Shown here: positions 1 through 63,971 of the stretch, piece by piece
Layout of the letters: every line of letters begins with the position of its first letter
Numbering within the stretch: the first letter of the stretch is position 1
Origin: Ruminococcus sp.
GTDB taxonomy: Bacteria > Bacillota > Clostridia > Oscillospirales > Ruminococcaceae
Assembly (NCBI GenBank): GCA_017542475.1
Contig: JAFXXD010000040.1
Coordinates: 1-63,971 of the forward strand
Length of the DNA: 63,971 nt
Direction: 5' to 3'
Translations under genes and position numbers: made by a program
Notes under the pieces: generated by a model
The model's database searches: none
The model's input: the letters and a program-made list of their open reading frames with translations, nothing else
What the model was told of the DNA's origin: nothing

Positions 1-547
1 CTTCGCACACGGTCAGCAGCTCTGTCCATGTTGACGGGACGCTGAGACCTTCTTTTTTGAACAGATCGTTGTTCACCAGCATGCCATAAGTTCTGGAAAA
101 AACAGGTATCATCACCACTTGGTCATCTTTATCATGGTTGATCAGACCGGAGCGAATGCAGTCGAGATTCAGCGACAGCTCAGGGTCAGAAAGATCCTCA
201 GCAAGCGCAAACATCTGATCGTATTTTGTGTTTCCTTTCATCCCGGCATTGGAGAAGAAAATGTTGGGCGGGTCATTTCCTTGCAGTGCCATCGATATCG
301 TATTGTTATAGTCATCCAGTTTCACATAACTGAGTCGTACATTCGGATATACTTCGTTGAAGCGGTCAAACTCTGCTTCCAATGCTTCAAAGTTATCATA
401 GCTTCCCGCTACTGTGATGCTGCAGCTGGTATTTGTATCGAGATGCGGCTCGAATCCTGAGTCTGATTCTTCATTCATTTTGCTGCCGCAGGCCGTCAGA
501 GATACGGCCATGAATATAGCTGAAATCATGCAGGAGAGCTTTTTCAT
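1..547 (-). CDS. Extracellular solute-binding lipoprotein (5' part only; runs off the window)
   Basis: Reverse-strand frame starting at ATG 547 and open to the left edge, giving about 182 N-terminal residues. It begins MKKLSCMISAIFMAVSLTACGS, with the lipobox LTAC, so a lipid-anchored exported protein is expected. The mature part (SITVAGSYDNFEALEAEF, then FNEVYPNVRLSYVKLDDYNN) is the usual start of family-1 ABC solute-binding proteins, often for sugars. The start overlaps the stop of the upstream histidine kinase by an ATGA, so the two are translationally coupled and the lipoprotein may feed the kinase a ligand signal (inference). The C-terminal half and ligand cannot be seen. Confidence 0.85.
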   Translation of the reverse strand, partial: MKKLSCMISAIFMAVSLTACGSKMNEESDSGFEPHLDTNTSCSITVAGSYDNFEALEAEFDRFNEVYPNVRLSYVKLDDYNNTISMALQGNDPPNIFFSNAGMKGNTKYDQMFALAEDLSDPELSLNLDCIRSGLINHDKDDQVVMIPVFSRTYGMLVNNDLFKKEGLSVPSTWTELLTVCE

Positions 548-3078
548 ATCTTTTTTTCCTCCTTGATTCTGTAAATTTCCTTGATGACGAGCTTAATGTC
601 TACCGGTTTTGAGATATGTCCGTTCATACCGGCGTTCAGACATTCGGTGACGTTTTCGGAAAACGCATCCGCTGTCATGGCGATGATAGGAATGGATGAT
701 GCCCACGGATCATCCAGCGCGCGGATATTTTTAGTGGCATCGAGCCCGTTCATCTCCGGCATTTGTATATCCATAAAGATAAGATCATAACTTCCTTCTG
801 CTGCTGATTTGATTTTTTCGACGCAGATACGTCCGTTTTCAGCACGTTCTGTATTGATTCCATACATTTCCAGGAGGGCCGAAATGACTTCCCAGTTGAC
901 ATCAAAATCCTCTGCGATCAGGATGTTCATTCCATGCAAATCAGAATAGTCATTGTCAGGCTCAGCGGATTTTGCACCAGTGCCGAGAACATCGTTGATT
1001 GTATCGTAAAGCGTGGAGCGAAACAGAGGCTTGCTGATGAATGCGTTTGCGCCGGCTTTCTTCGCAGCACCCTCAATATCTGTTCTGTCATAAGCGGAAA
1101 TCAACAGGATAGGGATGTCCGGCGAAACCGTCGAACGAATGCGGCGCGTCATTTCGATGCCGTCGATATCAGGCATTTTCCAGTCGAGTATCACAATGCT
1201 GTAATCCTGTTCAGTTTCGTGCCGATGCGAAATCATTTCGAGAGCTTTGGACGCACTTTCCGCACAGTCGGCAGTCACTCCGAGTGATTTAAGCGTATCG
1301 GCTGCGGTTTCCAGCAGGATCGGATCATCATCCACGATCAGGACATCCATCGGCTCAAGCACCATATCTTCTCTTTGTCGTTCCGCAATTGGAATATCAA
1401 GTATAACGGTAAATGTCGTTCCTTTTCCGGGTTCGCTCTGGCAGTTGATCGTGCCGTTCATAAGATCTACCATTTGCTTTGTGATGGCAAGTCCGAGTCC
1501 GGTTCCTTGAATGCTGTTTACACGACTGTCTGTCTGGCGCGAAAACGGCTGATACATATTTGCCATATACTCCGGACTCATTCCGATGCCGGAATCGGAT
1601 ACGATATAGGTCAGCTGCACACATCCGGGTTTCTTGCTTTCATCCTCGCGCATATCCACGCTGACATGACCGCCGGGTTCTGTGTATTTGATGGCGTTGG
1701 AAAGGATGTTGATATATATCTGATTCAGCCGAAGCTTATCGGCGTAGAGATATTCTTTTTCCATCCGACTGATGCGGAAGTGAAACTCGATGTTCTTTTC
1801 CTTGATCATCGGCTGAGAAATGTTCACAAGATTTTCCACTGTCTCGACGATAGAGAAGGTTTGCGGGCTTAGGATCAGTTTTCCGCTCTCGACCTTGGAA
1901 ATATCAAGGATATCATTGATCAGAGTGAGCAAATGATTGCTCGCCAGCGTGATCTTTTGCAGATTCTCACGGACTGATTCCGTATCGTCGAGATTCTTTT
2001 TTGCGATCGTTGTCAGACCGATGATCGCGTTCATCGGCGTGCGGATATCATGTGACATCGTTGAGAGAAAATCTGTCTTTGCTTGGTTCGCAAATGCCGC
2101 TTCTCTTGCTGCTGCATGAAGTTTCTGATTGAAGTAAAGCATAACTGTCAGATCAAACACGAACAGGATCAGAAGACCGACTGAAACAATTCCGACCAGC
2201 ATCCAGTTTTCAGTGTTGACGTTCAGCTCATTCATCGGCATAAAGCTGAGAAGCACCCATTCCGCTTTTGAAGCGATCGGAGTATATGCGAGGATACATT
2301 TCTCGCCGCGGGAATTATACATAGAAAATGAACCGGTTGAAGAAGTGATTTTTTCAAATAGCTCCTGTGCAGCAGTATCACCGGAATTGTAAGACCTATA
2401 AAATTCAAAGAAATTGGAATTTTTGAAAGAATGATCCTTGATGATATAATTGCCGTCCGCATCGATCATGGAAAGCTCAGCATTCTCATACTCTTCCTGA
2501 GGAAAGATCCATTTCTGCTCCAATTCTGATATTGGCAGTACACGCAGCAATATGGCGTCTTTGGGAACATCGGTATCCGGATCATAAAGGGTTATAAGAT
2601 TGCAGAACGCCAGAGATTGTTCGCCGTTGACCGGATTCGTATATGCACGGGAGATATTAATGGAGCTTCCGATGTCAGAGATCCAGCGCACATCTTCGAG
2701 GAGAGACACCCGCGCATAAGAAACGCTGTAATCGTCAGGGGCGTCCTGCCTTGCTTTTGAAGAGAGCCCGGACAGCGAATCAAGAAACACAATATGGGCA
2801 GAAGCGTTAGGAAGCACATGAGAGATCCGGATGAAGGAAACGGCTTCGTCAATTGTCATGTTCCTGCTGTTGATATAGCGTGCCCACACATCGCAGATGC
2901 GTTGTTCGCCTTCAAGGTAATTCTCAGTGACACGTTCCATCGCGATCGTGGTATTTTCAAAATGTTCTATCTGTCTTTGCGCTGTGTTTTGGCTCTGAGT
3001 ATTGGAATACAGAACCACAAAGATCAGCATAGCAATCATAATGAACACGTTAACAATAATGACCATGGTTTTTTTCAT
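544..3078 (-). CDS. Membrane hybrid sensor histidine kinase with two receiver domains
   Basis: 844 residues. An N-terminal membrane segment (about 4-24) and a second one (about 293-317) bracket a roughly 265-residue extracellular sensor region, probably of the dCache/PAS-like type. The cytoplasmic part has HisKA with H-box MSHDIRTPMN, an HATPase with N-box NILSNAIKYTEPGG, G1 SDSGIGMS and G2 GTGLGLAITK, then two receiver domains: VLIVDDDP...VILDWKMPDIDG and ILIAEDFD...IFMDIQMPEMNG. All key phospho-acceptor residues are present. No HPt domain or DNA-binding output is visible here. It overlaps the downstream solute-binding lipoprotein gene by 4 bp, so binding protein and kinase probably form one sensing unit. 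RBS TAGGAGCGG precedes the ATG. Confidence 0.93.
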   Translation of the reverse strand: MKKTMVIIVNVFIMIAMLIFVVLYSNTQSQNTAQRQIEHFENTTIAMERVTENYLEGEQRICDVWARYINSRNMTIDEAVSFIRISHVLPNASAHIVFLDSLSGLSSKARQDAPDDYSVSYARVSLLEDVRWISDIGSSINISRAYTNPVNGEQSLAFCNLITLYDPDTDVPKDAILLRVLPISELEQKWIFPQEEYENAELSMIDADGNYIIKDHSFKNSNFFEFYRSYNSGDTAAQELFEKITSSTGSFSMYNSRGEKCILAYTPIASKAEWVLLSFMPMNELNVNTENWMLVGIVSVGLLILFVFDLTVMLYFNQKLHAAAREAAFANQAKTDFLSTMSHDIRTPMNAIIGLTTIAKKNLDDTESVRENLQKITLASNHLLTLINDILDISKVESGKLILSPQTFSIVETVENLVNISQPMIKEKNIEFHFRISRMEKEYLYADKLRLNQIYINILSNAIKYTEPGGHVSVDMREDESKKPGCVQLTYIVSDSGIGMSPEYMANMYQPFSRQTDSRVNSIQGTGLGLAITKQMVDLMNGTINCQSEPGKGTTFTVILDIPIAERQREDMVLEPMDVLIVDDDPILLETAADTLKSLGVTADCAESASKALEMISHRHETEQDYSIVILDWKMPDIDGIEMTRRIRSTVSPDIPILLISAYDRTDIEGAAKKAGANAFISKPLFRSTLYDTINDVLGTGAKSAEPDNDYSDLHGMNILIAEDFDVNWEVISALLEMYGINTERAENGRICVEKIKSAAEGSYDLIFMDIQMPEMNGLDATKNIRALDDPWASSIPIIAMTADAFSENVTECLNAGMNGHISKPVDIKLVIKEIYRIKEEKKI

Positions 3079-3442
3079 AACGTATTCCGCTCCTAAATAA
3101 TCTTACTTCCATGCCTCTTAGTAAAAGTTGTTTCGGAGGCTTATTTCTGATAAACGATAATGACAGTCAACATAAGTTTCTTGTCAAATACGGCAAAGAA
3201 GATGATATTGAAAAATTATATAAAGTATCATTATATCTTATATAGTAATAATATCATTGCATACGAATAAAGTCAAATATATTTTTGTTAATAATATACA
3301 TATTTGTATTTTTTTGTATGATTATACAATTCTAAAATATGTATGTTGTATAATGCGACAAGATAAAAATGCTTTAAATCGTTATATTTCAATTGCAGCA
3401 GCATACAAAATTAACGTTATAACATGATGAACGCCGAATTGA
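3079..3442. other. AT-rich intergenic stretch without a gene
   Basis: About 360 bp, strongly AT-rich between 3200 and 3370, lying upstream of the histidine kinase. I see no credible ORF and no promoter close enough to consensus to commit to. It probably holds the kinase promoter. Confidence 0.5.
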
Positions 3443-3607
3443 TATAATCCCCTTAAGCAGAGAAGTGTATTTCCGAGCGATACAGCGCTCTTGAAGGCAT
3501 TGTATCTTGCAACGCATGAGATAGCTAAGAAATGGACTATGCCGCTGCGAAACTGGGGTAAAGTCCTGGGCGAGCTGGAGATCATGTACCCCGACAGGCT
3601 CGGCTGA
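3443..3607 (+). pseudogene. C-terminal remnant of an IS256/Mutator-family transposase
   Basis: The plus-strand frame from 3443 to the TGA at 3605-3607 reads about 54 residues including QRSVFPSDTALLKALYLATH, then AKKWTMPLRNWGKVLGELEI. This matches the conserved C-terminus of IS256-family transposases (SVFP-D-ALLK-LYLAT-KKWT-RNWG). A TGA lies just upstream at 3440 and the catalytic DDE part is absent, so only a fossil remains. The reverse-strand frame over the same bases is a shadow. Confidence 0.8.
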
Positions 3608-3674
3608 GCCGTCGGATATCAGCCTGATTCCATTCCGCTGCGCTCCATTTCAGCAGGCTGATATTCAAAGAACC

Positions 3675-3703
3675 TTGACAAATTACAGTATACGTTGTAT
3701 ACT
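3675..3703 (+). promoter_or_regulatory. Consensus-like promoter embedded in a perfect palindrome
   Basis: TTGACA (3675-3680), 17-bp spacer, TATACT (3698-3703). The spacer and -10 are part of a perfect inverted repeat with half-site TTACAGTATAC at 3683-3707. No plus-strand gene follows; a hairpin (3715-3741) lies directly downstream, so any transcript would be very short. Confidence 0.5.
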
Positions 3704-3707
3704 GTAA

Positions 3708-3741
3708 AAAAATCGGAGCGGCTAATCATCCAAGCCGCTCC
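3708..3741 (-). terminator. Probable intrinsic terminator of the M4 peptidase transcript
   Basis: Perfect 9-bp stem GGAGCGGCT/AGCCGCTCC (3715-3723 with 3733-3741). On the minus strand it is followed by GATTTTTTTAC, the U-run of an intrinsic terminator. Confidence 0.65.
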
Positions 3742-3811
3742 CATATATCGTTTTTTATCACAGTTTTTGAATTTACAGAAATTTTTTCGCAGAGCCGTTT
3801 GAGAAACAATA

Positions 3812-3840
3812 ATGCCTCCCATGGAGATCATGGGAGGCAT
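3812..3840 (-). terminator. 12-bp perfect hairpin just after the peptidase stop
   Basis: ATGCCTCCCATG (3812-3823) pairs perfectly with CATGGGAGGCAT (3829-3840), loop GAGAT. The minus-strand T-run after it is weak (TTATTGTTTC), so it may be an RNA 3'-end stabiliser rather than the main terminator. Confidence 0.5.
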
Positions 3841-3847
3841 ATTTTCT

Positions 3848-6394
3848 TTATTCGGAAACGGTACTTTCTTCCTCGACGAAGATGCTCTCAATACCCTCCT
3901 TGATGTCTATGAAATCCTGAAAGCTGTAGCTCTCGCCGCCGATACCTATCATCGGCTCGATAATAACGTCCTCATACAGCGGCTCGCTGAAATCAAACGT
4001 CTCGTTTGTTCCGTGAATACGGTATGACAGTTCAATTCGAGTCTCTTCATTGGTAAGGTCGCCGCTAATATCAAATATATCCAGCTTCTTGACCATCTTA
4101 TTGATATCATAGTAAAGCTTTATGCCATCGGTAGATACGCCGAACATACCAAGCTTGTCAACGATGTCCTCAAGGTCTATCGTCTCTCCCTTGTCAATGT
4201 AGAAGACCTCAGCCTTATCCATGTTTTCGGGCTCGGTCATATCAAGTATCGTGAGCTTCACCTGTCCCTCGGTCTTTTTATCCGGGTCGGTACGGGAGAG
4301 ATCGAAATCGAGCATGACCTTGCCGCCGTTGAGCGAAACGATCTGCGAAGCGCTGTCATACCCCTTTGCCTTTGCTCTTATCTTGACCTTTCCGTACCAC
4401 TTCTCATCAAAATCGAGAACAAGGTCGCCATTCCTGTCTGTTTTACCGACGATGTTGCCGTTAATTGTGATAGTGGCTTTCTTGAGGTTGCGGCTGCCGC
4501 TGTGGACGTGAATGTACGTCTTGCCCTGCGGCTTGTACATATTTGTTTCGTAAAGCGCCTCTCTTACCGCGTCTTTCTTTTCCTGACTGAACGATAATGA
4601 ATCTGCGCTGATAATGAGTGAGATAGCAGCCTGCTCAAAGCCGGTTGATGTAGTGAGGTTATTCATCGAGTTGTAGAAAAGCTCGGCTATCTCATCATTC
4701 GTCAAGCCCTTCTGGCTCATCAGATATCCTGCATGGGAAACGATAGTTGCGTTGTCGTGCTCGTCTGCGTGCTTTGTTTCACCTGCATCATCGACATAAG
4801 TAAAGGGAACATAATGCTCTCCCCCAACTTTGGAAGGAGCGTCATATTTTCCGGGATCAATAGCGCTTCTGACTACGCTCTGATAGCCATACCATGAGCT
4901 TGGGAACTCATTCTGCATAAATTCCCAGTCGTTTGCAGCAATGGAGCCCATTACGTCGGCATAGCCCTCGTTTACGGTCTTTGAACCTATTGAATCGTTC
5001 AGACGTGACTTGTAGCAGATGACACCGTGTGTAAACTCATGTCCGAGAGTGCCCTTTCCCGCACAAGGCTGGTCTCCGACTACACCGACCAGAATAGTGT
5101 TCGTTTTCTCTATGAAAGCGGCACCTACCATTTTCCCCGGTATTGGGATCAACGTTCCAAACGTTGAACAAAAATCGTTTATTAATTCGTTCCCTGTTCT
5201 GACTGAGGCAAGTGCATCGGGAACGTTTACTATTATCTTGATCGGCATATTCTCACCATCAAGTGAATTCCAGCCGAACCTTGCATACATATCATAAGCA
5301 TTTTTGACGGAATCAAGAGCAAGAATAGAATGAGTTGCAAAGTCGATATTTCTTCCGTCTGAGATATACGAACCAACGTCAAGGTCAACACTTCCATCGG
5401 CGTTTTCCGAAATGACAGTGCCACTGAGCGGAATAAAGCACTCCAAGGTGTGACCGCCTGTTATCATGTTGGCTATAACCTGAGAGAAGGCTGTTTTCAG
5501 ACATCCGTCAGATACCATGATATCACGCTCGGGGTCGAAAATGTTATAGCCCCCGAGGATGCTGTTTTCAAGGTTAACATTGTATATACTGCCGTTGATA
5601 TTGACATTCAGGTTATCGAATGCCTCGGAGTACAGCGGATACTCTTCAATTATCTCACAGGTGTCCGCGTTCATCAGGAGCTCGGCGGAAGCCGCTTTTC
5701 CAGTTACGCAGATATCGTAGACGAGCAGCGGGTCACCGCTTTCGGGGCGCGAAAGGACAGTGAGCTCGCAGCTGAGTATGCTCGCTTCTTCGCCTGCGTG
5801 CTTCTTCGCAGCGGCTTCGGCTTCATCCTGCGGTTTCGCAGCGTCGGTATCAGCCTTGACCGGAGTGTATCTTCCGTTCACAGCCTCGACTTTGCCGTCG
5901 GGAGCGACTGTAACTATCAGCTCATTTCCGTAAACGGGCACGCCGTTCAGTACCTGCTTGAATTTATAGTATGTGATGTCATTGTATGAGGTCTTCTCGA
6001 GAAAGCTGAGCTCGGCAGAAGCGTCCTTGATGCCGATGTCAGCGGAGTGGTTCGCAATGAAATCCGTAGCCTCTGATTCGGAGGAGATAGTATCATCAAA
6101 GCTGCCGCTCAGAAGCATGAAATCTCCGTTTTCGTCCGTACATACGCTGAGCTGAGTGGCTGTGCTCTTTTCAGGACTTGTAGCGCTGCCTGACTTCCTT
6201 GACTTCAAGAAATGTGCGATAATAATACCGTCGGCAATCAAGAGCACCAAAACAAGCAGAAGACATATCAGGATTATCGGGAAGCTTTTCTTTTTCTTCG
6301 GCGGCTTAACAGGCGGGACCGCTCTGCTGTACGCTGTATTCTGAAACTGTGCCTGTGAATCTGCACTGATGAATCCGTTGTCATTCTGCTCCAT
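3848..6394 (-). CDS. Membrane-anchored M4 (thermolysin-family) metallopeptidase
   Basis: 848 residues from the preferred ATG at 6394, which has GAGGAAAAA just before it; an in-frame ATG at 6433 would add 13 residues. A cytoplasmic, proline/lysine-rich N-terminus leads into one membrane segment (about residues 38-62, IILICLLLVLVLLIADGIII), so the rest lies outside. An FTP/PepSY-type propeptide follows. The zinc site is HEFTH (around residue 450) with the third ligand in NEGYAD about 25 residues later, and the later HADEHDNATIVSHAGYLMS resembles the M4 active-site histidine region. The last 230 residues include a carboxypeptidase-regulatory-like beta domain and a tail not typical of secreted thermolysins. 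M4 enzymes are usually secreted and processed, so retention by an N-terminal anchor is notable. Confidence 0.92.
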   Translation of the reverse strand: MEQNDNGFISADSQAQFQNTAYSRAVPPVKPPKKKKSFPIILICLLLVLVLLIADGIIIAHFLKSRKSGSATSPEKSTATQLSVCTDENGDFMLLSGSFDDTISSESEATDFIANHSADIGIKDASAELSFLEKTSYNDITYYKFKQVLNGVPVYGNELIVTVAPDGKVEAVNGRYTPVKADTDAAKPQDEAEAAAKKHAGEEASILSCELTVLSRPESGDPLLVYDICVTGKAASAELLMNADTCEIIEEYPLYSEAFDNLNVNINGSIYNVNLENSILGGYNIFDPERDIMVSDGCLKTAFSQVIANMITGGHTLECFIPLSGTVISENADGSVDLDVGSYISDGRNIDFATHSILALDSVKNAYDMYARFGWNSLDGENMPIKIIVNVPDALASVRTGNELINDFCSTFGTLIPIPGKMVGAAFIEKTNTILVGVVGDQPCAGKGTLGHEFTHGVICYKSRLNDSIGSKTVNEGYADVMGSIAANDWEFMQNEFPSSWYGYQSVVRSAIDPGKYDAPSKVGGEHYVPFTYVDDAGETKHADEHDNATIVSHAGYLMSQKGLTNDEIAELFYNSMNNLTTSTGFEQAAISLIISADSLSFSQEKKDAVREALYETNMYKPQGKTYIHVHSGSRNLKKATITINGNIVGKTDRNGDLVLDFDEKWYGKVKIRAKAKGYDSASQIVSLNGGKVMLDFDLSRTDPDKKTEGQVKLTILDMTEPENMDKAEVFYIDKGETIDLEDIVDKLGMFGVSTDGIKLYYDINKMVKKLDIFDISGDLTNEETRIELSYRIHGTNETFDFSEPLYEDVIIEPMIGIGGESYSFQDFIDIKEGIESIFVEEESTVSE

Positions 6395-6476
6395 TTTTTC
6401 CTCGTTCCTCATCTTATTGATCGACCGATCCATGCACTTTATTGCATAGGTCAGCCGACTTACGTGATTTTAGATA

Positions 6477-6505
6477 AGTATAGCACAGTATAATTAAAAA
6501 GTCAA
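6477..6505 (-). promoter_or_regulatory. Promoter of the M4 peptidase gene
   Basis: On the minus strand TTGACT (6500-6505), 17-bp spacer, TATACT (6477-6482), about 80 bp upstream of the peptidase start. Confidence 0.7.
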
Positions 6506-6519
6506 CATATATTGTTCCG

Positions 6520-6621
6520 GCTCCCATAACTACCTACGCGCTGTTTTACAACGGCGAATATCTGACCAACGAGCAGATGAACGACAAGAAATACATCAAG
6601 CTCATATCCAAATATATGAAA
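6520..6621 (+). pseudogene. Possible C-terminal gene remnant (YoaP-like tail)
   Basis: An isolated plus-strand frame reads APITTYALFYNGEYLTNEQM then NDKKYIKLI. The TTYALFYNGEYLTNE motif resembles the C-terminal YoaP-like segment found after some clostridial GNAT acetyltransferases. No N-terminal part is present upstream, where the peptidase promoter lies. I treat it as a fossil, with moderate doubt. Confidence 0.35.
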
Positions 6622-6653
6622 AATCGGAAACAGTTGAACTGTTCCCGATTTTT
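6621..6653 (-). terminator. Intrinsic terminator after corA
   Basis: On the minus strand, directly after the stop codon: AAAAAAATCGGGAACAG, loop TTCAA, CTGTTTCCGATTTTT. Stem plus T-run; symmetrical enough to act in both directions. Confidence 0.8.
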
Positions 6654-7571
6654 TTACAGCCATTTTTTCTTTTTGAAAAAAATGAGACTGACAATAACGA
6701 TGGCAACGCTGACCACGATAACAGCAGGATAAGCCCACTTGTATTCGAGCTCGGGCATATACCTGAAGTTCATACCGTACCAGCCTGCGATAAGCGTCAG
6801 CGGCATGAATATCGAAGTGATTATCGTCAGCAGAGCCATTATGCGGTTCTGCTTTATGTCGAGCTGGGACTGATACAGGTCGCGTATCTGTATCGAATAC
6901 TCACGGAGCGAAGCCGTCAGGTCGTGCAGACGCGAGACGCGCTGTGTGAACAGGTGGAAATAGCGGGTATTGTCCTCGTTGAAGAAGTCGTTCTCGTTTT
7001 CTTCAAGCTCCTGTCCGAGGTCGAGAAGCTGTTCATAGTGGATACGCAAATCACGTAGGTCGCTCCTGACTCGGCTGACTCTCTGCGACGGGTCTTTTTC
7101 CTCGCCGTCAAGGATATTCGATTCTATCGTGTCGAGCTCCTTATCCGCGCGCTCGAGAATTATCTGGTCGCGAGCCACTATCTGCTCGAGGAAGTCATAA
7201 ATGAAGCGTTCGAGGCTCGGCATGGTCCAGCGCTTGGAGCTGATAATATTGCTTATCGTTTTGTCCACGAAGCCGCTGTCGTCGATGAAAACGATGCCCT
7301 TTTCGTCGAGAGCAAAGGCAAAATTTGTGTTCGGAGCCGAAATATTCTCTCTGTCGGGAATAGAGAAAGTACCCGTCAGCGAATCGTAGTTGACCTCCGC
7401 CTTGGTGGAATGGATAGCGGAGAGGTCGATGTCCATTTCGATACCCATATCGAATTTGTCCCTGTTCTCCAGCCACTCGGCGGACGTCAGCACAGCAACG
7501 AACTGACCGCTTTTGCCCTTGAAGTCCAGCTTATTTGTTTTTTCAAGCGTGTTTCTTATATAGTAATACAT
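6654..7571 (-). CDS. corA: CorA-family divalent metal (Mg2+) transporter
   Basis: 305 residues, near the usual CorA length. A soluble N-terminal domain and long coiled-coil helix (about 130-240, rich in E/R/L) precede two C-terminal membrane segments. The signature YGMNF follows the first (IMALLTIITSIFMPLTLIAGWYGMNF), and the second ends in a basic FFKKKKWL tail. These are the pore features of pentameric CorA channels that carry Mg2+ and sometimes Co2+/Ni2+. It has its own promoter and terminator and is divergent from the hydrolase gene at 7703. Substrate is assumed from the family. Confidence 0.93.
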   Translation of the reverse strand: MYYYIRNTLEKTNKLDFKGKSGQFVAVLTSAEWLENRDKFDMGIEMDIDLSAIHSTKAEVNYDSLTGTFSIPDRENISAPNTNFAFALDEKGIVFIDDSGFVDKTISNIISSKRWTMPSLERFIYDFLEQIVARDQIILERADKELDTIESNILDGEEKDPSQRVSRVRSDLRDLRIHYEQLLDLGQELEENENDFFNEDNTRYFHLFTQRVSRLHDLTASLREYSIQIRDLYQSQLDIKQNRIMALLTIITSIFMPLTLIAGWYGMNFRYMPELEYKWAYPAVIVVSVAIVIVSLIFFKKKKWL

Positions 7572-7600
7572 AGCCTTGCTCCCGTTATCGAAGATACCTA

Positions 7601-7629
7601 ATTATACCACTATTTCACCGCTTTTGCAA
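7601..7629 (-). promoter_or_regulatory. Promoter of corA
   Basis: Minus strand TTGCAA (7624-7629), 17-bp spacer, TATAAT (7601-7606), 30 bp upstream of the start codon. Confidence 0.7.
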
Positions 7630-7646
7630 CAATTATCACGGACTGC

Positions 7647-7675
7647 TTGCTATTTCCGCGAATCTATGCTATAAT
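7647..7675 (+). promoter_or_regulatory. Promoter of the metallo-hydrolase gene
   Basis: TTGCTA (7647-7652), 17-bp spacer, TATAAT (7670-7675); the RBS GAGGAGG follows and the ATG is at 7703. Back-to-back with the corA promoter. Confidence 0.7.
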
Positions 7676-7702
7676 TTGAAAAAACTCTGAGGAGGTACAC
7701 TC

Positions 7703-8323
7703 ATGCTTGATTTCATAACAATAAACGAACACAGCAGTATCCGCATCAACGAGGGGAAGGTAATCTACTCAGACCCGTACAACATCAGCGGAGCACCGCA
7801 CGACGCCGACATCATTCTCATCACTCACAGCCACTTCGACCACTACTCCCCCGATGATATCCGCAAGGTCATGAAGTCCGATACTGTCATCGTGTGCCCG
7901 ACTTCTATGAACGAGCCGCAGGAGCTTGGTCTGACCGTGAAGCAGGTCTCCGCAGGCGAGCAGTTTGAGGTCCTCGGTATCAGATTCGAGGCTGTCCCTG
8001 CATACAATATAGGCAAGCCCTTCCATCCGCAGTCCAACGGCTGGCTTGGATATATCATTGACAGTCCCGACCACGGACGCATCTATATCGCAGGTGATAC
8101 TGACATCACTCCCGACAACAAGCAGGTGAAGTGCGACATCGCTCTCCTGCCCGCGGGCGGCACCTATACCGCCGACGCTTCACAGGCTGCCGAGCTCGCG
8201 AACACTATCCGTCCGAAGTATGCTGTCCCGATACACTACGGAACAGTCGCAGGCAATCCTGCTGACGGGGAGAAGTTCCGCAAGGCTGTGGACAGCGGCA
8301 TAGAGGTAGTTATAAAAATCTGA
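7703..8323 (+). CDS. MBL-fold (UlaG-like) metal-dependent hydrolase
   Basis: 206 residues, cytoplasmic, no signal peptide. It contains THSHFDHYSP, the HxHxDH di-metal motif of metallo-beta-lactamase-fold enzymes, then AGDTDITP and a late VPIHYGT histidine motif. The short form without extra domains groups with the UlaG-like hydrolases that act on small phosphoesters or lactones; the real substrate cannot be inferred. Start chosen from the strong RBS GAGGAGG 8 bp upstream. Monocistronic, with its own promoter and terminator. Confidence 0.88.
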   Translation: MLDFITINEHSSIRINEGKVIYSDPYNISGAPHDADIILITHSHFDHYSPDDIRKVMKSDTVIVCPTSMNEPQELGLTVKQVSAGEQFEVLGIRFEAVPAYNIGKPFHPQSNGWLGYIIDSPDHGRIYIAGDTDITPDNKQVKCDIALLPAGGTYTADASQAAELANTIRPKYAVPIHYGTVAGNPADGEKFRKAVDSGIEVVIKI

Positions 8324-8338
8324 TGATAATATAAATAT

Positions 8339-8370
8339 CGGGAACGGCTCAATTAGCTGTTCCCGTTTTT
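8339..8370 (+). terminator. Intrinsic terminator of the metallo-hydrolase gene
   Basis: CGGGAACGGCT, loop, AGCTGTTCCCG followed by TTTTTAT, 16 bp after the stop codon. Confidence 0.85.
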
Positions 8371-8640
8371 ATACGATCGCAATTTCCAACTATCGCATAT
8401 TTTGCGACAGTTCATTTCGATAAAAAACACAGCAGCTCCGTTCGGGATTTGCCCGTATAATCAGAGCTGCTTTGGTCATTTTTTCGGTAGAGACGCGCCT
8501 TTTCAACCACTTATTTACCACTTATTGGCACTGAAAATCGCTTAAAATCACTTGAAGATGCTAAAAGTGAAGCTTCAAAAATCTCCGAAATACAGCCATT
8601 TTCGCATTTTACTAAAAGCTGCCGAAAGGCTCGGGATTTT
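8371..8640. other. Gene-free stretch with an orphan hairpin next to an att-like scar
   Basis: No credible ORF. AGCAGCTC (8431-8438) pairs with GAGCTGCT (8464-8471); on the minus strand a GTGTTTTTT tract follows, so this looks like a terminator of a minus-strand gene that is no longer there. The rest is AT-rich with repeated CTTAAAA/CACTTATT words, as often seen beside integrated elements. Confidence 0.45.
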
Positions 8641-8663
8641 TTCAATTCCCGTACGGGTCACCA
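8641..8663 (+). other. 3' end of a tRNA-Glu gene only: probable att scar of an integrated element
   Basis: The sequence contains ATTCCCGTACGGGTCACCA, the T-arm 3' side, acceptor stem, discriminator and CCA of a bacterial tRNA-Glu(TTC). Nothing upstream can form the anticodon or D arm (the preceding bases are AT-rich), so it is not a tRNA gene. Tyrosine integrases that use tRNA 3' ends leave exactly such partial duplicates at the far end of the element. No integrase gene is left nearby. Confidence 0.7.
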
Positions 8664-8763
8664 TTCAGCAATCCCACAGATGGCTTAAAATAGCCGTTTG
8701 CAAGTTTTCTTTTTTTGCCAAAAATGCCCTCAGTCCCTTGTCAGCCCCTTGTTTTTAATAACA

Positions 8764-9033
8764 GCTCCTCCCTACGAAAAGCACATGAGCCTTGACTCCG
8801 TGCGGCAGCTTCAGGCGATGAACGCCATAATGAAGGAGCAGTTCGCGGCGTATCCTGTCGATACGGCAACGTTGCTCGGTATCGCAGGCGGAAACGGTCT
8901 TGAACACCTCAGCCCCGACAAGTTCCGCAAGGTCCGCGGCGTGGACATAAACGGGGACTACCTCCGTGCAGTCTCTCAGTGATATACCGAGCTTTCGAGC
9001 GTGCTCGAGTGCCTGCAAATCGATCTGATAATG
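8764..9033 (+). pseudogene. Truncated SAM-dependent methyltransferase
   Basis: The frame reads APPYEKHMSLDSVRQLQAMN, then a class-I SAM-binding motif LLGIAGGNGLEHL and acidic-loop VRGVDINGDYL. An in-frame TGA at 8980-8982 interrupts ...LRAVSQ-stop-YTELSSVLECLQIDL, and nothing resembling the C-terminal half follows. There is no good start or RBS. So both ends are lost and the gene is dead. It sits between the att-like scar and the XRE regulator. Confidence 0.7.
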
Positions 9034-9068
9034 AAAAAAACCGCCTTGCAAATTGCACGGCGGGTTTC
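9034..9068 (-). terminator. Intrinsic terminator of the XRE regulator gene
   Basis: Minus strand: ACCCGCC, inner TGCAATTTGCA loop, GGCGGT, then a run of seven Ts (9034-9040). Confidence 0.75.
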
Positions 9069-9084
9069 GTTATATTCACTTTGA

Positions 9085-9107
9085 AATTGTGCTATAATAG
9101 CACAATT
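9085..9107. promoter_or_regulatory. Perfect 23-bp palindrome over the end of the XRE gene
   Basis: Half-sites AATTGTGCTAT and ATAGCACAATT separated by one A. No T-run follows on either strand, so a protein-binding site is more likely than a terminator; the adjacent XRE regulator is the obvious candidate (inference). Confidence 0.4.
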
Positions 9108-9426
9108 ATTTCTCTGTGTCCTTTGGCTTCTTGGGACGATTCACGCGCGGCATCGGGATAACCCCCTTACGTTTGGGCTCGCGTTTCGGAGGCTCGGGGA
9201 TAAGGAGGTCAAACAGGTTTTCGAGCTCCAACGCCTTTAGAAGCTTTATGAGATTCAGCAGACCGATATCATACCCGTTCTCGAAGCGGGTAATAGTCCC
9301 GACCGAGACCGTCGATTTCTCCGCGAGCTCCGCCGCCGTTATGCCATAGCTTATACGGTACTGCTTAAAGCGCGAGGAGAGCTCCTCAGATATGACCCTT
9401 TCCTGCATACCTCTGTTTATCCTCAT
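9106..9426 (-). CDS. XRE-family (Cro/CI-type HTH) transcriptional regulator
   Basis: 106 residues. The helix-turn-helix spans about residues 14-70: FKQYRISYGITAAELAEKST then VGTITRFENG, followed by the stabilising helix region LLNLIKLLKALELENLFDLL. The last 30 residues are proline/arginine/lysine-rich (PEPPKREPKRKG) and probably disordered. Start ATG 9426 has AGAAGGAGAT upstream. It resembles lone HipB-like antitoxin/regulator proteins found on mobile islands, but no toxin partner is visible; its neighbours are a dead methyltransferase and a TnpV gene. Confidence 0.85.
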   Translation of the reverse strand: MRINRGMQERVISEELSSRFKQYRISYGITAAELAEKSTVSVGTITRFENGYDIGLLNLIKLLKALELENLFDLLIPEPPKREPKRKGVIPMPRVNRPKKPKDTEK

Positions 9427-9752
9427 TGACCTATCTCCTTCTGCAATAATCTACATATATTATACACGATCTCAGAGCACAAATCAACCCACATAAAAAC
9501 AAAATAAAAGTTCTATTTGTTAGTATATATTAACAATATTGAATAGTACAGTTTTTGTAAGCTATAAAAATATTCCCGAGTTTTAGGTGTATTTTCATAT
9601 TTTTCAAATTCCAAGAAAAATAAAATCGACTATTGACAAATTCGCTTTAAAGTGTTAAAATATTTGTAACAAGGATAATCAGAAACAAAATGTTATTTTG
9701 TTGTTCACAGCACTATTCTTGTCAACACACGCACACGAAAGGAATGTCAATT
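9427..9752. other. AT-rich divergent intergenic region
   Basis: About 325 bp between the XRE regulator and tnpV. It contains the tnpV promoter (9633-9661); no other gene seen. Confidence 0.5.
9633..9661 (+). promoter_or_regulatory. Promoter upstream of tnpV
   Basis: TTGACA (9633-9638), 17-bp spacer, TAAAAT (9656-9661). Confidence 0.65.
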
Positions 9753-10046
9753 ATGGAGAAAAACAATAATATTGGAAAGTACGGTCGTATGAGAGAGCTG
9801 TTCCTCAAATACAACGCTCCCAAGACCTACAGGGAGATGAAAAAGAGCAAGGAACTTATCCCCTATCTTCAGAACGTCGATACGATAGCCGCCGAAATGG
9901 AAGAAGACCTCGCACAGAGAATGGCGCGAGCCGACGGTCTGACCGAGGAGATTAAGGAGACCGACCCGCAGAAATGGATTGGTCTGATGAACAACTACCG
10001 TATGTGCGCCCGCGAGATTGTCATCAAGGACATAATTGAAGTTTGA
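9753..10046 (+). CDS. TnpV-family transposon protein
   Basis: 97 residues from ATG 9753, preferred over upstream ATGs because AAAGGA lies 9 bp before it. The sequence GRMRELFLKYNAPKTYREMK, the conserved EIKETDPQKWIGLMNNYRM and EIVIKDII fit the small TnpV proteins carried by clostridial transposons and conjugative elements. TnpV is associated with serine-recombinase transposons such as Tn4451, where its role is not settled. No recombinase is left here. Its last 11 bp overlap the start of the truncated permease-kinase gene, so the TnpV element's end probably marks a deletion/insertion junction. Confidence 0.75.
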   Translation: MEKNNNIGKYGRMRELFLKYNAPKTYREMKKSKELIPYLQNVDTIAAEMEEDLAQRMARADGLTEEIKETDPQKWIGLMNNYRMCAREIVIKDIIEV

Positions 10047-11964
10047 CGCCGCAAAGGCGATAATGGGACAGGCAGGACTTATCATCATCGGCATTACAGC
10101 GCTTGCGGGCGTGCTGACGGGTATTATCGGAGGCTACCGCGCCTCTATCCGTATCCTCACCACTATGGCAGAGGACAAGATACTCTCCGAACGTTTTTCA
10201 AAGATAGGCAACAGCATAGTATTTGTAATGCTCATCTCGGTATCGCTCGCACTGTTCGGCAGGAACACCCTGAACTGGTTCGTTGACCTTACCTCGTTCG
10301 GCGCTATAGTCGGCTTCGGCTATACCTCGGCAGCAGCCTACAAGCTTGCAAAGACCGAGAGCAAAAAAACAACAGTGATAACGGGAGCGATAGGCACGGT
10401 GATATCCGTGCTGTTCATCATCGTCCAGCTCGTACCGCGGCTCACAGCTATGGAGGCAATGGGCGGACAGGCTTTCCTGCTGCTGTCCTTCTGGTGTCTG
10501 ACGGGCTTCATCTTCTACTGGCGCACCGTCACCAAGGGCAGTCTGACCGAATACAGCGGTATGTCCGCATCGGGCGTGGTGCTGTTCGCACTGATAGTCT
10601 ACTCCGCATTTATGTGGCTGGCAAAGACTATAGCTGCAAAGGAGAGCATCGACGATGTTCGTTCCGCACTCGTTTACGGCGGAGTGGTACTGCTTCTGGT
10701 CATTTTTACCGGACTTGTCGTAATGCTCCACGTGCAGAATCTTGTCCGCAGGAAGCACGAGGCTTCCGAGCGCGAAAAGATACGAGCAATGGAGAGCGAC
10801 CTTGCAAGGAGCCAGTTCCTGTTCAATATGTCCCACGACATACGCACGCCGATGAATGCAATCGTCGGCTACACCGAGCTCGCGATGAAGCCGCCTGCCT
10901 CCGACGAGCTGCATGACTACCTCGTCAAGATAGAGCGCTCGAACCAGCAGCTTCTGACGCTGATAAACGATATCCTCGAAATGAGCCGTATCGAAAGCGG
11001 CAATGTGGAGCTTGAATACGCTCCCGCCGACCTCACGCGCATTTTCGCGGGTATCGAGGAGCTTTTCTCCGAGCAGATGAAGCAGAAGGAGCAGGAGTTC
11101 GCGGTGCATTTCTCGCAGATAAGCGACCGCTGTGTATGGTGCGACGAAAAGAACCTCACCCGCGTTATCGTCAGCCTGCTCAGCAACGCACACAAATTCA
11201 CTCCCGAGGGCGGCAGCGTGTCCGCTTCGATAGCCCAGACATCAGGCGGAAACGGCTACGGCACATACGAGATAAGGGTACGCGACAACGGTATCGGTAT
11301 GTCGAAGGAGTTCGCCGCGAAGATGTTCACGCCGTTCGAGCGTGAGCGCACCTCTACCGCCAGCGGCGTTGAGGGAACGGGTCTGGGACTGCCGATCTCC
11401 AAAAGCATCATAGACCTTATGGGCGGCACGATAGACGTGTATACAGCTCCCGAAAACGGCACGGAGATCGTGCTTGTGCTGAAGTTCAGGCTTGCAGACG
11501 AGAGTGAACTGCCGCAGAATGAACCGAAGCAGGAAACAGTCGGACAGTCAGTGGACTTCTCCGCAAAGCGCCTGCTGATAGTCGAGGACAACGCTGTCAA
11601 TATGGATATAGCGAAAATGATACTCACGCAGGCTGGCTTCACGGTCGAGACTGCCGAAAACGGACAGCTCGGCGTGGATATGGTGAAGGCTTCTCCCGAC
11701 GGCTACTACGACGCGATCCTGATGGATATTCAGATGCCCGTTATGGACGGACTCACCGCCACAAGAACGATCAGGGCGCTTGAAAACAAGGCTCACGCGG
11801 ATATCCCTGTCCTCGCGATGACGGCAAACGCCTTCAAGGAGGACGAGGAAAAAGCTAAGGAAGCAGGAATGCAGGCGCATATCGCAAAGCCGATAGATGT
11901 TGACAGGCTGCTCAGTACGCTGGCAAGGGTACTGTCGGAGCATGAAAAGGGCTCGGGCTCGTGA
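10036..11964 (+). CDS. APC-type permease fused to hybrid histidine kinase, missing its N-terminal half
   Basis: 642 residues from TTG 10036; a TAA stands immediately upstream. The first 235 residues hold about seven membrane segments that match the second half of amino-acid permeases of the APC superfamily (AKAIMGQAGLIIIGITALAG then VLTGIIGGYRAS, later NTLNWFVDLTSFGAIVGFGY). The first five to six helices of that fold are absent. After a coiled linker come HisKA (MSHDIRTPMNA, about 265), HATPase (LLSNAHKFTPEGG, RDNGIGMS, GTGLGLPISK) and a receiver (LLIVEDNAVNMDIA...ILMDIQMPVMDG). The kinase part is intact. Expression may depend on coupling to tnpV. In intact relatives the permease half presumably senses or transports an amino acid; here it is likely non-functional. 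Confidence 0.8.
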   Translation: MKFDAAKAIMGQAGLIIIGITALAGVLTGIIGGYRASIRILTTMAEDKILSERFSKIGNSIVFVMLISVSLALFGRNTLNWFVDLTSFGAIVGFGYTSAAAYKLAKTESKKTTVITGAIGTVISVLFIIVQLVPRLTAMEAMGGQAFLLLSFWCLTGFIFYWRTVTKGSLTEYSGMSASGVVLFALIVYSAFMWLAKTIAAKESIDDVRSALVYGGVVLLLVIFTGLVVMLHVQNLVRRKHEASEREKIRAMESDLARSQFLFNMSHDIRTPMNAIVGYTELAMKPPASDELHDYLVKIERSNQQLLTLINDILEMSRIESGNVELEYAPADLTRIFAGIEELFSEQMKQKEQEFAVHFSQISDRCVWCDEKNLTRVIVSLLSNAHKFTPEGGSVSASIAQTSGGNGYGTYEIRVRDNGIGMSKEFAAKMFTPFERERTSTASGVEGTGLGLPISKSIIDLMGGTIDVYTAPENGTEIVLVLKFRLADESELPQNEPKQETVGQSVDFSAKRLLIVEDNAVNMDIAKMILTQAGFTVETAENGQLGVDMVKASPDGYYDAILMDIQMPVMDGLTATRTIRALENKAHADIPVLAMTANAFKEDEEKAKEAGMQAHIAKPIDVDRLLSTLARVLSEHEKGSGS

Positions 11965-12202
11965 ATGAAGGAGCCCCATAAACTCCCTTCCCAAAGCTTC
12001 AATTTTAATTTTTTGCCCCATAGGGTACTCCGAGAACGGAAGGATTTTCGCCTTGTCGTTCTGTCGGGAGCACACTATGGGGCAAAATTTTGGACTAAAG
12101 TCTCCGGAAAACGTTCTTTCCCTGCGGGTTCACATAATACTGCTATATAAGCATCACGGTCACGAAGGATGGCTTTATTTTTGGAAAAATTCGGGAAAAG
12201 TA
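11965..12202. other. Intergenic region with a long imperfect hairpin
   Basis: Between the kinase and the radical SAM gene. Apart from the hairpin at 12007-12091 and the promoter at 12203 I see nothing; frames reaching back into it from the radical SAM gene lack an RBS. Confidence 0.5.
12007..12091. repeat. 85-bp imperfect inverted repeat (large hairpin)
   Basis: TTTTGCCCCATAG (12011-12023) pairs with CTATGGGGCAAAA (12075-12087); the stem continues inward with ACTCCGA/GAACG against CGTTC/TCGGGAG. It could be the terminator of the kinase gene, a MITE, or a structured RNA. Confidence 0.65.
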
Positions 12203-12231
12203 TTGATTTTTCCACTCACATATAGTATAAT
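12203..12231 (+). promoter_or_regulatory. Promoter of the radical SAM/dockerin operon
   Basis: TTGATT (12203-12208), 17-bp spacer, TATAAT (12226-12231), 41 bp before the GTG start. Confidence 0.75.
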
Positions 12232-12271
12232 GTTAGTATGGGTAATATTACACAAAAAGCGTGGTGATACC

Positions 12272-13252
12272 GTGGACTATACTATCAGCCTCACAAACAA
12301 ATGCAACCTTAAATGCAGCTACTGCTATGAACGGCACCTCAACACGGAATACGGCAGCCTCAGCGACGAAACGCGCAACAAAATAGCGGACTACATCAAC
12401 GCCCGCGGCGACGCCGACACGGTATACCTCTTCGGCGGCGAGCCGCTGCTGTACAAGGATAACGTGAAGTATTACTGCACGACCGTAAAGGCAAACCGCT
12501 TCGTCATCACGACAAACGGCACCCTCCTCGACGAGGGGTTCATCAAATGGTGCGCCGACAGGAAAAACATCATCATCAATATGTCGCACGACGGCATAAA
12601 ATGTACCGAGCGCGGCGCAGATGTTGCGGTGCTCGACGCGAATCTGAAAATACTGCTGAAATATCAGCCGCGCACACTCGTGCAGCTCGTCTACACGGAG
12701 GAGACTCTCCCCGACCTGTACGACAACATAATGTACCTGAAGGGGCTCGGTGTGCAGAAGGTGTCGGCTGTGCTGGACTCCTTCCTCGTCCCGGCCGATA
12801 TCGACAGCTTCGGGGATATGCTGCGGGAGCAGTGGGAAAAGGTCGCGGCGATACCCGACCTCTTCGTGTTCGAACTCGAATCGAAGAAGAACAGCATAAG
12901 GAAGAATGAGCACCCGCTATGCGAGATATGCAAAAAGAAGGTGTTCATCAACTGGGACGGCAGCTTTTACCCGTGCGTGCAGTTCCAGAACCGCGCGGAG
13001 TTCCGCTGCGGCGACATATTCACGGGTATGGAAGCCGAAAAGGCGCGGCAGGCTCACCCCGACTACCCGATACGCTCGGAGCGGTGCGACGGCTGCGAGA
13101 TAGCCGAATACTGCCGCAACTCCTGCGCGTGCAGGAAAATGGCTACGACAGGCACGCTGAGAGACATCTCGGACGCGGCTTGTATGGAGGAGCAGGTGCA
13201 TATCCTTACTGCACTTGAAATATTAGCAAAGGAAAGAGGTAAGAAATTATGA
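12272..13252 (+). CDS. Radical SAM/SPASM enzyme, candidate peptide maturase
   Basis: 326 residues from GTG 12272; upstream frame extension reads through the promoter, so GTG is preferred. The [4Fe-4S]/SAM site is CNLKCSYC (C11, C15, C18), followed by LFGGEPLLY (GGE motif). The C-terminal SPASM part has CEICKKK, PCVQF, CGD and a CDGC...CRNSCACR cluster, enough Cys for auxiliary Fe-S clusters. This architecture is that of RiPP maturases and anaerobic sulfatase-maturase relatives. Its stop overlaps the start of the next gene by ATGA, and that gene encodes a secreted Thr-rich repeat protein, so that protein is the probable substrate (inference). No transporter/protease gene is attached; the target has its own Sec signal. 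Confidence 0.85.
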   Translation: MDYTISLTNKCNLKCSYCYERHLNTEYGSLSDETRNKIADYINARGDADTVYLFGGEPLLYKDNVKYYCTTVKANRFVITTNGTLLDEGFIKWCADRKNIIINMSHDGIKCTERGADVAVLDANLKILLKYQPRTLVQLVYTEETLPDLYDNIMYLKGLGVQKVSAVLDSFLVPADIDSFGDMLREQWEKVAAIPDLFVFELESKKNSIRKNEHPLCEICKKKVFINWDGSFYPCVQFQNRAEFRCGDIFTGMEAEKARQAHPDYPIRSERCDGCEIAEYCRNSCACRKMATTGTLRDISDAACMEEQVHILTALEILAKERGKKL

Positions 13253-13989
13253 GAAAATTTACTAAAGAAATTGCAGCACTATTAGCCACAGCCGCAGTCA
13301 GCGCCTCTGCGGGAGCAGCCACAGCTTCCTCGGCAGAGGAGGTGACCCGCACGGAAGGCGTGGCTATAAATCCCGAAGTGACCGCGCCCGTTACCACCGC
13401 ATATGACCCTTCATGGGACGAAGAGCCCACCTTCTCGGAGGGCACATTCGAGGCTACGACTACGACCACCACAGGCACATATCTGATGGGCACACAGGTC
13501 TACAACAACACCACCACTACCACCACCACTACCGCAACTGAATGGGAGGATACTCCTCTCGCAGGCGATATTATCGAGACAACTCCCAATGAAGACGATG
13601 AGACCTACTGGGCAGGCGTTGATATGCCCGTAACAACGACCACAGCATTCGACGACTGGGGCACGTCTATGATAGGCACTCAGGTCGAGACCACCACCAC
13701 TACCACCTGCACCGACGATACATGGTTCGCGGGCGGGATAATGGATATTCACAGCGGCAGAGGCGATGCCAACCTCGACGGCAAGCTCTCGGTTGCGGAC
13801 TCCGTCACCATATTGCAATACATCGGCAACAACGACAAGTACGCTATCAGCGAGGAGCAGCGCGAAAGTGCTGACTGCTACAATCCCGGCGACGGACTCA
13901 CAGCAATGGACGCGCTGACTATCCAGCAGGTCGATGCAGGCGTGCTCAGTCAGGACGACCTTCCCGTATATCCCCAATCAGACAACTGA
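13249..13989 (+). CDS. Secreted Thr-rich repeat protein with C-terminal dockerin; candidate radical SAM substrate
   Basis: 246 residues. A signal peptide (1 to about 28) is followed by a low-complexity region in which poly-Thr tracts alternate with short aromatic/Gly motifs: YLMGTQV (78-84), PLAGDII (103-109), YWAGVDM (120-126), SMIGTQV (140-146), WFAGGIM (159-165). The C-terminus is a type-I dockerin: first calcium loop GDANLDGKLSVAD, second, less canonical, NPGDGLTAMDAL. Dockerins bind cohesins on cellulosome scaffoldins or cell surfaces. Translation is coupled to the radical SAM gene (ATGA overlap). Repeated small motifs beside a maturase are typical of multi-core modified peptides, but attachment to a dockerin would be unusual. 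No enzyme domain is visible. Confidence 0.8.
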   Translation: MRKFTKEIAALLATAAVSASAGAATASSAEEVTRTEGVAINPEVTAPVTTAYDPSWDEEPTFSEGTFEATTTTTTGTYLMGTQVYNNTTTTTTTTATEWEDTPLAGDIIETTPNEDDETYWAGVDMPVTTTTAFDDWGTSMIGTQVETTTTTTCTDDTWFAGGIMDIHSGRGDANLDGKLSVADSVTILQYIGNNDKYAISEEQRESADCYNPGDGLTAMDALTIQQVDAGVLSQDDLPVYPQSDN

Positions 13990-14030
13990 TATCGCCGCCC
14001 CTTCCACAACAGAACGGACGTGAACAATAA

Positions 14031-15110
14031 ATGACAATAGCTGATTACCTGTCCGAGCACTGGGGCTTACTGGTCGTGCTGGCGGGTATGGCGATACTTC
14101 TGTATTCCGACAAGCAGCTTGACAGGCGAATGGTATGGCAGATAATCCTCACGAACATAATGCAATTCGTGTATTCCGTATTCTGCTACACCGAGACCTA
14201 CCTCGGCAATCAGGCTGAATACAGCATAATGCGTGCTGTGCTCAGCGCCGCGAACTACTCGCTCATTGCATTCATACTTGTGAGCATTATTATGATAATG
14301 TTCCCGAACGAGAGGAAGCTGCTTTACATACCCGCAGTGATAAACGCGGTGCTGTGCTTCATCTCGGTACCGACGGGCATAGTCTTCTACTTCACAGATG
14401 ACAACCACTTCCAGCGCGGAACGCTCGGCTATCTCCCGTATTTCGTCACGGGACTGTACATATTCTACCTTATCGTATGCATATTCCGCACCCGCAGATA
14501 TCAGATAGAGGACTACATCATACTGATATTCCTCTCGCTGACGGCTCTGCTGTGTATGATAATGCCGCTCGAGCTGCAAAGCTTCTCCGACCACTGGTTC
14601 AACATCACCATTGCTACGGACGTGCTTATCTACTACGTGTTCCTGCTCCAGCAGTTCACGAAGCGCGACCCGCTGACGAAGCTTCTGAACCGTCAGAGCT
14701 ACTACTCCGACACCGAGAAGTACGCAGGCAGCATAACAGCGCTGGTTGCGATGGATATGGACGGCTTGAAGGAAATAAACGACAGCGACGGACACCTTGC
14801 AGGTGATACGGCTCTGAAAACTCTTGCCGACTGCTTCAGCAAGTCAGCTCAGCGCGGACAGCGCGTGTACCGTATCGGCGGCGACGAGTACATCATACTT
14901 TGTATAGGCTCGTCCGAGGCAGACGTGCAGGCGCTGACGGCACGCATAAGGGAGAGAGTGGCAAAGACCGAGTATACCTGCTCTGTCGGCTACGCGATGA
15001 ACACGGACAAGAGCACCGCGGACGTCCTCTACAACCGCGCTGACAAGATGCTGTACGAGGAAAAGCAGCAGTTCTACGAGCGCACAGGAAAGCTCCGCCA
15101 CAAACGATGA
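14031..15110 (+). CDS. Membrane diguanylate cyclase (GGDEF protein)
   Basis: 359 residues. Six or seven N-terminal membrane helices (about 13-205) form the sensor, followed directly by a GGDEF domain (KRDPLTKLLNRQSYY, MDMDGLKEINDSDGH, RIGGDEYIILC). The active-site loop is GGDEY, a conservative change compatible with c-di-GMP synthesis. The usual RxxD inhibitory site is not evident. It lies 41 bp after the dockerin gene in the same direction, followed by a terminator, so it is probably the third gene of the radical SAM operon. Role in that operon is unknown. Confidence 0.88.
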   Translation: MTIADYLSEHWGLLVVLAGMAILLYSDKQLDRRMVWQIILTNIMQFVYSVFCYTETYLGNQAEYSIMRAVLSAANYSLIAFILVSIIMIMFPNERKLLYIPAVINAVLCFISVPTGIVFYFTDDNHFQRGTLGYLPYFVTGLYIFYLIVCIFRTRRYQIEDYIILIFLSLTALLCMIMPLELQSFSDHWFNITIATDVLIYYVFLLQQFTKRDPLTKLLNRQSYYSDTEKYAGSITALVAMDMDGLKEINDSDGHLAGDTALKTLADCFSKSAQRGQRVYRIGGDEYIILCIGSSEADVQALTARIRERVAKTEYTCSVGYAMNTDKSTADVLYNRADKMLYEEKQQFYERTGKLRHKR

Positions 15111-15112
15111 AA

Positions 15113-15147
15113 AAAGCCATAGAGATGATTCTCTATGGCTTTCATTT
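15113..15147 (+). terminator. Intrinsic terminator of the radical SAM/dockerin/GGDEF operon
   Basis: AAAGCCATAGAGA, loop TGAT, TCTCTATGGCTTT then CATTTTT, starting 3 bp after the stop. Confidence 0.9.
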
Positions 15148-15149
15148 TT

Positions 15150-15175
15150 GTAGGGGACGGCGTCCTCGACGTCCC
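15150..15175 (+). repeat. REP element (archetype GTAGGGGACGGCGTCC...)
   Basis: A 26-bp copy of the dispersed palindromic sequence found at least eight times in this window, here between two converging genes. Confidence 0.8.
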
Positions 15176-15239
15176 GCCAATATACGCACAGATTAATGAC
15201 AACTCGCTGTATGCGAAACAACAATTCCGAATTCCGAAT

Positions 15240-16439
15240 TCATTTCCCCGTTTCTCTCTTTATCCTGAAATCAACGGAGCGCTTGAGGTATTCGAGGTAC
15301 TCCTCATCGCGGCACATCGCCTTGCCGATATCGTCCGAGAGCTTGGCGACGGGTCTGCCGTTGACGTACTGGAGCTTGATAACGATATTGAGCGCCTGCT
15401 CCTCGGTATCGTTCGAGCAGAACGTACCGATACCGAAAGACACCTTCGACTTGTCACAGAAGTATTCGTGGAGCTTCTGCGCTCTGTCGAAGTCGAGGCT
15501 GTCGCTGAACAGCAGGAGCTTTGTCTTGGGGTCAACTCCGAAGCTCTTGTAATGCGCGATTATCTTGTCGCCCCACGCGTAGGGGTCACCGCTGTCGTGG
15601 CGGACGCCCGTATAGTTGTTGACCATCGAGCGGTTGAAATCGAGCAGGAAGAGGTCGGTAGTGACGGTATCGGTCAGCGCCGTACCGTTGTCGCCGTCGT
15701 ACTCGTCGTACCAGTCCTTCATCGCGTAGTGGTTGGTATAGGCGAGCGGAATGGAGTCGATACCCTGATACATCTGCACGAACTCATGCGCATATGTGCC
15801 GATAGGCGTTACGTTATACTTCATCGCGAGGTACACATTCGACGTACCCACGCACTTGTCGGTCTCGGTGACGAGGCGCTTCACAACAACGTCCTCCCAC
15901 TCGCGCGAGAGCCTTCTTCGGCAGCCGAACTCCGCGAATTTGAAGGTGTAGGTGCCGTCATTGAGAGCCTTTATCTTGGCGTCGAGACGCTCCTCCGCGG
16001 ACTTCCTCAGCCTGTCGTAGTCGAACTTCATACGGAAGTAGACCTCGTTTACTATCTCAAGCAGGTAAATCTCGAACTGCATAGCCGAGAAGAGCGGACC
16101 GTCCACGACTATCCTCAGCTGACCGTCCCCGTCGAGCTCCGCGATGACGTAGTCGCGTATAGGACGCCACAGCCGCAGGAATTCGACATAGTCGTCCTTG
16201 ATGAAGCGTATCGAGCGGAGGTAATCGAGCTCCTCCTTCTTGAAGCTGAGCGAGCAGAGGTGGTCTATCTGCTCGTTTATCTCCTGCACCATTTCGGGAG
16301 TAAAAACGATGTCCTTATTGCGGCACTTGAAGAAATACTGACCGCAGAGGTCGGTGTGCTTGTGGAAGATGACCTGATCCATATTGAACTTATAGAGGTC
16401 TGTATCGAGCAGCGATACAACTATCGGTTGGAGCTTCAT
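15240..16439 (-). CDS. pncB: Nicotinate phosphoribosyltransferase
   Basis: 399 residues from ATG 16439, chosen because AGGAAG stands 8 bp upstream; a longer frame reaches 16475. The enzyme makes nicotinate mononucleotide from nicotinate and PRPP in the Preiss-Handler NAD salvage route. Visible family signatures are SLLDTDLYKFNMDQVIF at the N-terminus, the substrate-loop EFGCRRRLSREWEDVV, and HDSGDPYAWGDKIIAHY with LLFSDSLDFDRA near the PRPP site. Length is normal. It stands alone between two terminators. Confidence 0.95.
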   Translation of the reverse strand: MKLQPIVVSLLDTDLYKFNMDQVIFHKHTDLCGQYFFKCRNKDIVFTPEMVQEINEQIDHLCSLSFKKEELDYLRSIRFIKDDYVEFLRLWRPIRDYVIAELDGDGQLRIVVDGPLFSAMQFEIYLLEIVNEVYFRMKFDYDRLRKSAEERLDAKIKALNDGTYTFKFAEFGCRRRLSREWEDVVVKRLVTETDKCVGTSNVYLAMKYNVTPIGTYAHEFVQMYQGIDSIPLAYTNHYAMKDWYDEYDGDNGTALTDTVTTDLFLLDFNRSMVNNYTGVRHDSGDPYAWGDKIIAHYKSFGVDPKTKLLLFSDSLDFDRAQKLHEYFCDKSKVSFGIGTFCSNDTEEQALNIVIKLQYVNGRPVAKLSDDIGKAMCRDEEYLEYLKRSVDFRIKRETGK

Positions 16440-16517
16440 AGCAATGCTTCCTTTCTGTCGGTGATGATGTAACAATTATATCCCAAAAGCCCCGATTTGT
16501 CAACCGAAGTCCCAGCG

Positions 16518-16543
16518 AAAAAGAGCTCCGAGGAGCTCTTTTT
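16518..16543 (-). terminator. Intrinsic terminator of the kinase-acetyltransferase gene
   Basis: AAAAAGAGCTCC/GGAGCTCTTTTT perfect 12-bp stem with a 2-base centre just after the stop; can work in both directions. Confidence 0.85.
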
Positions 16544-16547
16544 GCTG

Positions 16548-17645
16548 TTATAATCCCTTCACGAAGAGGTGGTCGGTCCCGCCGCCGTAGCTGACGATGT
16601 CGCGGATATACCTGTAGCCATAGCGCTCATACAGTCCGAGATACGGCGACGGGATATACGTCCTGTCATAGCCGAGGCCCCTCGCGTATTCGTTCGCGCG
16701 TTCAATGAGCCTGCCGCTTATCCTGTTCCCGCGGTATTCCTCGTCAACGAACACGCCCGACACCCACGGGAAGATATCGTGAAGCGGGTAGTAGTCGGTG
16801 TTCATCAGTGTCGCCATACCGACTATCCTGCCGTCAGCAAGTGCCGCGAAAACGGCTTCGTTCTCGGCAAATTCCCAGTTCCGAACCAGCGCCGCGCTGT
16901 GCTCCCTGACTTCCTCCCACGAGCAGTTCTCGATAAAGCGGACAAGCTCCTCCGCGAGCGGAGTACCGCGCTCCACCTTTACTATCGTGACGGCTTTCTG
17001 CTCCGTGAAGCCGAAATGCTCGGCAGCTCTTCCGACAGCTTCCTCGCGTGTGAGCCCGTCGGCGCGGTCGATGCAGAACCACTTTCCGCTCCTTATAGCG
17101 TCATACGCGCCCGCGTGCAGCCTGCGGAGCGTCTCACTGCAAACCGCCTTTGCCCGTTCGGGGTCGGACGCACTGTACACATAGCCGCGGAAGTCCGTGT
17201 GGTCGGGGCGGGAGCAGTATTCCTCGGCGATATTCGTCGGCTCCTTCACCATAAAAGCTACGCGTGACGGCTCGGAGAGCTGCTCCGCCTGCTCGGGAGT
17301 GAGGTGGCAGTCGCAGATAATTTTGCCGCCCTGCGAGAGACGGACAAGGTCGAGCAGGACGAAGTCAAGCTGCTCGCGTGTGTTGTTTATCAGCCAGTTT
17401 ACGTACTCATCGGCGGTGCGCCCGAAGAACTCGTCAGCACTTGCGAAGCTCCTGTTCATATTCGGCTGGAAGCGTGGGTCAGACCTGCTCTGATGCACGG
17501 GAAACATAGCGTCCGCGTTGTAAACGGGAATCCCGAAGTGCTCGCCGAGAGCCGCAGAAACGGTAGTTTTTCCTCCGCAGGGCGTCCCCGCGATGAAGTA
17601 AACATTCTTCAAATAGTCTTTTAAAACGTTGTCCTGAAATATCAT
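16548..17645 (-). CDS. Fusion of a P-loop kinase domain and a GNAT acetyltransferase
   Basis: 365 residues. Residues 1 to about 215 are a small P-loop NTPase of the AAA_33/adenylate-kinase-like type, with Walker A AGTPCGGKTT and a second acidic strand LLDLVRL. Residues about 220-365 are a GNAT domain: ALADGRIVGMATLMN, FVDEEYRGNRISGRLIERAN (acetyl-CoA pyrophosphate loop, here RGNRISG) and YERYGYRYI at the end. The substrate is unknown. A strong RBS (AAAGGAGAAAG) precedes the ATG at 17645, and a ten-codon leader ORF with its own RBS plus a hairpin lie upstream, hinting at ribosome-mediated control. Confidence 0.85.
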   Translation of the reverse strand: MIFQDNVLKDYLKNVYFIAGTPCGGKTTVSAALGEHFGIPVYNADAMFPVHQSRSDPRFQPNMNRSFASADEFFGRTADEYVNWLINNTREQLDFVLLDLVRLSQGGKIICDCHLTPEQAEQLSEPSRVAFMVKEPTNIAEEYCSRPDHTDFRGYVYSASDPERAKAVCSETLRRLHAGAYDAIRSGKWFCIDRADGLTREEAVGRAAEHFGFTEQKAVTIVKVERGTPLAEELVRFIENCSWEEVREHSAALVRNWEFAENEAVFAALADGRIVGMATLMNTDYYPLHDIFPWVSGVFVDEEYRGNRISGRLIERANEYARGLGYDRTYIPSPYLGLYERYGYRYIRDIVSYGGGTDHLFVKGL

Positions 17646-17680
17646 AGCTTTCTCCTTTAAAATAGTTTTAATGCACAGGT

Positions 17681-17712
17681 CGGCATGAAACTATTTCGGA
17701 AGCCTCATGCCG
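17681..17712 (-). promoter_or_regulatory. Hairpin between leader ORF and kinase-acetyltransferase gene
   Basis: CGGCATGA pairs perfectly with TCATGCCG, starting at the base after the leader stop codon. No T-run follows, so it is not a standard terminator. Confidence 0.55.
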
Positions 17713-17745
17713 TCAGATATTTCTCAGCTTGAGATACATCATCAT
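17713..17745 (-). CDS. Ten-residue leader peptide
   Basis: Minus-strand ORF encoding MMMYLKLRNI then TGA. A near-perfect Shine-Dalgarno (AAAGGAGGAACAC) lies just upstream of the first ATG, much better than chance. It ends 67 bp before the kinase-acetyltransferase start and abuts a hairpin. The layout resembles translated leaders of antibiotic-resistance and ribosome-stalling systems, but the peptide matches none that I recognise. Confidence 0.55.
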   Translation of the reverse strand: MMMYLKLRNI

Positions 17746-17810
17746 GATGTGTTCCTCCTTTGCGGTTTTAGAACATTATATAACAGGTTTGAGGCTTTGT
17801 CAAGAACTTT

Positions 17811-17936
17811 GTAGGGGTCGATGCCCACATCGACCCGTCGGCATACCGTCAAACCCGCAGCAACAAACTGTAGGGGCGCCCTTTGGGCGTCCGTGGGCAT
17901 ACGAAAAACTCGCGAACCGCCCGCGGGGGCTCACCG
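17811..17936. repeat. Two REP-like palindromes plus a GC-rich 3'-end repeat
   Basis: GTAGGGGTCGATG...CATCGACCC at 17811-17836 and GTAGGGGCGCCCTTTGGGCG at 17870-17889 share the GTAGGGG head of the REP family. The last part, GCGAACCGCCCGCGGGGGCT, recurs at about 31118-31137, in both cases just before the stop of a leftward gene. Confidence 0.65.
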
Positions 17937-18623
17937 CTATACGCCATACTTAGTTTTGATACGTTCAAGCTTCTCCCCGAACGGCTTGGCAAGCAGGGCG
18001 AGGAAGAGCACATTCGACACCGCATATGAGACCGTATACGGTATCGCGGTGAACAGCGCCGCGAAGTAGAGCCTGAAGCTGAAGCCCTCGGCGTACCACA
18101 GCACGGTCCATATGTCCATCGTGAACGAGTACGCCACACCCGCGAGCGCTCCGTACACGAGAAGCGCCCATTTGCGCCGTTTAAGCGGCTCGGCGAGCAG
18201 TCCGGCGATGAAGCCCGTCATACCCCACGCGAGCATCTGAAAAGCCGTCCACGGACCCTGCCCGAAGTAGAAATTCGAGAGCACTGCCGTCATCGCGCCG
18301 ACGAGGAAGCCCGCCTCCCCACCGAGGTAGAGGGCGGTGATTATCGTGAGAGCGGCTATCGGCTTGAGGAAGGGAATGAACCTCCCCGCGAAGCAGAGCG
18401 CGGTCATCACGGAGACTATCACCAGCCGCCGCGAGCCCGTCGTCTTGCGCTCGAAGCCCGCCGCGAACAGCAGCAGAGCCATCACCGCGACCGCGAGGGA
18501 GATGATGATATGGCGCTTGCGGTCGAACACGACAGCTCCCGCGAGTGTTATCGCGGGTATCACGACGAATGGCAGCACGACCCTCAGCACGCCTCGGAGG
18601 TCGCGGCTCTTTATCACTATCAT
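17937..18623 (-). CDS. ECF transporter substrate-binding membrane (S) component, probably for cobalamin
   Basis: 228 residues from ATG 18623; the frame extends further upstream but this ATG has GGGAGGCGGCGC upstream and overlaps the ATPase stop by ATGA. Six to seven membrane segments; the segment GEAGFLVGAMTAVLSNFYFG followed by QGPWTAFQMLAWGMTGFIAG is characteristic of ECF S components of the cobalamin/CbrT-like or DUF6580-like group. In ECF systems the S component binds the vitamin and topples in the membrane. The cobalamin riboswitch and transcobalamin-like partner in the same operon support B12 or a related cobamide as substrate; the sequence alone would not fix it. Confidence 0.85.
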   Translation of the reverse strand: MIVIKSRDLRGVLRVVLPFVVIPAITLAGAVVFDRKRHIIISLAVAVMALLLFAAGFERKTTGSRRLVIVSVMTALCFAGRFIPFLKPIAALTIITALYLGGEAGFLVGAMTAVLSNFYFGQGPWTAFQMLAWGMTGFIAGLLAEPLKRRKWALLVYGALAGVAYSFTMDIWTVLWYAEGFSFRLYFAALFTAIPYTVSYAVSNVLFLALLAKPFGEKLERIKTKYGV

Positions 18624-20257
18624 CGCGCCGCCTCCCTTTTGCCGTTGAGACGGCAGAGCTCCGCCGCCTGCGCGACCGTGACCGCTCCCTCGTAGAAGCC
18701 GCGGGTCATACGGCTGACGGCGGTGGTATAGAAGCTGCTGCACGAGAAGAACCCGCGCGGCGTGCCGACCGAGACTATCTGTCCGCCGAAGAACATCGCG
18801 CATCTGTCAGCGGCTTCGGCGGCGAACTCCACATCGTGAGTGACGATGACGGTCGTGACGCCGTCCGCCTTCAATCGGCGCAGGATCGCGGTCATATCGG
18901 CTTTAGCGTTTGCATCGAGCCCCTTTGTCGGCTCGTCGAGGAGCAGCAGCCTCGGCTTCGAGGCAAGCACCTTCGCAAGCGCTACAAGCTGCTGCTCGCC
19001 GCCCGAGAGGTCATACGGGTGCTTGTCGAGAAGGTGCGAAATGTCGTAGGGGAGCTTTGAAACGTCCGCGCCGCACTCTCCGAGCTCCTCACGTACGGAA
19101 TTATGCAGAAAGGTAGTCTGCACGTCCTGCGGCAGAAGCGCGAGACATTCGCGGTAGAGCGAGCGGTTTTTGTAGTCTCGCAGCCTCTTCCCGAACACGC
19201 GGATATCGCCCCTGTACGGCTTCAGCAGTCCCGCCGCCGCGTTCAGCGTAGTGGTCTTGCCCGAGCCGTTGCCGCCGAGGATACAGAATATCTCCCCTGC
19301 CCCGACCGCGAGCTCCAGCCCCTTGATGATGTCGCGCGAGTGCCTGTCGTAGCGGAACCACACATCCTTCAGGCTGAGCGCCGTCTCCGCGGGGACAGCA
19401 TACTCCTCCGCGGGGAGCTCCGCTGTCTCGGAGCGGTAATTCTCCTCGATATATCGCCGTCCCTCGCGCACGGTGAGCGGGCAGCTCCCGCCCTTTTCGA
19501 GCTCCGCATACAGCCTCGCCGCCGCGGGCATACCCCGCAGGAGCTCGTCCCGCCCGCGAAGCTGCGTTATCACGTCCGCGGGAGCGCCGTTTGCCGCAAG
19601 AGTGCCGCCCTCCATTATCATCAGCCTGTCGCATATCGGCACGACCTCCTCAAGCCTGTGCTCCGCCATTATCATCGTCAGCGACATATCGCGGTTGAGG
19701 CGTTTCAGTGCGGCGATGAAGTCGGAAGCGGCTATCGGGTCGAGCTGCGCGGTAGGCTCGTCGAGAATGAGGATATCGGGCTGCATAACGAGCACCGCCG
19801 CGAGATTGAGCAGCTGCTTCTGCCCGCCCGAGAGCTCGGAAACGTCCCTGTCGTACCACTCACCGATACCGAAATAGCTCGCCATTTCGGCAGTCCGACG
19901 GGCTATCTCACTCTGCGGCACTCCGAGGTTTTCGAGCCCGAACGCGAGTTCGTGCCACACCTTGTCGGTGACTATCTGCTGCTCGGGCTGCTGCATTACG
20001 AAGCCTATCTTCGCCGCAGAATCGCGGTCTGAGAGCTCCGACAGCTCCTTCCCGCAGAAGAGAATACGACCACTCTTTTCCCCGAGCGGCGTAAGCTCAC
20101 GCTTGAGCATACGCAGGAGCGTTGATTTGCCGCTTCCCGTCGCACCGCACAGCACCGCAAATTCGCCCTTTTCGAGCGTCAGCGAGACGTCCCTGACGGC
20201 AGGAGCTCCGCACTTCGGGTATGTGAAGGTTAGACCTTCGACTGCAAGTATTTCCAC
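18620..20257 (-). CDS. ECF transporter ATPase with two fused ABC domains
   Basis: 545 residues with two complete nucleotide-binding domains: Walker A GATGSGKSTLL (about 38) and GGNGSGKTTTL (about 325), signatures LSGGQKQLLNLA and LSGGEQQLVALA, Walker B DILILDEPTAQLD and RLLLLDEPTKGLD. This is an EcfA1-EcfA2 fusion like the YkoD/CbiO2 type, so one polypeptide provides both halves of the motor. It overlaps the T component by 28 bp and the S component by 4 bp. Cytoplasmic face of the transporter. Confidence 0.95.
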   Translation of the reverse strand: MEILAVEGLTFTYPKCGAPAVRDVSLTLEKGEFAVLCGATGSGKSTLLRMLKRELTPLGEKSGRILFCGKELSELSDRDSAAKIGFVMQQPEQQIVTDKVWHELAFGLENLGVPQSEIARRTAEMASYFGIGEWYDRDVSELSGGQKQLLNLAAVLVMQPDILILDEPTAQLDPIAASDFIAALKRLNRDMSLTMIMAEHRLEEVVPICDRLMIMEGGTLAANGAPADVITQLRGRDELLRGMPAAARLYAELEKGGSCPLTVREGRRYIEENYRSETAELPAEEYAVPAETALSLKDVWFRYDRHSRDIIKGLELAVGAGEIFCILGGNGSGKTTTLNAAAGLLKPYRGDIRVFGKRLRDYKNRSLYRECLALLPQDVQTTFLHNSVREELGECGADVSKLPYDISHLLDKHPYDLSGGEQQLVALAKVLASKPRLLLLDEPTKGLDANAKADMTAILRRLKADGVTTVIVTHDVEFAAEAADRCAMFFGGQIVSVGTPRGFFSCSSFYTTAVSRMTRGFYEGAVTVAQAAELCRLNGKREAAR

Positions 20258-21108
20258 CTCAGTGACACCTCCGTTTCAATAAATACAGGCAGGAGCACGA
20301 GCGCTCCGTAGGCTATAACTCCGCATATTCCGAGCGCACCCGTCACGCTGATGTCAATGCGCGGGTAGAACTCAAACGCAAGCGAATCCGTCGCAACAGC
20401 GGCGGCGACAACTCCGAGCAGCCCCAGCGTTATCGCCGTAAATACGCCGTCTGCGGCGGTAAAGCGGAAGCGCCGCAGCTGTGTCCGCCTGCCCGTACCG
20501 TAGCCGCGCGCGGACATACTGTCGGCGGTGATGATGCCGTTTTCGAGCGCCCACGTCGAGATTATCGAGAACACGCGCATACGTCCGCGTACATCGTCGA
20601 TGATGTTGTCCTCGCTGTAGAGCCCCATCGCCTTCTGCGCTTCGCTGACCTGCCTTGCCCGCCTCGCGAACATCGGCACGGCACGGAGCGCCATCGACAG
20701 CACGAGCGCCAGCTTCGGGGAGAGCGTCCCCGCCACGCAGAGAATCTTCTCGCTCGTCATAATCTGCGTGAACGAGCGGAACCAGTACAGCACGCCGACT
20801 ATCATCGCCGCCGAATTCACGCCGTATAACAGCGCTTCGAGGGTAACGGGTCGGTCGTTGAGCACGAAGAGCACGGTCGCACCGTTATGGGAAATGAGCG
20901 GATTCGCGAGCGTGAGCACCGCGAACAGCAGAGCAAAGAACAGGTGCGACCTCCCATGCCTTGTACCGTTGCGCACGGCGAAGAACAGCACTGCACCCGC
21001 GAGCGATACCGCCATGATCAGCGGATGTCCGCAGAACATCGCCACTCCGATGACGGCGAAGAACCACACCGTTACCGCGACGGGGTCAAATTCAGAAAAG
21101 CTTCTCAT
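20230..21108 (-). CDS. ECF transporter transmembrane coupling (T) component, CbiQ family
   Basis: 292 residues, five to six membrane helices. It carries the cytoplasmic coupling motifs of EcfT: SMALRAVPMFARRARQVSEAQKAMG (Ala-Arg-X type) and STWALENGIITADSMSARGYG. These helices dock into the ATPase grooves. Start ATG 21108 overlaps the stop of the upstream transcobalamin-like gene by 4 bp. With the fused ATPase and S component this makes a complete dedicated (group I) ECF importer. Confidence 0.93.
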   Translation of the reverse strand: MRSFSEFDPVAVTVWFFAVIGVAMFCGHPLIMAVSLAGAVLFFAVRNGTRHGRSHLFFALLFAVLTLANPLISHNGATVLFVLNDRPVTLEALLYGVNSAAMIVGVLYWFRSFTQIMTSEKILCVAGTLSPKLALVLSMALRAVPMFARRARQVSEAQKAMGLYSEDNIIDDVRGRMRVFSIISTWALENGIITADSMSARGYGTGRRTQLRRFRFTAADGVFTAITLGLLGVVAAAVATDSLAFEFYPRIDISVTGALGICGVIAYGALVLLPVFIETEVSLRWKYLQSKV

Positions 21109-22949
21109 TCCTCGTACACCTCGTTAAGGTCGTGCCCGAGCTCGCAGGTATACAGCCACTCGATGACATCGCCGTCCTCAAGGACATAGTCGCCGCTGTT
21201 GCGCGAGGGCGAAATGCCGTTGACGTGGTAGACCCAGCCCGACAGGTCGCCGAAATCGAACTCGTAGATGTAGTTTATGCCCGCGACGTATATCATAGTT
21301 TTCGAGCCGCCGCGCGCGTCAATTTGAATCCCGTAGGTCTGCGCGGCGTCTGTGAGCACATCGTACACGGTATCGCCCGCCTCGATGTCGAACGCAGTCA
21401 CGGGAAGGATAACGCCGTCCTCGGGGATATAGTCGGCGTCGGACTTCCCGACCACGGTATCGCAGCGTATCTCCATAGTGACCGTCCCGACGGCGTTCGA
21501 CTTCTCGGACGCGGAGCCGTAGTAATCCTTCGCGGAGCGTATATCCGTGACGAGCACGATGACAACTCCCGCCGCGGCAGCCGCTCCGACGAAGAGGAAG
21601 TTCTTGTAGCTGCGCTTGCCGAGCGCGAGCAGCAGCACGGACAGCAGAGCACCCGCGCCGATGATAACGATAATGGCTATAGGCTTGTAGCCGCAGCCCT
21701 TACCGTCTCCGTTATCGGCGGAGCTTACCGCCGCCGTAGAGGTTGCCGCCGAGGTTGAGGCAGTCGGCAGCTTAACCGAAGACGAAATATGGGACTCAGT
21801 CCCCGAAGCCAAGGTTATCACCATCCCCGCTGCCGTCGCAGATGTTGCGGACGCAGCTGATACGGTCGTCGCCTTCGCAGAAGCAGAGCTGTGCGGAACC
21901 GCAGTCGTGACCGCACTCGTCCCCGTCTGCGCGGACGTGACTATGCTCGTCTGAGCCGCCGCCGTGGTCTGCACGGGAGCAGAAACAGGCTGCCGCGCAT
22001 CTATGACGTAGAGCGAGCCCTCCCCCTCGAGCATACGCTTATACGCGACGAAGGAATACATCGCCTGAATGGTGGCAGTCTCGTTGAAGTCCCCGCCCGC
22101 TACGTGGCAGTAACCGCCGTCCGCGAGCCGATAGGTCAGCATACTGTCGATAATGGTATTGCCGTCCTTGATGAAGCGGCTGTCCTCGCAGCAGTCTATC
22201 CCGAGCGCCGAAAGCGCCACGACCACCTGCGCGGAGCTCTCGGGATTGGGCGTCCCGAAGCTCTGATAGCCGCCGTCGTCCATCTGTCTGCGCGAGAGCA
22301 GCTCCAGTCCGCGGTCTATCGCGCTGTGGACGTCGCCGCGCTCGTCGTAGTACGGGGCGAGAGCCTGTATGGTCATCGCGGTGACGTCGATGTCGCCGTA
22401 CTCGCCGAAGAGCGCCCAGCCGCCGTCATTATACTGCATAGAGAGGAGCTCGTCCGCAACTGATTCTGCTGTATAATTATTGCAGGTGTAGCCGTTATTG
22501 AGGATGTGCAGACCGTATATCCTGCTCATAATGCCTGTCGCACCGATAGAATCGTCGAGGATATCGGCGATATAGCTGTCGGAGCTCCCCGCCGCACACA
22601 GCGCGAGCGCGTACTTCTCACGCGTTGTCGCCGAGTTTATCTTATTCGAGCCGATGTAGTCCTTCAGCGCCCGCTCATACGAGCCCATATCCCTCACGCC
22701 GTCCTGACTGAGGGCGATGATGTACCACTCCGACATCACGCCCGCCTTCTTGGAGAGGTAGCCGTCTATCCATTCCTGCACATCGTCCGCGCCCGCTTCG
22801 TCGAGCTTATAAGCAAGTATACCGCCGATAAGGTCATCGACCTCGTCGGCGGTATATCCGTAGCCTGCAGCTCTTATCGGTACGAGCGCGAGCGACAGCA
22901 CTATCACTGCCGCCCAGCACATCAGCCGTCTGAGAGCCTTAGTTCTCAT
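21105..22949 (-). CDS. Membrane-anchored transcobalamin/intrinsic-factor-like cobamide-binding protein
   Basis: 614 residues. Signal peptide (1 to about 28), then an alpha/alpha-toroid of the terpenoid-cyclase/prenyltransferase type (about 35-320; repeated motifs MQYNDGGWALFGEYGDIDVT, QMDDGGYQSFGTPNPES, YRLADGGYCHVAGGDFNET). A Thr/Ser/Ala linker (about 325-420) follows, then two membrane helices (IAIIVIIGAGALLSVLLLAL and FLFVGAAAAAGVVIVLVTDI), and a C-terminal DUF4430 domain (DTVYDVLTDAAQTYGIQI, GWVYHVNGISPS, DGDVIEWLYTCELG). Alpha/alpha barrel followed by a DUF4430-type beta domain is the order in animal intrinsic factor and transcobalamin. Located between the riboswitch-led surface protein gene and the ECF genes, it most likely hands B12 to the importer. 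Direct cobamide binding is inference. Confidence 0.85.
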   Translation of the reverse strand: MRTKALRRLMCWAAVIVLSLALVPIRAAGYGYTADEVDDLIGGILAYKLDEAGADDVQEWIDGYLSKKAGVMSEWYIIALSQDGVRDMGSYERALKDYIGSNKINSATTREKYALALCAAGSSDSYIADILDDSIGATGIMSRIYGLHILNNGYTCNNYTAESVADELLSMQYNDGGWALFGEYGDIDVTAMTIQALAPYYDERGDVHSAIDRGLELLSRRQMDDGGYQSFGTPNPESSAQVVVALSALGIDCCEDSRFIKDGNTIIDSMLTYRLADGGYCHVAGGDFNETATIQAMYSFVAYKRMLEGEGSLYVIDARQPVSAPVQTTAAAQTSIVTSAQTGTSAVTTAVPHSSASAKATTVSAASATSATAAGMVITLASGTESHISSSVKLPTASTSAATSTAAVSSADNGDGKGCGYKPIAIIVIIGAGALLSVLLLALGKRSYKNFLFVGAAAAAGVVIVLVTDIRSAKDYYGSASEKSNAVGTVTMEIRCDTVVGKSDADYIPEDGVILPVTAFDIEAGDTVYDVLTDAAQTYGIQIDARGGSKTMIYVAGINYIYEFDFGDLSGWVYHVNGISPSRNSGDYVLEDGDVIEWLYTCELGHDLNEVYEE

Positions 22950-23856
22950 GCTTCTTTCTTAAAGAGAATGCCGCAAATACGCCTGTTCCGAGGAGAACGA
23001 GCGAAACTGCCGCGCCCGTATCACCTGTCTGGGGCGAAGCGGAAGCTGTTGTTGCAGCCTTTGATGCAGTAGTAGAGGCTGTAGTTGTAGCAGTAGTAGT
23101 TGCAGTAGTTGTTGTGGTAGTTGTTTCCTCTGTTGTAGTAGTCGTAGTCTCAGCCGCCTTAACGTCTGCGATAAGCACGGGAGCAATGAGAGTCATACCC
23201 TCGATACTGCCTGCGCTGATAACGTTCTTGCCCGCCTTGTCGAGCTTTATCTTAGCCTTGCCCTCTGCGTCGGTCTTGACGTCTGTAGCCTCGCCGTCAA
23301 CTGTGATAGCCGCACCCTCAACAGCAACGGGCACCATCTGATAATTCTCGTCGAAGCTTGCACGCATAAGAGTTACCTCTATCTCGTCGCCCTCGTTTGC
23401 CTCGGTTGTGTTCTTGTCGAACCAGCTGTAGAAGGTAGTAGCCCACGCATTTGCATCGGGATAGATGAAAGCGCTGAGTGTATCACCGCTCTTCAGCTCG
23501 TCTGTAAGACCCATAGCGGAGTTGTTGTTTATATAGTAGCCGTAGCTTCCGTTGTTCTCAACGCCCCAGAGCTTATCGATGGACTGACCGTACTGTGACT
23601 CGACGGTCTTGTAGCCTGCCTCCGAGCCGCCCTCGTAGAACTTATCGTGAGTGATAACAAGAGCATCGTTGACCGTGAGCTTGCCGTCGTTGTCGATATC
23701 GGTAACGGTAACAGCCTCCATAGCAACGGGGTGCTTGCTGTCAGCGTCGGTAACGGTAACGAGGATATCGGCAGACGCGTCCTCCGCGAAGGCGGTAACG
23801 CCCATAGCCGAGCAGGTGATGAGTGCGGCAGCAGCCGCAGCGACGAATTTTTTCAT
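22939..23856 (-). CDS. Sortase-anchored DUF4430-like surface protein with EF-hand loop
   Basis: 305 residues. Signal peptide MKKFVAAAAAALITCSAMGV to about residue 25; then a DUF4430-like module (DALVITHDKFYEGG, YGYYINNNSAMGLTDELKSGDTLSAF) that carries a dockerin-like calcium loop DIDNDGKLTVND; a small Ig/CnaB-like region (GAAITVDGEATDVKTDAEGK); a poly-Thr linker; and a sorting signal SPQTGD, hydrophobic stretch and RKKHEN tail. SPQTG departs from LPXTG at position one, which some sortases accept. First gene of the riboswitch operon, with AGGAGAGG 5 bp before ATG 23856, overlapping the next gene by 11 bp. Likely the outermost cobamide-capturing piece (inference). Confidence 0.82.
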   Translation of the reverse strand: MKKFVAAAAAALITCSAMGVTAFAEDASADILVTVTDADSKHPVAMEAVTVTDIDNDGKLTVNDALVITHDKFYEGGSEAGYKTVESQYGQSIDKLWGVENNGSYGYYINNNSAMGLTDELKSGDTLSAFIYPDANAWATTFYSWFDKNTTEANEGDEIEVTLMRASFDENYQMVPVAVEGAAITVDGEATDVKTDAEGKAKIKLDKAGKNVISAGSIEGMTLIAPVLIADVKAAETTTTTTEETTTTTTTATTTATTTASTTASKAATTASASPQTGDTGAAVSLVLLGTGVFAAFSLRKKHEN

Positions 23857-23874
23857 AGTGACCTCTCCTTTAGC

Positions 23875-24055
23875 AAAAAATGCTTTCCTGTGAATGGAAA
23901 GCGGAAAACGAACACATTATGAAGACGTTCCGTTTTTCACTGTCCAAAAACGTGAATATCCGCAAACCTGACGAGCGACCCGACTTCGGCAAAGCCTCAT
24001 ACGGTAGTGACTGCTGTGGCGGATTCTCACCGCGCTTCCCTCAGCTTCAGGCAGC
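23875..24055 (-). ncRNA. Cobalamin riboswitch with terminator expression platform
   Basis: On the minus strand the leader contains GAGGGAAGCGCGGTGAGAAT, CCGCCACAGCAGTCACTACC and, further on, GAAGTCGGGTCGCTCGTCAG, which match in order the GGGAA, GGTGnnAATCC, CACTnC core and the B12-box region of AdoCbl-type riboswitches. The B12 box is diverged from AGCCAGGAGACCTGCC. It ends in GCTTTCC-loop-GGAAAGC (23882-23902) followed by ATTTTTT, an intrinsic terminator, so binding of cobalamin should stop transcription of the ECF operon. The RBS of the first gene lies just after. Confidence 0.87.
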
Positions 24056-24061
24056 AATCAC

Positions 24062-24090
24062 ATTATAGCACACCTGTCGGCGATTGTCAA
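24062..24090 (-). promoter_or_regulatory. Promoter of the riboswitch/ECF operon
   Basis: Minus strand TTGACA (24085-24090), 17-bp spacer, TATAAT (24062-24067); transcription would start just before the riboswitch. Confidence 0.85.
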
Positions 24091-24109
24091 GACTTGACAC
24101 AGCAGGCGT

Positions 24110-24628
24110 TCAGATAAACTCCACACCTGCCTCCGCGAGCCTCTTACGGGCTTTCGTGACCTTCTTCTCGGGAAAGACGGACACCGTACCCGCTCGCACG
24201 ATCTTAGCCGTGATACCTCTTTTAGCCGCCCCGAGAGCGGTCGAGGTCACGCAGCCGCACTCGTCGAGCCCGCACAGGTGCAGCTCGGAATAGCCGCGCC
24301 CGCGCACGAGAGCGAGCAGCTCCTTATTCGTGAGCGCGTCGCCGAACAGCTTGTCGAAGCAGAGGTCGGACACGATATCGAGCCCGCCGTAGAGCTCCGC
24401 GCCCTCAGTCCCCGCGATAGAGTAGCCGAAGAGCAGGCGGTTGGTGGGCAGATTCTGGATTATGTGCCGGATATAGATGACGTCGCAGCCCTCGCCGTCG
24501 TAGCGGTGAATTAGCGCGTTGACGTCGGCGGTCAGCTTGGGCGTGTCATAGGAGAAATTGCTTTTGCGCTTCTCCCACAGGTAGTCGTTCTGCATATCAA
24601 TAACGATAAGTGCTTTTTTCGTGTTCAT
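24110..24628 (-). CDS. Cysteine hydrolase of the isochorismatase family
   Basis: 172 residues. The catalytic triad of the family can be seen: Asp in ALIVIDMQNDY, Lys in DKLFGDAL and the nucleophile Cys in LCGLDECGCVTSTALGA. Members hydrolyse amides such as nicotinamide or imino compounds, or act on isochorismate; there is no strong hint here, although pncB elsewhere in the window would fit a nicotinamidase. It follows the TetR gene by 12 bp in one operon and is probably controlled by it. Confidence 0.88.
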   Translation of the reverse strand: MNTKKALIVIDMQNDYLWEKRKSNFSYDTPKLTADVNALIHRYDGEGCDVIYIRHIIQNLPTNRLLFGYSIAGTEGAELYGGLDIVSDLCFDKLFGDALTNKELLALVRGRGYSELHLCGLDECGCVTSTALGAAKRGITAKIVRAGTVSVFPEKKVTKARKRLAEAGVEFI

Positions 24629-24640
24629 ATCATATCCTCC

Positions 24641-25213
24641 TCAGTCAAGGTATCTCCCGACGGACTCCCTCACGTAGCGTTCGAGGGTCTCGTCGTCGGT
24701 GAGGTCGATCCCGCACAATGCTTTCAGCTCCGCGTGACGCAGCACCGCGAGCTCGTGCAGGCTGGTCAGCTCGAACGCGACGAGCCGACATTCGTCCGTG
24801 GTGCGTCTGCCCGCGAAGTGCTCCTCAACGAGCGGCAGTATCCCGAGCTCGCTGTCGGACGGGCGGCTGAGCAGTATGAACCTCGTCGCAGCCTTAGCGT
24901 AGCTGAAATTAGCTATCATCAGCCTCATCATACGGAAGTGTATGAGTATGATACGCTCGCGGGCACTCAGCTGAGCGCTCATCGCCTTTGCAAGCTCTGT
25001 ATCGGCACGCTGAGCGTCACTCAGCAGCTGCCTGAACACCTCATACAGCAGAGCCTCCCGCGAGCCGAAGCAATAGTTTATCATCGCGAGGTTTACCCCC
25101 GCCCGCGACGTTATCGCCCGCGAGGTGACGGTGTCGATGTCGTCACAGCTCGTCATAAGCTCCTTTGCGGCGTCCAGCAGAGCCGCCCTCGTAGCCTCGA
25201 TATCTCGTTTCAC
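24641..25213 (-). CDS. TetR-family transcriptional repressor
   Basis: 190 residues. The N-terminal HTH reads TSRAGVNLAMINYCFGSREALLYEVF, the typical TetR recognition helix region; the all-helical C-terminal domain would bind a ligand. Start ATG 25213. An 18-bp perfect palindrome lies 16 bp upstream of the start, between it and the promoter, and is the probable operator, giving autoregulation of the repressor-hydrolase operon. Confidence 0.9.
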   Translation of the reverse strand: MKRDIEATRAALLDAAKELMTSCDDIDTVTSRAITSRAGVNLAMINYCFGSREALLYEVFRQLLSDAQRADTELAKAMSAQLSARERIILIHFRMMRLMIANFSYAKAATRFILLSRPSDSELGILPLVEEHFAGRRTTDECRLVAFELTSLHELAVLRHAELKALCGIDLTDDETLERYVRESVGRYLD

Positions 25214-25228
25214 AGTATCGCCTCCAAC

Positions 25229-25246
25229 AATTAAACGCGTTTAATT
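25229..25246. promoter_or_regulatory. Probable TetR operator
   Basis: Perfect palindrome AATTAAACGCGTTTAATT just downstream of the -10 box of the tetR promoter. Confidence 0.75.
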
Positions 25247-25254
25247 ACAGCTAC

Positions 25255-25283
25255 AGTATACACCATATTGCAGAAGATGTCAA
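25255..25283 (-). promoter_or_regulatory. Promoter of the tetR-hydrolase operon
   Basis: Minus strand TTGACA (25278-25283), 17-bp spacer, TATACT (25255-25260). Confidence 0.8.
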
Positions 25284-25292
25284 GCCTTTTTT

Positions 25293-25324
25293 CAAAAAAA
25301 CTCCCGCACATACCTGTGCGGGAG
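25293..25324 (-). terminator. Intrinsic terminator of the PAS-GGDEF-EAL gene
   Basis: CTCCCGCACA/TGTGCGGGAG 10-bp stem (25301-25324) followed on the minus strand by TTTTTTTG. Confidence 0.9.
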
Positions 25325-25353
25325 ATAATGCTATTCTTATGTTACAAGAGACC

Positions 25354-27642
25354 TCAGGCAGTCTGGATACCCGAACGGCTGAGCTCCTCGAAGTCGCTGA
25401 CGGGGATAGGCTTTGAGAAATAATAGCCTTGGAACATACGGCAGCCCATACCCAAGAGCACCTTATACTGGTTCTCGGTCTCGACGCCTTCTGTGAGCGC
25501 GGAGATACCGAGATCATCGGAGAGGTTGATGATATTGCGGACGATAGTCTGCGCTCGTGAAATATCCTCTGTTTTGCTGAGGAACTTCATATCTATCTTA
25601 AGCACATCAACGGGCATATCCTTGAGCATATTCAGCGACGAGAAGCCGCTTCCGAAGTCGTCCATCTCGACGATGAAGCCCGCCCTGCGGAGGTCGTCGA
25701 GCACGCGCATCTTGCTCTCGATATCGGTCATCATAACAGTCTCGGTTATCTCGACGCGCAGGCGTGACGGGTCAACGCCGTACTCCCTGACGAGGCTTTG
25801 TATCTCCTCGGCGACGTCCATAAAGTAGAAGTCCTTGGGCGAGATATTGACGGAGATAAAGAGGTCGATGTCCTCATTTTTCCAGCGCGCGAGAATCTCG
25901 CAGGCGCTCCGCCACATAAACCTGTCCACCTCTACGATCATACCGTTTTTCTCGAATACAGGGATAAACATTGCAGGCGAGAGGAAGCCCTCGGAGGGGT
26001 GTATCCACCTGACGAGCGCCTCTGCGCCGACTATCCTGCCGCTCTTATCGACGATAGCCTGCAAGTAAGGACGTATCTGCCCCTCTGCGAGCGCGTCGTC
26101 GAGCTGGGTGGAAATATGCTGACCCCACAGCACGTTTCTGCGCATATTCTCGTCATATACGGCGACGTGCTTGTGGTAGTCGTCCTTGATGGTCGAGAGC
26201 GCGAGGTTTGCGCGGTCTATCATCACGCTGATATCGACGCTCGGGTCGATTATCTCGTACACACCGAGGTGGACGAGGATATTGTACTCGATACTTCCGT
26301 CGCCGACCCTATAGTCGGAGAAGCGCCTGTCCAGCTCATTGATATCGAACTCATCCACGGGAATGCACGCGCCGAAGATATCTCCTGCTATCCTGCCGTA
26401 GATACTGTTATCCGACAGCGTGGCGCGTATGCGCTCGGCGAGGTAGATGAGCACCTTGTCGCCGAACTCATTGGTGAAGATGTCGTTGACCATCTTGAAG
26501 TTTCTGATATTGAGAACGACGATATACCGTCTCACCTCGGGCGAATTATGCAAAAGCTCGCTCACCTGCTGATAGAAGTATTCCCTCGTATACAGCCCCG
26601 TGAGCCTGTCGTGTGTAGCGTTGTACATCTCACGCTTGAGCCTGCGCTGCTCGGTGGTATTATCGCGGACAGTGAGGAACGAGCCTGCGAATTTTCCGTG
26701 GTCGTCGTTGACGTAGTGGTTCTCGATGACGTAATACTGTGCATCGTCGTCCTCGCCGATCACGAAGCCCGAGAACCAGTTATCGGGCTTGCCGAGGCAG
26801 TCCCCGAACTTCTCGCCGAGTATCTTATCGGACTTATCGACGGTGTCCTCGCTGAGTCCCGAGAGCTCCAGTGCGGGGGCATTAGCCCATATGCACCTTC
26901 CGTTCGAGTCGAAGAAGAACAGCGCCTCCGACATTTCCGAGGCAATATTCGCGAGCATACGGTCGAGCAGCCGCATCGGGCGGTAGTACAGCGAGAAGTA
27001 GAATATGAGCAGACCTATCACGCCGAAGCCTATCATCGAGCGGTCAACGGGCGAGCGCGAGAAGATGTAGAAGGACTGCCACAGCGCCGCGAGCACGAGC
27101 GAGCCGAAGATGACGGAATACCGCTCGGAGTATATCCTCGAAGCCGTCACCATCTTGATGAAGAGCATAACGAGGACGACCACGAGTATGCCGTAGACCA
27201 CAGCGCGGTGGAAGGTCTGTCCGAGCTTGGGCACAAGGCGGTAGTAATTGAAGTTGTCAACGAGCACGGGCTTATCCACGGTGAATGCCTGATGGAAGAA
27301 CGGGTCGAATGCATACTGTATCATATCCGCGGCGAGGATGAGCTCGATAATGACTCGCGGCTTGCTCCCCTTCCATTTGTAGTTACAGTATTCCGTGACG
27401 AATTTATACATCGACCATATCATCAGGTCCATACCGAGGAAGTAGATGTAATAGCCTATTTTAGCGGGAACAGCAGTCACCGAGCGTATAATTACGAGGT
27501 TTCCGATAATAGGCGGAGTGATAGCGGCGGTGAATATGGCGACAGAGGCGCCTATGGTCTTTTTCGACTTCAGAGCTGCCGCAGAACAGCTCCCGAGCGC
27601 AATTATCAGAAAAACGAAGATGATCGAAAACTGATCTCTCAT
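25354..27642 (-). CDS. 7TM-PAS-GGDEF-EAL protein, probable c-di-GMP phosphodiesterase
   Basis: 762 residues. Seven or eight membrane helices (1 to about 225, histidine-kinase 7TM-like), a PAS domain (MSEALFFFDSNGRCIWANAP), a GGDEF domain (DRLTGLYTREYFYQ) whose active loop is degenerate (GRIAGDIFGACIP, AGDIF instead of GGDEF), and an EAL domain. The EAL catalytic set is intact: EALVRW, SVNISP, VEITET, MDDFGSGFSS, LKIDMKFL, LTEGVE. So it should hydrolyse c-di-GMP, with the dead GGDEF perhaps a GTP sensor. It is divergent from a second EAL gene. Confidence 0.92.
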   Translation of the reverse strand: MRDQFSIIFVFLIIALGSCSAAALKSKKTIGASVAIFTAAITPPIIGNLVIIRSVTAVPAKIGYYIYFLGMDLMIWSMYKFVTEYCNYKWKGSKPRVIIELILAADMIQYAFDPFFHQAFTVDKPVLVDNFNYYRLVPKLGQTFHRAVVYGILVVVLVMLFIKMVTASRIYSERYSVIFGSLVLAALWQSFYIFSRSPVDRSMIGFGVIGLLIFYFSLYYRPMRLLDRMLANIASEMSEALFFFDSNGRCIWANAPALELSGLSEDTVDKSDKILGEKFGDCLGKPDNWFSGFVIGEDDDAQYYVIENHYVNDDHGKFAGSFLTVRDNTTEQRRLKREMYNATHDRLTGLYTREYFYQQVSELLHNSPEVRRYIVVLNIRNFKMVNDIFTNEFGDKVLIYLAERIRATLSDNSIYGRIAGDIFGACIPVDEFDINELDRRFSDYRVGDGSIEYNILVHLGVYEIIDPSVDISVMIDRANLALSTIKDDYHKHVAVYDENMRRNVLWGQHISTQLDDALAEGQIRPYLQAIVDKSGRIVGAEALVRWIHPSEGFLSPAMFIPVFEKNGMIVEVDRFMWRSACEILARWKNEDIDLFISVNISPKDFYFMDVAEEIQSLVREYGVDPSRLRVEITETVMMTDIESKMRVLDDLRRAGFIVEMDDFGSGFSSLNMLKDMPVDVLKIDMKFLSKTEDISRAQTIVRNIINLSDDLGISALTEGVETENQYKVLLGMGCRMFQGYYFSKPIPVSDFEELSRSGIQTA

Positions 27643-27701
27643 ACGATCACCTGCCTTTCCTATCTATGTAAAAACAGAATAGTGTCTAATATTACTAATC
27701 A

Positions 27702-27730
27702 ATTATAGCACAAAAACTGTAGAAATGCAA
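27702..27730 (-). promoter_or_regulatory. Promoter of the PAS-GGDEF-EAL gene
   Basis: Minus strand TTGCAT (27725-27730), 17-bp spacer, TATAAT (27702-27707). Confidence 0.75.
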
Positions 27731-27792
27731 CAACTTTATAAAAAGTTTACACATTATACACGATTTTATTGCTATAATTTCGAGCCTGACTG

Positions 27793-27821
27793 TTGCAATT
27801 TTTGGTAAAGTATGCTACAAT
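27793..27821 (+). promoter_or_regulatory. Promoter of the soluble GGDEF-EAL gene
   Basis: TTGCAA (27793-27798), 17-bp spacer, TACAAT (27816-27821); RBS GAAGGGAGG follows. Confidence 0.75.
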
Positions 27822-27863
27822 GATTATGACCCGCACTTTATAGGTGCGAAGGGAGGCGTTTAT

Positions 27864-29567
27864 ATGAACTTGGTACCAAATGAAAGATTCTACGAGCTGT
27901 TCGAGAAAATGGTAAGCGAAATGAACAATATAGAGCATTTCGACCGCGAAGGCTTCATAGACACACTCAGAGAATTTGCGGAGGCATACCGCATTTCGAG
28001 CGGCGTCACCGAATTCTATACCAACGAGAACAAGGAAAAGCTCGGCGAGGGCGAGGTAATGTGCGACTACAACAACGACAGGGGCGGTCCCGCTATTATT
28101 CAGCACCGCTTCGTGACGAAGTCGCAGGCTGTCATCAAGGGCACACTCTACCGCTCCGAGGACGAGGAGCCGCTCTCGGAGACTGATATGAAGCGGCTCG
28201 ACCTCGTTGTGCTCGAGCTTCTCAGCTTTGTTGCGCGAAACCGTCTTGCCGCCGCGATAGAGACCCTCGGCTTCTATGACGACTTCGGCTACAAGAACCG
28301 CCGCGCATTTATGCGGCAGGTCGACCGCCTCTACGGACAGGGCAGGCTGTGCGGCAATTATACAGCGATGCTGATAAATCTGCGCCACTTCACAATTATA
28401 AATCAGGACATCGGACGCAAGAACGGCGACGTCGTTCTGAAGAACTTCTACAAGCTCGTTGCCGCGATAGCCGATGCCGACGGTATCGTCAGCCGTCTTG
28501 GCGGAGACAACTTCCTCGCACTGATGAGGAACGAGCTTATCGAGCACGTCCTCACGATACTGCGCGGAGTCCCGATATACTACGACAAGGAAAACGAAAA
28601 GCGCGTGATGGTCTATGCGCGTGCGGGAATCTATGAGATACCCGAGGATTTTTCCTTTGATACGCAGGGCGATATTATGGACAAGCTCAACCGCGCCTAC
28701 CACTCCGCGAAGCAGAGCGCGAGCGAGACGATCTCCTACTATGACGAGAGCATGGGCGTGAAGCGCGATTCGGAAATGCGCATACAGCAGCTCTTCGAGC
28801 CCGCACTCGCAAGGAAGGAGTTCAAGGTCTACTACCAGCCGAAGGTAGACGTCGATACGGGCGAGTTAATCGGAGCAGAGGCTCTTTGCCGCTGGTTCCA
28901 CGAGGACAAGCTCATCTCTCCCGCGGACTTCATTCCCGTCCTTGAGCAGAGCAACGACATCTGCGTCCTCGATTTCTACATACTCGACATCGTCTGCTCG
29001 GACATACGCAGGTGGCTCGACGCCTGCCTCGAACCCGTGCGCACCTCGATAAACCTGTCGAGAAAGCACCTCATCGACATCGACCTGCTCAGGCATATAA
29101 TCGAGATAATCGACCGCCACAACGTCCCGCACCAGTACATCGAGATAGAGCTGACCGAGACCACCACCGATGTGGAGTTCCGCGTGCTCAAGCGCATAGT
29201 CAGCGGCTTGCAGGACGAGGGCATATACACCTCCGTGGACGACTTCGGAATGGGCTATTCTTCGCTGAATCTTATCCGCGAGATACCGTGGAACGTGCTG
29301 AAGATAGACCGCTGCTTCCTGCCCGAGGACGACGAGGACGACTCGAGCGTAACGAGCCTGATGTACCGTCACGTTGTCGCGATGGCGCTGGATATCGGGC
29401 TTGAATGTATCACCGAGGGCGTTGAGACGACCAAGCAGATAGAGATACTCCGCGCGAACCACTGTCAGCACGCACAGGGCTTCATCTTCGACAAGCCGCT
29501 CCCGCGCGACCAATTCGAGAGGGTGCTCAGCCGCCACAGGTACGACCTTGACGCCATACTGAAATAA
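27864..29567 (+). CDS. Soluble GGDEF-EAL protein, probable c-di-GMP phosphodiesterase
   Basis: 567 residues, no membrane segment. An N-terminal region of about 130 residues of unknown fold (possibly GAF-like) precedes a GGDEF domain with altered active loop GGDNF (SRLGGDNFLALM), then an EAL domain with all catalytic motifs: GAEALCRWF, TSINLSRKHL, IELTET, VDDFGMGYSS, LKIDRCFLP, ITEGVE. Predicted phosphodiesterase with degenerate cyclase domain. Transcribed away from the membrane EAL gene at 25354; the pair likely shares a regulatory region. Confidence 0.9.
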   Translation: MNLVPNERFYELFEKMVSEMNNIEHFDREGFIDTLREFAEAYRISSGVTEFYTNENKEKLGEGEVMCDYNNDRGGPAIIQHRFVTKSQAVIKGTLYRSEDEEPLSETDMKRLDLVVLELLSFVARNRLAAAIETLGFYDDFGYKNRRAFMRQVDRLYGQGRLCGNYTAMLINLRHFTIINQDIGRKNGDVVLKNFYKLVAAIADADGIVSRLGGDNFLALMRNELIEHVLTILRGVPIYYDKENEKRVMVYARAGIYEIPEDFSFDTQGDIMDKLNRAYHSAKQSASETISYYDESMGVKRDSEMRIQQLFEPALARKEFKVYYQPKVDVDTGELIGAEALCRWFHEDKLISPADFIPVLEQSNDICVLDFYILDIVCSDIRRWLDACLEPVRTSINLSRKHLIDIDLLRHIIEIIDRHNVPHQYIEIELTETTTDVEFRVLKRIVSGLQDEGIYTSVDDFGMGYSSLNLIREIPWNVLKIDRCFLPEDDEDDSSVTSLMYRHVVAMALDIGLECITEGVETTKQIEILRANHCQHAQGFIFDKPLPRDQFERVLSRHRYDLDAILK

Positions 29568-29581
29568 CGACAATAAACAGC

Positions 29582-29622
29582 TCGGGGGCAGACCTTGTAA
29601 AAAGGCTTGCCCCCGATTTTTT
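29582..29622 (+). terminator. Intrinsic terminator shared by converging genes
   Basis: TCGGGGGCA/TGCCCCCGA stem followed by TTTTTTA, 14 bp after the EAL gene stop, at the end of the converging antiporter gene. Confidence 0.85.
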
Positions 29623-30820
29623 ATTGCTTTGCCCCGACCTTTTCCACAGGCTCGGGGAATTTGTTGAAAAGCAGCTTGAGCAGAACGGGTGTGACGATAC
29701 TCGACACGATTATAAGAAGTATTACCGCCGTGAAGTACGACGAGTCTATGATACCGAGCCCGAGACCCTTGTTCGTGATGATGAGGGCGACCTCTCCGCG
29801 CGTCATCATACCGACGCCTATCTTGAAGCAGTCCGTCCACTTGTAGCCAAAGCATTTCGAGACGAATCCGCAGCCGACAATTTTGCTCAGCAGAGCCACA
29901 GCGACGAATCCGACCGAGAAGAGTATCATACTCGTATCGACGCTGCTGAAATCGGTTTTCAGACCGATACCGACGAAAAACATCGGCGCGAAGAACATAT
30001 AGCCGTTTATGCTGACCTTGCGGTCGATGTAGTCGGCGTCGCGGGTGTTGCAGAGGATAATACCCGCGATGTAAGCGCCCGTGATATCGGCGATACCGAA
30101 ATACTTCTCGGCGACGAACGCCATAACGAGACAGAGCCCGATAGCGATTATCGGTATGCGGCGGGTGTGCGAGTGCTTCTCGTCGTACCGCTTGAACAGC
30201 TTATAGAAGATGAAGCCGAGTATCGCCGAGAGCACGAGGAAGAGCACGACCTTCCCCGTCACGAGGAGGGTATTGCTGTCGGGGTCCTTGAAGCCGAGCA
30301 CAAAGGTGAGCACGATGATACCGATGATGTCATCGATGATAGCGGCGCTGAGGATAGTCTGCCCGACGCGGCTGTTGAGATGACCCATTTCCTTGAGGAC
30401 CTCGACGGTGATACCGACGGAGGTCGCGGTCATAATGCAGCCGATGAAGACCGCCTTGAAGAATTCATCAGTCCCGAGCGGCGCGAAGCCGTATATTCCC
30501 ATATAGAGGAGGGTACCTCCCGCGAGCGGCACAAGCACGCCGATACAGGCGATGACGAGAGCGGCGAGCCCTGATTTTTTCAGCTCCTGCAAATTCGTTT
30601 CGAGACCCGCGGAGAACATAATGAGCACGACGCCTATCTCCGCCATCATACTTATGAACTCGGTGGGCTTGACGATGTTGAGCAAGCACGGACCGATGAC
30701 CAGTCCCGCAATTATCTCCCCGACGACCATAGGTGCCTTCAGCTTCCGTGCGAGCAGTCCGAACGCCTTAGCGCACACGACGATAATTGCGAGGTCGCGG
30801 AGAATGTCGATAGTATCCAA
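29621..30820 (-). CDS. CPA2-family cation:proton antiporter
   Basis: 399 residues with about 12 membrane helices. Characteristic features: VGEIIAGLVIGPCLL near the N-terminus, GLETNLQELKKSG, SAAIIDDIIGIIVLTFVLG (the double-Asp ion site of CPA2 exchangers such as NapA/KefB), and GMMTRGEVALIITNKGLGLG. No C-terminal TrkA-N/RCK domain is attached, unlike KefB/KefC. Probably exchanges Na+ or K+ for protons. Monocistronic; the ion is inferred from the family only. Confidence 0.92.
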   Translation of the reverse strand: MDTIDILRDLAIIVVCAKAFGLLARKLKAPMVVGEIIAGLVIGPCLLNIVKPTEFISMMAEIGVVLIMFSAGLETNLQELKKSGLAALVIACIGVLVPLAGGTLLYMGIYGFAPLGTDEFFKAVFIGCIMTATSVGITVEVLKEMGHLNSRVGQTILSAAIIDDIIGIIVLTFVLGFKDPDSNTLLVTGKVVLFLVLSAILGFIFYKLFKRYDEKHSHTRRIPIIAIGLCLVMAFVAEKYFGIADITGAYIAGIILCNTRDADYIDRKVSINGYMFFAPMFFVGIGLKTDFSSVDTSMILFSVGFVAVALLSKIVGCGFVSKCFGYKWTDCFKIGVGMMTRGEVALIITNKGLGLGIIDSSYFTAVILLIIVSSIVTPVLLKLLFNKFPEPVEKVGAKQ

Positions 30821-31142
30821 TCAAATCATATCCTTTTCCCAAAATAAAGAGAGCCGACGGCTCTCTGCTGTTATTATATCACATGTGAAGAGAAAAAGCA
30901 AGGGCTTTCGGGGCTCTGCCCTTGACCCGCTGGGGCGCCGCCCCAGACCCTGTCGGGGGGCGCACTTCCCGAGCCCCTAACTACGAACCCGCTCGTAAAC
31001 TCGCTTACTATATACAAAAGGCTCAGTCTGCTTTCGGCGGGCAGCAAATCTGAATCGGTAAGGCACGCGAAGAAAAACTTGCCGCTCATTTATGTGAGCG
31101 AGCTTGCAAGCGTCCCCGCGAACCGCCCGCGGGGGCTCCCCG
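30821..31142. repeat. Intergenic region with a 123-bp dispersed GC-rich repeat
   Basis: An AGAGAGCC/GGCTCTCT hairpin sits at about 30849-30867. From 30919 (CCCTTGACCCGCTGGGG) to 31041 (CTGCTTTCGGCGGG) the sequence matches 34269-34392 closely. The end (about 31117-31142) carries the GCGAACCGCCCGCGGGGGCT word also seen before 17937. No gene seen. Confidence 0.7.
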
Positions 31143-31733
31143 CTATTTCTCGTCCCGATTATTTTCCTCTACCCATTTGGTAATGCGGGAATTATTCATC
31201 AGCTTCCGATAGATAGCATTGCAGACCTCACAGTCCTTTTCGGGCTGCTGAAAAGAATTCGTTGAGATATAGATGTGGTCGGCTATCCTTGACTGCGACC
31301 TTCTGTCGAAGCGCGGCAGAGCCTTACGGCTCATGGTCATCACGTCCACGTAGTCATTGCTCAGTGCGATCCCGTGACATTCCAGCAAGGCATCGTAAAG
31401 GTAGTTGATATCAAAGCTGAGGTTATAGCCTATGATAATATCGTCCTGCACGAAGCTGTAGAAGTCAGATATTACCGGGGAAATATCGGGAGCGTCCGCT
31501 ACCATCTCATTTGTAATGCCGGTAAGTCTGACTGTCATCTCGCTGATAGCCATCTTTGGCTTGACGAGCGTGGTGAACGAATCTGTTTTCACGAGGTCTC
31601 TGTACCTCACGGCAGACAGTCTGATTATCTCGCCGTCCGACGGAGTGAGCCCTGTAGTTTTCAGACTGACCACGCAGTAGTCCCGCGGAGTCAATGCCAA
31701 GCACTTCCCCTTCTTATCTCTTTTATTTATCAT
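31143..31733 (-). CDS. DnaQ-like exonuclease-fold protein with altered active site
   Basis: 196 residues with the overall layout of 3'-5' exonuclease domains of the DNA polymerase III epsilon/DnaQ family: beta strand YCVVSLKTTGLTPSDGEIIRL, LTGITNEMVADAP, and ExoII-like IIGYNLSFDINYL. However the ExoI DxE motif (normally D-x-E-T-T-G) reads S-L-K-T-T-G, and the ExoIII histidine-aspartate pattern is not clear (QQPEKDCEVCNAIYRKL). So two to three metal ligands appear lost, which argues for a non-catalytic or nucleic-acid/protein-binding role. Stands alone, a consensus parS site lies 73 bp upstream. Confidence 0.75.
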   Translation of the reverse strand: MINKRDKKGKCLALTPRDYCVVSLKTTGLTPSDGEIIRLSAVRYRDLVKTDSFTTLVKPKMAISEMTVRLTGITNEMVADAPDISPVISDFYSFVQDDIIIGYNLSFDINYLYDALLECHGIALSNDYVDVMTMSRKALPRFDRRSQSRIADHIYISTNSFQQPEKDCEVCNAIYRKLMNNSRITKWVEENNRDEK

Positions 31734-31805
31734 GAGAATAACCCTTTCTATATTTTCCCTCTGATTCCATTATAATACTTGTTTGTAGAAATGTCAAACT
31801 CTGAT

Positions 31806-31821
31806 TGTTTCACGTGAAACA
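31806..31821. promoter_or_regulatory. parS centromere site (perfect consensus)
   Basis: TGTTTCACGTGAAACA, the canonical 16-bp ParB binding site of Firmicutes, about 5.6 kb from parA/parB on the left arm next to the origin. Confidence 0.92.
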
Positions 31822-32022
31822 ATCTACTCGCTTCAACACGTTAAACTGTGCAAGCAAGACTTGCTCAGAGGTTGAAAGCGGTTGAGAAACGACCTCCTCC
31901 CCCACTCCCCTCTCCCGAAAAATCGGCAGATACGAGCTGTTGAAGGAGCTCGGGGGAGGTGCAAAGCTTTCGACACTTTCAACACCCCCGCCGCCCGCAA
32001 ATTTCTGGAACGGACACCGCGC
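31822..32022. other. Intergenic stretch, nothing recognised
   Basis: About 200 bp between the parS site and a terminator; purine/pyrimidine-rich (CTCCTCCCCCACTCCCCTCT, then GGAGCTCGGGGGAGG). No convincing gene or site. Confidence 0.4.
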
Positions 32023-32050
32023 AAAAAAGGAGCGCACATTCGTGCGCTCC
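32023..32050 (-). terminator. Intrinsic terminator after the GNAT gene
   Basis: GGAGCGCAC/GTGCGCTCC stem followed by TTTTTT on the minus strand. Confidence 0.88.
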
Positions 32051-32059
32051 CCGCAGATC

Positions 32060-32527
32060 TCATTTGAATTTTTCGAGTCGGTAGATACCCTCTTCGTCGG
32101 GCTCCTCGAAGCCCTTCTTGTGGTCGTAGCCGAACCGCTTGTAGAAATTGACCGCCGTTTTCGAGGACGGTATCTCCACGCGCTTTGCACGGAGGAAGAA
32201 CTCGTCCTGTTCAAGGGTGTCGATTATGCTCCGTCCGATACCCTTGCCCTGCTCGGTCGGCTTGACAAAGATGGTGAAGAGACTGCTCTCGTTCTCCCTG
32301 CCCCAGTAGGGACCGATACCGCCGCAGCCGATGATGCTGCCGCCGTCCTCGACGACGTAGAAGTGCATCCACCCCGCCCGCTGAATCAGATTCTCGGGAG
32401 AGAGACTTTTCGCGCACTCCTCCATCTGCTCGGGAGTATAATCCTTCACGTTGCTTATGCGGAGCGTCTCTGCTATCATCGCGGAGGCAGCCGCAGCGTC
32501 GGCGTTATTGAAGCGTCTTATCTGCAT
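32060..32527 (-). CDS. GNAT-family N-acetyltransferase
   Basis: 155 residues, a single GNAT domain. Visible: N-terminal IRRFNNADAAAASAMIAETL, central strand VVEDGGSIIGCGGIG, acetyl-CoA loop VKPTEQGKGIGRSIID (Q/RxxGxG/A) and late VNFYKRFGYDHKKGFEEPD. Substrate not predictable. It lies 15 bp downstream of the flavodiiron gene and probably shares its transcript; a terminator follows. Confidence 0.88.
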   Translation of the reverse strand: MQIRRFNNADAAAASAMIAETLRISNVKDYTPEQMEECAKSLSPENLIQRAGWMHFYVVEDGGSIIGCGGIGPYWGRENESSLFTIFVKPTEQGKGIGRSIIDTLEQDEFFLRAKRVEIPSSKTAVNFYKRFGYDHKKGFEEPDEEGIYRLEKFK

Positions 32528-32542
32528 AGGACACCTCCGAGC

Positions 32543-33700
32543 TCACTTCATCAGCTCGTCAGCCATAGCCTCTATCTGAGCGATGTTGTCGGAACTCATC
32601 GCAGACTTGATAGTCACGGTCGTGTCGAGCCACGTGATATTCTTGGACTTCTCGAACTTCGCCTTTATAACTCTCGCCGCCGTCGGAGCCCATGTGCCAT
32701 TCTCGATGATACCGATAGTGCGGTTCTGGTAGTTCCTCTCGACGAGCCAGTCGATGTACTGGTTCATAAACGGGAACACCTCGCCGTTATATGTAGTAGT
32801 CGCGAGCACGAGCTTGCCGTAGCGGAAGCCGTCCTCGACCGATTCAGCCATATCCTCACGCGCGAGGTCAGCAATAGCTGCCTTCGGGCAGCCCTTTTCG
32901 AGGAGCTTATCGCGCAGGAGCTCCGCCGCCTTCTTGGTGTTGCCGTAAACGGAGGTATAAGCGATGAACACGCCCTCGCTCTCGACTCCGTAGCTCGACC
33001 ACGTATTGTAGAGGTCGAGGTAATACTGCAAATTCTCGCTGAGCACAGGTCCGTGGAGCGGACAGATCGTCTGTATGTCGAGAGCCGCCGCCTTTTTGAG
33101 AAGTCCCTGCACCTGCACGCCGTACTTGCCGACGATACCGAAATAGTAGCGTCTTGCCTCGCAAGCCCAGTCCTCCTCAACGTCGAGAGCTCCGAACTTG
33201 CCGAAGGCGTCCGCGGAGAAGAAGACCTTGTCGGTGCTGTCGTAGGTCATCATTACTTCAGGCCAGTGCACCATAGGAGCGAAAACGAAGCTGAGCACGT
33301 GCCTGCCGAGCGGGAGCTTGTTGCCCTCCGCTACCTCGATCCTGTTCGTGATAACAACGTCGGGATAGAAAGCGGAGATGAACGCGAATGTTTTAGCATT
33401 GCCGACAACGTACGCATTCGGGAACTCCTTCAGGAAGCTTCCGATGCTCGCAGAGTGGTCGGGCTCTACGTGCTGAACTATGAGGTAATCGGGCTGTCTG
33501 CCGCCGAGAGCCTCTTTGAGGTTTGCGAGCCACGGTTCAGTGAAGTTTCCGTCAACAGTGTCGAGTACAGCGATCTTTTCGTCGGCAATGAGGTACGAGT
33601 TATACGCCATACCGTTCGGCACGTCGTACTGACCCTCGAAGAGGTCGAGCTCGTGGTCGTTTACGCCAATGTAGAAGATGTCATTTGTTACATTGTTCAT
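32543..33700 (-). CDS. fprA: Flavodiiron protein (A-type flavoprotein, oxygen/NO reductase)
   Basis: 385 residues: an N-terminal metallo-beta-lactamase-like di-iron domain with HVEPDHSASIGSFL (HxExDH) and VHWPEVMMTYD/SADAFG ligands, followed by a flavodoxin domain (IAYTSVYGNTKKAAELLRDKL binding FMN). Flavodiiron proteins reduce O2 to water or NO to N2O and protect strict anaerobes. No fused rubredoxin is present, so an external rubredoxin or reductase must donate electrons. First gene of a likely two-gene unit with the GNAT gene. Confidence 0.94.
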   Translation of the reverse strand: MNNVTNDIFYIGVNDHELDLFEGQYDVPNGMAYNSYLIADEKIAVLDTVDGNFTEPWLANLKEALGGRQPDYLIVQHVEPDHSASIGSFLKEFPNAYVVGNAKTFAFISAFYPDVVITNRIEVAEGNKLPLGRHVLSFVFAPMVHWPEVMMTYDSTDKVFFSADAFGKFGALDVEEDWACEARRYYFGIVGKYGVQVQGLLKKAAALDIQTICPLHGPVLSENLQYYLDLYNTWSSYGVESEGVFIAYTSVYGNTKKAAELLRDKLLEKGCPKAAIADLAREDMAESVEDGFRYGKLVLATTTYNGEVFPFMNQYIDWLVERNYQNRTIGIIENGTWAPTAARVIKAKFEKSKNITWLDTTVTIKSAMSSDNIAQIEAMADELMK

Positions 33701-33720
33701 TTGAAGTTACCTCTTTTCAA

Positions 33721-34134
33721 TCAGTTTTCGACGTGTCCCTCCACAGCGGGAGCCTCCGTCGTAAAGTTGGTCTTGGGGATATATCCGACCTTGCCGTTCG
33801 TCTTGATGAGCAGCCACTCGCCCTCCTCCTTGTAGACCTCAGCGGGGAAATCGGGATAAGCGAAGCCGTTCTGATACTTATCGTTCGGCGCATTCATAAT
33901 GGAGATGTACTCCTTGCCCGTAGGCATTTTTATCCAGCCCGTGTAGAGCACGTCGAGCCCGTCTATGGATACCTGAACGTAATCGGACTTTTTAGCCTCG
34001 GTAGTTTCATTCTCCTGAGCGGTGACGTAGGTAGCCTTCCTGCTGCTTGACGAGCTGTCGTCGCCGTTGCAGGAGACAACACCCGCACAGACAGCGGCGC
34101 ACAGCAGAGCTATAGCGATTTTATTGGTTTTCAT
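33721..34134 (-). CDS. Small lipoprotein with SH3-like domain
   Basis: 137 residues. Signal peptide with lipobox GVVSC, then a Ser/Thr-rich spacer (SSSSSRKATYVTAQ) and a domain of about 75 residues (VLYTGWIKMPTGKEYISIMN, GFAYPDFPAEVYKEEGEWLL, KTNGKVGYIPKTNF) that resembles bacterial SH3 modules, including a closing GYIPKTNF strand. Such modules often bind cell-wall peptides. It sits 20 bp upstream of fprA in the same direction. Function unknown. Confidence 0.75.
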   Translation of the reverse strand: MKTNKIAIALLCAAVCAGVVSCNGDDSSSSSRKATYVTAQENETTEAKKSDYVQVSIDGLDVLYTGWIKMPTGKEYISIMNAPNDKYQNGFAYPDFPAEVYKEEGEWLLIKTNGKVGYIPKTNFTTEAPAVEGHVEN

Positions 34135-34783
34135 TGGTATGACCTCCTGTCATCTTGTTAGCAATTATAATTATAGCATAATATGATTCCAATGTCAATT
34201 TTCAAGGGCTGCTGAACAGCCCGTCCCCTCTGTCGCTTCGCGACATCTCCCCACACTGTGGGGAGTCACCCTTGACCCGCTGGGACGCTGTCCCAGACCC
34301 TGTCGGGGAGCGCACTCCCCGAACCCCTAACTACGAGCCCGCTCGCTCTGCTCGCTCAGTCTATACAAAGGGCGCAGTCTGCTTTCGGCGGGTGGAAAAA
34401 ACAAAGCCGTTTTACTTTCAAAGCCAGCCGTCGAAGGACGGCGAAGAAGGGGCAAAAGTCGGCAAATGAGGATAGGAGAGGAAGAACGGACGCCCGAAGG
34501 GCGCCCCTACAATTGCCTTATCAGACCACATATGTAGGGGATGGCGTCCTCGACGTCCCGCAATACAGCAGGGCGATGTGGGCATCGCCCCCTACAAGGC
34601 GTTTCGGATGGACGTTCTGTAATGGCGCGTGCGGCGGAACGCCGCCCCTACAAATCATCGCCGCAGGCGATACCACAGCTAAAGGCTAAAAGCTAACGGC
34701 TAACGGCTCGGGCGCAGCTTTTCGTCCCCACAAACCCTGTTTACAGAAAAATAAAGCGGGCATAATATAAACGAGGTGATAAT
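34135..34783. repeat. Gene-free 650-bp region packed with dispersed repeats
   Basis: Contains a copy of the 124-bp GC-rich repeat (34269-34392), four REP-like palindromes with GTAGGGG or CCCCTAC ends (34489-34510, 34534-34559, 34571-34595, 34631-34651) and a TTAGC/GCTAA-type repeat end (about 34670-34707). No gene seen. Confidence 0.75.
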
Positions 34784-34894
34784 ATGCTTGGATTTATACT
34801 CGGCACAATATTCGGCGGAAGCGTGGGAATATTCACAATGTGCCTGTGTGTAGCGGCAAAATGGGGAGACGAGTTCACGGGACGGCGGCAGTAA
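34784..34894 (+). CDS. Tiny membrane protein, DUF3789-type
   Basis: 36 residues: MLGFILGTIFGGSVGIFTMC, then LCVAAKWGDEFTGRRQ. RBS GAGGTG lies 5 bp before the ATG. The single Gly-rich membrane helix ending in MC-LC-AA is the pattern of DUF3789 proteins, short membrane peptides common in gut clostridia and often linked to mobile elements. A paralogue follows 138 bp downstream. Function unknown. Confidence 0.6.
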   Translation: MLGFILGTIFGGSVGIFTMCLCVAAKWGDEFTGRRQ

Positions 34895-35032
34895 AATCAA
34901 CAATCTGTAATATTCAAAAGAAAAATTGAATTTTGTAGTAAAATTTAAGACTATTTTAAGAATTCTGCTCCATAATATAGACAAAGAGAAATGAACGTGA
35001 AAAAATTACAGATGAAAGACGAGGTGAGCACA

Positions 35033-35140
35033 ATGATAGAGATGGTGATAGGACTTCTCATAGGCGGAACAGTATCATTATTCTCCTTCTGCCTCTGTGC
35101 AGCAGCAAAGCAGGCAGACACCCAGATGCTGAACAAATAA
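35033..35140 (+). CDS. Tiny membrane protein, DUF3789-type (paralogue)
   Basis: 35 residues: MIEMVIGLLIGGTVSLFSFC, then LCAAAKQADTQMLNK. RBS GAGGTGAGC precedes the ATG. It shares with the gene at 34784 the layout G-L/I-GG-V-F-CLC-AAK, so the two arose by duplication. One membrane helix, soluble tail. Function unknown. Confidence 0.6.
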   Translation: MIEMVIGLLIGGTVSLFSFCLCAAAKQADTQMLNK

Positions 35141-35172
35141 CATAACACCCAACCTTTCCTAACATGAAGAAG

Positions 35173-35206
35173 CGGCTGCAGGCACGGAACCTGCAGCCGT
35201 TTCTTT
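35173..35206 (+). terminator. Intrinsic terminator of the second tiny-protein gene
   Basis: CGGCTGCAGG/CCTGCAGCCG stem followed by TTTCTTTTT. Confidence 0.85.
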
Positions 35207-35220
35207 TTCAATAATAAAGC

Positions 35221-35252
35221 AGCCGCAAAGGGATAGACCCTTTGCGGCTTTT
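35221..35252 (-). terminator. Terminator after serS
   Basis: GCCGCAAAGGG/CCCTTTGCGGC 11-bp stem beside the serS stop; the T-rich side is better on the plus strand (GCGGCTTTTGC), so direction is uncertain. Confidence 0.6.
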
Positions 35253-35255
35253 GCA

Positions 35256-36548
35256 TCACTTCTTCTCGGGGACTTTGATAAGCTCCTTGCGCATATAGGG
35301 CTGGAGAGCCTTGGGTATGCGGATAGAGCCGTCCTCGTTGAGGTTGTTCTCGAGGAATGCGATGAGCATTCTCGGCGGAGCAACGACTGTATTATTAAGC
35401 GTGTGAGCAAAGTACTTGTTTCCGTCGCTGCCCTTTACTCTGATACCGAGTCTGCGAGCCTGCGCGTCACCGAGGTTCGAGCAGCTGCCGACCTCGAAAT
35501 ACTTCTTCTGTCTCGGCGACCACGCCTCAACGTCGAGGCTCTTTACCTTGAGGTCAGCGAGGTCACCCGAGCAGCACTCCAGTGTGCGGACGGGGATATC
35601 GAGCGTGCGGAAGAACTCAACGGTGTAGCTGTAGAGCTTGTGGAACCATTCCATAGATTCCTCGGGCTTGCAGACAACTATCATTTCCTGCTTCTCGAAC
35701 TGGTGGATACGGTAAACGCCGCGCTCCTCGATACCGTGAGCACCGACCTCCTTGCGGAAGCAGGGCGAGTAGCTGGTGAGGGTCTTGGGGAGCTCCTCCT
35801 CGGGGAGGATAGTGTCGATGAACTTGCCTATCATCGAGTGCTCGGACGTACCGATGAGGTAGAGGTCCTCCCCTTCTATCTTGTACATCATACCCTCCAT
35901 TTCCGCGAAGCTCATAACGCCCGTAACGACGTCGCTGCGGATCATAAACGGCGGGATGTAGTAGGTGAAGCCCTTGTCTATCATAAAGTCGCGGGCATAG
36001 GAGAGTATACACGACTGGAGCTGTGCGATGTCGCCGCAGAGGTAGTAGAAGCCGTTGCCGCTTGTCTTGCGGGCGCTGTCGAGGTCGATACCGTTGACCT
36101 TCTCCATAATGTCAACGTGGTAGGGAATCTCGAAGTCGGGAACAGCGGGCTCGCCGAACTTCTCGACCTCAACGTTCTCGCTGTCGTCCTTGCCTATCGG
36201 TACAGACTCGTCGATGATGTTGGGGATAACGAGCATAATCTGACGGATATCGCCCTCGAGCTTGACCTCAAGAGCCTCCATTTCCTCAAGCTTTGTACCG
36301 AGCTCCGATACCTCAGCCTTTACCTTCTCAGCCTCGTCCTTCTGACCCTTAGCCATCAGACCGCCAATTTCCTTGCTCTTTACCTTACGCTGGTTGCGGA
36401 GACTGTCGCACTCGACCTTAGTCTCTCTGTACTGCTTGTCGAGCTCGACTACCTTGTCAACGAGCTCAAGCTTCTCGTCCTGGAACTTCTTCTTGATGTT
36501 CTCCTTGACGAGCTCGGGATTTGTTCTTATCAGTTTAATGTCGATCAT
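35256..36548 (-). CDS. serS: Seryl-tRNA synthetase
   Basis: 430 residues, normal length. N-terminal coiled-coil tRNA-binding arm (about 28-105, KVVELDKQYRETKVECDSLR), then the class II catalytic core with motif 2 SPCFRKEVGAHGIEERGVYRIHQFEKQE and motif 3 GSDGNKYFAHTLNNT/ PRMLIAFLEN. Charges tRNA-Ser. Its start overlaps the parB stop by 4 bp, so it is the last gene of a parA-parB-serS transcript; serS next to the soj/parB genes is common near clostridial origins. Confidence 0.97.
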   Translation of the reverse strand: MIDIKLIRTNPELVKENIKKKFQDEKLELVDKVVELDKQYRETKVECDSLRNQRKVKSKEIGGLMAKGQKDEAEKVKAEVSELGTKLEEMEALEVKLEGDIRQIMLVIPNIIDESVPIGKDDSENVEVEKFGEPAVPDFEIPYHVDIMEKVNGIDLDSARKTSGNGFYYLCGDIAQLQSCILSYARDFMIDKGFTYYIPPFMIRSDVVTGVMSFAEMEGMMYKIEGEDLYLIGTSEHSMIGKFIDTILPEEELPKTLTSYSPCFRKEVGAHGIEERGVYRIHQFEKQEMIVVCKPEESMEWFHKLYSYTVEFFRTLDIPVRTLECCSGDLADLKVKSLDVEAWSPRQKKYFEVGSCSNLGDAQARRLGIRVKGSDGNKYFAHTLNNTVVAPPRMLIAFLENNLNEDGSIRIPKALQPYMRKELIKVPEKK

Positions 36549-37429
36549 TTTATAAGTTCTCCTTCACTATTTACTGGGTAAGTGGGTGCCAGAAGGTCAG
36601 AAATGCTCCTGAGGTCATCCACTCCATAATATTCAAGGGTGATAGTTCCCTTTTTCTTTCCATGCTTGACCTCGACCCTGCGTCCGAGCGCCAGCTGCAG
36701 AGATATCTGCATTTCCTTGCAGTATCTCTCATCATCGGAGATTTTTCTCGGCTTGTCCTCTTTGGTCTTGGGCTGTGCGGACTTCTGCGCGAGGTTCTCG
36801 ACCTGACGCACGGTCATACCGCCGTCTGCGGCGCGGTTCGCGACCGCAATGAGCATTTCCTCGTCGTTGATACCGAGCAGAGCCTTCGCATGACCCGCGG
36901 AGAGCTTCCCCTCCTCGAGCATACCCAGCACCCGCTTCGGGAGCGCGAGCAGTCTCACGGAATTGGCTACTGCCGAGCGTGAGATACCGACCATTTTCGC
37001 GACCTTATCCTGCGTCATACCGTACTTTTCGATGAGCTCATTGTAGCCGCTCGCCTCTTCCACGGGGTTGAGGTTCTCGCGCTGGAGGTTCTCGATAATC
37101 GCGATCTGCATAGCCTCCGAATCGGAGAGCTCGCGGATATTGACGGGGATCTCGTCGAGCCCGAGCATACGCGCGGCACGCCATCTGCGCTCGCCTGCAA
37201 CTATCTGATAGCCGCCCGTATCAAGCGGACGGACGAGTATCGGCTGGAGCACGCCGTGCTCGCGGATAGACTCCGCAAGGGCGGTGATAGCCTCGTCGCT
37301 GAAGGTTTTACGCGGCTGGTCGCGGTTGGGCTCTATTTCAGAGAGGCGGAGAGTCTTTTTCACCTGCACATCGCTCGTATTATCGCTGAACAGTGCGTCA
37401 AGACCAACGCCTAAACCACCTTTTGCCAT
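36545..37429 (-). CDS. parB: Chromosome-partitioning protein ParB (Spo0J)
   Basis: 294 residues. N-terminal CTPase fold with SEIEPNRDQPRKTF and the GERRWRAAR motif, central HTH DKVAKMVGISRSAVANSVRLL for parS binding, C-terminal dimer domain. ParB-CTP clamps load at parS and spread to organise the origin. It lies 18 bp downstream of parA. A second ParB-like protein is encoded at 38469; this one, paired with parA, is the Spo0J equivalent. Confidence 0.95.
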   Translation of the reverse strand: MAKGGLGVGLDALFSDNTSDVQVKKTLRLSEIEPNRDQPRKTFSDEAITALAESIREHGVLQPILVRPLDTGGYQIVAGERRWRAARMLGLDEIPVNIRELSDSEAMQIAIIENLQRENLNPVEEASGYNELIEKYGMTQDKVAKMVGISRSAVANSVRLLALPKRVLGMLEEGKLSAGHAKALLGINDEEMLIAVANRAADGGMTVRQVENLAQKSAQPKTKEDKPRKISDDERYCKEMQISLQLALGRRVEVKHGKKKGTITLEYYGVDDLRSISDLLAPTYPVNSEGELIK

Positions 37430-37447
37430 TATTTCATTCCTTTCAGA

Positions 37448-38281
37448 TTACCTTTTCTTCTTCTTTTTAGAGTTCTTGGAGAAGCTGAATATTCCCCTTC
37501 TCTTCTTCTTCGGGAGCTCAAGGGGCTCACCGAGGAGCTCAAGACCGAGGAGAGTGTATGAATCCGAGCCCTTCGAGCCCTTGTCGTAGTACACAACGGG
37601 CTTGCCGTGGCTGGGAGCCTCGGAAAGGCGGACATTTCTCGGGATCCTCGTCTTGAATACCTTATCGGGGAAGTATTTCTCGACCTCCGCAACGACGTCA
37701 TTCGAGACATTCAGTCTGCCGTCGTACATTGTGAAGAGGATACCCTCGATGTCGAGCGCAGGATTGTAATTAGATTTAACGATTTTGATAGTGTTCGTCA
37801 GCTGTGACAGACCTTCGAGAGCGAAGAACTCGGCAAGCATAGGGATGATCACGGAATCCGCGGCAACAAGAGCGTTTATTGTCAGCGTACCGAGAGCAGG
37901 CGGGCAGTCGATGAAGATGTAGTCAAAAATATTCTTCATTGAAAGAAGCTGCATTTTCAGCCTGTTCACGCGGTTCTCCATATTCAGCAGCTCTACCTCT
38001 GCGCCTGCGAGGCTCTCCGTTGCAGGAATAACGCAAAGGTTCTCGAACTCTGTAGCGAGAATGGCGTCCTGTATCCTCGCCTTTCCTATGAGCACATCGT
38101 AAATTGAGAGCTCCACACCCTTTTTCTTGATACCGAAGCCTGTAGTCGAATTTCCCTGCGGGTCGATGTCGATACAGAGGACCTTTTTCCCGCGCATACC
38201 GAGGTACGCCGCAAGATTAATGACGGTCGTGGACTTTCCTACGCCGCCCTTCTGGTTCGCGACGGCGATTATCTTACCCAT
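37448..38281 (-). CDS. parA: Chromosome-partitioning ATPase ParA (Soj)
   Basis: 277 residues. Deviant Walker A KGGVGKSTT near the N-terminus, DIDPQGNSTTG, and FIDCPPALG identify the ParA/Soj family, which dimerises with ATP on DNA and cooperates with ParB in origin segregation and DnaA control. Odd feature: an added basic tail of about 20 residues (KKKRRGIFSF..., ending KKKKKR) that Soj proteins usually lack and that could add DNA affinity. First gene of the parA-parB-serS unit. Confidence 0.95.
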   Translation of the reverse strand: MGKIIAVANQKGGVGKSTTVINLAAYLGMRGKKVLCIDIDPQGNSTTGFGIKKKGVELSIYDVLIGKARIQDAILATEFENLCVIPATESLAGAEVELLNMENRVNRLKMQLLSMKNIFDYIFIDCPPALGTLTINALVAADSVIIPMLAEFFALEGLSQLTNTIKIVKSNYNPALDIEGILFTMYDGRLNVSNDVVAEVEKYFPDKVFKTRIPRNVRLSEAPSHGKPVVYYDKGSKGSDSYTLLGLELLGEPLELPKKKRRGIFSFSKNSKKKKKR

Positions 38282-38367
38282 ACGATCACCCTCCTTGATA
38301 ATGTAATATATATTATATCACTTTTTAGCGGTGATGTAAATAGTTGAAGCGGCTTTTTTGCAAAAAA

Positions 38368-38383
38368 TGTTCCACGTGGAACA
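38368..38383. promoter_or_regulatory. parS-type palindrome, variant
   Basis: TGTTCCACGTGGAACA, symmetric variant of parS (CCACGTGG core), upstream of parA. Confidence 0.8.
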
Positions 38384-38409
38384 AATTGCAGACAAAACAG
38401 CCGCAAAAA

Positions 38410-38425
38410 TGTTTCACGTGGAACA
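38410..38425. promoter_or_regulatory. parS-type palindrome, hybrid of two variants
   Basis: TGTTTCACGTGGAACA; one half as in canonical parS, the other as in the CCACGTGG variant. Confidence 0.8.
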
Positions 38426-38451
38426 ATTTTAATATAAAAACAGCGCAGTAA

Positions 38452-38467
38452 TGTTCCACGTGGAACA
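38452..38467. promoter_or_regulatory. parS-type palindrome, variant
   Basis: TGTTCCACGTGGAACA, ending 2 bp from the stop of the Noc-like gene. Third site within 100 bp. Confidence 0.8.
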
Positions 38468-38468
38468 A

Positions 38469-39284
38469 TCACTTCTTCTGCAGCGGTATACGAACACGGT
38501 ATTCTATGTAGTCCTCACTTTGAATTTTCCGCGAATCAGCGAGGATCCCAGCCGCCTGCATAGTCTCGACAGCCCTGTTGATAGTGTTCACGAAGATCTT
38601 CACATTCTGAAACACCTTAGACCGCTTCTTATAGCTCTGACGCTCCTTTTCACGCCCGATATAGTCATCAACGAGCTTCTCTGTCTTCTCAACGTTCAGC
38701 TTGTTATTGATGACCTTTTCAAGAACACCAATGCGCTCCTCGGGACTTGCAAGCTTCAGCAAAGCACGGGAATGACGCTCTGTAAGGTTAAACTTCGTGA
38801 TAAGAGTTCGCTCGTCAGGTGTAAGGCGCAGCAAACGAAGCTTGTTAGCTATCGTGCTCTGCGCTTTTCCGAGCTTGCTCGCCGCTTCCTCCTGCGTCAT
38901 ACCATAGTAGCTGATAAGCTTTTCAATTGCCGCTGCTTCGTCAAAAAACGAGAGGTCCTGCCGCTGAATGTTCTCTACAAGCGCAAGAATAGCGGAATTG
39001 CGGTCGTTTATGTCGTGAATTATACACGGAACAGCCGCCAGTCCGCAAAGCTTAGCCGCCCTAAGACGTCGCTCACCCGCAATAAGCTCGAACCTGTCCC
39101 CTGCCCTTCGGACAGAAAGCGGCTGCAAAATGCCATTCTGCGCGATTGATTCGGAAAGGGCAGTCAGATCGTCATCAGCGAAATCGGTACGCGGCTGATT
39201 CGGATTTGGAGAAATCCTTTCTATGTCTATCTCCACGACCCTATTTACCTGCTTTTCCTTAGAAATATTCAAAAATACTGCCAT
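38469..39284 (-). CDS. noc: Second ParB-family protein, probably nucleoid occlusion factor Noc
   Basis: 271 residues. ParB/Noc fold: IERISPNPNQPRTDF, GERRLRAAKLCGL, IIHDINDRNSAILALVENIQR, HTH EEAASKLGKAQSTIANKLRLL. Its place between rsmG and parA equals that of noc in Bacillus subtilis. Noc binds its own palindromes around the chromosome and blocks division over the nucleoid. An N-terminal amphipathic helix like that of Bacillus Noc is not evident (MAVFLNISKEKQVNRVV). Which of the two palindrome types it reads is unknown; a duplicated parB is the alternative reading. Confidence 0.8.
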   Translation of the reverse strand: MAVFLNISKEKQVNRVVEIDIERISPNPNQPRTDFADDDLTALSESIAQNGILQPLSVRRAGDRFELIAGERRLRAAKLCGLAAVPCIIHDINDRNSAILALVENIQRQDLSFFDEAAAIEKLISYYGMTQEEAASKLGKAQSTIANKLRLLRLTPDERTLITKFNLTERHSRALLKLASPEERIGVLEKVINNKLNVEKTEKLVDDYIGREKERQSYKKRSKVFQNVKIFVNTINRAVETMQAAGILADSRKIQSEDYIEYRVRIPLQKK

Positions 39285-39400
39285 TATTTTCCCTCCATTG
39301 TTTTATATGTCAATCCTAACATTTTCGGGAAATAAAATCTATAAAAATATTCCGCCAAAAATCGACGTTTTGGCGGAATAAATGAATAATTATTCATTTT

Positions 39401-40108
39401 TCAAAGCGGCTTCTTTTTAATCTGAGCGCTGTTGCGAGGATATTTTGACGGAGTTTGCGATACCTTTTTTATCTGTATAAGACGCCTGCCATCGCCGTCA
39501 ATTTCATAATCGTTTACTGAACTTACCGTGCCGCCAAGTAGGGTTATCGAATGCTCTGCGGGAGCAATATCTTCATTCGGACCCTTCAGAGAAATGAAGC
39601 TTCCACCAACCCTGACGAACGGCAGGCAGTACTCTGAAAGAACTGAAAGATTAGCAACCGCACGAGCGCAGGAGAAGTCAAATTTTTCGCGATATTCGGT
39701 CGTTTTTGAAACATCCTCAGCGCGTCCGTGAATGAATTCGGCTTCAATTTCAAGCTTCTCACAAAGCAGTTTCAAAAAAGTGATACGCTTATCAAGACTA
39801 TCAAGAAGCGTGAGTTTCAAGTCCGGACGAAAAATCTTCATAGGTATGGACGGGAACCCGGCACCTGTACCGACATCAATCAGTGAAGCTCCACTTTCAA
39901 TGTCAATGAAACTCAGAGGAGCAACGCTGTCAACGAAATGCTTTACCAGGATTTCACGTGGGTCAGTGATTGCTGTCAGGTTGACATTTCTGTTATAATC
40001 TACGAGAAATTCTGCATAAATATTCATTTTTTCAAATTTGTTCTCATCAAAATCTTTGATACCGTACTTCTGAAACTCGTCACAACATAATTCAAAAACA
40101 GGTAACAT
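39401..40108 (-). CDS. rsmG: 16S rRNA (guanine-N7) methyltransferase G
   Basis: 235 residues from ATG 40108, which has GAGGTGAATC upstream; a longer frame begins at 40144 inside mnmG. SAM-binding motif LIDVGTGAGFPSIPMKI followed by LLDSLDKR, and RAVANLSVLSEYCLPFVRVGG are diagnostic of GidB/RsmG, which makes m7G527 in 16S rRNA and whose loss gives low-level streptomycin resistance. Follows mnmG directly; the classical mnmE-mnmG-rsmG order. Confidence 0.96.
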   Translation of the reverse strand: MLPVFELCCDEFQKYGIKDFDENKFEKMNIYAEFLVDYNRNVNLTAITDPREILVKHFVDSVAPLSFIDIESGASLIDVGTGAGFPSIPMKIFRPDLKLTLLDSLDKRITFLKLLCEKLEIEAEFIHGRAEDVSKTTEYREKFDFSCARAVANLSVLSEYCLPFVRVGGSFISLKGPNEDIAPAEHSITLLGGTVSSVNDYEIDGDGRRLIQIKKVSQTPSKYPRNSAQIKKKPL

Positions 40109-40112
40109 AGAT

Positions 40113-41987
40113 TCACCTCGATTCTTTGTGCAGCCATACTGCAAGCATCGAAACGTCCGCAGGGGACACTCCTGAAATTCGCGAAGCCTGCCCGATCGAA
40201 AGAGGCTGAATCTTATTCAGCTTTTCCGCTGCCTCAAGCCTGAGTCCGTAAACCTGCGTATAATCGGTATTCTGAGGAAGCAGCTTTTCCTCAAGCTTTT
40301 TCATTTGTTCTATCTGCTCCAGCTGCTTTTCAATGTAACCCTCATACTTTATCTGAAGCTCAACCTGTTCGCATACTTCATCTGAAAGAATAGGCCGGGT
40401 CGGATCAAATCCAGCAATATCGTTATAATTAAGCTGTGGACGCCTTATCAGATCAGCGATCTTGCACCCGCTCTTTAACGGAGAAGTTCCCATAGATAAT
40501 AAATAATTATTCAGTTTTTCGCTCGGAGCAATCGTCGCAGTCTTAACTCGTTTTATCTCCGCAGCTGTCTGAGACAGCTTTAAATTGAGCTTATCAAGAC
40601 GCTCGTCACTGACAAGACCAATACTGTGACCTATCGGGATCAGCCGCTGGTCGGCGTTATCCTGCCGCAAAATAAGCCTGTACTCGCTGCGTGAGGTCAT
40701 CATACGGTAAGGGTCGGAGCAGCCCTTCGTCACAAGGTCGTCAACAAGAGTTCCGATATACGAGCTCGAACGGCTCAGAATCAGCGGTTCTGCGCCTTTT
40801 GTCTTCAAAGCAGCGTTGATTCCCGCAACGAGTCCCTGCGCCGCAGCTTCCTCATAGCCCGAGCTGCCGTTGAACTGTCCCGCACCGTACAAGCCCTTGA
40901 TTTTCTTGAATTCAAGCGTAGGTAGCAGCTGAATAGGGTCGCAGCAGTCATACTCGATTGCATAAGCGGGGCGCATGATCTCGACGTTTTCGAGTCCCTT
41001 TATCGTTCTCAGAAATTTCAGCTGAACGTCCTCGGGCAGAGAGGACGACATTCCCTGCAAATAGTATTCATCAGTTAAAAGTCCCATCGGTTCAACGAAT
41101 AACTGATGTCTTGGCTTATCAGAAAAACGTACGACCTTGTCCTCGATTGACGGACAGTATCTCGGTCCGACACCCTCTATCCTGCCACTGTAAAGAGGTG
41201 ACCTGTCGAGGTTGGAGAGTATCACCTCGTGAGTATTACTATTAGTATATGTAATATAGCAGCTCACTATGTTTTGAAGGTCTTCGGCGGGTGTTTCAAA
41301 TGAAAAAGGGACAATTTTATCGTCGCCGTCCTGCCTTTCCATAGCGTCAAAATCAATGCTTCTCTTGTGAACACGGCAGGGGGTACCTGTTTTGAAGCGC
41401 CTCAGCTCGACGCCATTTTCAGTCAGACTTGCGGACAACCCTCTGCTCGGGAGCGCAGAATCAGGTCCGCTCTCATATGAAACCTCGCCGATATGTATCT
41501 TTCCTTTGAGATAAGTTCCCGTAGCAATTATGACTGATTTGACCGAATATTCGGCTCCGAGTGAGGTTTTTACACCTGTAATTTTTCCGTCGGAGCAAAG
41601 AATTTCGGTTATTTCTGCCTGTTTCACGTAGAGTTTTTCCTGCTTTTCGCAGACCTGTTTCATATAATTGTGGTATTTCACACGGTCAGCCTGCACTCTC
41701 AGACTATGAACTGCGGGTCCTTTTCCGCGATTCAGCATACGACTTTGTATAAAGCAGGCGTCCGCAGCCTTGCCCATTTCGCCTCCGAGAGCGTCGATCT
41801 CGCGGACGAGATGTCCCTTCGCTGTGCCTACGATTGACGGATTACAGGGCATATTCGCTATCTGGTCAAGCGAGATGGTGAACATCACCGTCTTGCAGCC
41901 GAGACGAGCCGATGCAAGTGCAGCCTCGACTCCTGCGTGACCCGCTCCTACGACCGCAACGTCAAATTCTCCCATTTTGTATGACAT
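40113..41987 (-). CDS. mnmG: tRNA uridine-34 5-carboxymethylaminomethyl modification enzyme MnmG
   Basis: 624 residues. FAD-binding [21 protein letters not shown] at the N-terminus, [37 protein letters not shown] and the C-terminal [20 protein letters not shown]. With MnmE it installs the carboxymethylaminomethyl group at U34 of certain tRNAs. Full length and no oddities. Lies between mnmE and rsmG, 4 bp from the latter; a parS-type palindrome occupies the gap to mnmE. Confidence 0.97.
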
Positions 41988-42001
41988 ATGAACTCCTTAA
42001 T

Positions 42002-42017
42002 TGTTCCACGTGGAACA
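42002..42017. promoter_or_regulatory. parS-type palindrome, variant
   Basis: TGTTCCACGTGGAACA in the 30-bp gap between mnmE and mnmG. Confidence 0.8.
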
Positions 42018-43379
42018 TTATTTGCCGACGCAGAAACGTGAGAACACCTCATCGACAACTGCGTCCGTTATGCGCTCGCCTGTTAGCTCAAGAAGTGACT
42101 GTTCTGCGTCGTCAAGCACGACATTGAGCGCGTCGTACATCTCGCTGCTTTCAATGATACCGATACCTTCATTGATTGAACGTATCGCGCGGTCAATGCA
42201 CTGCTTCTGACGTTCGTTAGACGCTGTAACAACTGAAAAGCACTCGCTGTTTATCTCGAAAAGCTCCTTGACTTCACTCTCCAGCTGCTCGATGCCTTCA
42301 TTGTTTTTGGCGGAAATATATACTATATGTACAAACTTATCCTTCAAAATGTCCGTGTCTATGAGCTGTTCTTGGTCGGATTTATTTATTACGGCTATGC
42401 ATTTCTTTTGATTAATTTTATCAATCAAATACAAATCGTCCGCCGAAAGAGGACAGTTTCCGTCAAAGACTGCTATCACAAGCTCCGCATTCTCTGCCGT
42501 TTTTTCTGCAATATCTATGCCCATGCCCTCGATGATGTCGTCCGTGTCGTGAATACCTGCCGTGTCCGAAAGACGCAGAACGATGTCCCCGAGGCGAACT
42601 GTCTCCTCGACTACGTCGCGCGTAGTGCCTGCGATTTCGGTGACTATGCTTCGTTCGCAGCCGCTCAGACAATTGAAAAGCGTCGATTTACCGACGTTTG
42701 GACGTCCCACAATAGCCGTCGCGACGCCCTCGCGGATAATTCGTCCGCTGTCATAATTGCGGACGAGCGATTCGAGCTCCGCGCGTATTTCCGTCAGCTC
42801 CGCGTGAATGGCGGTGGGCTCAATCTCGGGGATATCCTCGTCTGGGTAGTCCGTCCAAGCCGCTATTCCGCTGAGAATTCGCAGGAGCCTGTCCGAGCAC
42901 ACGCGCACCTTCTTATAAGTCGCGCCCTCGCGGAGCTGCTCCGCCATACGGAGCTCAGCCTCGCCGCGCGCCGATATTACGTCCATTACAGCCTCCGCCT
43001 GAGTGAGGTCGAGCTTGCCGTTGAGGAAGGCGCGCTTCGTGAATTCGCCCGCCTCCGCGCTGACCGCGCCGTTATTCAGAGCCGCGCGGAGAATCCGCTT
43101 CGAGACGTACAAGCCGCCGTGACACGAGACCTCGCAGACGTCCTCGCCCGTGTAGCTGTGGGGGGCGCGAAAGACCGTCAAAATGCAGTCGTCGATTCGC
43201 TCGCCGCCGTCGTGGGCGATGCCGTAGGCACAGGTGTAGCCCTGCATCTCCGCGACCTTTTTACCGCCGTGGGGACGGAAAATCTTCTCCGCGACCGCTG
43301 TTGCGTTCTCGCCCGAAATGCGTATCACCGCTATCCCGCCGACCGCATTCGGCGTGGATATCGCCGCTATCGTTGACAT
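42018..43379 (-). CDS. mnmE: tRNA modification GTPase MnmE
   Basis: 453 residues. N-terminal tetrahydrofolate-binding domain (IAAISTPNAVGGIAVIRISG), helical domain, inserted Ras-like G domain with P-loop VGRPNVGKSTLFNCLSG, GTTRD switch, DTAGIHD and NKSD, and the C-terminal FCVGK, matching the C-(I/L/V)-G-K end whose Cys is functional. Partner of MnmG. Normal length; first gene of the mnmE-mnmG-rsmG-noc group. Confidence 0.97.
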   Translation of the reverse strand: MSTIAAISTPNAVGGIAVIRISGENATAVAEKIFRPHGGKKVAEMQGYTCAYGIAHDGGERIDDCILTVFRAPHSYTGEDVCEVSCHGGLYVSKRILRAALNNGAVSAEAGEFTKRAFLNGKLDLTQAEAVMDVISARGEAELRMAEQLREGATYKKVRVCSDRLLRILSGIAAWTDYPDEDIPEIEPTAIHAELTEIRAELESLVRNYDSGRIIREGVATAIVGRPNVGKSTLFNCLSGCERSIVTEIAGTTRDVVEETVRLGDIVLRLSDTAGIHDTDDIIEGMGIDIAEKTAENAELVIAVFDGNCPLSADDLYLIDKINQKKCIAVINKSDQEQLIDTDILKDKFVHIVYISAKNNEGIEQLESEVKELFEINSECFSVVTASNERQKQCIDRAIRSINEGIGIIESSEMYDALNVVLDDAEQSLLELTGERITDAVVDEVFSRFCVGK

Positions 43380-43399
43380 AGTTTCACTTCCTAAAAAAA

Positions 43400-43605
43400 C
43401 AACGGCATTGCGCCGTTTTGTTTGAGGGCGGATGATATCCGCCCCTACATTTCGTTGCCATAGGTTGATTTGTAAAGTGCGGAACGTCGAGGACGCCGTC
43501 CCCTACATTACGTTGCCGCAGATTGGTTTGTAAGGCGTGGGACGCCGATGGCGGCGTCCCCTACAATTCGTGTCAGGTGGTTTGGCGAAGCGTCGTCCCA
43601 TACAA
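43400..43605. repeat. Cluster of REP-like palindromes
   Basis: AACGGC/GCCGTT hairpin (about 43401-43417), then palindromes ending in CCCCTAC at 43426-43447, 43479-43506 (archetype, reverse), 43539-43564, and a degenerate one near 43583-43603. No gene between mnmE and jag. Confidence 0.75.
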
Positions 43606-43610
43606 TAAGT

Positions 43611-43633
43611 ACGGGCGCACAGAATGCGCCCGT
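43611..43633 (-). terminator. Hairpin after jag
   Basis: ACGGGCGCA/TGCGCCCGT 9-bp perfect stem 12 bp after the stop; no T-run, so termination is uncertain. Confidence 0.5.
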
Positions 43634-43644
43634 AAATCGTTGCA

Positions 43645-44700
43645 TCAAAGCTCTATCTTGCCGTAGAGCCCGCCCTCCATATTGTCCTCGGGCTTGGGCT
43701 TCTTGTAGTCCTTCTCGAACGAGGTCGAGAGGTCTATTGCTCTCGGCTCGAACGGCTCGCGTCTCTCTCTGCGGCGTCCGTTTCCTCTTCTGTCGCCTCC
43801 GCGTCTGTCGTCACGGTTGTTTCTGCCGCGTCCGCGTCCGCCTGACTTGGGATTATTGGACGAAATGATTATCTTTCTGTATGGCTCCTCGCCGACCGAG
43901 CGTGAGGATACTCCATCTATCTTGGAAATTGCCGAGTGGATAACGCGTCTTTCGTAGGGATTCATCGGCTCGAGAGGCTGACTTCTGCCTGTTCTCAGTA
44001 CCGACTTAGCTACCTTGTTTGCGAGCTGCTGGAGTGTCTCCTTGCGCTTGCTTCTGTAGCCGAGGCAGTCTATCGTGATGCGGAAGTAGTCCTTGTCGCC
44101 CTTGTTTGCGATGATGGAGCAGAGGTACTGGATCGAATCGAGTGTCTCGCCGCGTCTGCCGATTATCGTGCCGTTGTTGTCGCTCTCGATGTTGATTACT
44201 GCGCCTGTCTCGTTCTGGTATACGGTGTACTCAGCGTCAATGCCCATTGCGCGGAGTATGCTCGTGATGTAGTCCTTCGCTATCTTGACCTTGGGGTCGT
44301 AGTCGGACTCGTTCTCTATCAGTGTGAAGCTGTCGAGGGAGAAGTCTTCCTCATCCTCAGCGGGAGCTGCAGGCTCTGCTGTTACGGCTGCGGGTTCTGC
44401 CTCAGCTGCTGCTGCGGGAGCTTCTACAGCCTCCTTGACGGGCTCTGCGACCGTCTCGGCTGCCTTCTCTATTTTCTCTGCAACGGGAGCTGCTGCGGGT
44501 GCCGGTGCTGCCTCTGCTGCTGCTGCGGGCTCATCAAATGTAGCCTTTACTCTTGCGTCCTTTGCGCCGAGTCCGAGGAATCCGCCCTTCTTGCCCTCTT
44601 CAAGTACCTCGAACCTGATGTCGCTTACGCTCTTTCCGAATTTCTGAGCTGCCAGATTCTTTGCTTCCTCGACTGTCTTTGCTGTGAAGATCTCAGTCAT
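43645..44700 (-). CDS. khpB: RNA-binding protein Jag (KhpB/SpoIIIJ-associated)
   Basis: 351 residues, longer than usual (about 210-250). Jag-N domain (1-52, TAKTVEEAKNLAAQKFGKSV, GKKGGFLGLGAKDARVKA), then an added Ala/Pro/Glu linker of about 80 residues (58-120), a KH domain (IGRRGETLDSIQYL), R3H domain (RRVIHSAISKIDGVSSRSVG) and an Arg/Gly-rich tail (GRGRGRNNRDDRRGGDRRGN). Jag partners with KhpA in RNA binding and affects cell-wall growth. Situated directly downstream of yidC as in other Firmicutes. Confidence 0.93.
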   Translation of the reverse strand: MTEIFTAKTVEEAKNLAAQKFGKSVSDIRFEVLEEGKKGGFLGLGAKDARVKATFDEPAAAAEAAPAPAAAPVAEKIEKAAETVAEPVKEAVEAPAAAAEAEPAAVTAEPAAPAEDEEDFSLDSFTLIENESDYDPKVKIAKDYITSILRAMGIDAEYTVYQNETGAVINIESDNNGTIIGRRGETLDSIQYLCSIIANKGDKDYFRITIDCLGYRSKRKETLQQLANKVAKSVLRTGRSQPLEPMNPYERRVIHSAISKIDGVSSRSVGEEPYRKIIISSNNPKSGGRGRGRNNRDDRRGGDRRGNGRRRERREPFEPRAIDLSTSFEKDYKKPKPEDNMEGGLYGKIEL

Positions 44701-44721
44701 TTCAAATACCTCCTCGATGTT

Positions 44722-45888
44722 TTATTCCTCATCATTTTTATCATCGTATTCGTCGCCGTATTTCTCAGCCATACGCTTACGTGCTTCATTGATCCTGTCG
44801 CGGTCCTTCTTGTTCTGCTCGGAGCGCGATATCTTCTCGCCGTTCTCGTCTACGCGCGGAATGCCGCCCTGCTGCTCGAGTGAAGCCTGCTGCTGCTCCA
44901 TCATACGCTGCATAAAGGACTTCTTGCCGGGGTGCTTCTCGGCGTATTCCTTCGCCTTCTGCTTTTCTTTCTCGTTTATCGCGACTATCCTGTCCTTGGT
45001 GAAGTAGCAGTTGAGCGCGAATGTGATGAAGAAGCTGAAGAGCGAGGAGAATATCCAGTAGAAGCCGACGCCTGCGGGTACCTCGAACGCTATCCATATC
45101 GACCATACGGGCATAAGGAGCGTCATTGCTGTCATACAGCCGCCGCCTGCCGCCTGAGCCTGAGGATTGACCTTCTTCTGATGTATCTGTGAGTATACGG
45201 AGAATATAAGCTGTGCAAGTCCTGCAAGGAAGGGGATACAGAAGAGTATTATCGACTCTTTGTTCCATACCTCGGGGCGGAACTCAGGGGTCTTTCCGAG
45301 GTTAGCGCCGAATACGCTGAACGTGTCGGAGAATTCCGAAACCTTCTGGAAGAAGTTCTCGGCGAAGTCTCTGAACTCCGAGGGGTGCTTCTCAAGAGCC
45401 TCTGCTGTGAGGAGCTCTGACCTGAGATTTCCCGTTGTGAACTCCTTGCCCTTGTTGACGTCTCCGAACTGCACTGCAAGCTCGGAAGCCTTCTCTACAG
45501 CGGCTACTCTTACCGACTTGGTTATGTGAAGAATATGGGTTATCGGCTTGTATACAACGTCGATAACGCCGAAGAGCAGGAACATCTGCACGAACATCGG
45601 CAGACACGAGCCCATCGGGTTGATGCCCTCCTGCTGGTAGAGCTTCTGCTGCTCCTCCTGCAGGCGCTGAGGGTTGCTGCCGTATGCCTTCTTTAATTTT
45701 TCAAGCTTGGGCTGGAAAAGCTGCATTCTTGCCGCGTTCTTCTGCGTCTTGTAATTGACGGGGAAGAGCAGCAGCTTGGTCACGAGTGTGAAGATGATGA
45801 TAGCCAGTGCGTAGTTCGGCACGATGCTGTAGATAAAGCTCATCAGATAGCCGAACGGTATACCTATTAGGTCATATAAATAATTCAA
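44722..45888 (-). CDS. yidC: Membrane protein insertase YidC (SpoIIIJ/OxaA family)
   Basis: 388 residues. Five or six membrane helices; NYALAIIIFTLVTKLLLFPVNYKTQKNAARMQ with the hydrophilic-groove Arg (NYKTQKNAARM), the cytoplasmic loop KLKKAYGSNPQRLQEEQQKLYQQEGINPMGSCLPMFVQM, and FEVPAGVGFYWIFSS. A roughly 100-residue extracellular loop follows the third region, larger than usual. Charged C-terminal tail after the last helix likely contacts ribosomes. No lipobox, unlike SpoIIIJ. Between yidD and jag. Confidence 0.94.
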   Translation of the reverse strand: MNYLYDLIGIPFGYLMSFIYSIVPNYALAIIIFTLVTKLLLFPVNYKTQKNAARMQLFQPKLEKLKKAYGSNPQRLQEEQQKLYQQEGINPMGSCLPMFVQMFLLFGVIDVVYKPITHILHITKSVRVAAVEKASELAVQFGDVNKGKEFTTGNLRSELLTAEALEKHPSEFRDFAENFFQKVSEFSDTFSVFGANLGKTPEFRPEVWNKESIILFCIPFLAGLAQLIFSVYSQIHQKKVNPQAQAAGGGCMTAMTLLMPVWSIWIAFEVPAGVGFYWIFSSLFSFFITFALNCYFTKDRIVAINEKEKQKAKEYAEKHPGKKSFMQRMMEQQQASLEQQGGIPRVDENGEKISRSEQNKKDRDRINEARKRMAEKYGDEYDDKNDEE

Positions 45889-45908
45889 TTTCCATACCTC
45901 TCCAATGT

Positions 45909-46184
45909 TCAGGTCTGCTCGTCAGACGGAAAGTCCTTTTCGTAATCATACTTTTTCACTTTAAAGGTAAACCTCTCGGGCACATAATCTATGCCTCCCA
46001 TCGACCACGGATTGCACCGCAGTATCCTCCACACCGCAAGAGCCGTGCCTCTTATCGCTCCGAAGCGCTCGACGGCTGTCAGAGCGTAGGAGCTGCACGT
46101 GGGGTAGTATTTACACTTTGGCGATGTGAAAGGGGATATAAACCGCTTGTAGAGCTTTATAAGCGAAATGATGATATATTTCAT
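45909..46184 (-). CDS. yidD: Membrane protein insertion efficiency factor YidD
   Basis: 91 residues. Shows the family pattern [34 protein letters not shown], the Cys pair, [20 protein letters not shown]. Small amphipathic inner-membrane-associated protein aiding YidC. Overlaps rnpA by 4 bp (ATGA) and precedes yidC by 20 bp: the classic rnpA-yidD-yidC unit. Confidence 0.96.
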
Positions 46185-46531
46185 TTTGTCTTTCTGACTA
46201 TCTTTTCGATCTCACTGACTCCGTACTTTCTCATATAGGCGCAGTATTCATCCGATTTTATCTCGCAGATGTGTGTACGCGCCACGATAACGATGTCGAT
46301 ACCTATGGGCATACTGACCTCATTCTCGCGGTAGGCGAGCCTGATAAGGCGCTTTGCCCTGTTCCTGTGGACGGCATTGCCTATCTTCTTTCCTGCGGTG
46401 ATACCGAGGCGGTTGAAGGGGCGTCCGTTGGGTCTGACATATATCACGGAATATTTTGAGGGGATATAGCGTCCCTTTTTGTACAGTGTCAGGAAATCCT
46501 TGTTTTCCTTGAGAGTTTCCGTATAAAGCAT
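46181..46531 (-). CDS. rnpA: Ribonuclease P protein component
   Basis: 116 residues from ATG 46531; the frame extends 55 codons further but the conserved protein begins [13 protein letters not shown]. The RNR motif [22 protein letters not shown] is present. Binds the RNase P RNA for tRNA 5' maturation. Separated from rpmH by a terminator and 270 bp, so unlike in many bacteria it may have its own promoter in the AT-rich stretch 46540-46760. Confidence 0.95.
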
Positions 46532-46764
46532 AATTTTTTCCAATAAATAGGGAATTCTAAAAGCGTTCCGAAAAAATGAACATAAAAAATCTCTGAACTT
46601 GATTTTTTGAGAGAAGCATAATATTTTTCGAGGAATTTTTTTCGAGAGCAAGGCGAAAGCGCGCAGAAATACTTTGTGTATTTCAAGTGCTTTCAACGCA
46701 GCTATCGGGAAAAATTACCGAAAAATATATGCTGTATAGAAAAAAATCAAGTTTTAATAAAAAA

Positions 46765-46792
46765 GACCACAAAAATTAAAATTTTTGTGGTC
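46765..46792 (-). terminator. Intrinsic terminator after rpmH
   Basis: GACCACAAAAATT/AATTTTTGTGGTC stem, TTTTTT on the minus strand. Confidence 0.9.
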
Positions 46793-46799
46793 AGCGTCG

Positions 46800-46934
46800 T
46801 CAGTGAGTTAATCTTGCTCTGCCCTTAGATCTTCTACGAGCTAAAACCTTTCTGCCGTTCTTTGTAGACATTCTCTTCATAAAGCCGTGCTCCTTCTTTC
46901 TGTGGAGCTTCTTGGGCTGATATGTTCTCTTCAT
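46800..46934 (-). CDS. rpmH: Ribosomal protein bL34
   Basis: 44 residues: [20 protein letters not shown], then [20 protein letters not shown], then RLTH. Universal small basic protein of the large ribosomal subunit, here with the usual Firmicutes sequence. RBS GAGGAGG upstream. Transcribed away from dnaA, with its own promoter and terminator. Confidence 0.98.
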
Positions 46935-47034
46935 ATTCAGTGTCCTCCTCTCTTCCAAATGTTATACAAGAGCCGCCCTGTTGACCGGCTCCTAACTGCA
47001 TATTGACGCACCTCTGTATGCGTTACACTATAAG

Positions 47035-47063
47035 ATTATACTTCATTATTGCGCGTATGTCAA
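47035..47063 (-). promoter_or_regulatory. Promoter of rpmH
   Basis: Minus strand TTGACA (47058-47063), 17-bp spacer, TATAAT (47035-47040). Confidence 0.85.
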
Positions 47064-47430
47064 GCAATTTCCGAAATTTTTTTTGATTTTCCGCATTTTT
47101 GATGATTCTGAACAAAGTCCGCTCTTTCAACACTCAGCCTTTTTATCATTTTGGTGTATGTGCCGCTTTTGGCGGTATACGTGCATTTGCGCGGGTTCGG
47201 GTATCTATGTGAACTAACAGGATGCTGTCGATAACCTGTCAGTATGTTGAAAGAAGCTGTTGAAATGATGTTTGTCCGCGTGTCAAAAGTGCACTTTCAA
47301 CAGCTCGTTTTCCTTTATTCTCAGCCGTATAGTCTGCTTTTTAACATACGGAATGTATTTCAACAAAGTTTTCAACAATCTGCTGAATCAGTGTTGATGC
47401 ACAAGCCCGATTTTCTATCTTCCTTACATA
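47064..47430. other. Left part of a bipartite oriC: cluster of TTTCAACA words between rpmH and dnaA
   Basis: TTTCAACA or its complement occurs six times in 253 bp: 47125, 47245, 47258, 47295, 47358 and 47370. The last extends to TTTTCAACA. No perfect TTATCCACA is present. The position between rpmH and dnaA is that of the incA/incB DnaA-box clusters in Bacillus. I read these as diverged DnaA boxes. No gene in this stretch. Confidence 0.65.
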
Positions 47431-47439
47431 TAAAATCGC

Positions 47440-47468
47440 TTGCTTTTTTTATACCTATATGTTATAAT
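47440..47468 (+). promoter_or_regulatory. Promoter of dnaA
   Basis: TTGCTT (47440-47445), 17-bp spacer, TATAAT (47463-47468). A second TATAAT at 47475-47480 belongs to the duplicated module. Confidence 0.65.
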
Positions 47469-47474
47469 ATACTA

Positions 47475-47559
47475 TATAATAAATGTGTACTCAATAACCG
47501 CCGTTAGGCGGTTATTGCCCCGAACTTCGTTCGGGGTGCGCAAATTCTTTGATAATATA
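47475..47559 (+). repeat. 85-bp duplicated module, copy 1: -10 box plus double hairpin, forms the dnaA 5' leader
   Basis: Starts with TATAAT, then two perfect hairpins: AATAACCGCC-GTTA-GGCGGTTATT and CCCCGAAC-TTC-GTTCGGGG, and ends GATAATATA. The 77 bp from 47483 to 47559 are identical to 63839-63915. It lies 48 bp before the dnaA start codon. Confidence 0.9.
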
Positions 47560-47592
47560 GGGGAGTATGGTCTTCCCCGATTTTTATTTTCA
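47560..47592 (+). terminator. Terminator-like hairpin in the dnaA leader
   Basis: GGGGA-loop-TCCCC followed by GATTTTTATTTT, between the double hairpin and the dnaA RBS; short stem, possible attenuator. Confidence 0.4.
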
Positions 47593-47607
47593 TACGGAGG
47601 TTTGTTT

Positions 47608-48981
47608 ATGAACTCTTTCGAGGAAGTTTTTGAAAACATCAAGCAATACTGCCGCGATAACGAGAAAATTCCCGCTATCGCCATGAAAACTTGGATAGAT
47701 CCTCTCAAGACCGTCAGCTTCGACGGCAAGGACGCTGTTTTCAGCGTGGATACCGAATTCCAGAGAAATATCGTCATTACCACCTATATCTCCGTGCTCA
47801 GCGAGGCCTTCCTCAATGTGCTCGGTCTTAACGTCAATATCATCATCAATGTTGAATCCGATGAGCCCGATATTAGCGGAAAAATACCTACCGACGATGA
47901 GCTCGAGAAGAAGAACGCCGAGCTCGAGAAGTCCTATAAATTCGCGAACTATGACTATACCTTCGATACCTTCATCGAGGGTCCGTCGAACAGCTTCGCT
48001 CTCGCGTGCAGCAAGTCCGTTGCCAAGAACTGCGGCGAAAGAGAGATATCAGGCTATAATCCGCTGTTTATCTACGGTCCTTCGGGTATGGGCAAGACCC
48101 ACCTCATCACCGCTATCGCCAATGAGGTGAGAAAGAACCACCCGAACTTCAATATCGTCTACGTGACGAGTGAGACCTTCGGCAACGACCTTATCTCCGC
48201 GATAAAGAATAACCTCATCTCCGACTTTCAGGAGAAGTACCGCAATGCCGATATCCTCCTCATCGACGATATCCAGTTCTTTGCGGGCAAGGAGCGTATG
48301 CAGGAGGAGTTCTTCCACACCTTCTACAAGCTCCATCAGGAGGGCAAGCAGATAGTTATCACCTCGGACAAGCCCCCCAAGGAGCTCATCACCCTCGAAT
48401 CCCGTCTGCGCACACGCTTCGAGGGCGGTCTTATCGCTGATATCTCAGCCCCCGACTACGAGACAAGGCTCGCTATCATCAACCGCAAGAGCGAGCTCCT
48501 CGATATGAAGATGCCCGCTGAGGTGTCGGAATTTATGGCGAACCGTCTGAAATCCAATATCCGTCAGCTCGAGGGCGCTGTTATCCGCCTGAAGGCTCTC
48601 AACCACTTCGCGGGAAGCCCGATAACCATTTCTATGGCTCAGAGCGTTATCCGCGACGTGCTCACAGATGAACAGCCTATACCGATAACTGTTGAAAAGA
48701 TAATCTCCGAGGTATCCACCGTGTACGGCGTATCGCCCGAGGACCTGCGCTCGAACAAGCGCTCGCAGCAGGTGTCCATCGCGCGTAAGGTAGCTATATA
48801 CGTCGTGAGAGAGATAACTCAGATGCCGCTCGCTTCTATAGGTACCGAGTTCGGCGGACGCGACCACTCGACTATAGTTTACTCCGTTAACAGCGTCACC
48901 GAGGCTATCCAGAAGGATCAGAACCTCAGCAACCTCGTCAACGATATCATCAAGAATATCAGGGATAAAAGCAAGTCCTGA
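47608..48981 (+). CDS. dnaA: Chromosomal replication initiator DnaA
   Basis: 457 residues from ATG 47608 (RBS ACGGAGG). Domain I (1-85), short linker, AAA+ domain with Walker A YGPSGMGKTH and Walker B ILLIDDIQFFAGKE, Arg finger region SRLRTRFEGGL, and domain IV with recognition helix FGGRDHSTIVYSV. Opens the origin in its ATP form. The usual DHTT(V)xHA reads DHSTIVYS here, in parallel with origin boxes that look like TTTTCAACA rather than TTATCCACA. Unusual leader with a duplicated double-hairpin module. Confidence 0.98.
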   Translation: MNSFEEVFENIKQYCRDNEKIPAIAMKTWIDPLKTVSFDGKDAVFSVDTEFQRNIVITTYISVLSEAFLNVLGLNVNIIINVESDEPDISGKIPTDDELEKKNAELEKSYKFANYDYTFDTFIEGPSNSFALACSKSVAKNCGEREISGYNPLFIYGPSGMGKTHLITAIANEVRKNHPNFNIVYVTSETFGNDLISAIKNNLISDFQEKYRNADILLIDDIQFFAGKERMQEEFFHTFYKLHQEGKQIVITSDKPPKELITLESRLRTRFEGGLIADISAPDYETRLAIINRKSELLDMKMPAEVSEFMANRLKSNIRQLEGAVIRLKALNHFAGSPITISMAQSVIRDVLTDEQPIPITVEKIISEVSTVYGVSPEDLRSNKRSQQVSIARKVAIYVVREITQMPLASIGTEFGGRDHSTIVYSVNSVTEAIQKDQNLSNLVNDIIKNIRDKSKS

Positions 48982-49299
48982 CCGCGCGGATTTTTCTTCC
49001 GCAGCTGATAAACTGCAGCGCGAAACCGAAAGTTTCGCTCAAGCCTTTTCAAAGGCTTGCGGGTCGAGGGCGGAGCCCCGCAGGTCAAGGGCAGAGCCTT
49101 TGGGCGCCTCCTATGGAGGCGAAAAATACGTTTTTAATCGCAATCTACCCTTCGCAAACAATCCAGTGAATTGTTTGCGAACGTAACAGGTTACGATTCA
49201 AAGCGGGACGTCGAGGACGCCGTCCCCTACATTTCTTTTCAGTTAGTTGTACTGTAAACTGCGGACGACCGATGGTCGTCCCTACAATATGTGCTCTGA
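48982..49299. repeat. Gene-free stretch after dnaA with REP elements and a reversed piece of the GC-rich repeat
   Basis: 49077-49104 is the reverse complement of the start of the 123-bp repeat (CAGGTCAAGGGCAGAGCC). REP palindromes: archetype, reverse, at 49204-49230, and GCGGACGACC...GGTCGTCCCTAC at 49261-49285. No gene. Confidence 0.7.
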
Positions 49300-49740
49300 G
49301 TTCTTAGTTCTGAACTCTTATTACAGGTTGGAAAAGTTGAAAAAAGCTGTTTCAACCGCTTAATCAACATTATGTTGAAAACTTTGCGCGGACAAGTCCG
49401 TCATTTTCGGGCGGTCGGACTGCTCTTTCAACCTTATCGACAGACAAGCTTCAATCGTCAACTTTCTGTTGAAGTTATAATTCTTATCACTGTCTGTATT
49501 ATCAACATTTTTCTTCACTTTTCTTCAACTTCAACTCAACCGATTTCGACTTTGTCAACAGAAAAATCAGGTCCGGAAAAGCTTTCCACCTGAGTCCGAA
49601 AAATAACAACAGCCGGATGTGGACAGGAAAATGCCTGTGAGAAGCGGAGAAATGAGGATATGAACATTTCCACCGCCCCTACTAATACTACTATCAATCT
49701 ATTTATATCATATCTTATCATTCTGTGTTTTCGGAGGGTG
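49300..49740. other. Replication origin (oriC), dnaA-dnaN part
   Basis: Dense TTTCAACA-like words (49350, 49363, 49373 reverse, 49436), TTATCAACA (49499-49507, one mismatch to the DnaA box), TTGTCAACA (49552-49560), and a reverse TGTCCACA at 49616-49623. Then a GC cluster CACCGCCCC, a DnaA-trio run (49679-49693) and an AT-rich tract ATCAATCTATTTATATCATA. Order boxes, GC cluster, trios, AT-rich is that of the Bacillus basal unwinding system. Gene directions diverge around it. Confidence 0.82.
49679..49693. other. DnaA-trio element of the origin
   Basis: CTACTAATACTACTA, i.e. five trios on the complement, where DnaA is known (Bacillus) to load on one strand and melt the duplex. Confidence 0.75.
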
Positions 49741-49792
49741 AGATCTGATGTGGTGTGTTTATTAAATATTGTTACACGGAGGTAATTACTAT

Positions 49793-50896
49793 ATGAGGTT
49801 CATTTGTGACAGAGATTCTCTCAGTGAGGCTATCAGCAACGTTTCACGCGCTGTGCCTCAGAAATCAACTATTCAGGCTCTCGAAGGCATAAAGGTCAAG
49901 GTGTCGCCCGATACGGTCGAGCTTACAGGCTATAACCTCGAAATGGGCATCAGAACTACTATCATCGCCAATACTGCCGATAATTACGAGTTCGTGGTGA
50001 ATGCAAGGCTGTTCAGCGAGTTCGTGAGAAAAATGCCCGGCGACGAGGTCACTGTTGAGGTCGATGACAATAACGTTATCAATATCTCTTCCGCAGCTAC
50101 GGAGTGCAGCTTCTCGGGTATCTCCGCGGGCGAGTACCCCGACCTCCCCGTTGTTGACAATCAGAGGAGCTTCTCGGTAAAGGCTACGACCCTCCGCTCT
50201 ATGATAAATATGACGAGCTATGCGGCGTCCCTCAACGAGAGCAAGCCTATCCTCACGGGCGAGCTTTTCGATATCGAGGGCGGCAATTTCAACCTCGTGG
50301 CTATAGACGGCTTCCGCCTCGCGATAAGGTGCGAGCTCACCGACAGCAAGGAGGATTACCACTTCGTTGTGCCGAAGAAGGCGCTGCAGGAGGTGTCTAC
50401 CCTCATCAAGGACGACGACGACAAGAACTGCACGATCTGCGTGAACGACAGGCACATAATCTTCGAAGTCAATAATGTTTTCGTTATAACAAGACTGCTC
50501 GAGGGTGCTTTCCATAACTACAAGCTCAGTATTCCCACAAGCCACAAGACCGAGGTCATCGTAAGCAAGAAGGACTTCGTGACCAGCCTTGAGCGCTGCT
50601 CGCTCATCATCGACGACAAGAATAAGTCGCCGATACGCTGCGAGGTCGAGAACGGCGTTATAAAGATATCCTGCCGCACCAGCATAGGCAGAGTAAATGA
50701 TGCTATATCCGCCGATATTTCGGGCGAGACCGTTACTATCGGCTTCAATAACAAGCTCATTCTCGAGGCTCTGCGTGCCGCCGAGGGCGACAAGGTCAGA
50801 GTGCGCTTCAACGGCGCGATGAAGGTAATTGAGATCCTCCCGCTCGAGGGCGAGAGCTACATCTTCCTCATTATGCCGATACAGCTTAGAAATTGA
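49793..50896 (+). CDS. dnaN: DNA polymerase III beta sliding clamp
   Basis: 367 residues from ATG 49793 (RBS CGGAGG), chosen over an upstream in-frame ATG. Three clamp domains; conserved starts MRFICDRDSLSEAISNVSRA, KMPGDEVTVE, and C-terminus ILPLEGESYIFLIMPIQLRN (usual ...PIR/M-P-M-R-L end replaced by MPIQLRN). Forms the dimeric ring that tethers polymerase III. Downstream of oriC, followed by REP sequences. Confidence 0.97.
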   Translation: MRFICDRDSLSEAISNVSRAVPQKSTIQALEGIKVKVSPDTVELTGYNLEMGIRTTIIANTADNYEFVVNARLFSEFVRKMPGDEVTVEVDDNNVINISSAATECSFSGISAGEYPDLPVVDNQRSFSVKATTLRSMINMTSYAASLNESKPILTGELFDIEGGNFNLVAIDGFRLAIRCELTDSKEDYHFVVPKKALQEVSTLIKDDDDKNCTICVNDRHIIFEVNNVFVITRLLEGAFHNYKLSIPTSHKTEVIVSKKDFVTSLERCSLIIDDKNKSPIRCEVENGVIKISCRTSIGRVNDAISADISGETVTIGFNNKLILEALRAAEGDKVRVRFNGAMKVIEILPLEGESYIFLIMPIQLRN

Positions 50897-50903
50897 GCTA
50901 TTT

Positions 50904-50968
50904 GCGGGACGTCGAGGACGCCGTCCCCTACATAAAAAGTGAGGAACGCCGAGGGCGGTGTTTCCTAC
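50904..50968. repeat. Two REP elements between dnaN and yaaA
   Basis: Archetype in reverse at 50904-50931 and a variant GAACGCCGAGGGCGGTGTTT, ending CCTAC, at 50943-50968. Confidence 0.8.
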
Positions 50969-50986
50969 AGATGAAAGGGAGCAGCA

Positions 50987-51199
50987 ATGCTGAAAGAAAT
51001 TAAGATAAGTACTGAATTTATCAAGCTCGATGCGCTTCTCAAATTCGCTTCCCTCGTCGGCTCGGGCGGTGAGGCGAAAATGCTCATTCAGGACGGCAGG
51101 GTCCTCGTCAACGGCGAGGTCTGCACCATGAGAGGCAAGAAGATACGCAGCGGCGACGTCGTGAAGCTTGACGGCGGCGGAGAGGTAAAGGTAGTTTGA
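50987..51199 (+). CDS. yaaA: S4-domain RNA-binding protein YaaA
   Basis: 70 residues with an S4 RNA-binding module ([50 protein letters not shown]). Small S4 protein regularly found between dnaN and recF in Firmicutes; linked to ribosome assembly or RNA binding. Its stop overlaps the recF TTG start (TTGA). Confidence 0.92.
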
Positions 51200-52344
51200 T
51201 AATCACCTGCGCCGAGATAGACGGCTTCAAAAATCTCGAAGGCGTGTTCTTCGAGCCCGACCCTAAATATAACATTATCGTGGGTCCGAATGCTCAGGGC
51301 AAGACAAATCTGCTTGAGGCGATGTGGATTCTCTCAGGCTGCAAGAGCTTCCGAGGCTCGAAAGAAAAGGACTACATCTGCCTGACAGGGAATAGAATGT
51401 CCGCTAAGCTGAAAATACGCGACAGTGTCCGCGAGCAGAAAATTGAGTTCGAGATGTCGCGCAGTCAGACCTCGCCCAAGCAGATAACGCTCAACGGCGT
51501 GAAGCAGAAGGGCGCAAGGGCGCTGTTCGATGTATTCAAGTGCATCGCCTTCATTCCCGACGATGTCGATATCATCAAGGGCTCGCCTGAAAAAAGGCGC
51601 AGCTTCATCGATATGGCAGCTTCGCAGCTCAATCCCGTGTCCGTTGTGCATATAAACAAGCACAATGCCATTATGAACCAGCGGAATGCCCTTCTCAAAG
51701 GCATTATGCAGGGGAGCACCGACCGCGGTATCCTCGATATCTGGGACAGACAGGCGGCTCGTGAGGGCGCTGTCATCTCCTATATGCGTAATGAGTACGT
51801 TGCGAAGATAAACTCCATATGCGGCGAGCTCTACCGCACCATTTCGGGCGGCGAAGAGGTCCTTGAGCTCGAATACAAGTCGAATGTGTACCGCAGCGAG
51901 GATATGCAGCGTCCGTGCGATGAGCAGGCTGTCGAGCAGTATTACCGCAAGCTCCGCGAGACCGAGGAGTACGATATCCGCACAGGCTCGACACATTCGG
52001 GCGTCAACCGCGACGAGATATCCATAAAGATAAACGGCGTCAGTGCGAGGGATTACGGCTCGCAGGGACAGATAAAAAGCGCGGCTCTCGTTATGAAGCT
52101 CGCGCAGGCTGAGATTTTCATGAAGCGCTCCAAGGAGCCGCCTGTCATCTTCCTCGACGACGTCATGGGCGAGCTCGACGAAAGGCGTCAGCGCTTCATC
52201 TTCGATATGATAAAGGGTATGCAGGTATTTCTGACAACTCCCAACGAGGGGGCTCTGCTCCCCGAGATAAAGGGGAAGATAATGCGTATCAGCGGAGGCA
52301 GGCTCATTGATGAAAAGGACGGTATATCTTCACATCGGGAATAA
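51196..52344 (+). CDS. recF: DNA replication/repair protein RecF
   Basis: 382 residues, starting at TTG 51196. SMC-like ATPase: Walker [21 protein letters not shown], signature/Walker [21 protein letters not shown] and [18 protein letters not shown]. Loads RecA at gaps with RecO/RecR. Overlaps yaaA by 4 bp and remB by 35 bp, so these genes form one operon. Confidence 0.96.
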
Positions 52345-52582
52345 CTACTCCGTGGACGTGCGCGATATCGTCGGTATCTTCGATATGGATAATACCACGG
52401 TATCGGGATTCACGAACAGGCTCCTCGAAAAAGCCGAGAAGAATCGCGAGGTCTTCTACGCGACGTATGAGCTCCCGAAGAGCTTCATCATCACCGCCAA
52501 AAACGGCAGGAACAGGGTATATGTCTCGCAGCTTGCCGCAAGTACGCTGAAAAAAAGGCTCGCTGAGGGCGGCGGGCTGTAA
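52310..52582 (+). CDS. remB: Extracellular matrix regulator RemB-like (DUF370)
   Basis: 90 residues from ATG 52310 within the recF end (GGAGGCAGG upstream); a TTG three bases earlier is the alternative. Sequence [35 protein letters not shown] and KSFIITAKNGRNRVYVSQLA match RemB/YaaB, encoded between recF and gyrB in Bacillus. RemA/RemB family proteins activate matrix genes; role here inferred. Confidence 0.9.
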   Translation: MKRTVYLHIGNNYSVDVRDIVGIFDMDNTTVSGFTNRLLEKAEKNREVFYATYELPKSFIITAKNGRNRVYVSQLAASTLKKRLAEGGGL

Positions 52583-52590
52583 GCAAGTAT

Positions 52591-53112
52591 ATGGAGCATA
52601 ATTGCAGGAAAGATAACCGCCTCGATAATTACGATTATTCAACGAACGGTCTGTATTTCATCACGGTTTGTACAAAGGATAGGTTTCCGTATTTGGCGGA
52701 GATACGAGATGTAGGGGACGGCGTCCTCGACGTCCCATTGATAAAATTGACCGAATACGGTGAGATTTTAAATGACCAGATAAATGAAATGAATTCGATT
52801 TACACGAATTCAAAAATTATAAAATATGTTATCATGCCCGACCATTTGCATATGATCGTTGAATTATTCGATGACGACAGAATTATGTGCGGGACGTCGA
52901 GGACGCCGTCCCCTACAAATGCAACGTTACCGTCAATAATTTCAACATTGAAACGTTTTGTGAATAAACGGGTGGGATTTAATATCTGGCAGAGGTCGTA
53001 CCACGACCGCATTATTCGGAATGAGGCGGAATTTTGCCAGATATGGCAGTATATCGACAATAACCCCATTAATTGGGCAAACGGTTTATACGATCAGAAT
53101 TCATGGAGGTAA
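52591..53112 (+). CDS. REP-associated tyrosine transposase (RAYT), HUH/Y1 family
   Basis: 173 residues. Y1-type nuclease of the IS200-like TnpA_REP group: LYFITVCTKDRFPYL, HUH motif VIMPDHLHMIVEL, and catalytic region WQRSYHDRIIRNEAEFCQIW followed by QYIDNNPINW. These enzymes process REP palindromes as single strands. Remarkably, two copies of the window's REP archetype lie inside the reading frame in opposite orientation, translated as DVGDGVLDVP (52711-52736) and CGTSRTPSPT (52889-52916), and the frame stays open. The gene interrupts the remB-gyrB junction and its last codons supply the gyrB Shine-Dalgarno (ATGGAGGTAAATC). No N-terminal truncation is apparent. Confidence 0.9.
   Translation: MEHNCRKDNRLDNYDYSTNGLYFITVCTKDRFPYLAEIRDVGDGVLDVPLIKLTEYGEILNDQINEMNSIYTNSKIIKYVIMPDHLHMIVELFDDDRIMCGTSRTPSPTNATLPSIISTLKRFVNKRVGFNIWQRSYHDRIIRNEAEFCQIWQYIDNNPINWANGLYDQNSWR
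52711..52736 (+). repeat. REP archetype inside the RAYT gene, forward
   Basis: GTAGGGGACGGCGTCC... 26-bp copy, in frame as V-G-D-G-V-L-D-V-P. Confidence 0.9.
52891..52916 (-). repeat. REP archetype inside the RAYT gene, reverse
   Basis: GGGACGTCGAGGACGCCGTC...CCTAC, inverse of the copy at 52711; identical 26 bp. Confidence 0.9.
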
Positions 53113-55083
<1,971 letters not shown>

Positions 55084-55090
55084 AAGCTAT

Positions 55091-55219
55091 TAGCCGTTAG
55101 CTATTAGCCGTTAGCTGTTAGCCATTAGCTAATGGTATCGGCTTCGCCAATATTATTTGAATAAGTCCGCGTCAGCGGACACCACGAGCTAAAGGCTAAA
55201 AGCTAATAGCTAACGGCTT
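55091..55219. repeat. TTAGC-type dispersed repeat, copy 1
   Basis: Left end of repeated TTAGC words (AGCCGTTAGC, TTAGCCATTAGC), middle GGTATCGGCTTCGCC and TCCGCGTCAGCGGACACCA, right end GCTAAAGGCTAAAAGCTAA, so the ends can pair. Copy 2 is at 55795. Confidence 0.85.
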
Positions 55220-55241
55220 AAAATTGGAGATACAAAACGTA

Positions 55242-55796
55242 ATGGAAGATAAATATATTCTCGAAAAGGAGTACAGCATTTCCGCGGATACCTTCCGTGA
55301 GGCTTACCGCGCCTATCAGAAGAAATACGTGTACCCAAAAAGCTACATCTTTATGACGATATTCCTCGTTCTGTCGGCGGATTTCATCTATGCCGCCTTC
55401 AAGGATAACAGCAATTACTTCGCCTATATCCTCATCGTGCTCTGTCTCGCGCTCGCATTCAGGGAATGGTACAACCCCCGCAGGATAAGGCGCTCGCTCG
55501 TCGAGACCGTGCAGGAAATGGGCGACCCGGTCTACCGCATAGGAGTGGGGGACGGCTTCGTGGATATATCTACGGTGTCCGCGCCCGAGGGTATCGAGGA
55601 CGAGGACGGCGAGGAGGAGAGCTCCGCCGAGGACGACGCTCCCGAGCCGACGCGAATTCCCGTTGATGAGAAGATGAAGGTGCTCGAATACAGCGAGTTC
55701 TTCCTGCTTCTCTACGGCAAGCAGGTGTTCTATATAGTGCCCAAGAAGGGATTCACTGATAAAGAGTGTGAGATCCTTAGAAATATTAAGAAATAG
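55242..55796 (+). CDS. YcxB-like membrane protein
   Basis: 184 residues from ATG 55242 (a TTG at 55224 is possible; neither has a strong RBS). Short N-terminal segment YILEKEYSISADTFREAYRA, two membrane helices (SYIFMTIFLVLSADFIYAAF; YFAYILIVLCLALAF), then a cytoplasmic part with an unusually acidic insert (GIEDEDGEEESSAEDD) and LEYSEFFLLLYGKQVFYIVP, which is the YcxB-like C-terminal core. Function unknown. It is framed on both sides by the TTAGC-type repeat and splits gyrB from gyrA. Confidence 0.75.
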   Translation: MEDKYILEKEYSISADTFREAYRAYQKKYVYPKSYIFMTIFLVLSADFIYAAFKDNSNYFAYILIVLCLALAFREWYNPRRIRRSLVETVQEMGDPVYRIGVGDGFVDISTVSAPEGIEDEDGEEESSAEDDAPEPTRIPVDEKMKVLEYSEFFLLLYGKQVFYIVPKKGFTDKECEILRNIKK

Positions 55797-55922
55797 CCGT
55801 TAACCATTAGCCGTTAGCCTTTAGCTTATGGTATCGGCTTCGCCGATGTTATTTAAATTATTCCGCGTCAGCGGACACCATGAGCTAAAGTCTAAAGTCT
55901 AAAGGCTAATAGCTAATGGCTT
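55795..55922. repeat. TTAGC-type dispersed repeat, copy 2
   Basis: Same layout as copy 1 (GGTATCGGCTTCGCC, TTCCGCGTCAGCGGACACCA, GCTAAAG words). Its end contributes an ATG (55916) in frame with gyrA that is probably not the start. Confidence 0.85.
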
Positions 55923-55951
55923 CCTTTCAACATATACAGGAGGTAAAGAAA

Positions 55952-58627
55952 TTGCTTTACAATGACAATTCCAAGGTAATACATTCCGAGATAGTCAACG
56001 AGATGGAAAGCTCTATGCTCCAGTACGCTATGTCGGTAATCGTATCACGCGCCCTGCCCGACGTCAGGGACGGTCTCAAGCCCGTTCACAGGCGTATCCT
56101 CTATACGCTCCACGAGAACGGTCTGACCCCCGACAAGGCGTACCGTAAGTGCGCCGATACCGTCGGTGCTGTGCTCGGTAGGTATCATCCTCACGGTGAC
56201 GCCGCCGTATACGATGCTCTCGTGCGTCTCGCGCAGAACTTCTCGATGAGATATCCGCTCGTTGACGGTCACGGTAACTTCGGTTCCATCGACGGCGACA
56301 AGGCTGCCGCCTACCGTTATACCGAGGCGAAGATGGCGAAGATCACCCTCGATATGCTGACCGATATCAACAAGGAAACTGTCGATTTCGCGCCGAACTA
56401 CGACGACCGCCTCAAGGAGCCCGTAGTTCTGCCCTCGCGCTTCCCGAACCTGCTCGTTAACGGCTCTACGGGTATCGCTGTCGGTATGGCAACGAATATA
56501 CCTCCGCACAACCTCGGCGAGGTCATCGACGCGCTGCAGCTCCTTATCGACGACCCCGACTGCTCGATGGACCAGCTGATGGAGAACATCAAGGGACCCG
56601 ATTTCCCGACGGGCGGCATTATAATGGGCAAGGCGGGTATCCGCGCCGCTTACGGAACCGGTCGCGGTAAGATAATTCTCCGCAGCCGCACTCACTTCGA
56701 GGAGATAAACGGCAGGAATTGTATCATCGTCGATGAGATACCCTATATGGTCAACAAGACCCTCATACTCAAAAATATCAATCAGCTCTGCAAGGACAAG
56801 CGCCTCGACGGTATCTATTACCTGCGCGACGAGTCCGACAAGGACGGTATGCGTATCGTTATAGAGCTGAAAAAGGACGCTATCCCCAATATCGTGCTCA
56901 ACAAGCTGTTTGCGATGACTAAGCTTCAGGATACCGTCGGTATCATTATGCTCGCGCTCGTCAACGGCGAGCCGAAGATACTCACGCTGAAGCAGATGCT
57001 CCAGCACTATCTCGACTTCCAAGTCGATGTTATCCAGCGCAGAACGCGCTTCGACCTCCGCAAGGCTCTCGAACGCGCCCACATTTTGCAGGGCTTTGTG
57101 CTCGCGGCTGACCACATCGACGAGATAATACAGATAATCCGCAGCAGCAGCAATATCCCCGAGGCTAAGGCTCGCCTCATCGAGCGCTTCAAGGATATTG
57201 ATATGTCCGAGCTCCTCGGTCGTATCGAGGTATTCAAGGATATGGACATCTTCAAGGTGCTCGATACTGCCGAATTCGACCTCAGCGGCACTCACCTCGC
57301 AAGCGCGAAGGGGCTCTCCGAGGAACAGGCTGAGGCTATCGTGCAGATGAGGCTCGGTGCTCTGACAGGTCTTGAGCGTCAGAAGATAACCGACGAGCTG
57401 TTCGGGCTCCTGACAAAGATAGAGGAATTCGAGGAGATACTCGCGGACGTAAACCGCGTTTATCAGGTAATCATGGACGACCTCAACGCTATCCGCAAGA
57501 AGTTCAGCGACGTTCGCCGCACGGACATCGAATCCGTATCGGGTGAGGTCGATATCGAGGACCTTATCCCCGAGGAGGACTGCGTCGTTACGCTCACCAA
57601 CAACGGCTACATCAAGCGTATGCCCGTTACCGAGTATAAGACACAGCGCCGCGGCGGTCGCGGTATCTCGGGTATGAAGCAGCGCGAGGAGGATTTCGTG
57701 GATACTATGTTCATCTGCGGTACTCACGACAATATCCTCTTCATCTCCAACAAGGGCATTATGTACAAGCTCAAATGCTATGAGGTGCCCGACGGCTCGA
57801 AGGCTTCACGCGGCTTCAACCTCATAAACCTGCTGCCGCTCACCGAGAACGAGAAAATTGCCGCTATGATAAAGTGCACCGATTTCAGCGACGAGCAGTT
57901 CATCGTTATGGTCACCAAGAACGGCAAGATAAAGCGTACAAACCTCTCGCTCTATAAGAACGTGCGCAAGAACGGTCTTATCGCGATAGGTCTCGACGAG
58001 GGCGACGAGATAGCGGGCGTTCGTATGACGGACGGCAGTGCTCAGGTATTCGTCGCTACCTACAACGGTATGGCTATCCGCCTTGAAGAGCAGAATGTTC
58101 GCGCTATGTCGCGCTCCGCTCACGGCGTAAGGGCGATAAAGCTCCGCGAGGGCGACTACGTCGTAGGTATGGCAAGAGTGCGCGAGGGCGCGGCTCTGCT
58201 CACCGTCACCGAGAACGGCTACGGCAAGCGCACGGCTCTCGACAGCTACCGCATACAGGGCAGAGGCGGCTTCGGTCTCACCAACTATAAGGTTGACGAG
58301 GTGCGCGGTCACGTCTGCAACATCAAGATCGTTGACGAGGAGGACGATATCATCCTCGTTTCAAGCGACGGTATCATCATCCGTATACTCGCCAGCGACG
58401 TCCGTATTATGGGGCGTATCGCAAAGGGCGTGCGCGTGATGAAGCTCAGCGAGGGCGCGAATGTTGTCGCGTTCACCCGTGCCGAGCATGACGACTCCGC
58501 CGAGACCGAAAAGGTCGAGCAGCTCACCGACGAGCAGGCTGAAGCCGCTGAAGCTGAGGCTGCCGAGGAGGAGAAGAACGAGGTAGTCATCGAGGCTGAC
58601 CCCGATGATGACGAGAATGAAGAATAA
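55952..58627 (+). CDS. gyrA: DNA gyrase subunit A
   Basis: 891 residues from TTG 55952, which follows AGGAGG at ideal spacing; an in-frame ATG at 55916 lies in the repeat and adds 12 unlikely residues. Winged-helix/Tyr region [18 protein letters not shown], catalytic Tyr in [11 protein letters not shown], quinolone region [19 protein letters not shown] (GDAAVYD), beta-pinwheel C-terminal domain with GyrA box QRRGGRG. Ends in a long acidic tail ([20 protein letters not shown]). Second subunit of gyrase. Confidence 0.97.
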
Positions 58628-59081
58628 AGCTGAGGAAACAGCTCTCAGGTTCGGACAGTCGCCTTTTTCGGCGGCTGTCGTCACCTTGCTGAGCCTGTTC
58701 TGCCAGTTTCTGAACTGGTTCGCCTTTGAGAAGTTAGGCTACCCGTGGTGGGTGGCTCTGATAACGCCGCTGGCGCTCTGCGCGATGTACCACTTCGTGC
58801 AGCTCGACGCGGGCGGAAAAAGCGGCTATTCGCGGATATTCGTGTTCATATTCTCAGCGGCAGTCCCTCTGCTGCTGGGAATATTCGTTACACTGGCGGT
58901 CTATCTCGGCGATCCGCAGCTCAGCACGTTCAGCGCGGATAAGGAGTACACGGGGACTGTCCGCGAGCTTGTCTCCCTCTATTCGGGGAGGATCGCGGTC
59001 ACGTCGGCGTATCTGTGCGTGTTTGCGCTCGCTGATATACCCGTGCTCAGAGCCTGCGACAAAGCGAGGAAATGCCAATGA
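58605..59081 (+). CDS. Small four-helix membrane protein, unknown function
   Basis: 158 residues; starts at ATG 58605 inside the gyrA end (ATG 58617 also possible). Four predicted membrane helices (AAVVTLLSLFCQFLNWFAF, WWVALITPLALCAMYHFVQL, IFVFIFSAAVPLLLGIFVTL, IAVTSAYLCVFALADIPVL). No family recognised. It overlaps gyrA by 23 bp and the phosphoesterase gene by 10 bp, so it is co-translated with its neighbours and may form a unit with the phosphoesterase. Confidence 0.7.
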   Translation: MMTRMKNKAEETALRFGQSPFSAAVVTLLSLFCQFLNWFAFEKLGYPWWVALITPLALCAMYHFVQLDAGGKSGYSRIFVFIFSAAVPLLLGIFVTLAVYLGDPQLSTFSADKEYTGTVRELVSLYSGRIAVTSAYLCVFALADIPVLRACDKARKCQ

Positions 59082-59887
59082 GATACGTTGTTACGATATT
59101 GATAGCTGTCGCGGTGGTGCTGGCGGTGTATCTCCTCTGCGAGAACTGTATCCTGCTGACCGTAAGACACGTAAAATTGGGCAAACGCCTGCGTATCGCG
59201 CATATCTCCGATGTACACAGGAAGCGCTATCAGGGCGATAATATGCTCATCGCGGCGCGTGTCGGGCAGGAAAAGCCCGACCTCATATTCATCACGGGCG
59301 ACCTCGTTTCGCGCAAGGAGGCGGATTTCTCCGTCACCGAGAAGCTCCTGCGCGAGCTGCGGAAAATCGCTCCCGTGTATATGATATACGGCAACCACGA
59401 GCAAAGCCTTATCACCCGCGAAAGAGCCCGTGATTTCGAGGCTATGCTCGCGCGGACGGACGTTGTCCTGCTGAGAAACAGCTCCGAAAGCGTGGAGGTC
59501 GGCGGCAGTATATTCAATATCTGCGGCATCGAGCCGCCCTACACGACCTACAAGAAGGGGCACGGATACTTCAATCTCGACAGGCTCACAGTGGACGATA
59601 TACGCGGGCTGGTCGGCTATCCGATTGGCGAGACGCTCCTGCTCGCGCACAATCCCATCTTCGGCAGCGAATACGCCGAATGGGGCGCGGATTACACCTT
59701 CAGCGGACACGTCCACGGCGGAGCTGTGCGGCTTTTCGGCATTGGTCTGCTCTCTCCCGAGCGCAAATTCTTCCCGAAATATACCAAGGGCGTGTACGAC
59801 ATCGGCGGGAAAAAGCTCTGCGTTTCCGCGGGCATCGGGAAGCTCCGTGCCTTCAATCCGCCTGAGATAGTTGTTTATGATATATGA
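59072..59887 (+). CDS. Membrane-anchored metallophosphoesterase (YkuE/YaeI-like)
   Basis: 271 residues; one N-terminal membrane anchor (VVTILIAVAVVLAVYLL), then a calcineurin-like phosphoesterase domain with the metal motifs SDVH, GDLV, GNHE and GHVHGG. The first motif is D-V-H as usual. Family members hydrolyse lipid-linked diphosphates such as UDP-diacylglucosamine or act at the membrane in lipid metabolism; substrate not inferable. ATG at 59072 overlaps the previous gene; a terminator follows. Confidence 0.9.
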   Translation: MPMRYVVTILIAVAVVLAVYLLCENCILLTVRHVKLGKRLRIAHISDVHRKRYQGDNMLIAARVGQEKPDLIFITGDLVSRKEADFSVTEKLLRELRKIAPVYMIYGNHEQSLITRERARDFEAMLARTDVVLLRNSSESVEVGGSIFNICGIEPPYTTYKKGHGYFNLDRLTVDDIRGLVGYPIGETLLLAHNPIFGSEYAEWGADYTFSGHVHGGAVRLFGIGLLSPERKFFPKYTKGVYDIGGKKLCVSAGIGKLRAFNPPEIVVYDI

Positions 59888-59911
59888 AAAGGGCGCATTT
59901 GCGCCCTTTTT
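59887..59911 (+). terminator. Intrinsic terminator of the gyrase-distal operon
   Basis: AAAAGGGCGCA-TT-TGCGCCCTTTTT directly at the phosphoesterase stop codon. Confidence 0.9.
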
Positions 59912-59913
59912 CT

Positions 59914-60025
59914 GTAGGGGCGGATATTATCCGCCCGTCAATATACCGACAAACTTACGGCAACAGAATGTAGGGGCGGCGTTTCGCCGCCCCTACAGTG
60001 GGACGTCGAGGACGCCGTCCCCTAC
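59914..60025. repeat. Three REP elements in tandem
   Basis: GTAGGGGCGGATATTATCCG at 59914-59936, GTAGGGGCGGCGTTTCGCCG at 59970-59996, and the archetype in reverse at 60000-60025, between converging genes. Confidence 0.85.
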
Positions 60026-60031
60026 AAAAAT

Positions 60032-60057
60032 CAGCCGAAAGATTATTCTTTCGGCTG
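60032..60057 (-). terminator. Intrinsic terminator of the carboxypeptidase gene
   Basis: CAGCCGAAAGA/TCTTTCGGCTG stem, ATTTTTG on the minus strand. Confidence 0.85.
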
Positions 60058-60066
60058 TTTGCTTTG

Positions 60067-61170
60067 TTATTCTGTTTCGGTGTCTTCCGAGGTGGGTTCG
60101 GTGGACGCTTCGGTCGTGGCTTCCGTTGCGGGTTCGGCTGTCTCCTGTCCGAGCTCCGTCTTCTCGTCCTTGTGGACGGTCACTATGAAGCCGTCGGAGT
60201 TATTGCCCGATATATCGTATCTGTAGCCGCTCGGTACGGGCACCTGCGTCGTCTCAGAGCCGTCGTCCGAGGGCACGTAGAATATCTCGTAGGTGTTGCC
60301 GTCGTCGTCGGTGATAACGAGGTGCTTGTCCTCGTACTTGTATTGGTCACGCAGGAGGTCGATGTACTCCTCAAGGCAGAGATCGGTCTTGGTCATATAG
60401 GTCGCGTGGGCTACGCCTACATATCGGAAATGCCACGGCTCGGAGCGTATCTGCGTTATCTTTTCCTTCTCCTCGGTATAGCGCACAATGAAGCCGTATT
60501 TATAGCAGTTGTCGTTTATCCACTTGAAGTCGCCCTGACCCTGATAGTCGAGGTCTGTTGTCTCGGTGAAGTCAAAAGCATAGCCTGTTTCGTGCTCGCT
60601 CTTGCCCGGGACTGCCGCACGAGGGAAGCCGTCCTCGTCGGTCTCGCCGTTGTATCTGTCGTATATCTCCTGCTGGTATGCCTTCGAGCGGTATGAACCG
60701 TAGATCTGGAGCGTATCATTATTGTAGAGCTTGTAGAAGTCCTCTATCATCTTCACCATCGGGTCGTAGACGGGACGGAGGATAGTATACGTATTCTCGG
60801 CAACTGTGAAGTAATCTATCCCGCGCTCGTCGTTCATATCAGCGATGTTTACGAGGTCCTCGTCGCCGAGGCTGAAGTATTCGTTGTCGTTGTTGACGAG
60901 TATCAGCTCGCCGAAGAACTTGTCCTTGGTCGGGATATCGGCGTATGTGAATACTGTCTTGTCGGGGTCGGGCTCGGCAAGCTCCGCGGGCTCGGTTGTC
61001 TCGGGCTCCGCAACGTAGCTTGAGGACGGCACCGTTTTCATACTGCTGTATGCGTTATACACGTTATAGCCCGCAAATCCGAGGATAACTACGCATATCG
61101 CGAGCTGTGTCAGATTTCTGGCTCTGTCTATACTTTTTTCTTTGTTTATATCCTTGGGCATCAGCTTCAT
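60067..61170 (-). CDS. Membrane-anchored D-Ala-D-Ala carboxypeptidase, VanY/M15B family
   Basis: 367 residues. Cytoplasmic N-terminus, one membrane helix (LAICVVILGFAGYNVYNAY), Pro/Glu/Thr linker, then the peptidase M15B domain: GSYRSKAYQQEIYDRY, zinc motif GKSEHETGYAFDF (SxHxxGxAxD), catalytic Glu and third ligand in RSEPWHFRYVG. A further 110-residue tail ends in a low-complexity Thr/Glu stretch. Trims terminal D-Ala from peptidoglycan stem peptides outside the cell. Not linked to any van regulator, so a cell-wall housekeeping role is likelier than glycopeptide resistance. Confidence 0.92.
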   Translation of the reverse strand: MKLMPKDINKEKSIDRARNLTQLAICVVILGFAGYNVYNAYSSMKTVPSSSYVAEPETTEPAELAEPDPDKTVFTYADIPTKDKFFGELILVNNDNEYFSLGDEDLVNIADMNDERGIDYFTVAENTYTILRPVYDPMVKMIEDFYKLYNNDTLQIYGSYRSKAYQQEIYDRYNGETDEDGFPRAAVPGKSEHETGYAFDFTETTDLDYQGQGDFKWINDNCYKYGFIVRYTEEKEKITQIRSEPWHFRYVGVAHATYMTKTDLCLEEYIDLLRDQYKYEDKHLVITDDDGNTYEIFYVPSDDGSETTQVPVPSGYRYDISGNNSDGFIVTVHKDEKTELGQETAEPATEATTEASTEPTSEDTETE

Positions 61171-61619
61171 CTCCTATCTGCCTAAAAATCGGCATTCTTC
61201 TTCTTTTCTCTGCGGCGTGCCGCACTACACGGGATATATTATACCACACTTTCCGCGAAAAATATAGTATTTCGGGTCTATCTTTGTAGTTGTGACAAAT
61301 ATAGTCGGCTGTTTTTTGTCACAAACAGTGCAACTTATACATTACGCGGTGTTGAAAATCAGAAAAGATTCAGTAATTTGTATAAATTCGACAAAATATA
61401 CTATTTGTGATTGTCACCCACGTAATTTTATACAAATAGCAGTCGATTAATATGCTGTAATTCACAATCTTTCGGAAAAAGCTTGAATTTACTGTACTAT
61501 GATGATATAATAAAATCGTATAGAATGCGCTTATGTGCAGTTCGCATGAACCGTTTCTCAGTCCGTGCGGACGCATTTTTCGCCTCCATAACATTTTCAC
61601 TTAGTAAGGAGTGATTTCA
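61171..61619. other. Divergent AT-rich intergenic region
   Basis: About 450 bp between the carboxypeptidase and zinc-ribbon genes. It holds the zinc-ribbon gene promoter (61483-61511). A minus-strand TATAAT at 61238-61243 may serve the carboxypeptidase but has no good -35. A 100-base leader with GTCCGTGCGGAC (61561-61572) follows the plus promoter. No gene seen. Confidence 0.5.
61483..61511 (+). promoter_or_regulatory. Promoter of the zinc-ribbon gene
   Basis: TTGAAT (61483-61488), 17-bp spacer, TATAAT (61506-61511). Confidence 0.7.
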
Positions 61620-63236
61620 ATGATCTGTCCGTCATGTGGGACAAATAATGAGAAGGGCTTCAAGTTCTGCGTAAAATGCGGAAGTAATCTTGAAAACCCT
61701 CAGGAAGTCAATTACGAACAAGTGGATATGGGCGGCTATCATACAGAGGAGGAATTCTCCTCAGCAAGCAGGGGCTTCACCGTCGGCAACGGTACCTTTA
61801 CCATTAACGACAGAGGCGGTTCAAGCTCCTCTTCTTCCGACATCTACACCGCCGACGAGCTCAACGATACAGACGAGGAGTTCGATTTCAGTATGTACGA
61901 CGAGCCCTTTATCCCGAGGCTCGATTCAGACAGGCTCAATCTCCCTCAGGCAGGCAGCGAGCCCTTACAGGCTCAGCAGCAGGGCTTCGGTCAGCAGCCT
62001 GTGATGGGCGGTATGCCGAATCAGTCCGCAGGCGTTCCTCCTATGGGCGGTATGCCTCAGCAGGGCGCTGTGGCTGCAAATCCGTATATGAACCAGCAGA
62101 TGATGTACGGTCAGCCGCAGATAATAGGCTATGACCCCAACGGTATGCCCGTATATTCGCAGGCGCCGCCGATGATGTACGGTCAGCCGCAGATAATAGG
62201 CTACGACCAGAACGGTATGCCCGTATATTCGCAGGCCCCGCCGATAATGTACGGTCAGCCGCAGATAATAGGCTACGACCAGAACGGTATGCCTGTATAC
62301 TCTCAGGCTCCGCCGATAATATACGGTCAGCCGCAGATAGTCGGCTATGACCCCAACGGTATGCCGATATACGCTCAGCCAATGCCGATGCAGGCTCCCG
62401 CTGCTCCCGAGCCGCAGACGGCTTCGCAGAGCGGCGGTATGCAGGGTATGCCCGCGATGCCGCAGAGCACGCAGACTATGCAGGGTATGCCTTCTATGCA
62501 GGGAATGCCCGCAATGCCTCAGCAGGGAATGTCCGGTATGCCCGCTATGCAGGGTATGCCTTCTATGCCTCAGCAGGGCGCAAACAGTATGTACGGTATG
62601 CCCGCGCTTCCAAAGGCTCCCGCAAAGCAGGAGCAGGAGGAGCTCGTTGACGTCTCCGAGGACTTCTGGAAGTTCTTCGACGGCGGCTCGGCTACCAAGC
62701 ACAGAGAGAGCAACCCCGAGGACTTCTTCGGAAAGTCGCACGGTATGGGCGACCTCGGCGGTATGCGTCAGAGCGATAAGAAGAAAAACAGCTATATGAG
62801 CGATACTCCCATCGTTGACGGCGGAAAGCTCGCCCACAACGACGCGGATAAGTTCAACAGGTTCTATATGAGGCAGACCGATACCGTGAACGCGGACGAC
62901 CTCGCCGAGAATACTCACGTTAAGGCTCAGGACCGTATGGGCGTGACCAAGCAGGTGGACGCCGATATGCTCTCGGAAAAGCTGACGGGCAAGTCGCGTA
63001 TCACTATGTATACCGCGGGCGAGGCTAATGCCGATACCCTCGAGGCTTATGTTCCCGAGCATCAGGAGTCGATGATGAACGAGGACCTCAGCGCCGTGGA
63101 GGCTCTCCCAAAGAAGAAGAACCCCTACGAGAGCGAGCTCGACAAGATCGAGCTGCCCGAGTATATGCAGGCTAAAAAGACTGTGCGCGAGGAGACGATA
63201 GAGATACCGTCGCTGCCGCAGATGGGTACTGATTAA
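61620..63236 (+). CDS. Zinc-ribbon protein with long disordered Met/Gln/Pro repeats
   Basis: 538 residues from ATG 61620 (AAGGAGTG upstream). A rubredoxin-like zinc ribbon (CPSCGTNNEKGFKFCVKCGS) opens the protein. Residues about 120-340 are low complexity: four tandem 24-residue units around MYGQPQIIGYDPNGMPVYSQ, then MQGMPAMPQ-type runs. The C-terminal 200 residues are charged without a recognisable fold. No membrane segment. Possibly a scaffold or condensate-forming protein; no function known to me. mscL follows 54 bp later. Confidence 0.78.
   Translation: MICPSCGTNNEKGFKFCVKCGSNLENPQEVNYEQVDMGGYHTEEEFSSASRGFTVGNGTFTINDRGGSSSSSSDIYTADELNDTDEEFDFSMYDEPFIPRLDSDRLNLPQAGSEPLQAQQQGFGQQPVMGGMPNQSAGVPPMGGMPQQGAVAANPYMNQQMMYGQPQIIGYDPNGMPVYSQAPPMMYGQPQIIGYDQNGMPVYSQAPPIMYGQPQIIGYDQNGMPVYSQAPPIIYGQPQIVGYDPNGMPIYAQPMPMQAPAAPEPQTASQSGGMQGMPAMPQSTQTMQGMPSMQGMPAMPQQGMSGMPAMQGMPSMPQQGANSMYGMPALPKAPAKQEQEELVDVSEDFWKFFDGGSATKHRESNPEDFFGKSHGMGDLGGMRQSDKKKNSYMSDTPIVDGGKLAHNDADKFNRFYMRQTDTVNADDLAENTHVKAQDRMGVTKQVDADMLSEKLTGKSRITMYTAGEANADTLEAYVPEHQESMMNEDLSAVEALPKKKNPYESELDKIELPEYMQAKKTVREETIEIPSLPQMGTD
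62100..62387 (+). repeat. Four tandem 72-bp coding repeats
   Basis: Units start at 62100, 62172, 62244 and 62316; the first three are nearly identical at DNA level, the fourth diverges at its end, indicating recent unit expansion. Confidence 0.9.
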
Positions 63237-63290
63237 AAGGAGCTGCCGTCAGGCTGCTTCCTTAAATAAATATAAAGGAGAAGTATTAAA

Positions 63291-63722
63291 GTGAAGAAGT
63301 TTATCCAGGAATTCAAGGAATTCGCACTCAAGGGCAATGTAATGGACATGGCTGTCGGCGTTATCATCGGTGCCGCTTTCGGTAACATCGTTTCCGCGCT
63401 CACCGACGATTTCATCAACCCACTCATCGCCTCTATCGGAGGTGCCGAGATCGCGGGCAAGATCAAGCTCCCGTGGGTCAGCTACGACGGACTTGATTCC
63501 GAGGCTGTTACTGCGCTCTGCCTCAACTACGGTCATTTCATCACGACGGTTATCAACTTCCTTATCATGGCATTCTGCATTTTCCTTATGGTCAAGGCTG
63601 TTAACAAGCTTATGAGCATCGGCAAGAAGAAGGAAGAAGAAAAGCCCGCTGAGCCTCCGAAGGAGGAAGTCCTCCTCACAGAGATCAGAGATCTCCTCAA
63701 GGAGCAGAACGCTAAGAAGTAA
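63291..63722 (+). CDS. mscL: Large-conductance mechanosensitive channel
   Basis: 143 residues from GTG 63291 (AAAGGAG upstream). Typical MscL: EFKEFALKGNVMDMAVGVIIGAAFGNIVSAL for the pore helix, extracellular loop, second helix FLIMAFCIFLMVKAVN, and a cytoplasmic Lys/Glu helical end bundle with LLTEIRDLL. Releases solutes at hypo-osmotic shock. Followed by a terminator. Confidence 0.96.
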   Translation: MKKFIQEFKEFALKGNVMDMAVGVIIGAAFGNIVSALTDDFINPLIASIGGAEIAGKIKLPWVSYDGLDSEAVTALCLNYGHFITTVINFLIMAFCIFLMVKAVNKLMSIGKKKEEEKPAEPPKEEVLLTEIRDLLKEQNAKK

Positions 63723-63746
63723 GCGGATACATATAATGCAACAGGA

Positions 63747-63776
63747 AGGCTGTTCCGAGTTCGGGACAGCCTTTTT
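63747..63776 (+). terminator. Intrinsic terminator of mscL
   Basis: AGGCTGTTCCGA-GTT-CGGGACAGCCT followed by TTTTT. Confidence 0.9.
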
Positions 63777-63807
63777 ACACAGTTTCGCTTTTTCGAGCTT
63801 TTTTCTG

Positions 63808-63836
63808 TTGACAAGTTAATTGTTCTACTGTATAAT
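63808..63836 (+). promoter_or_regulatory. Perfect-consensus promoter of module copy 2
   Basis: TTGACA (63808-63813), 17-bp spacer, TATAAT (63831-63836), full sigma-A consensus. Confidence 0.88.
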
Positions 63837-63915
63837 TAATGTGTACTCAATAACCGCCGTTAGGCGGTTATTGCCCCGAACTTCGTTCGGGGTGCGCAAA
63901 TTCTTTGATAATATA
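63831..63915 (+). repeat. 85-bp duplicated module, copy 2
   Basis: Same -10 box and double hairpin as in the dnaA leader (77 bp identical, one mismatch in the 8 bp before). Here a third hairpin forms with GCGCAAATTC (in the module) and GAATTTGCGC (63918-63927). What is transcribed beyond lies outside the window. Confidence 0.9.
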
Positions 63916-63971
63916 TGGAATTTGCGCATCACATTAATTGATGTCAAGCTCATTTTGCCCTAAAGGGCAAA

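Follow-up and report, generated by a model that had tools for sequence, protein, structure and literature searches.

The window analysed here is a stretch of 63,971 nucleotides from Ruminococcus sp. (contig JAFXXD010000040.1 of assembly GCA_017542475.1). Within it, the stop of a gene encoding a radical SAM/SPASM enzyme overlaps, through the sequence ATGA, the start of a gene encoding a secreted protein that carries short glycine motifs and ends in a dockerin. This arrangement had been described in the first-pass annotation and is confirmed; each of the five motifs that it named was located, along with a sixth directly behind the signal peptide. The features of the region are as follows.

12203..12231, forward strand: promoter-like site upstream of the enzyme gene, TTGATT-17-TATAAT (10 of 12 consensus matches; weak)
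12272..13252, forward strand: 326-residue radical SAM/SPASM enzyme without an N-terminal RRE, read from a GTG start
13249..13989, forward strand: candidate substrate, secreted, with glycine motifs and a dockerin, 246 aa, ATG start
13249..13287, forward strand: near-invariant signal-peptide n-region MRKFTKEIAALLA, a possible recognition (leader) segment
13351..13368, forward strand: motif TEGVAI, residues 35-40, right after the signal peptide (TAGV in several relatives)
13435..13452, forward strand: possible further motif SEGTFE, residues 63-68 (weak)
13480..13500, forward strand: motif YLMGTQV, residues 78-84
13552..13575, forward strand: motif TPLAGDII, residues 102-109, leading T included
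13606..13626, forward strand: motif YWAGVDM, residues 120-126
13666..13686, forward strand: motif SMIGTQV, residues 140-146
13723..13743, forward strand: motif WFAGGIM, residues 159-165
13762..13986, forward strand: type I dockerin
14031..15110: GGDEF gene, downstream
15113..15142, forward strand: terminator-like site after the GGDEF gene

The putative regulatory signals at either end of this region occur at about chance frequency, scans having returned 6 promoter-like sites where 2.7 were expected and, on both strands, 4 terminator-like sites where 2.9 were expected. Because the sole forward-strand terminator-like site between 11900 and 15300 sits after the GGDEF gene, which falls inside the end (15147) that the first-pass annotation had assigned to the locus, this gene may share a transcript with the enzyme and substrate pair. 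The GGDEF gene and an upstream histidine kinase were considered as parts of the system and rejected, as neither recurs in the 29 neighbourhoods compared.

Membership of the enzyme in the radical SAM superfamily is supported by a PF04055 score of 60.6 bits (cut-off 29.5), and residues 11-18 read CNLKCSYC. The set of SPASM cysteines is complete, following the seven-cysteine pattern (C217-x12-G-x4-C235, C272-x2-C275-x5-C281-x3-C285, C304), and is kept in all of the first 30 alignment rows, which comprise dockerin-clade enzymes and one paralog; the Pfam SPASM score, at 20.0 bits, falls just under the cut-off of 21.5. A model of the fold (pLDDT 94) finds its top structural matches among solved radical SAM folds and, by VIA-align comparison, is nearest to CteB, ChlB, anSME and TigE. 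CteB aligns with the model only from CteB residue 94 onward, and an N-terminal RRE is absent from all 42 aligned enzymes, in which 7-10 residues precede CxxxCxxC; in this the enzyme differs from the CteB/SCIFF and PapB ranthipeptide maturases, which are SPASM radical SAM enzymes as well. These properties bear on the suggestion that the enzyme epimerises motif residues from L to D, yielding protease-resistant displayed repeats with no change in mass. The epimerases described in PMC8326336 have one or two clusters, whereas the cysteine set of the present enzyme provides for two auxiliary clusters in addition to the one that binds SAM, and the fold comparison places it far closer to CteB, ChlB and anSME; epimerisation is accordingly judged unlikely. 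A role in sulfatase maturation was rejected: the TIGR03942 score is 56.9 bits against 349.45, and the two PF00884 proteins of the source genome, either of which might have been the different substrate that the first-pass annotation said would count against the pairing, lack C/S-x-P/A-x-R.

The candidate substrate begins with a Sec-type signal peptide (assigned by eye, as in its relatives) and ends in a dockerin that matches PDB entries 5m2o ('Group I Dockerin', E 1.9e-8) and 5n5p (E 2.6e-8). This dockerin scores 12.7 bits, below the PF00404 gathering cut-off of 22.9; those of all eight relatives scanned (5 + 3) lie above the Pfam cut-off. The protein resembles the R. flavefaciens cellulosomal proteins that bear type I dockerins in its 5m2o/5n5p-like dockerin and its Thr-rich spacers, and differs from them in possessing an enzyme-associated glycine motif and in lacking, by Pfam and NCBIfam model scans, any recognised catalytic or binding domain.

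That the enzyme and the repeat protein belong together, as the first-pass annotation had supposed, is borne out by comparison across genomes, beginning with the search for the same pair in other ruminococci that it had advised. When 84,980 species genomes were scanned with the enzyme, 331 relatives came up, and the best 80 of these were kept. Among these 80, 31 loci are at least 48% identical to the query and derive from Ruminococcus, R. flavefaciens (including strains YL228, MC2020, YRD2003 and XPD3002) and related Oscillospiraceae, two being filed under Clostridium or Clostridiales; in 30 of the 31 the next ORF starts in the manner of M[RK]KFT (with I replacing T in one case) and carries motifs of the same kind wherever its length allows a judgement. 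Four loci (L040, L052, L053 and L058) are open at a contig end, L068 has the enzyme without a partner substrate, and in one genome (G160) the substrate gene is present twice, the additional copy being remote from the enzyme.

Within the genus, the same 34 of 125 genomes match the enzyme at E <= 1e-20 and the N-terminus of the substrate at E <= 1e-6, while 91 contain neither, as judged with a profile made from enzyme-adjacent proteins, which substrates with another N-terminus would escape. Repeat proteins lacking the enzyme, which had been proposed as grounds for abandoning the idea, were thus not found in the 91 enzyme-less genomes at this threshold. All 34 pairs lie on one strand and, by their listed coordinates, about 30 bases or less apart, and the arrangement expected of a RiPP, a ribosomal substrate whose gene adjoins that of a dedicated candidate modifying enzyme, is present in every one. 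In a sample of the family, the same 3 of 148 genomes are strong for both partners (enzyme at least 50% identity, substrate E < 1e-10) and 13 others give only weak N-terminal matches; the 16 weak matches (E 3e-5 to 0.01) contain 0-2 occurrences each of the six-residue pattern described below and no LAG-type motif.

Since no other family recurs more than four times in the 29 neighbourhoods, some of them shortened by contig ends, against 29 occurrences of the enzyme and 25 (by BLAST) of the substrate, the system is a bare two-gene unit found in changing contexts; no protease or transporter family recurs in these neighbourhoods. It could be argued that the enzyme and the dockerin protein are mere neighbours and that the target of the enzyme lies elsewhere, and orphans do exist: in two genomes a paralog, 48-50% identical, has no adjacent substrate, indicating that a member of the enzyme clade can stand alone. 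Set against these orphans are the joint, adjacent presence of both genes in the same 34 genomes within shifting neighbourhoods, and the occurrence of one motif in two different substrate architectures (see below), which together make simple neighbourhood very improbable. These genomic data give good support to the proposed modification of the repeat protein by the enzyme.

The motif in question has the form aliphatic-[Ala/Val/Ile/Glu/Met]-Gly-x-x-aliphatic (LAGD/LAGT type), its copies often lying about 20 residues apart (18-22 residues in 50 of 125 spacings). A six-residue pattern for this motif, derived from the very substrates in which it was counted, has 154 matches among the 3,940 linker residues of 29 substrates, compared with 35.8 +/- 5.4 (maximum 53) in 500 shuffles; the truncated substrates of L052 and L058 were excluded, and L068 has none. 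When all 277 linker glycines of the 29 substrates are taken without regard to the pattern, Pro is enriched 3.0-fold at -3, Leu 5.0-fold at -2, Ala 4.3-fold at -1, and Met 4.4-fold at +2 and 4.8-fold at +3, the residue before Gly being Ala at 80 sites, Val at 30 and Ile at 29. As a control, 24 readable dockerin proteins of the same genome were examined (6 of the 30 loci fetched, having no readable dockerin frame, were dropped). These contain the pattern 36 times in 14,802 residues and a single LAG-type example; their 66 Thr-rich 40-mers hold eight pattern matches and no LAG-type motif. Thr tracts are therefore ordinary for dockerin proteins of the source genome, and the poly-Thr that the first-pass annotation had counted among the parts of the system can be set aside; the glycine motif is not ordinary in this sense, and likely represents the site at which the enzyme would act.

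Variation at -1 (Ala, Val, Ile, Glu, Met) and +1 (Thr, Val, Asp, Gly, Glu) is large, which is unusual for side-chain crosslinking and speaks against the mechanism proposed below.

The earlier description of the motifs as modification cores made of aromatic residues and glycine survives in respect of the glycine but not of the aromatics. F, W or Y is present in 34 of the 154 matches, by a pattern that under-counts aromatics (it allows no W and so misses YWAGVDM), and in the unpatterned counts the six most frequent residues at -2 and at -1 include no aromatic, and Tyr ranks third at -3 (20 of 277); YWAG and WFAG are local variants in the window protein. Because Cys lies within about 8 residues of only 16 of the 154 matches and aromatics are this infrequent, crosslinking through aromatics and thioether formation both seem poor candidates for the general chemistry of the motif. 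Crosslinking of the ranthipeptide (thioether) or triceptide (cyclophane) type might be expected from the best NCBIfam model, PapB (NF047865), and the best fold match, CteB, both of which are thioether formers. The PapB score, however, is 101.6 bits against a cut-off of 340, and the core motifs carry neither the Cys typical of PapB-type substrates nor the aromatic residue typical of triceptides in every copy, so that such crosslinking is considered very unlikely. Moreover, ranthipeptide systems act on a short Cys-rich peptide, whereas the substrates here are exported proteins of 165-611 aa (some cut by contig ends), mostly with no motif Cys.

A further parallel is offered by the TvgB/TvgA and TigE systems, in which aliphatic-Gly repeats give rise to cyclopropylglycine, and a cyclopropane could by analogy be formed on Val or Ile before Gly, as by TvgB on TVGG repeats. 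Val or Ile does not precede Gly in every repeat, and Ala, which does so most often, cannot form a cyclopropane; this chemistry, quite unlikely overall, would account for at most part of the motifs. The Tvg system further includes dioxygenase and transporter/peptidase genes, in contrast to the two genes, Sec-type signal and dockerin seen here.

Further evidence on the motif comes from more distant relatives of the enzyme (25-31% identity; 33-35% for L012) in other Oscillospiraceae, Lachnospiraceae and Clostridiaceae, which adjoin lipoproteins. These have a lipobox-like TGC/AGC and a different architecture, and contain LAGDV, LMGET, LAGEI and related motifs. LAG occurs 18 times in the lipoprotein group (0.39 expected; 7 of 8 proteins, L012 being excluded as a near copy) and 30 times in the dockerin group (0.69 expected; 19 of 29 proteins). 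Judged by sequence, the glycine motif follows the enzyme and not the dockerin, since it is found also in unlike lipoproteins beside distant enzyme relatives. A tree groups the lipoprotein-side enzymes with the dockerin clade (96/92), a result to be read with caution given a long branch of 3.0. Among still further relatives the lipoprotein partners have a GG-rich segment instead, L234 having both kinds. A lipoprotein-type query matched 234 of 345 genomes. Most of these matches lie at 28-33% identity and are taken, from length and identity, for putative SCIFF-type maturases; at L234-L239 (38-47% identity), the six examined of 30 loci fetched, an adjacent lipoprotein is present in five. An n-region unlike that of the dockerin substrates, x-P-x-x-x-[Y/P]-x-x-P-x-[Y/I], is found in 12 of 16 lipoproteins, from which the pattern was itself derived, as compared with 20 of 1,295 ORFs in a background set that contains some of these lipoproteins.

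Within the substrate, conservation is highest over residues 1-13, at the start of the signal peptide. Mean pairwise identity is 79.5% (0.795) over residues 2-13 (RKFTKEISALLA), 33% over residues 14-28, 13.5% over residues 29-45 and 43% over the first 22 dockerin residues. The source genome holds no other match to the substrate N-terminus at E <= 0.01. G096 encodes a further dockerin-type protein, devoid of LAG motifs, that starts RKYTTQISALL (E 3.3e-5), and hence the segment is not wholly private to the substrates. We infer from this conservation that the export signal may double as the leader of the enzyme.

The cohesin look-up that had been suggested shows the source genome to be cellulosomal, with 109 dockerin and 12 cohesin matches (E <= 0.01), 10 of the cohesins exceeding the cut-off; docking partners therefore exist. 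As a discriminating test cohesin content proved useless, cohesins being present in 119 of the 125 genomes of the genus and in 33 of the 34 that have the enzyme. Display through the dockerin is accordingly plausible without being singled out by co-occurrence, and a dockerin on the substrate may be a mere habit of a cellulosomal genus.

Taken together, these observations favour, with a probability of about 0.68, a two-gene protein-modification unit combining leader recognition, oxidative modification of the motif, Sec export and cohesin-dockerin display. We infer the following order of steps. In the cytoplasm, the SPASM radical SAM enzyme would recognise its substrate, probably via the 13 conserved residues that open the signal peptide, since the enzyme has no N-terminal RRE, and would oxidatively modify each aliphatic-x-Gly-x-x-aliphatic motif. 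The change would most likely be a two-electron one of about -2 Da per motif, a proposal drawn from the cluster cysteines alone, and might create a C-C or C-O bond or a small ring involving the aliphatic residues beside the motif glycine. The protein would then be exported by Sec and lose its signal peptide, after which its dockerin would bind cohesins of the cell-bound cellulosome, displaying several modified motifs on Thr- or Pro/Glu-rich spacers.

Most products known from peptide-modifying SPASM enzymes are released, and the present system would be unusual among SPASM-modified repeat systems in having an exported and presumably anchored substrate. TIGR04133 enzymes have a lipoprotein partner and so share with this system a radical SAM/SPASM gene beside a lipoprotein gene; the relative L075 matches TIGR04133 weakly (46.8 bits, cut-off 425), and the partner in the window ends in a dockerin and carries another motif. 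QhpD, the maturase of quinohemoprotein amine dehydrogenase, is similar in that this SPASM enzyme acts on a protein and not on a peptide that is released, according to PMC11002830 and PMC8326336. It makes Cys-Asp/Glu thioethers, whereas the present motif has no conserved Cys or acid. Literature searches, thin on subscription journals, found nothing joining radical SAM and dockerin with either RiPP or Ruminococcus flavefaciens. We know of no cellulosome part with a radical-SAM modification, and of none described on these fibre-degrading cell surfaces. The chances seem evenly balanced that these proteins form a class not described before, of repeat proteins that are modified by a radical SAM enzyme, exported and anchored. 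In such proteins the Sec signal would serve as leader, the LAG-type modification would be other than a thioether and the product would remain unreleased, fixed to the cell through a dockerin on the cellulosome in ruminococci and through a lipid in other Clostridia.

Gut and rumen ruminococci thus harbour a two-gene unit whose enzyme probably alters a glycine motif before export, and the presence of this unit, with its clear motif, in strains of R. flavefaciens makes both the chemistry and the role in display directly testable in fibre-degrading rumen bacteria.

The membrane GGDEF gene lies downstream of the dockerin-bearing substrate gene, and the next terminator-like site is located beyond it:

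14031-15110, membrane GGDEF (diguanylate cyclase) gene, starting 41 bases past the substrate

Comparison of 29 enzyme neighbourhoods, some of which end early at contig ends, revealed no recurrence of this GGDEF gene in other neighbourhoods.

Genome G160 carries a second substrate copy far from the enzyme (locus L199), which has IPPLAGTIVA repeats and a dockerin and in which undetermined bases form one stretch. Additionally, an internal stop codon interrupts the enzyme frame at G230:C22:2535-3500, where the adjoining substrate gene is intact.

Related radical SAM enzymes at loci L072, L081, L086, L089, L090, L092, L096, and L235-L238 are adjoined by lipoproteins whose n-region is of a related kind and which contain a segment rich in GG or G, for example HWGGSGAGP. 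Among the five lipoproteins scanned against Pfam and NCBIfam (L072, L081, L086, L090, L092), a copper amine oxidase N-terminal domain exceeded the curated cut-off in that of L090, and no other domain did so.

Paralog enzymes with 48-50% identity occur at L033/L038 and L068 without a motif protein alongside. In two genomes, a secreted heptad-repeat (LxxG) protein of 930-940 aa is convergent with the paralog enzyme, and an MMPL-type transporter is found close to it (both named by eye). Similarly named by eye are the peptide-type clusters L200 (G160) and L201 (G193), which contain, respectively, three Cys-bearing short precursors (61-79 aa) and one (77 aa); a subtilisin-like protein is present as well, together with two radical SAM genes.
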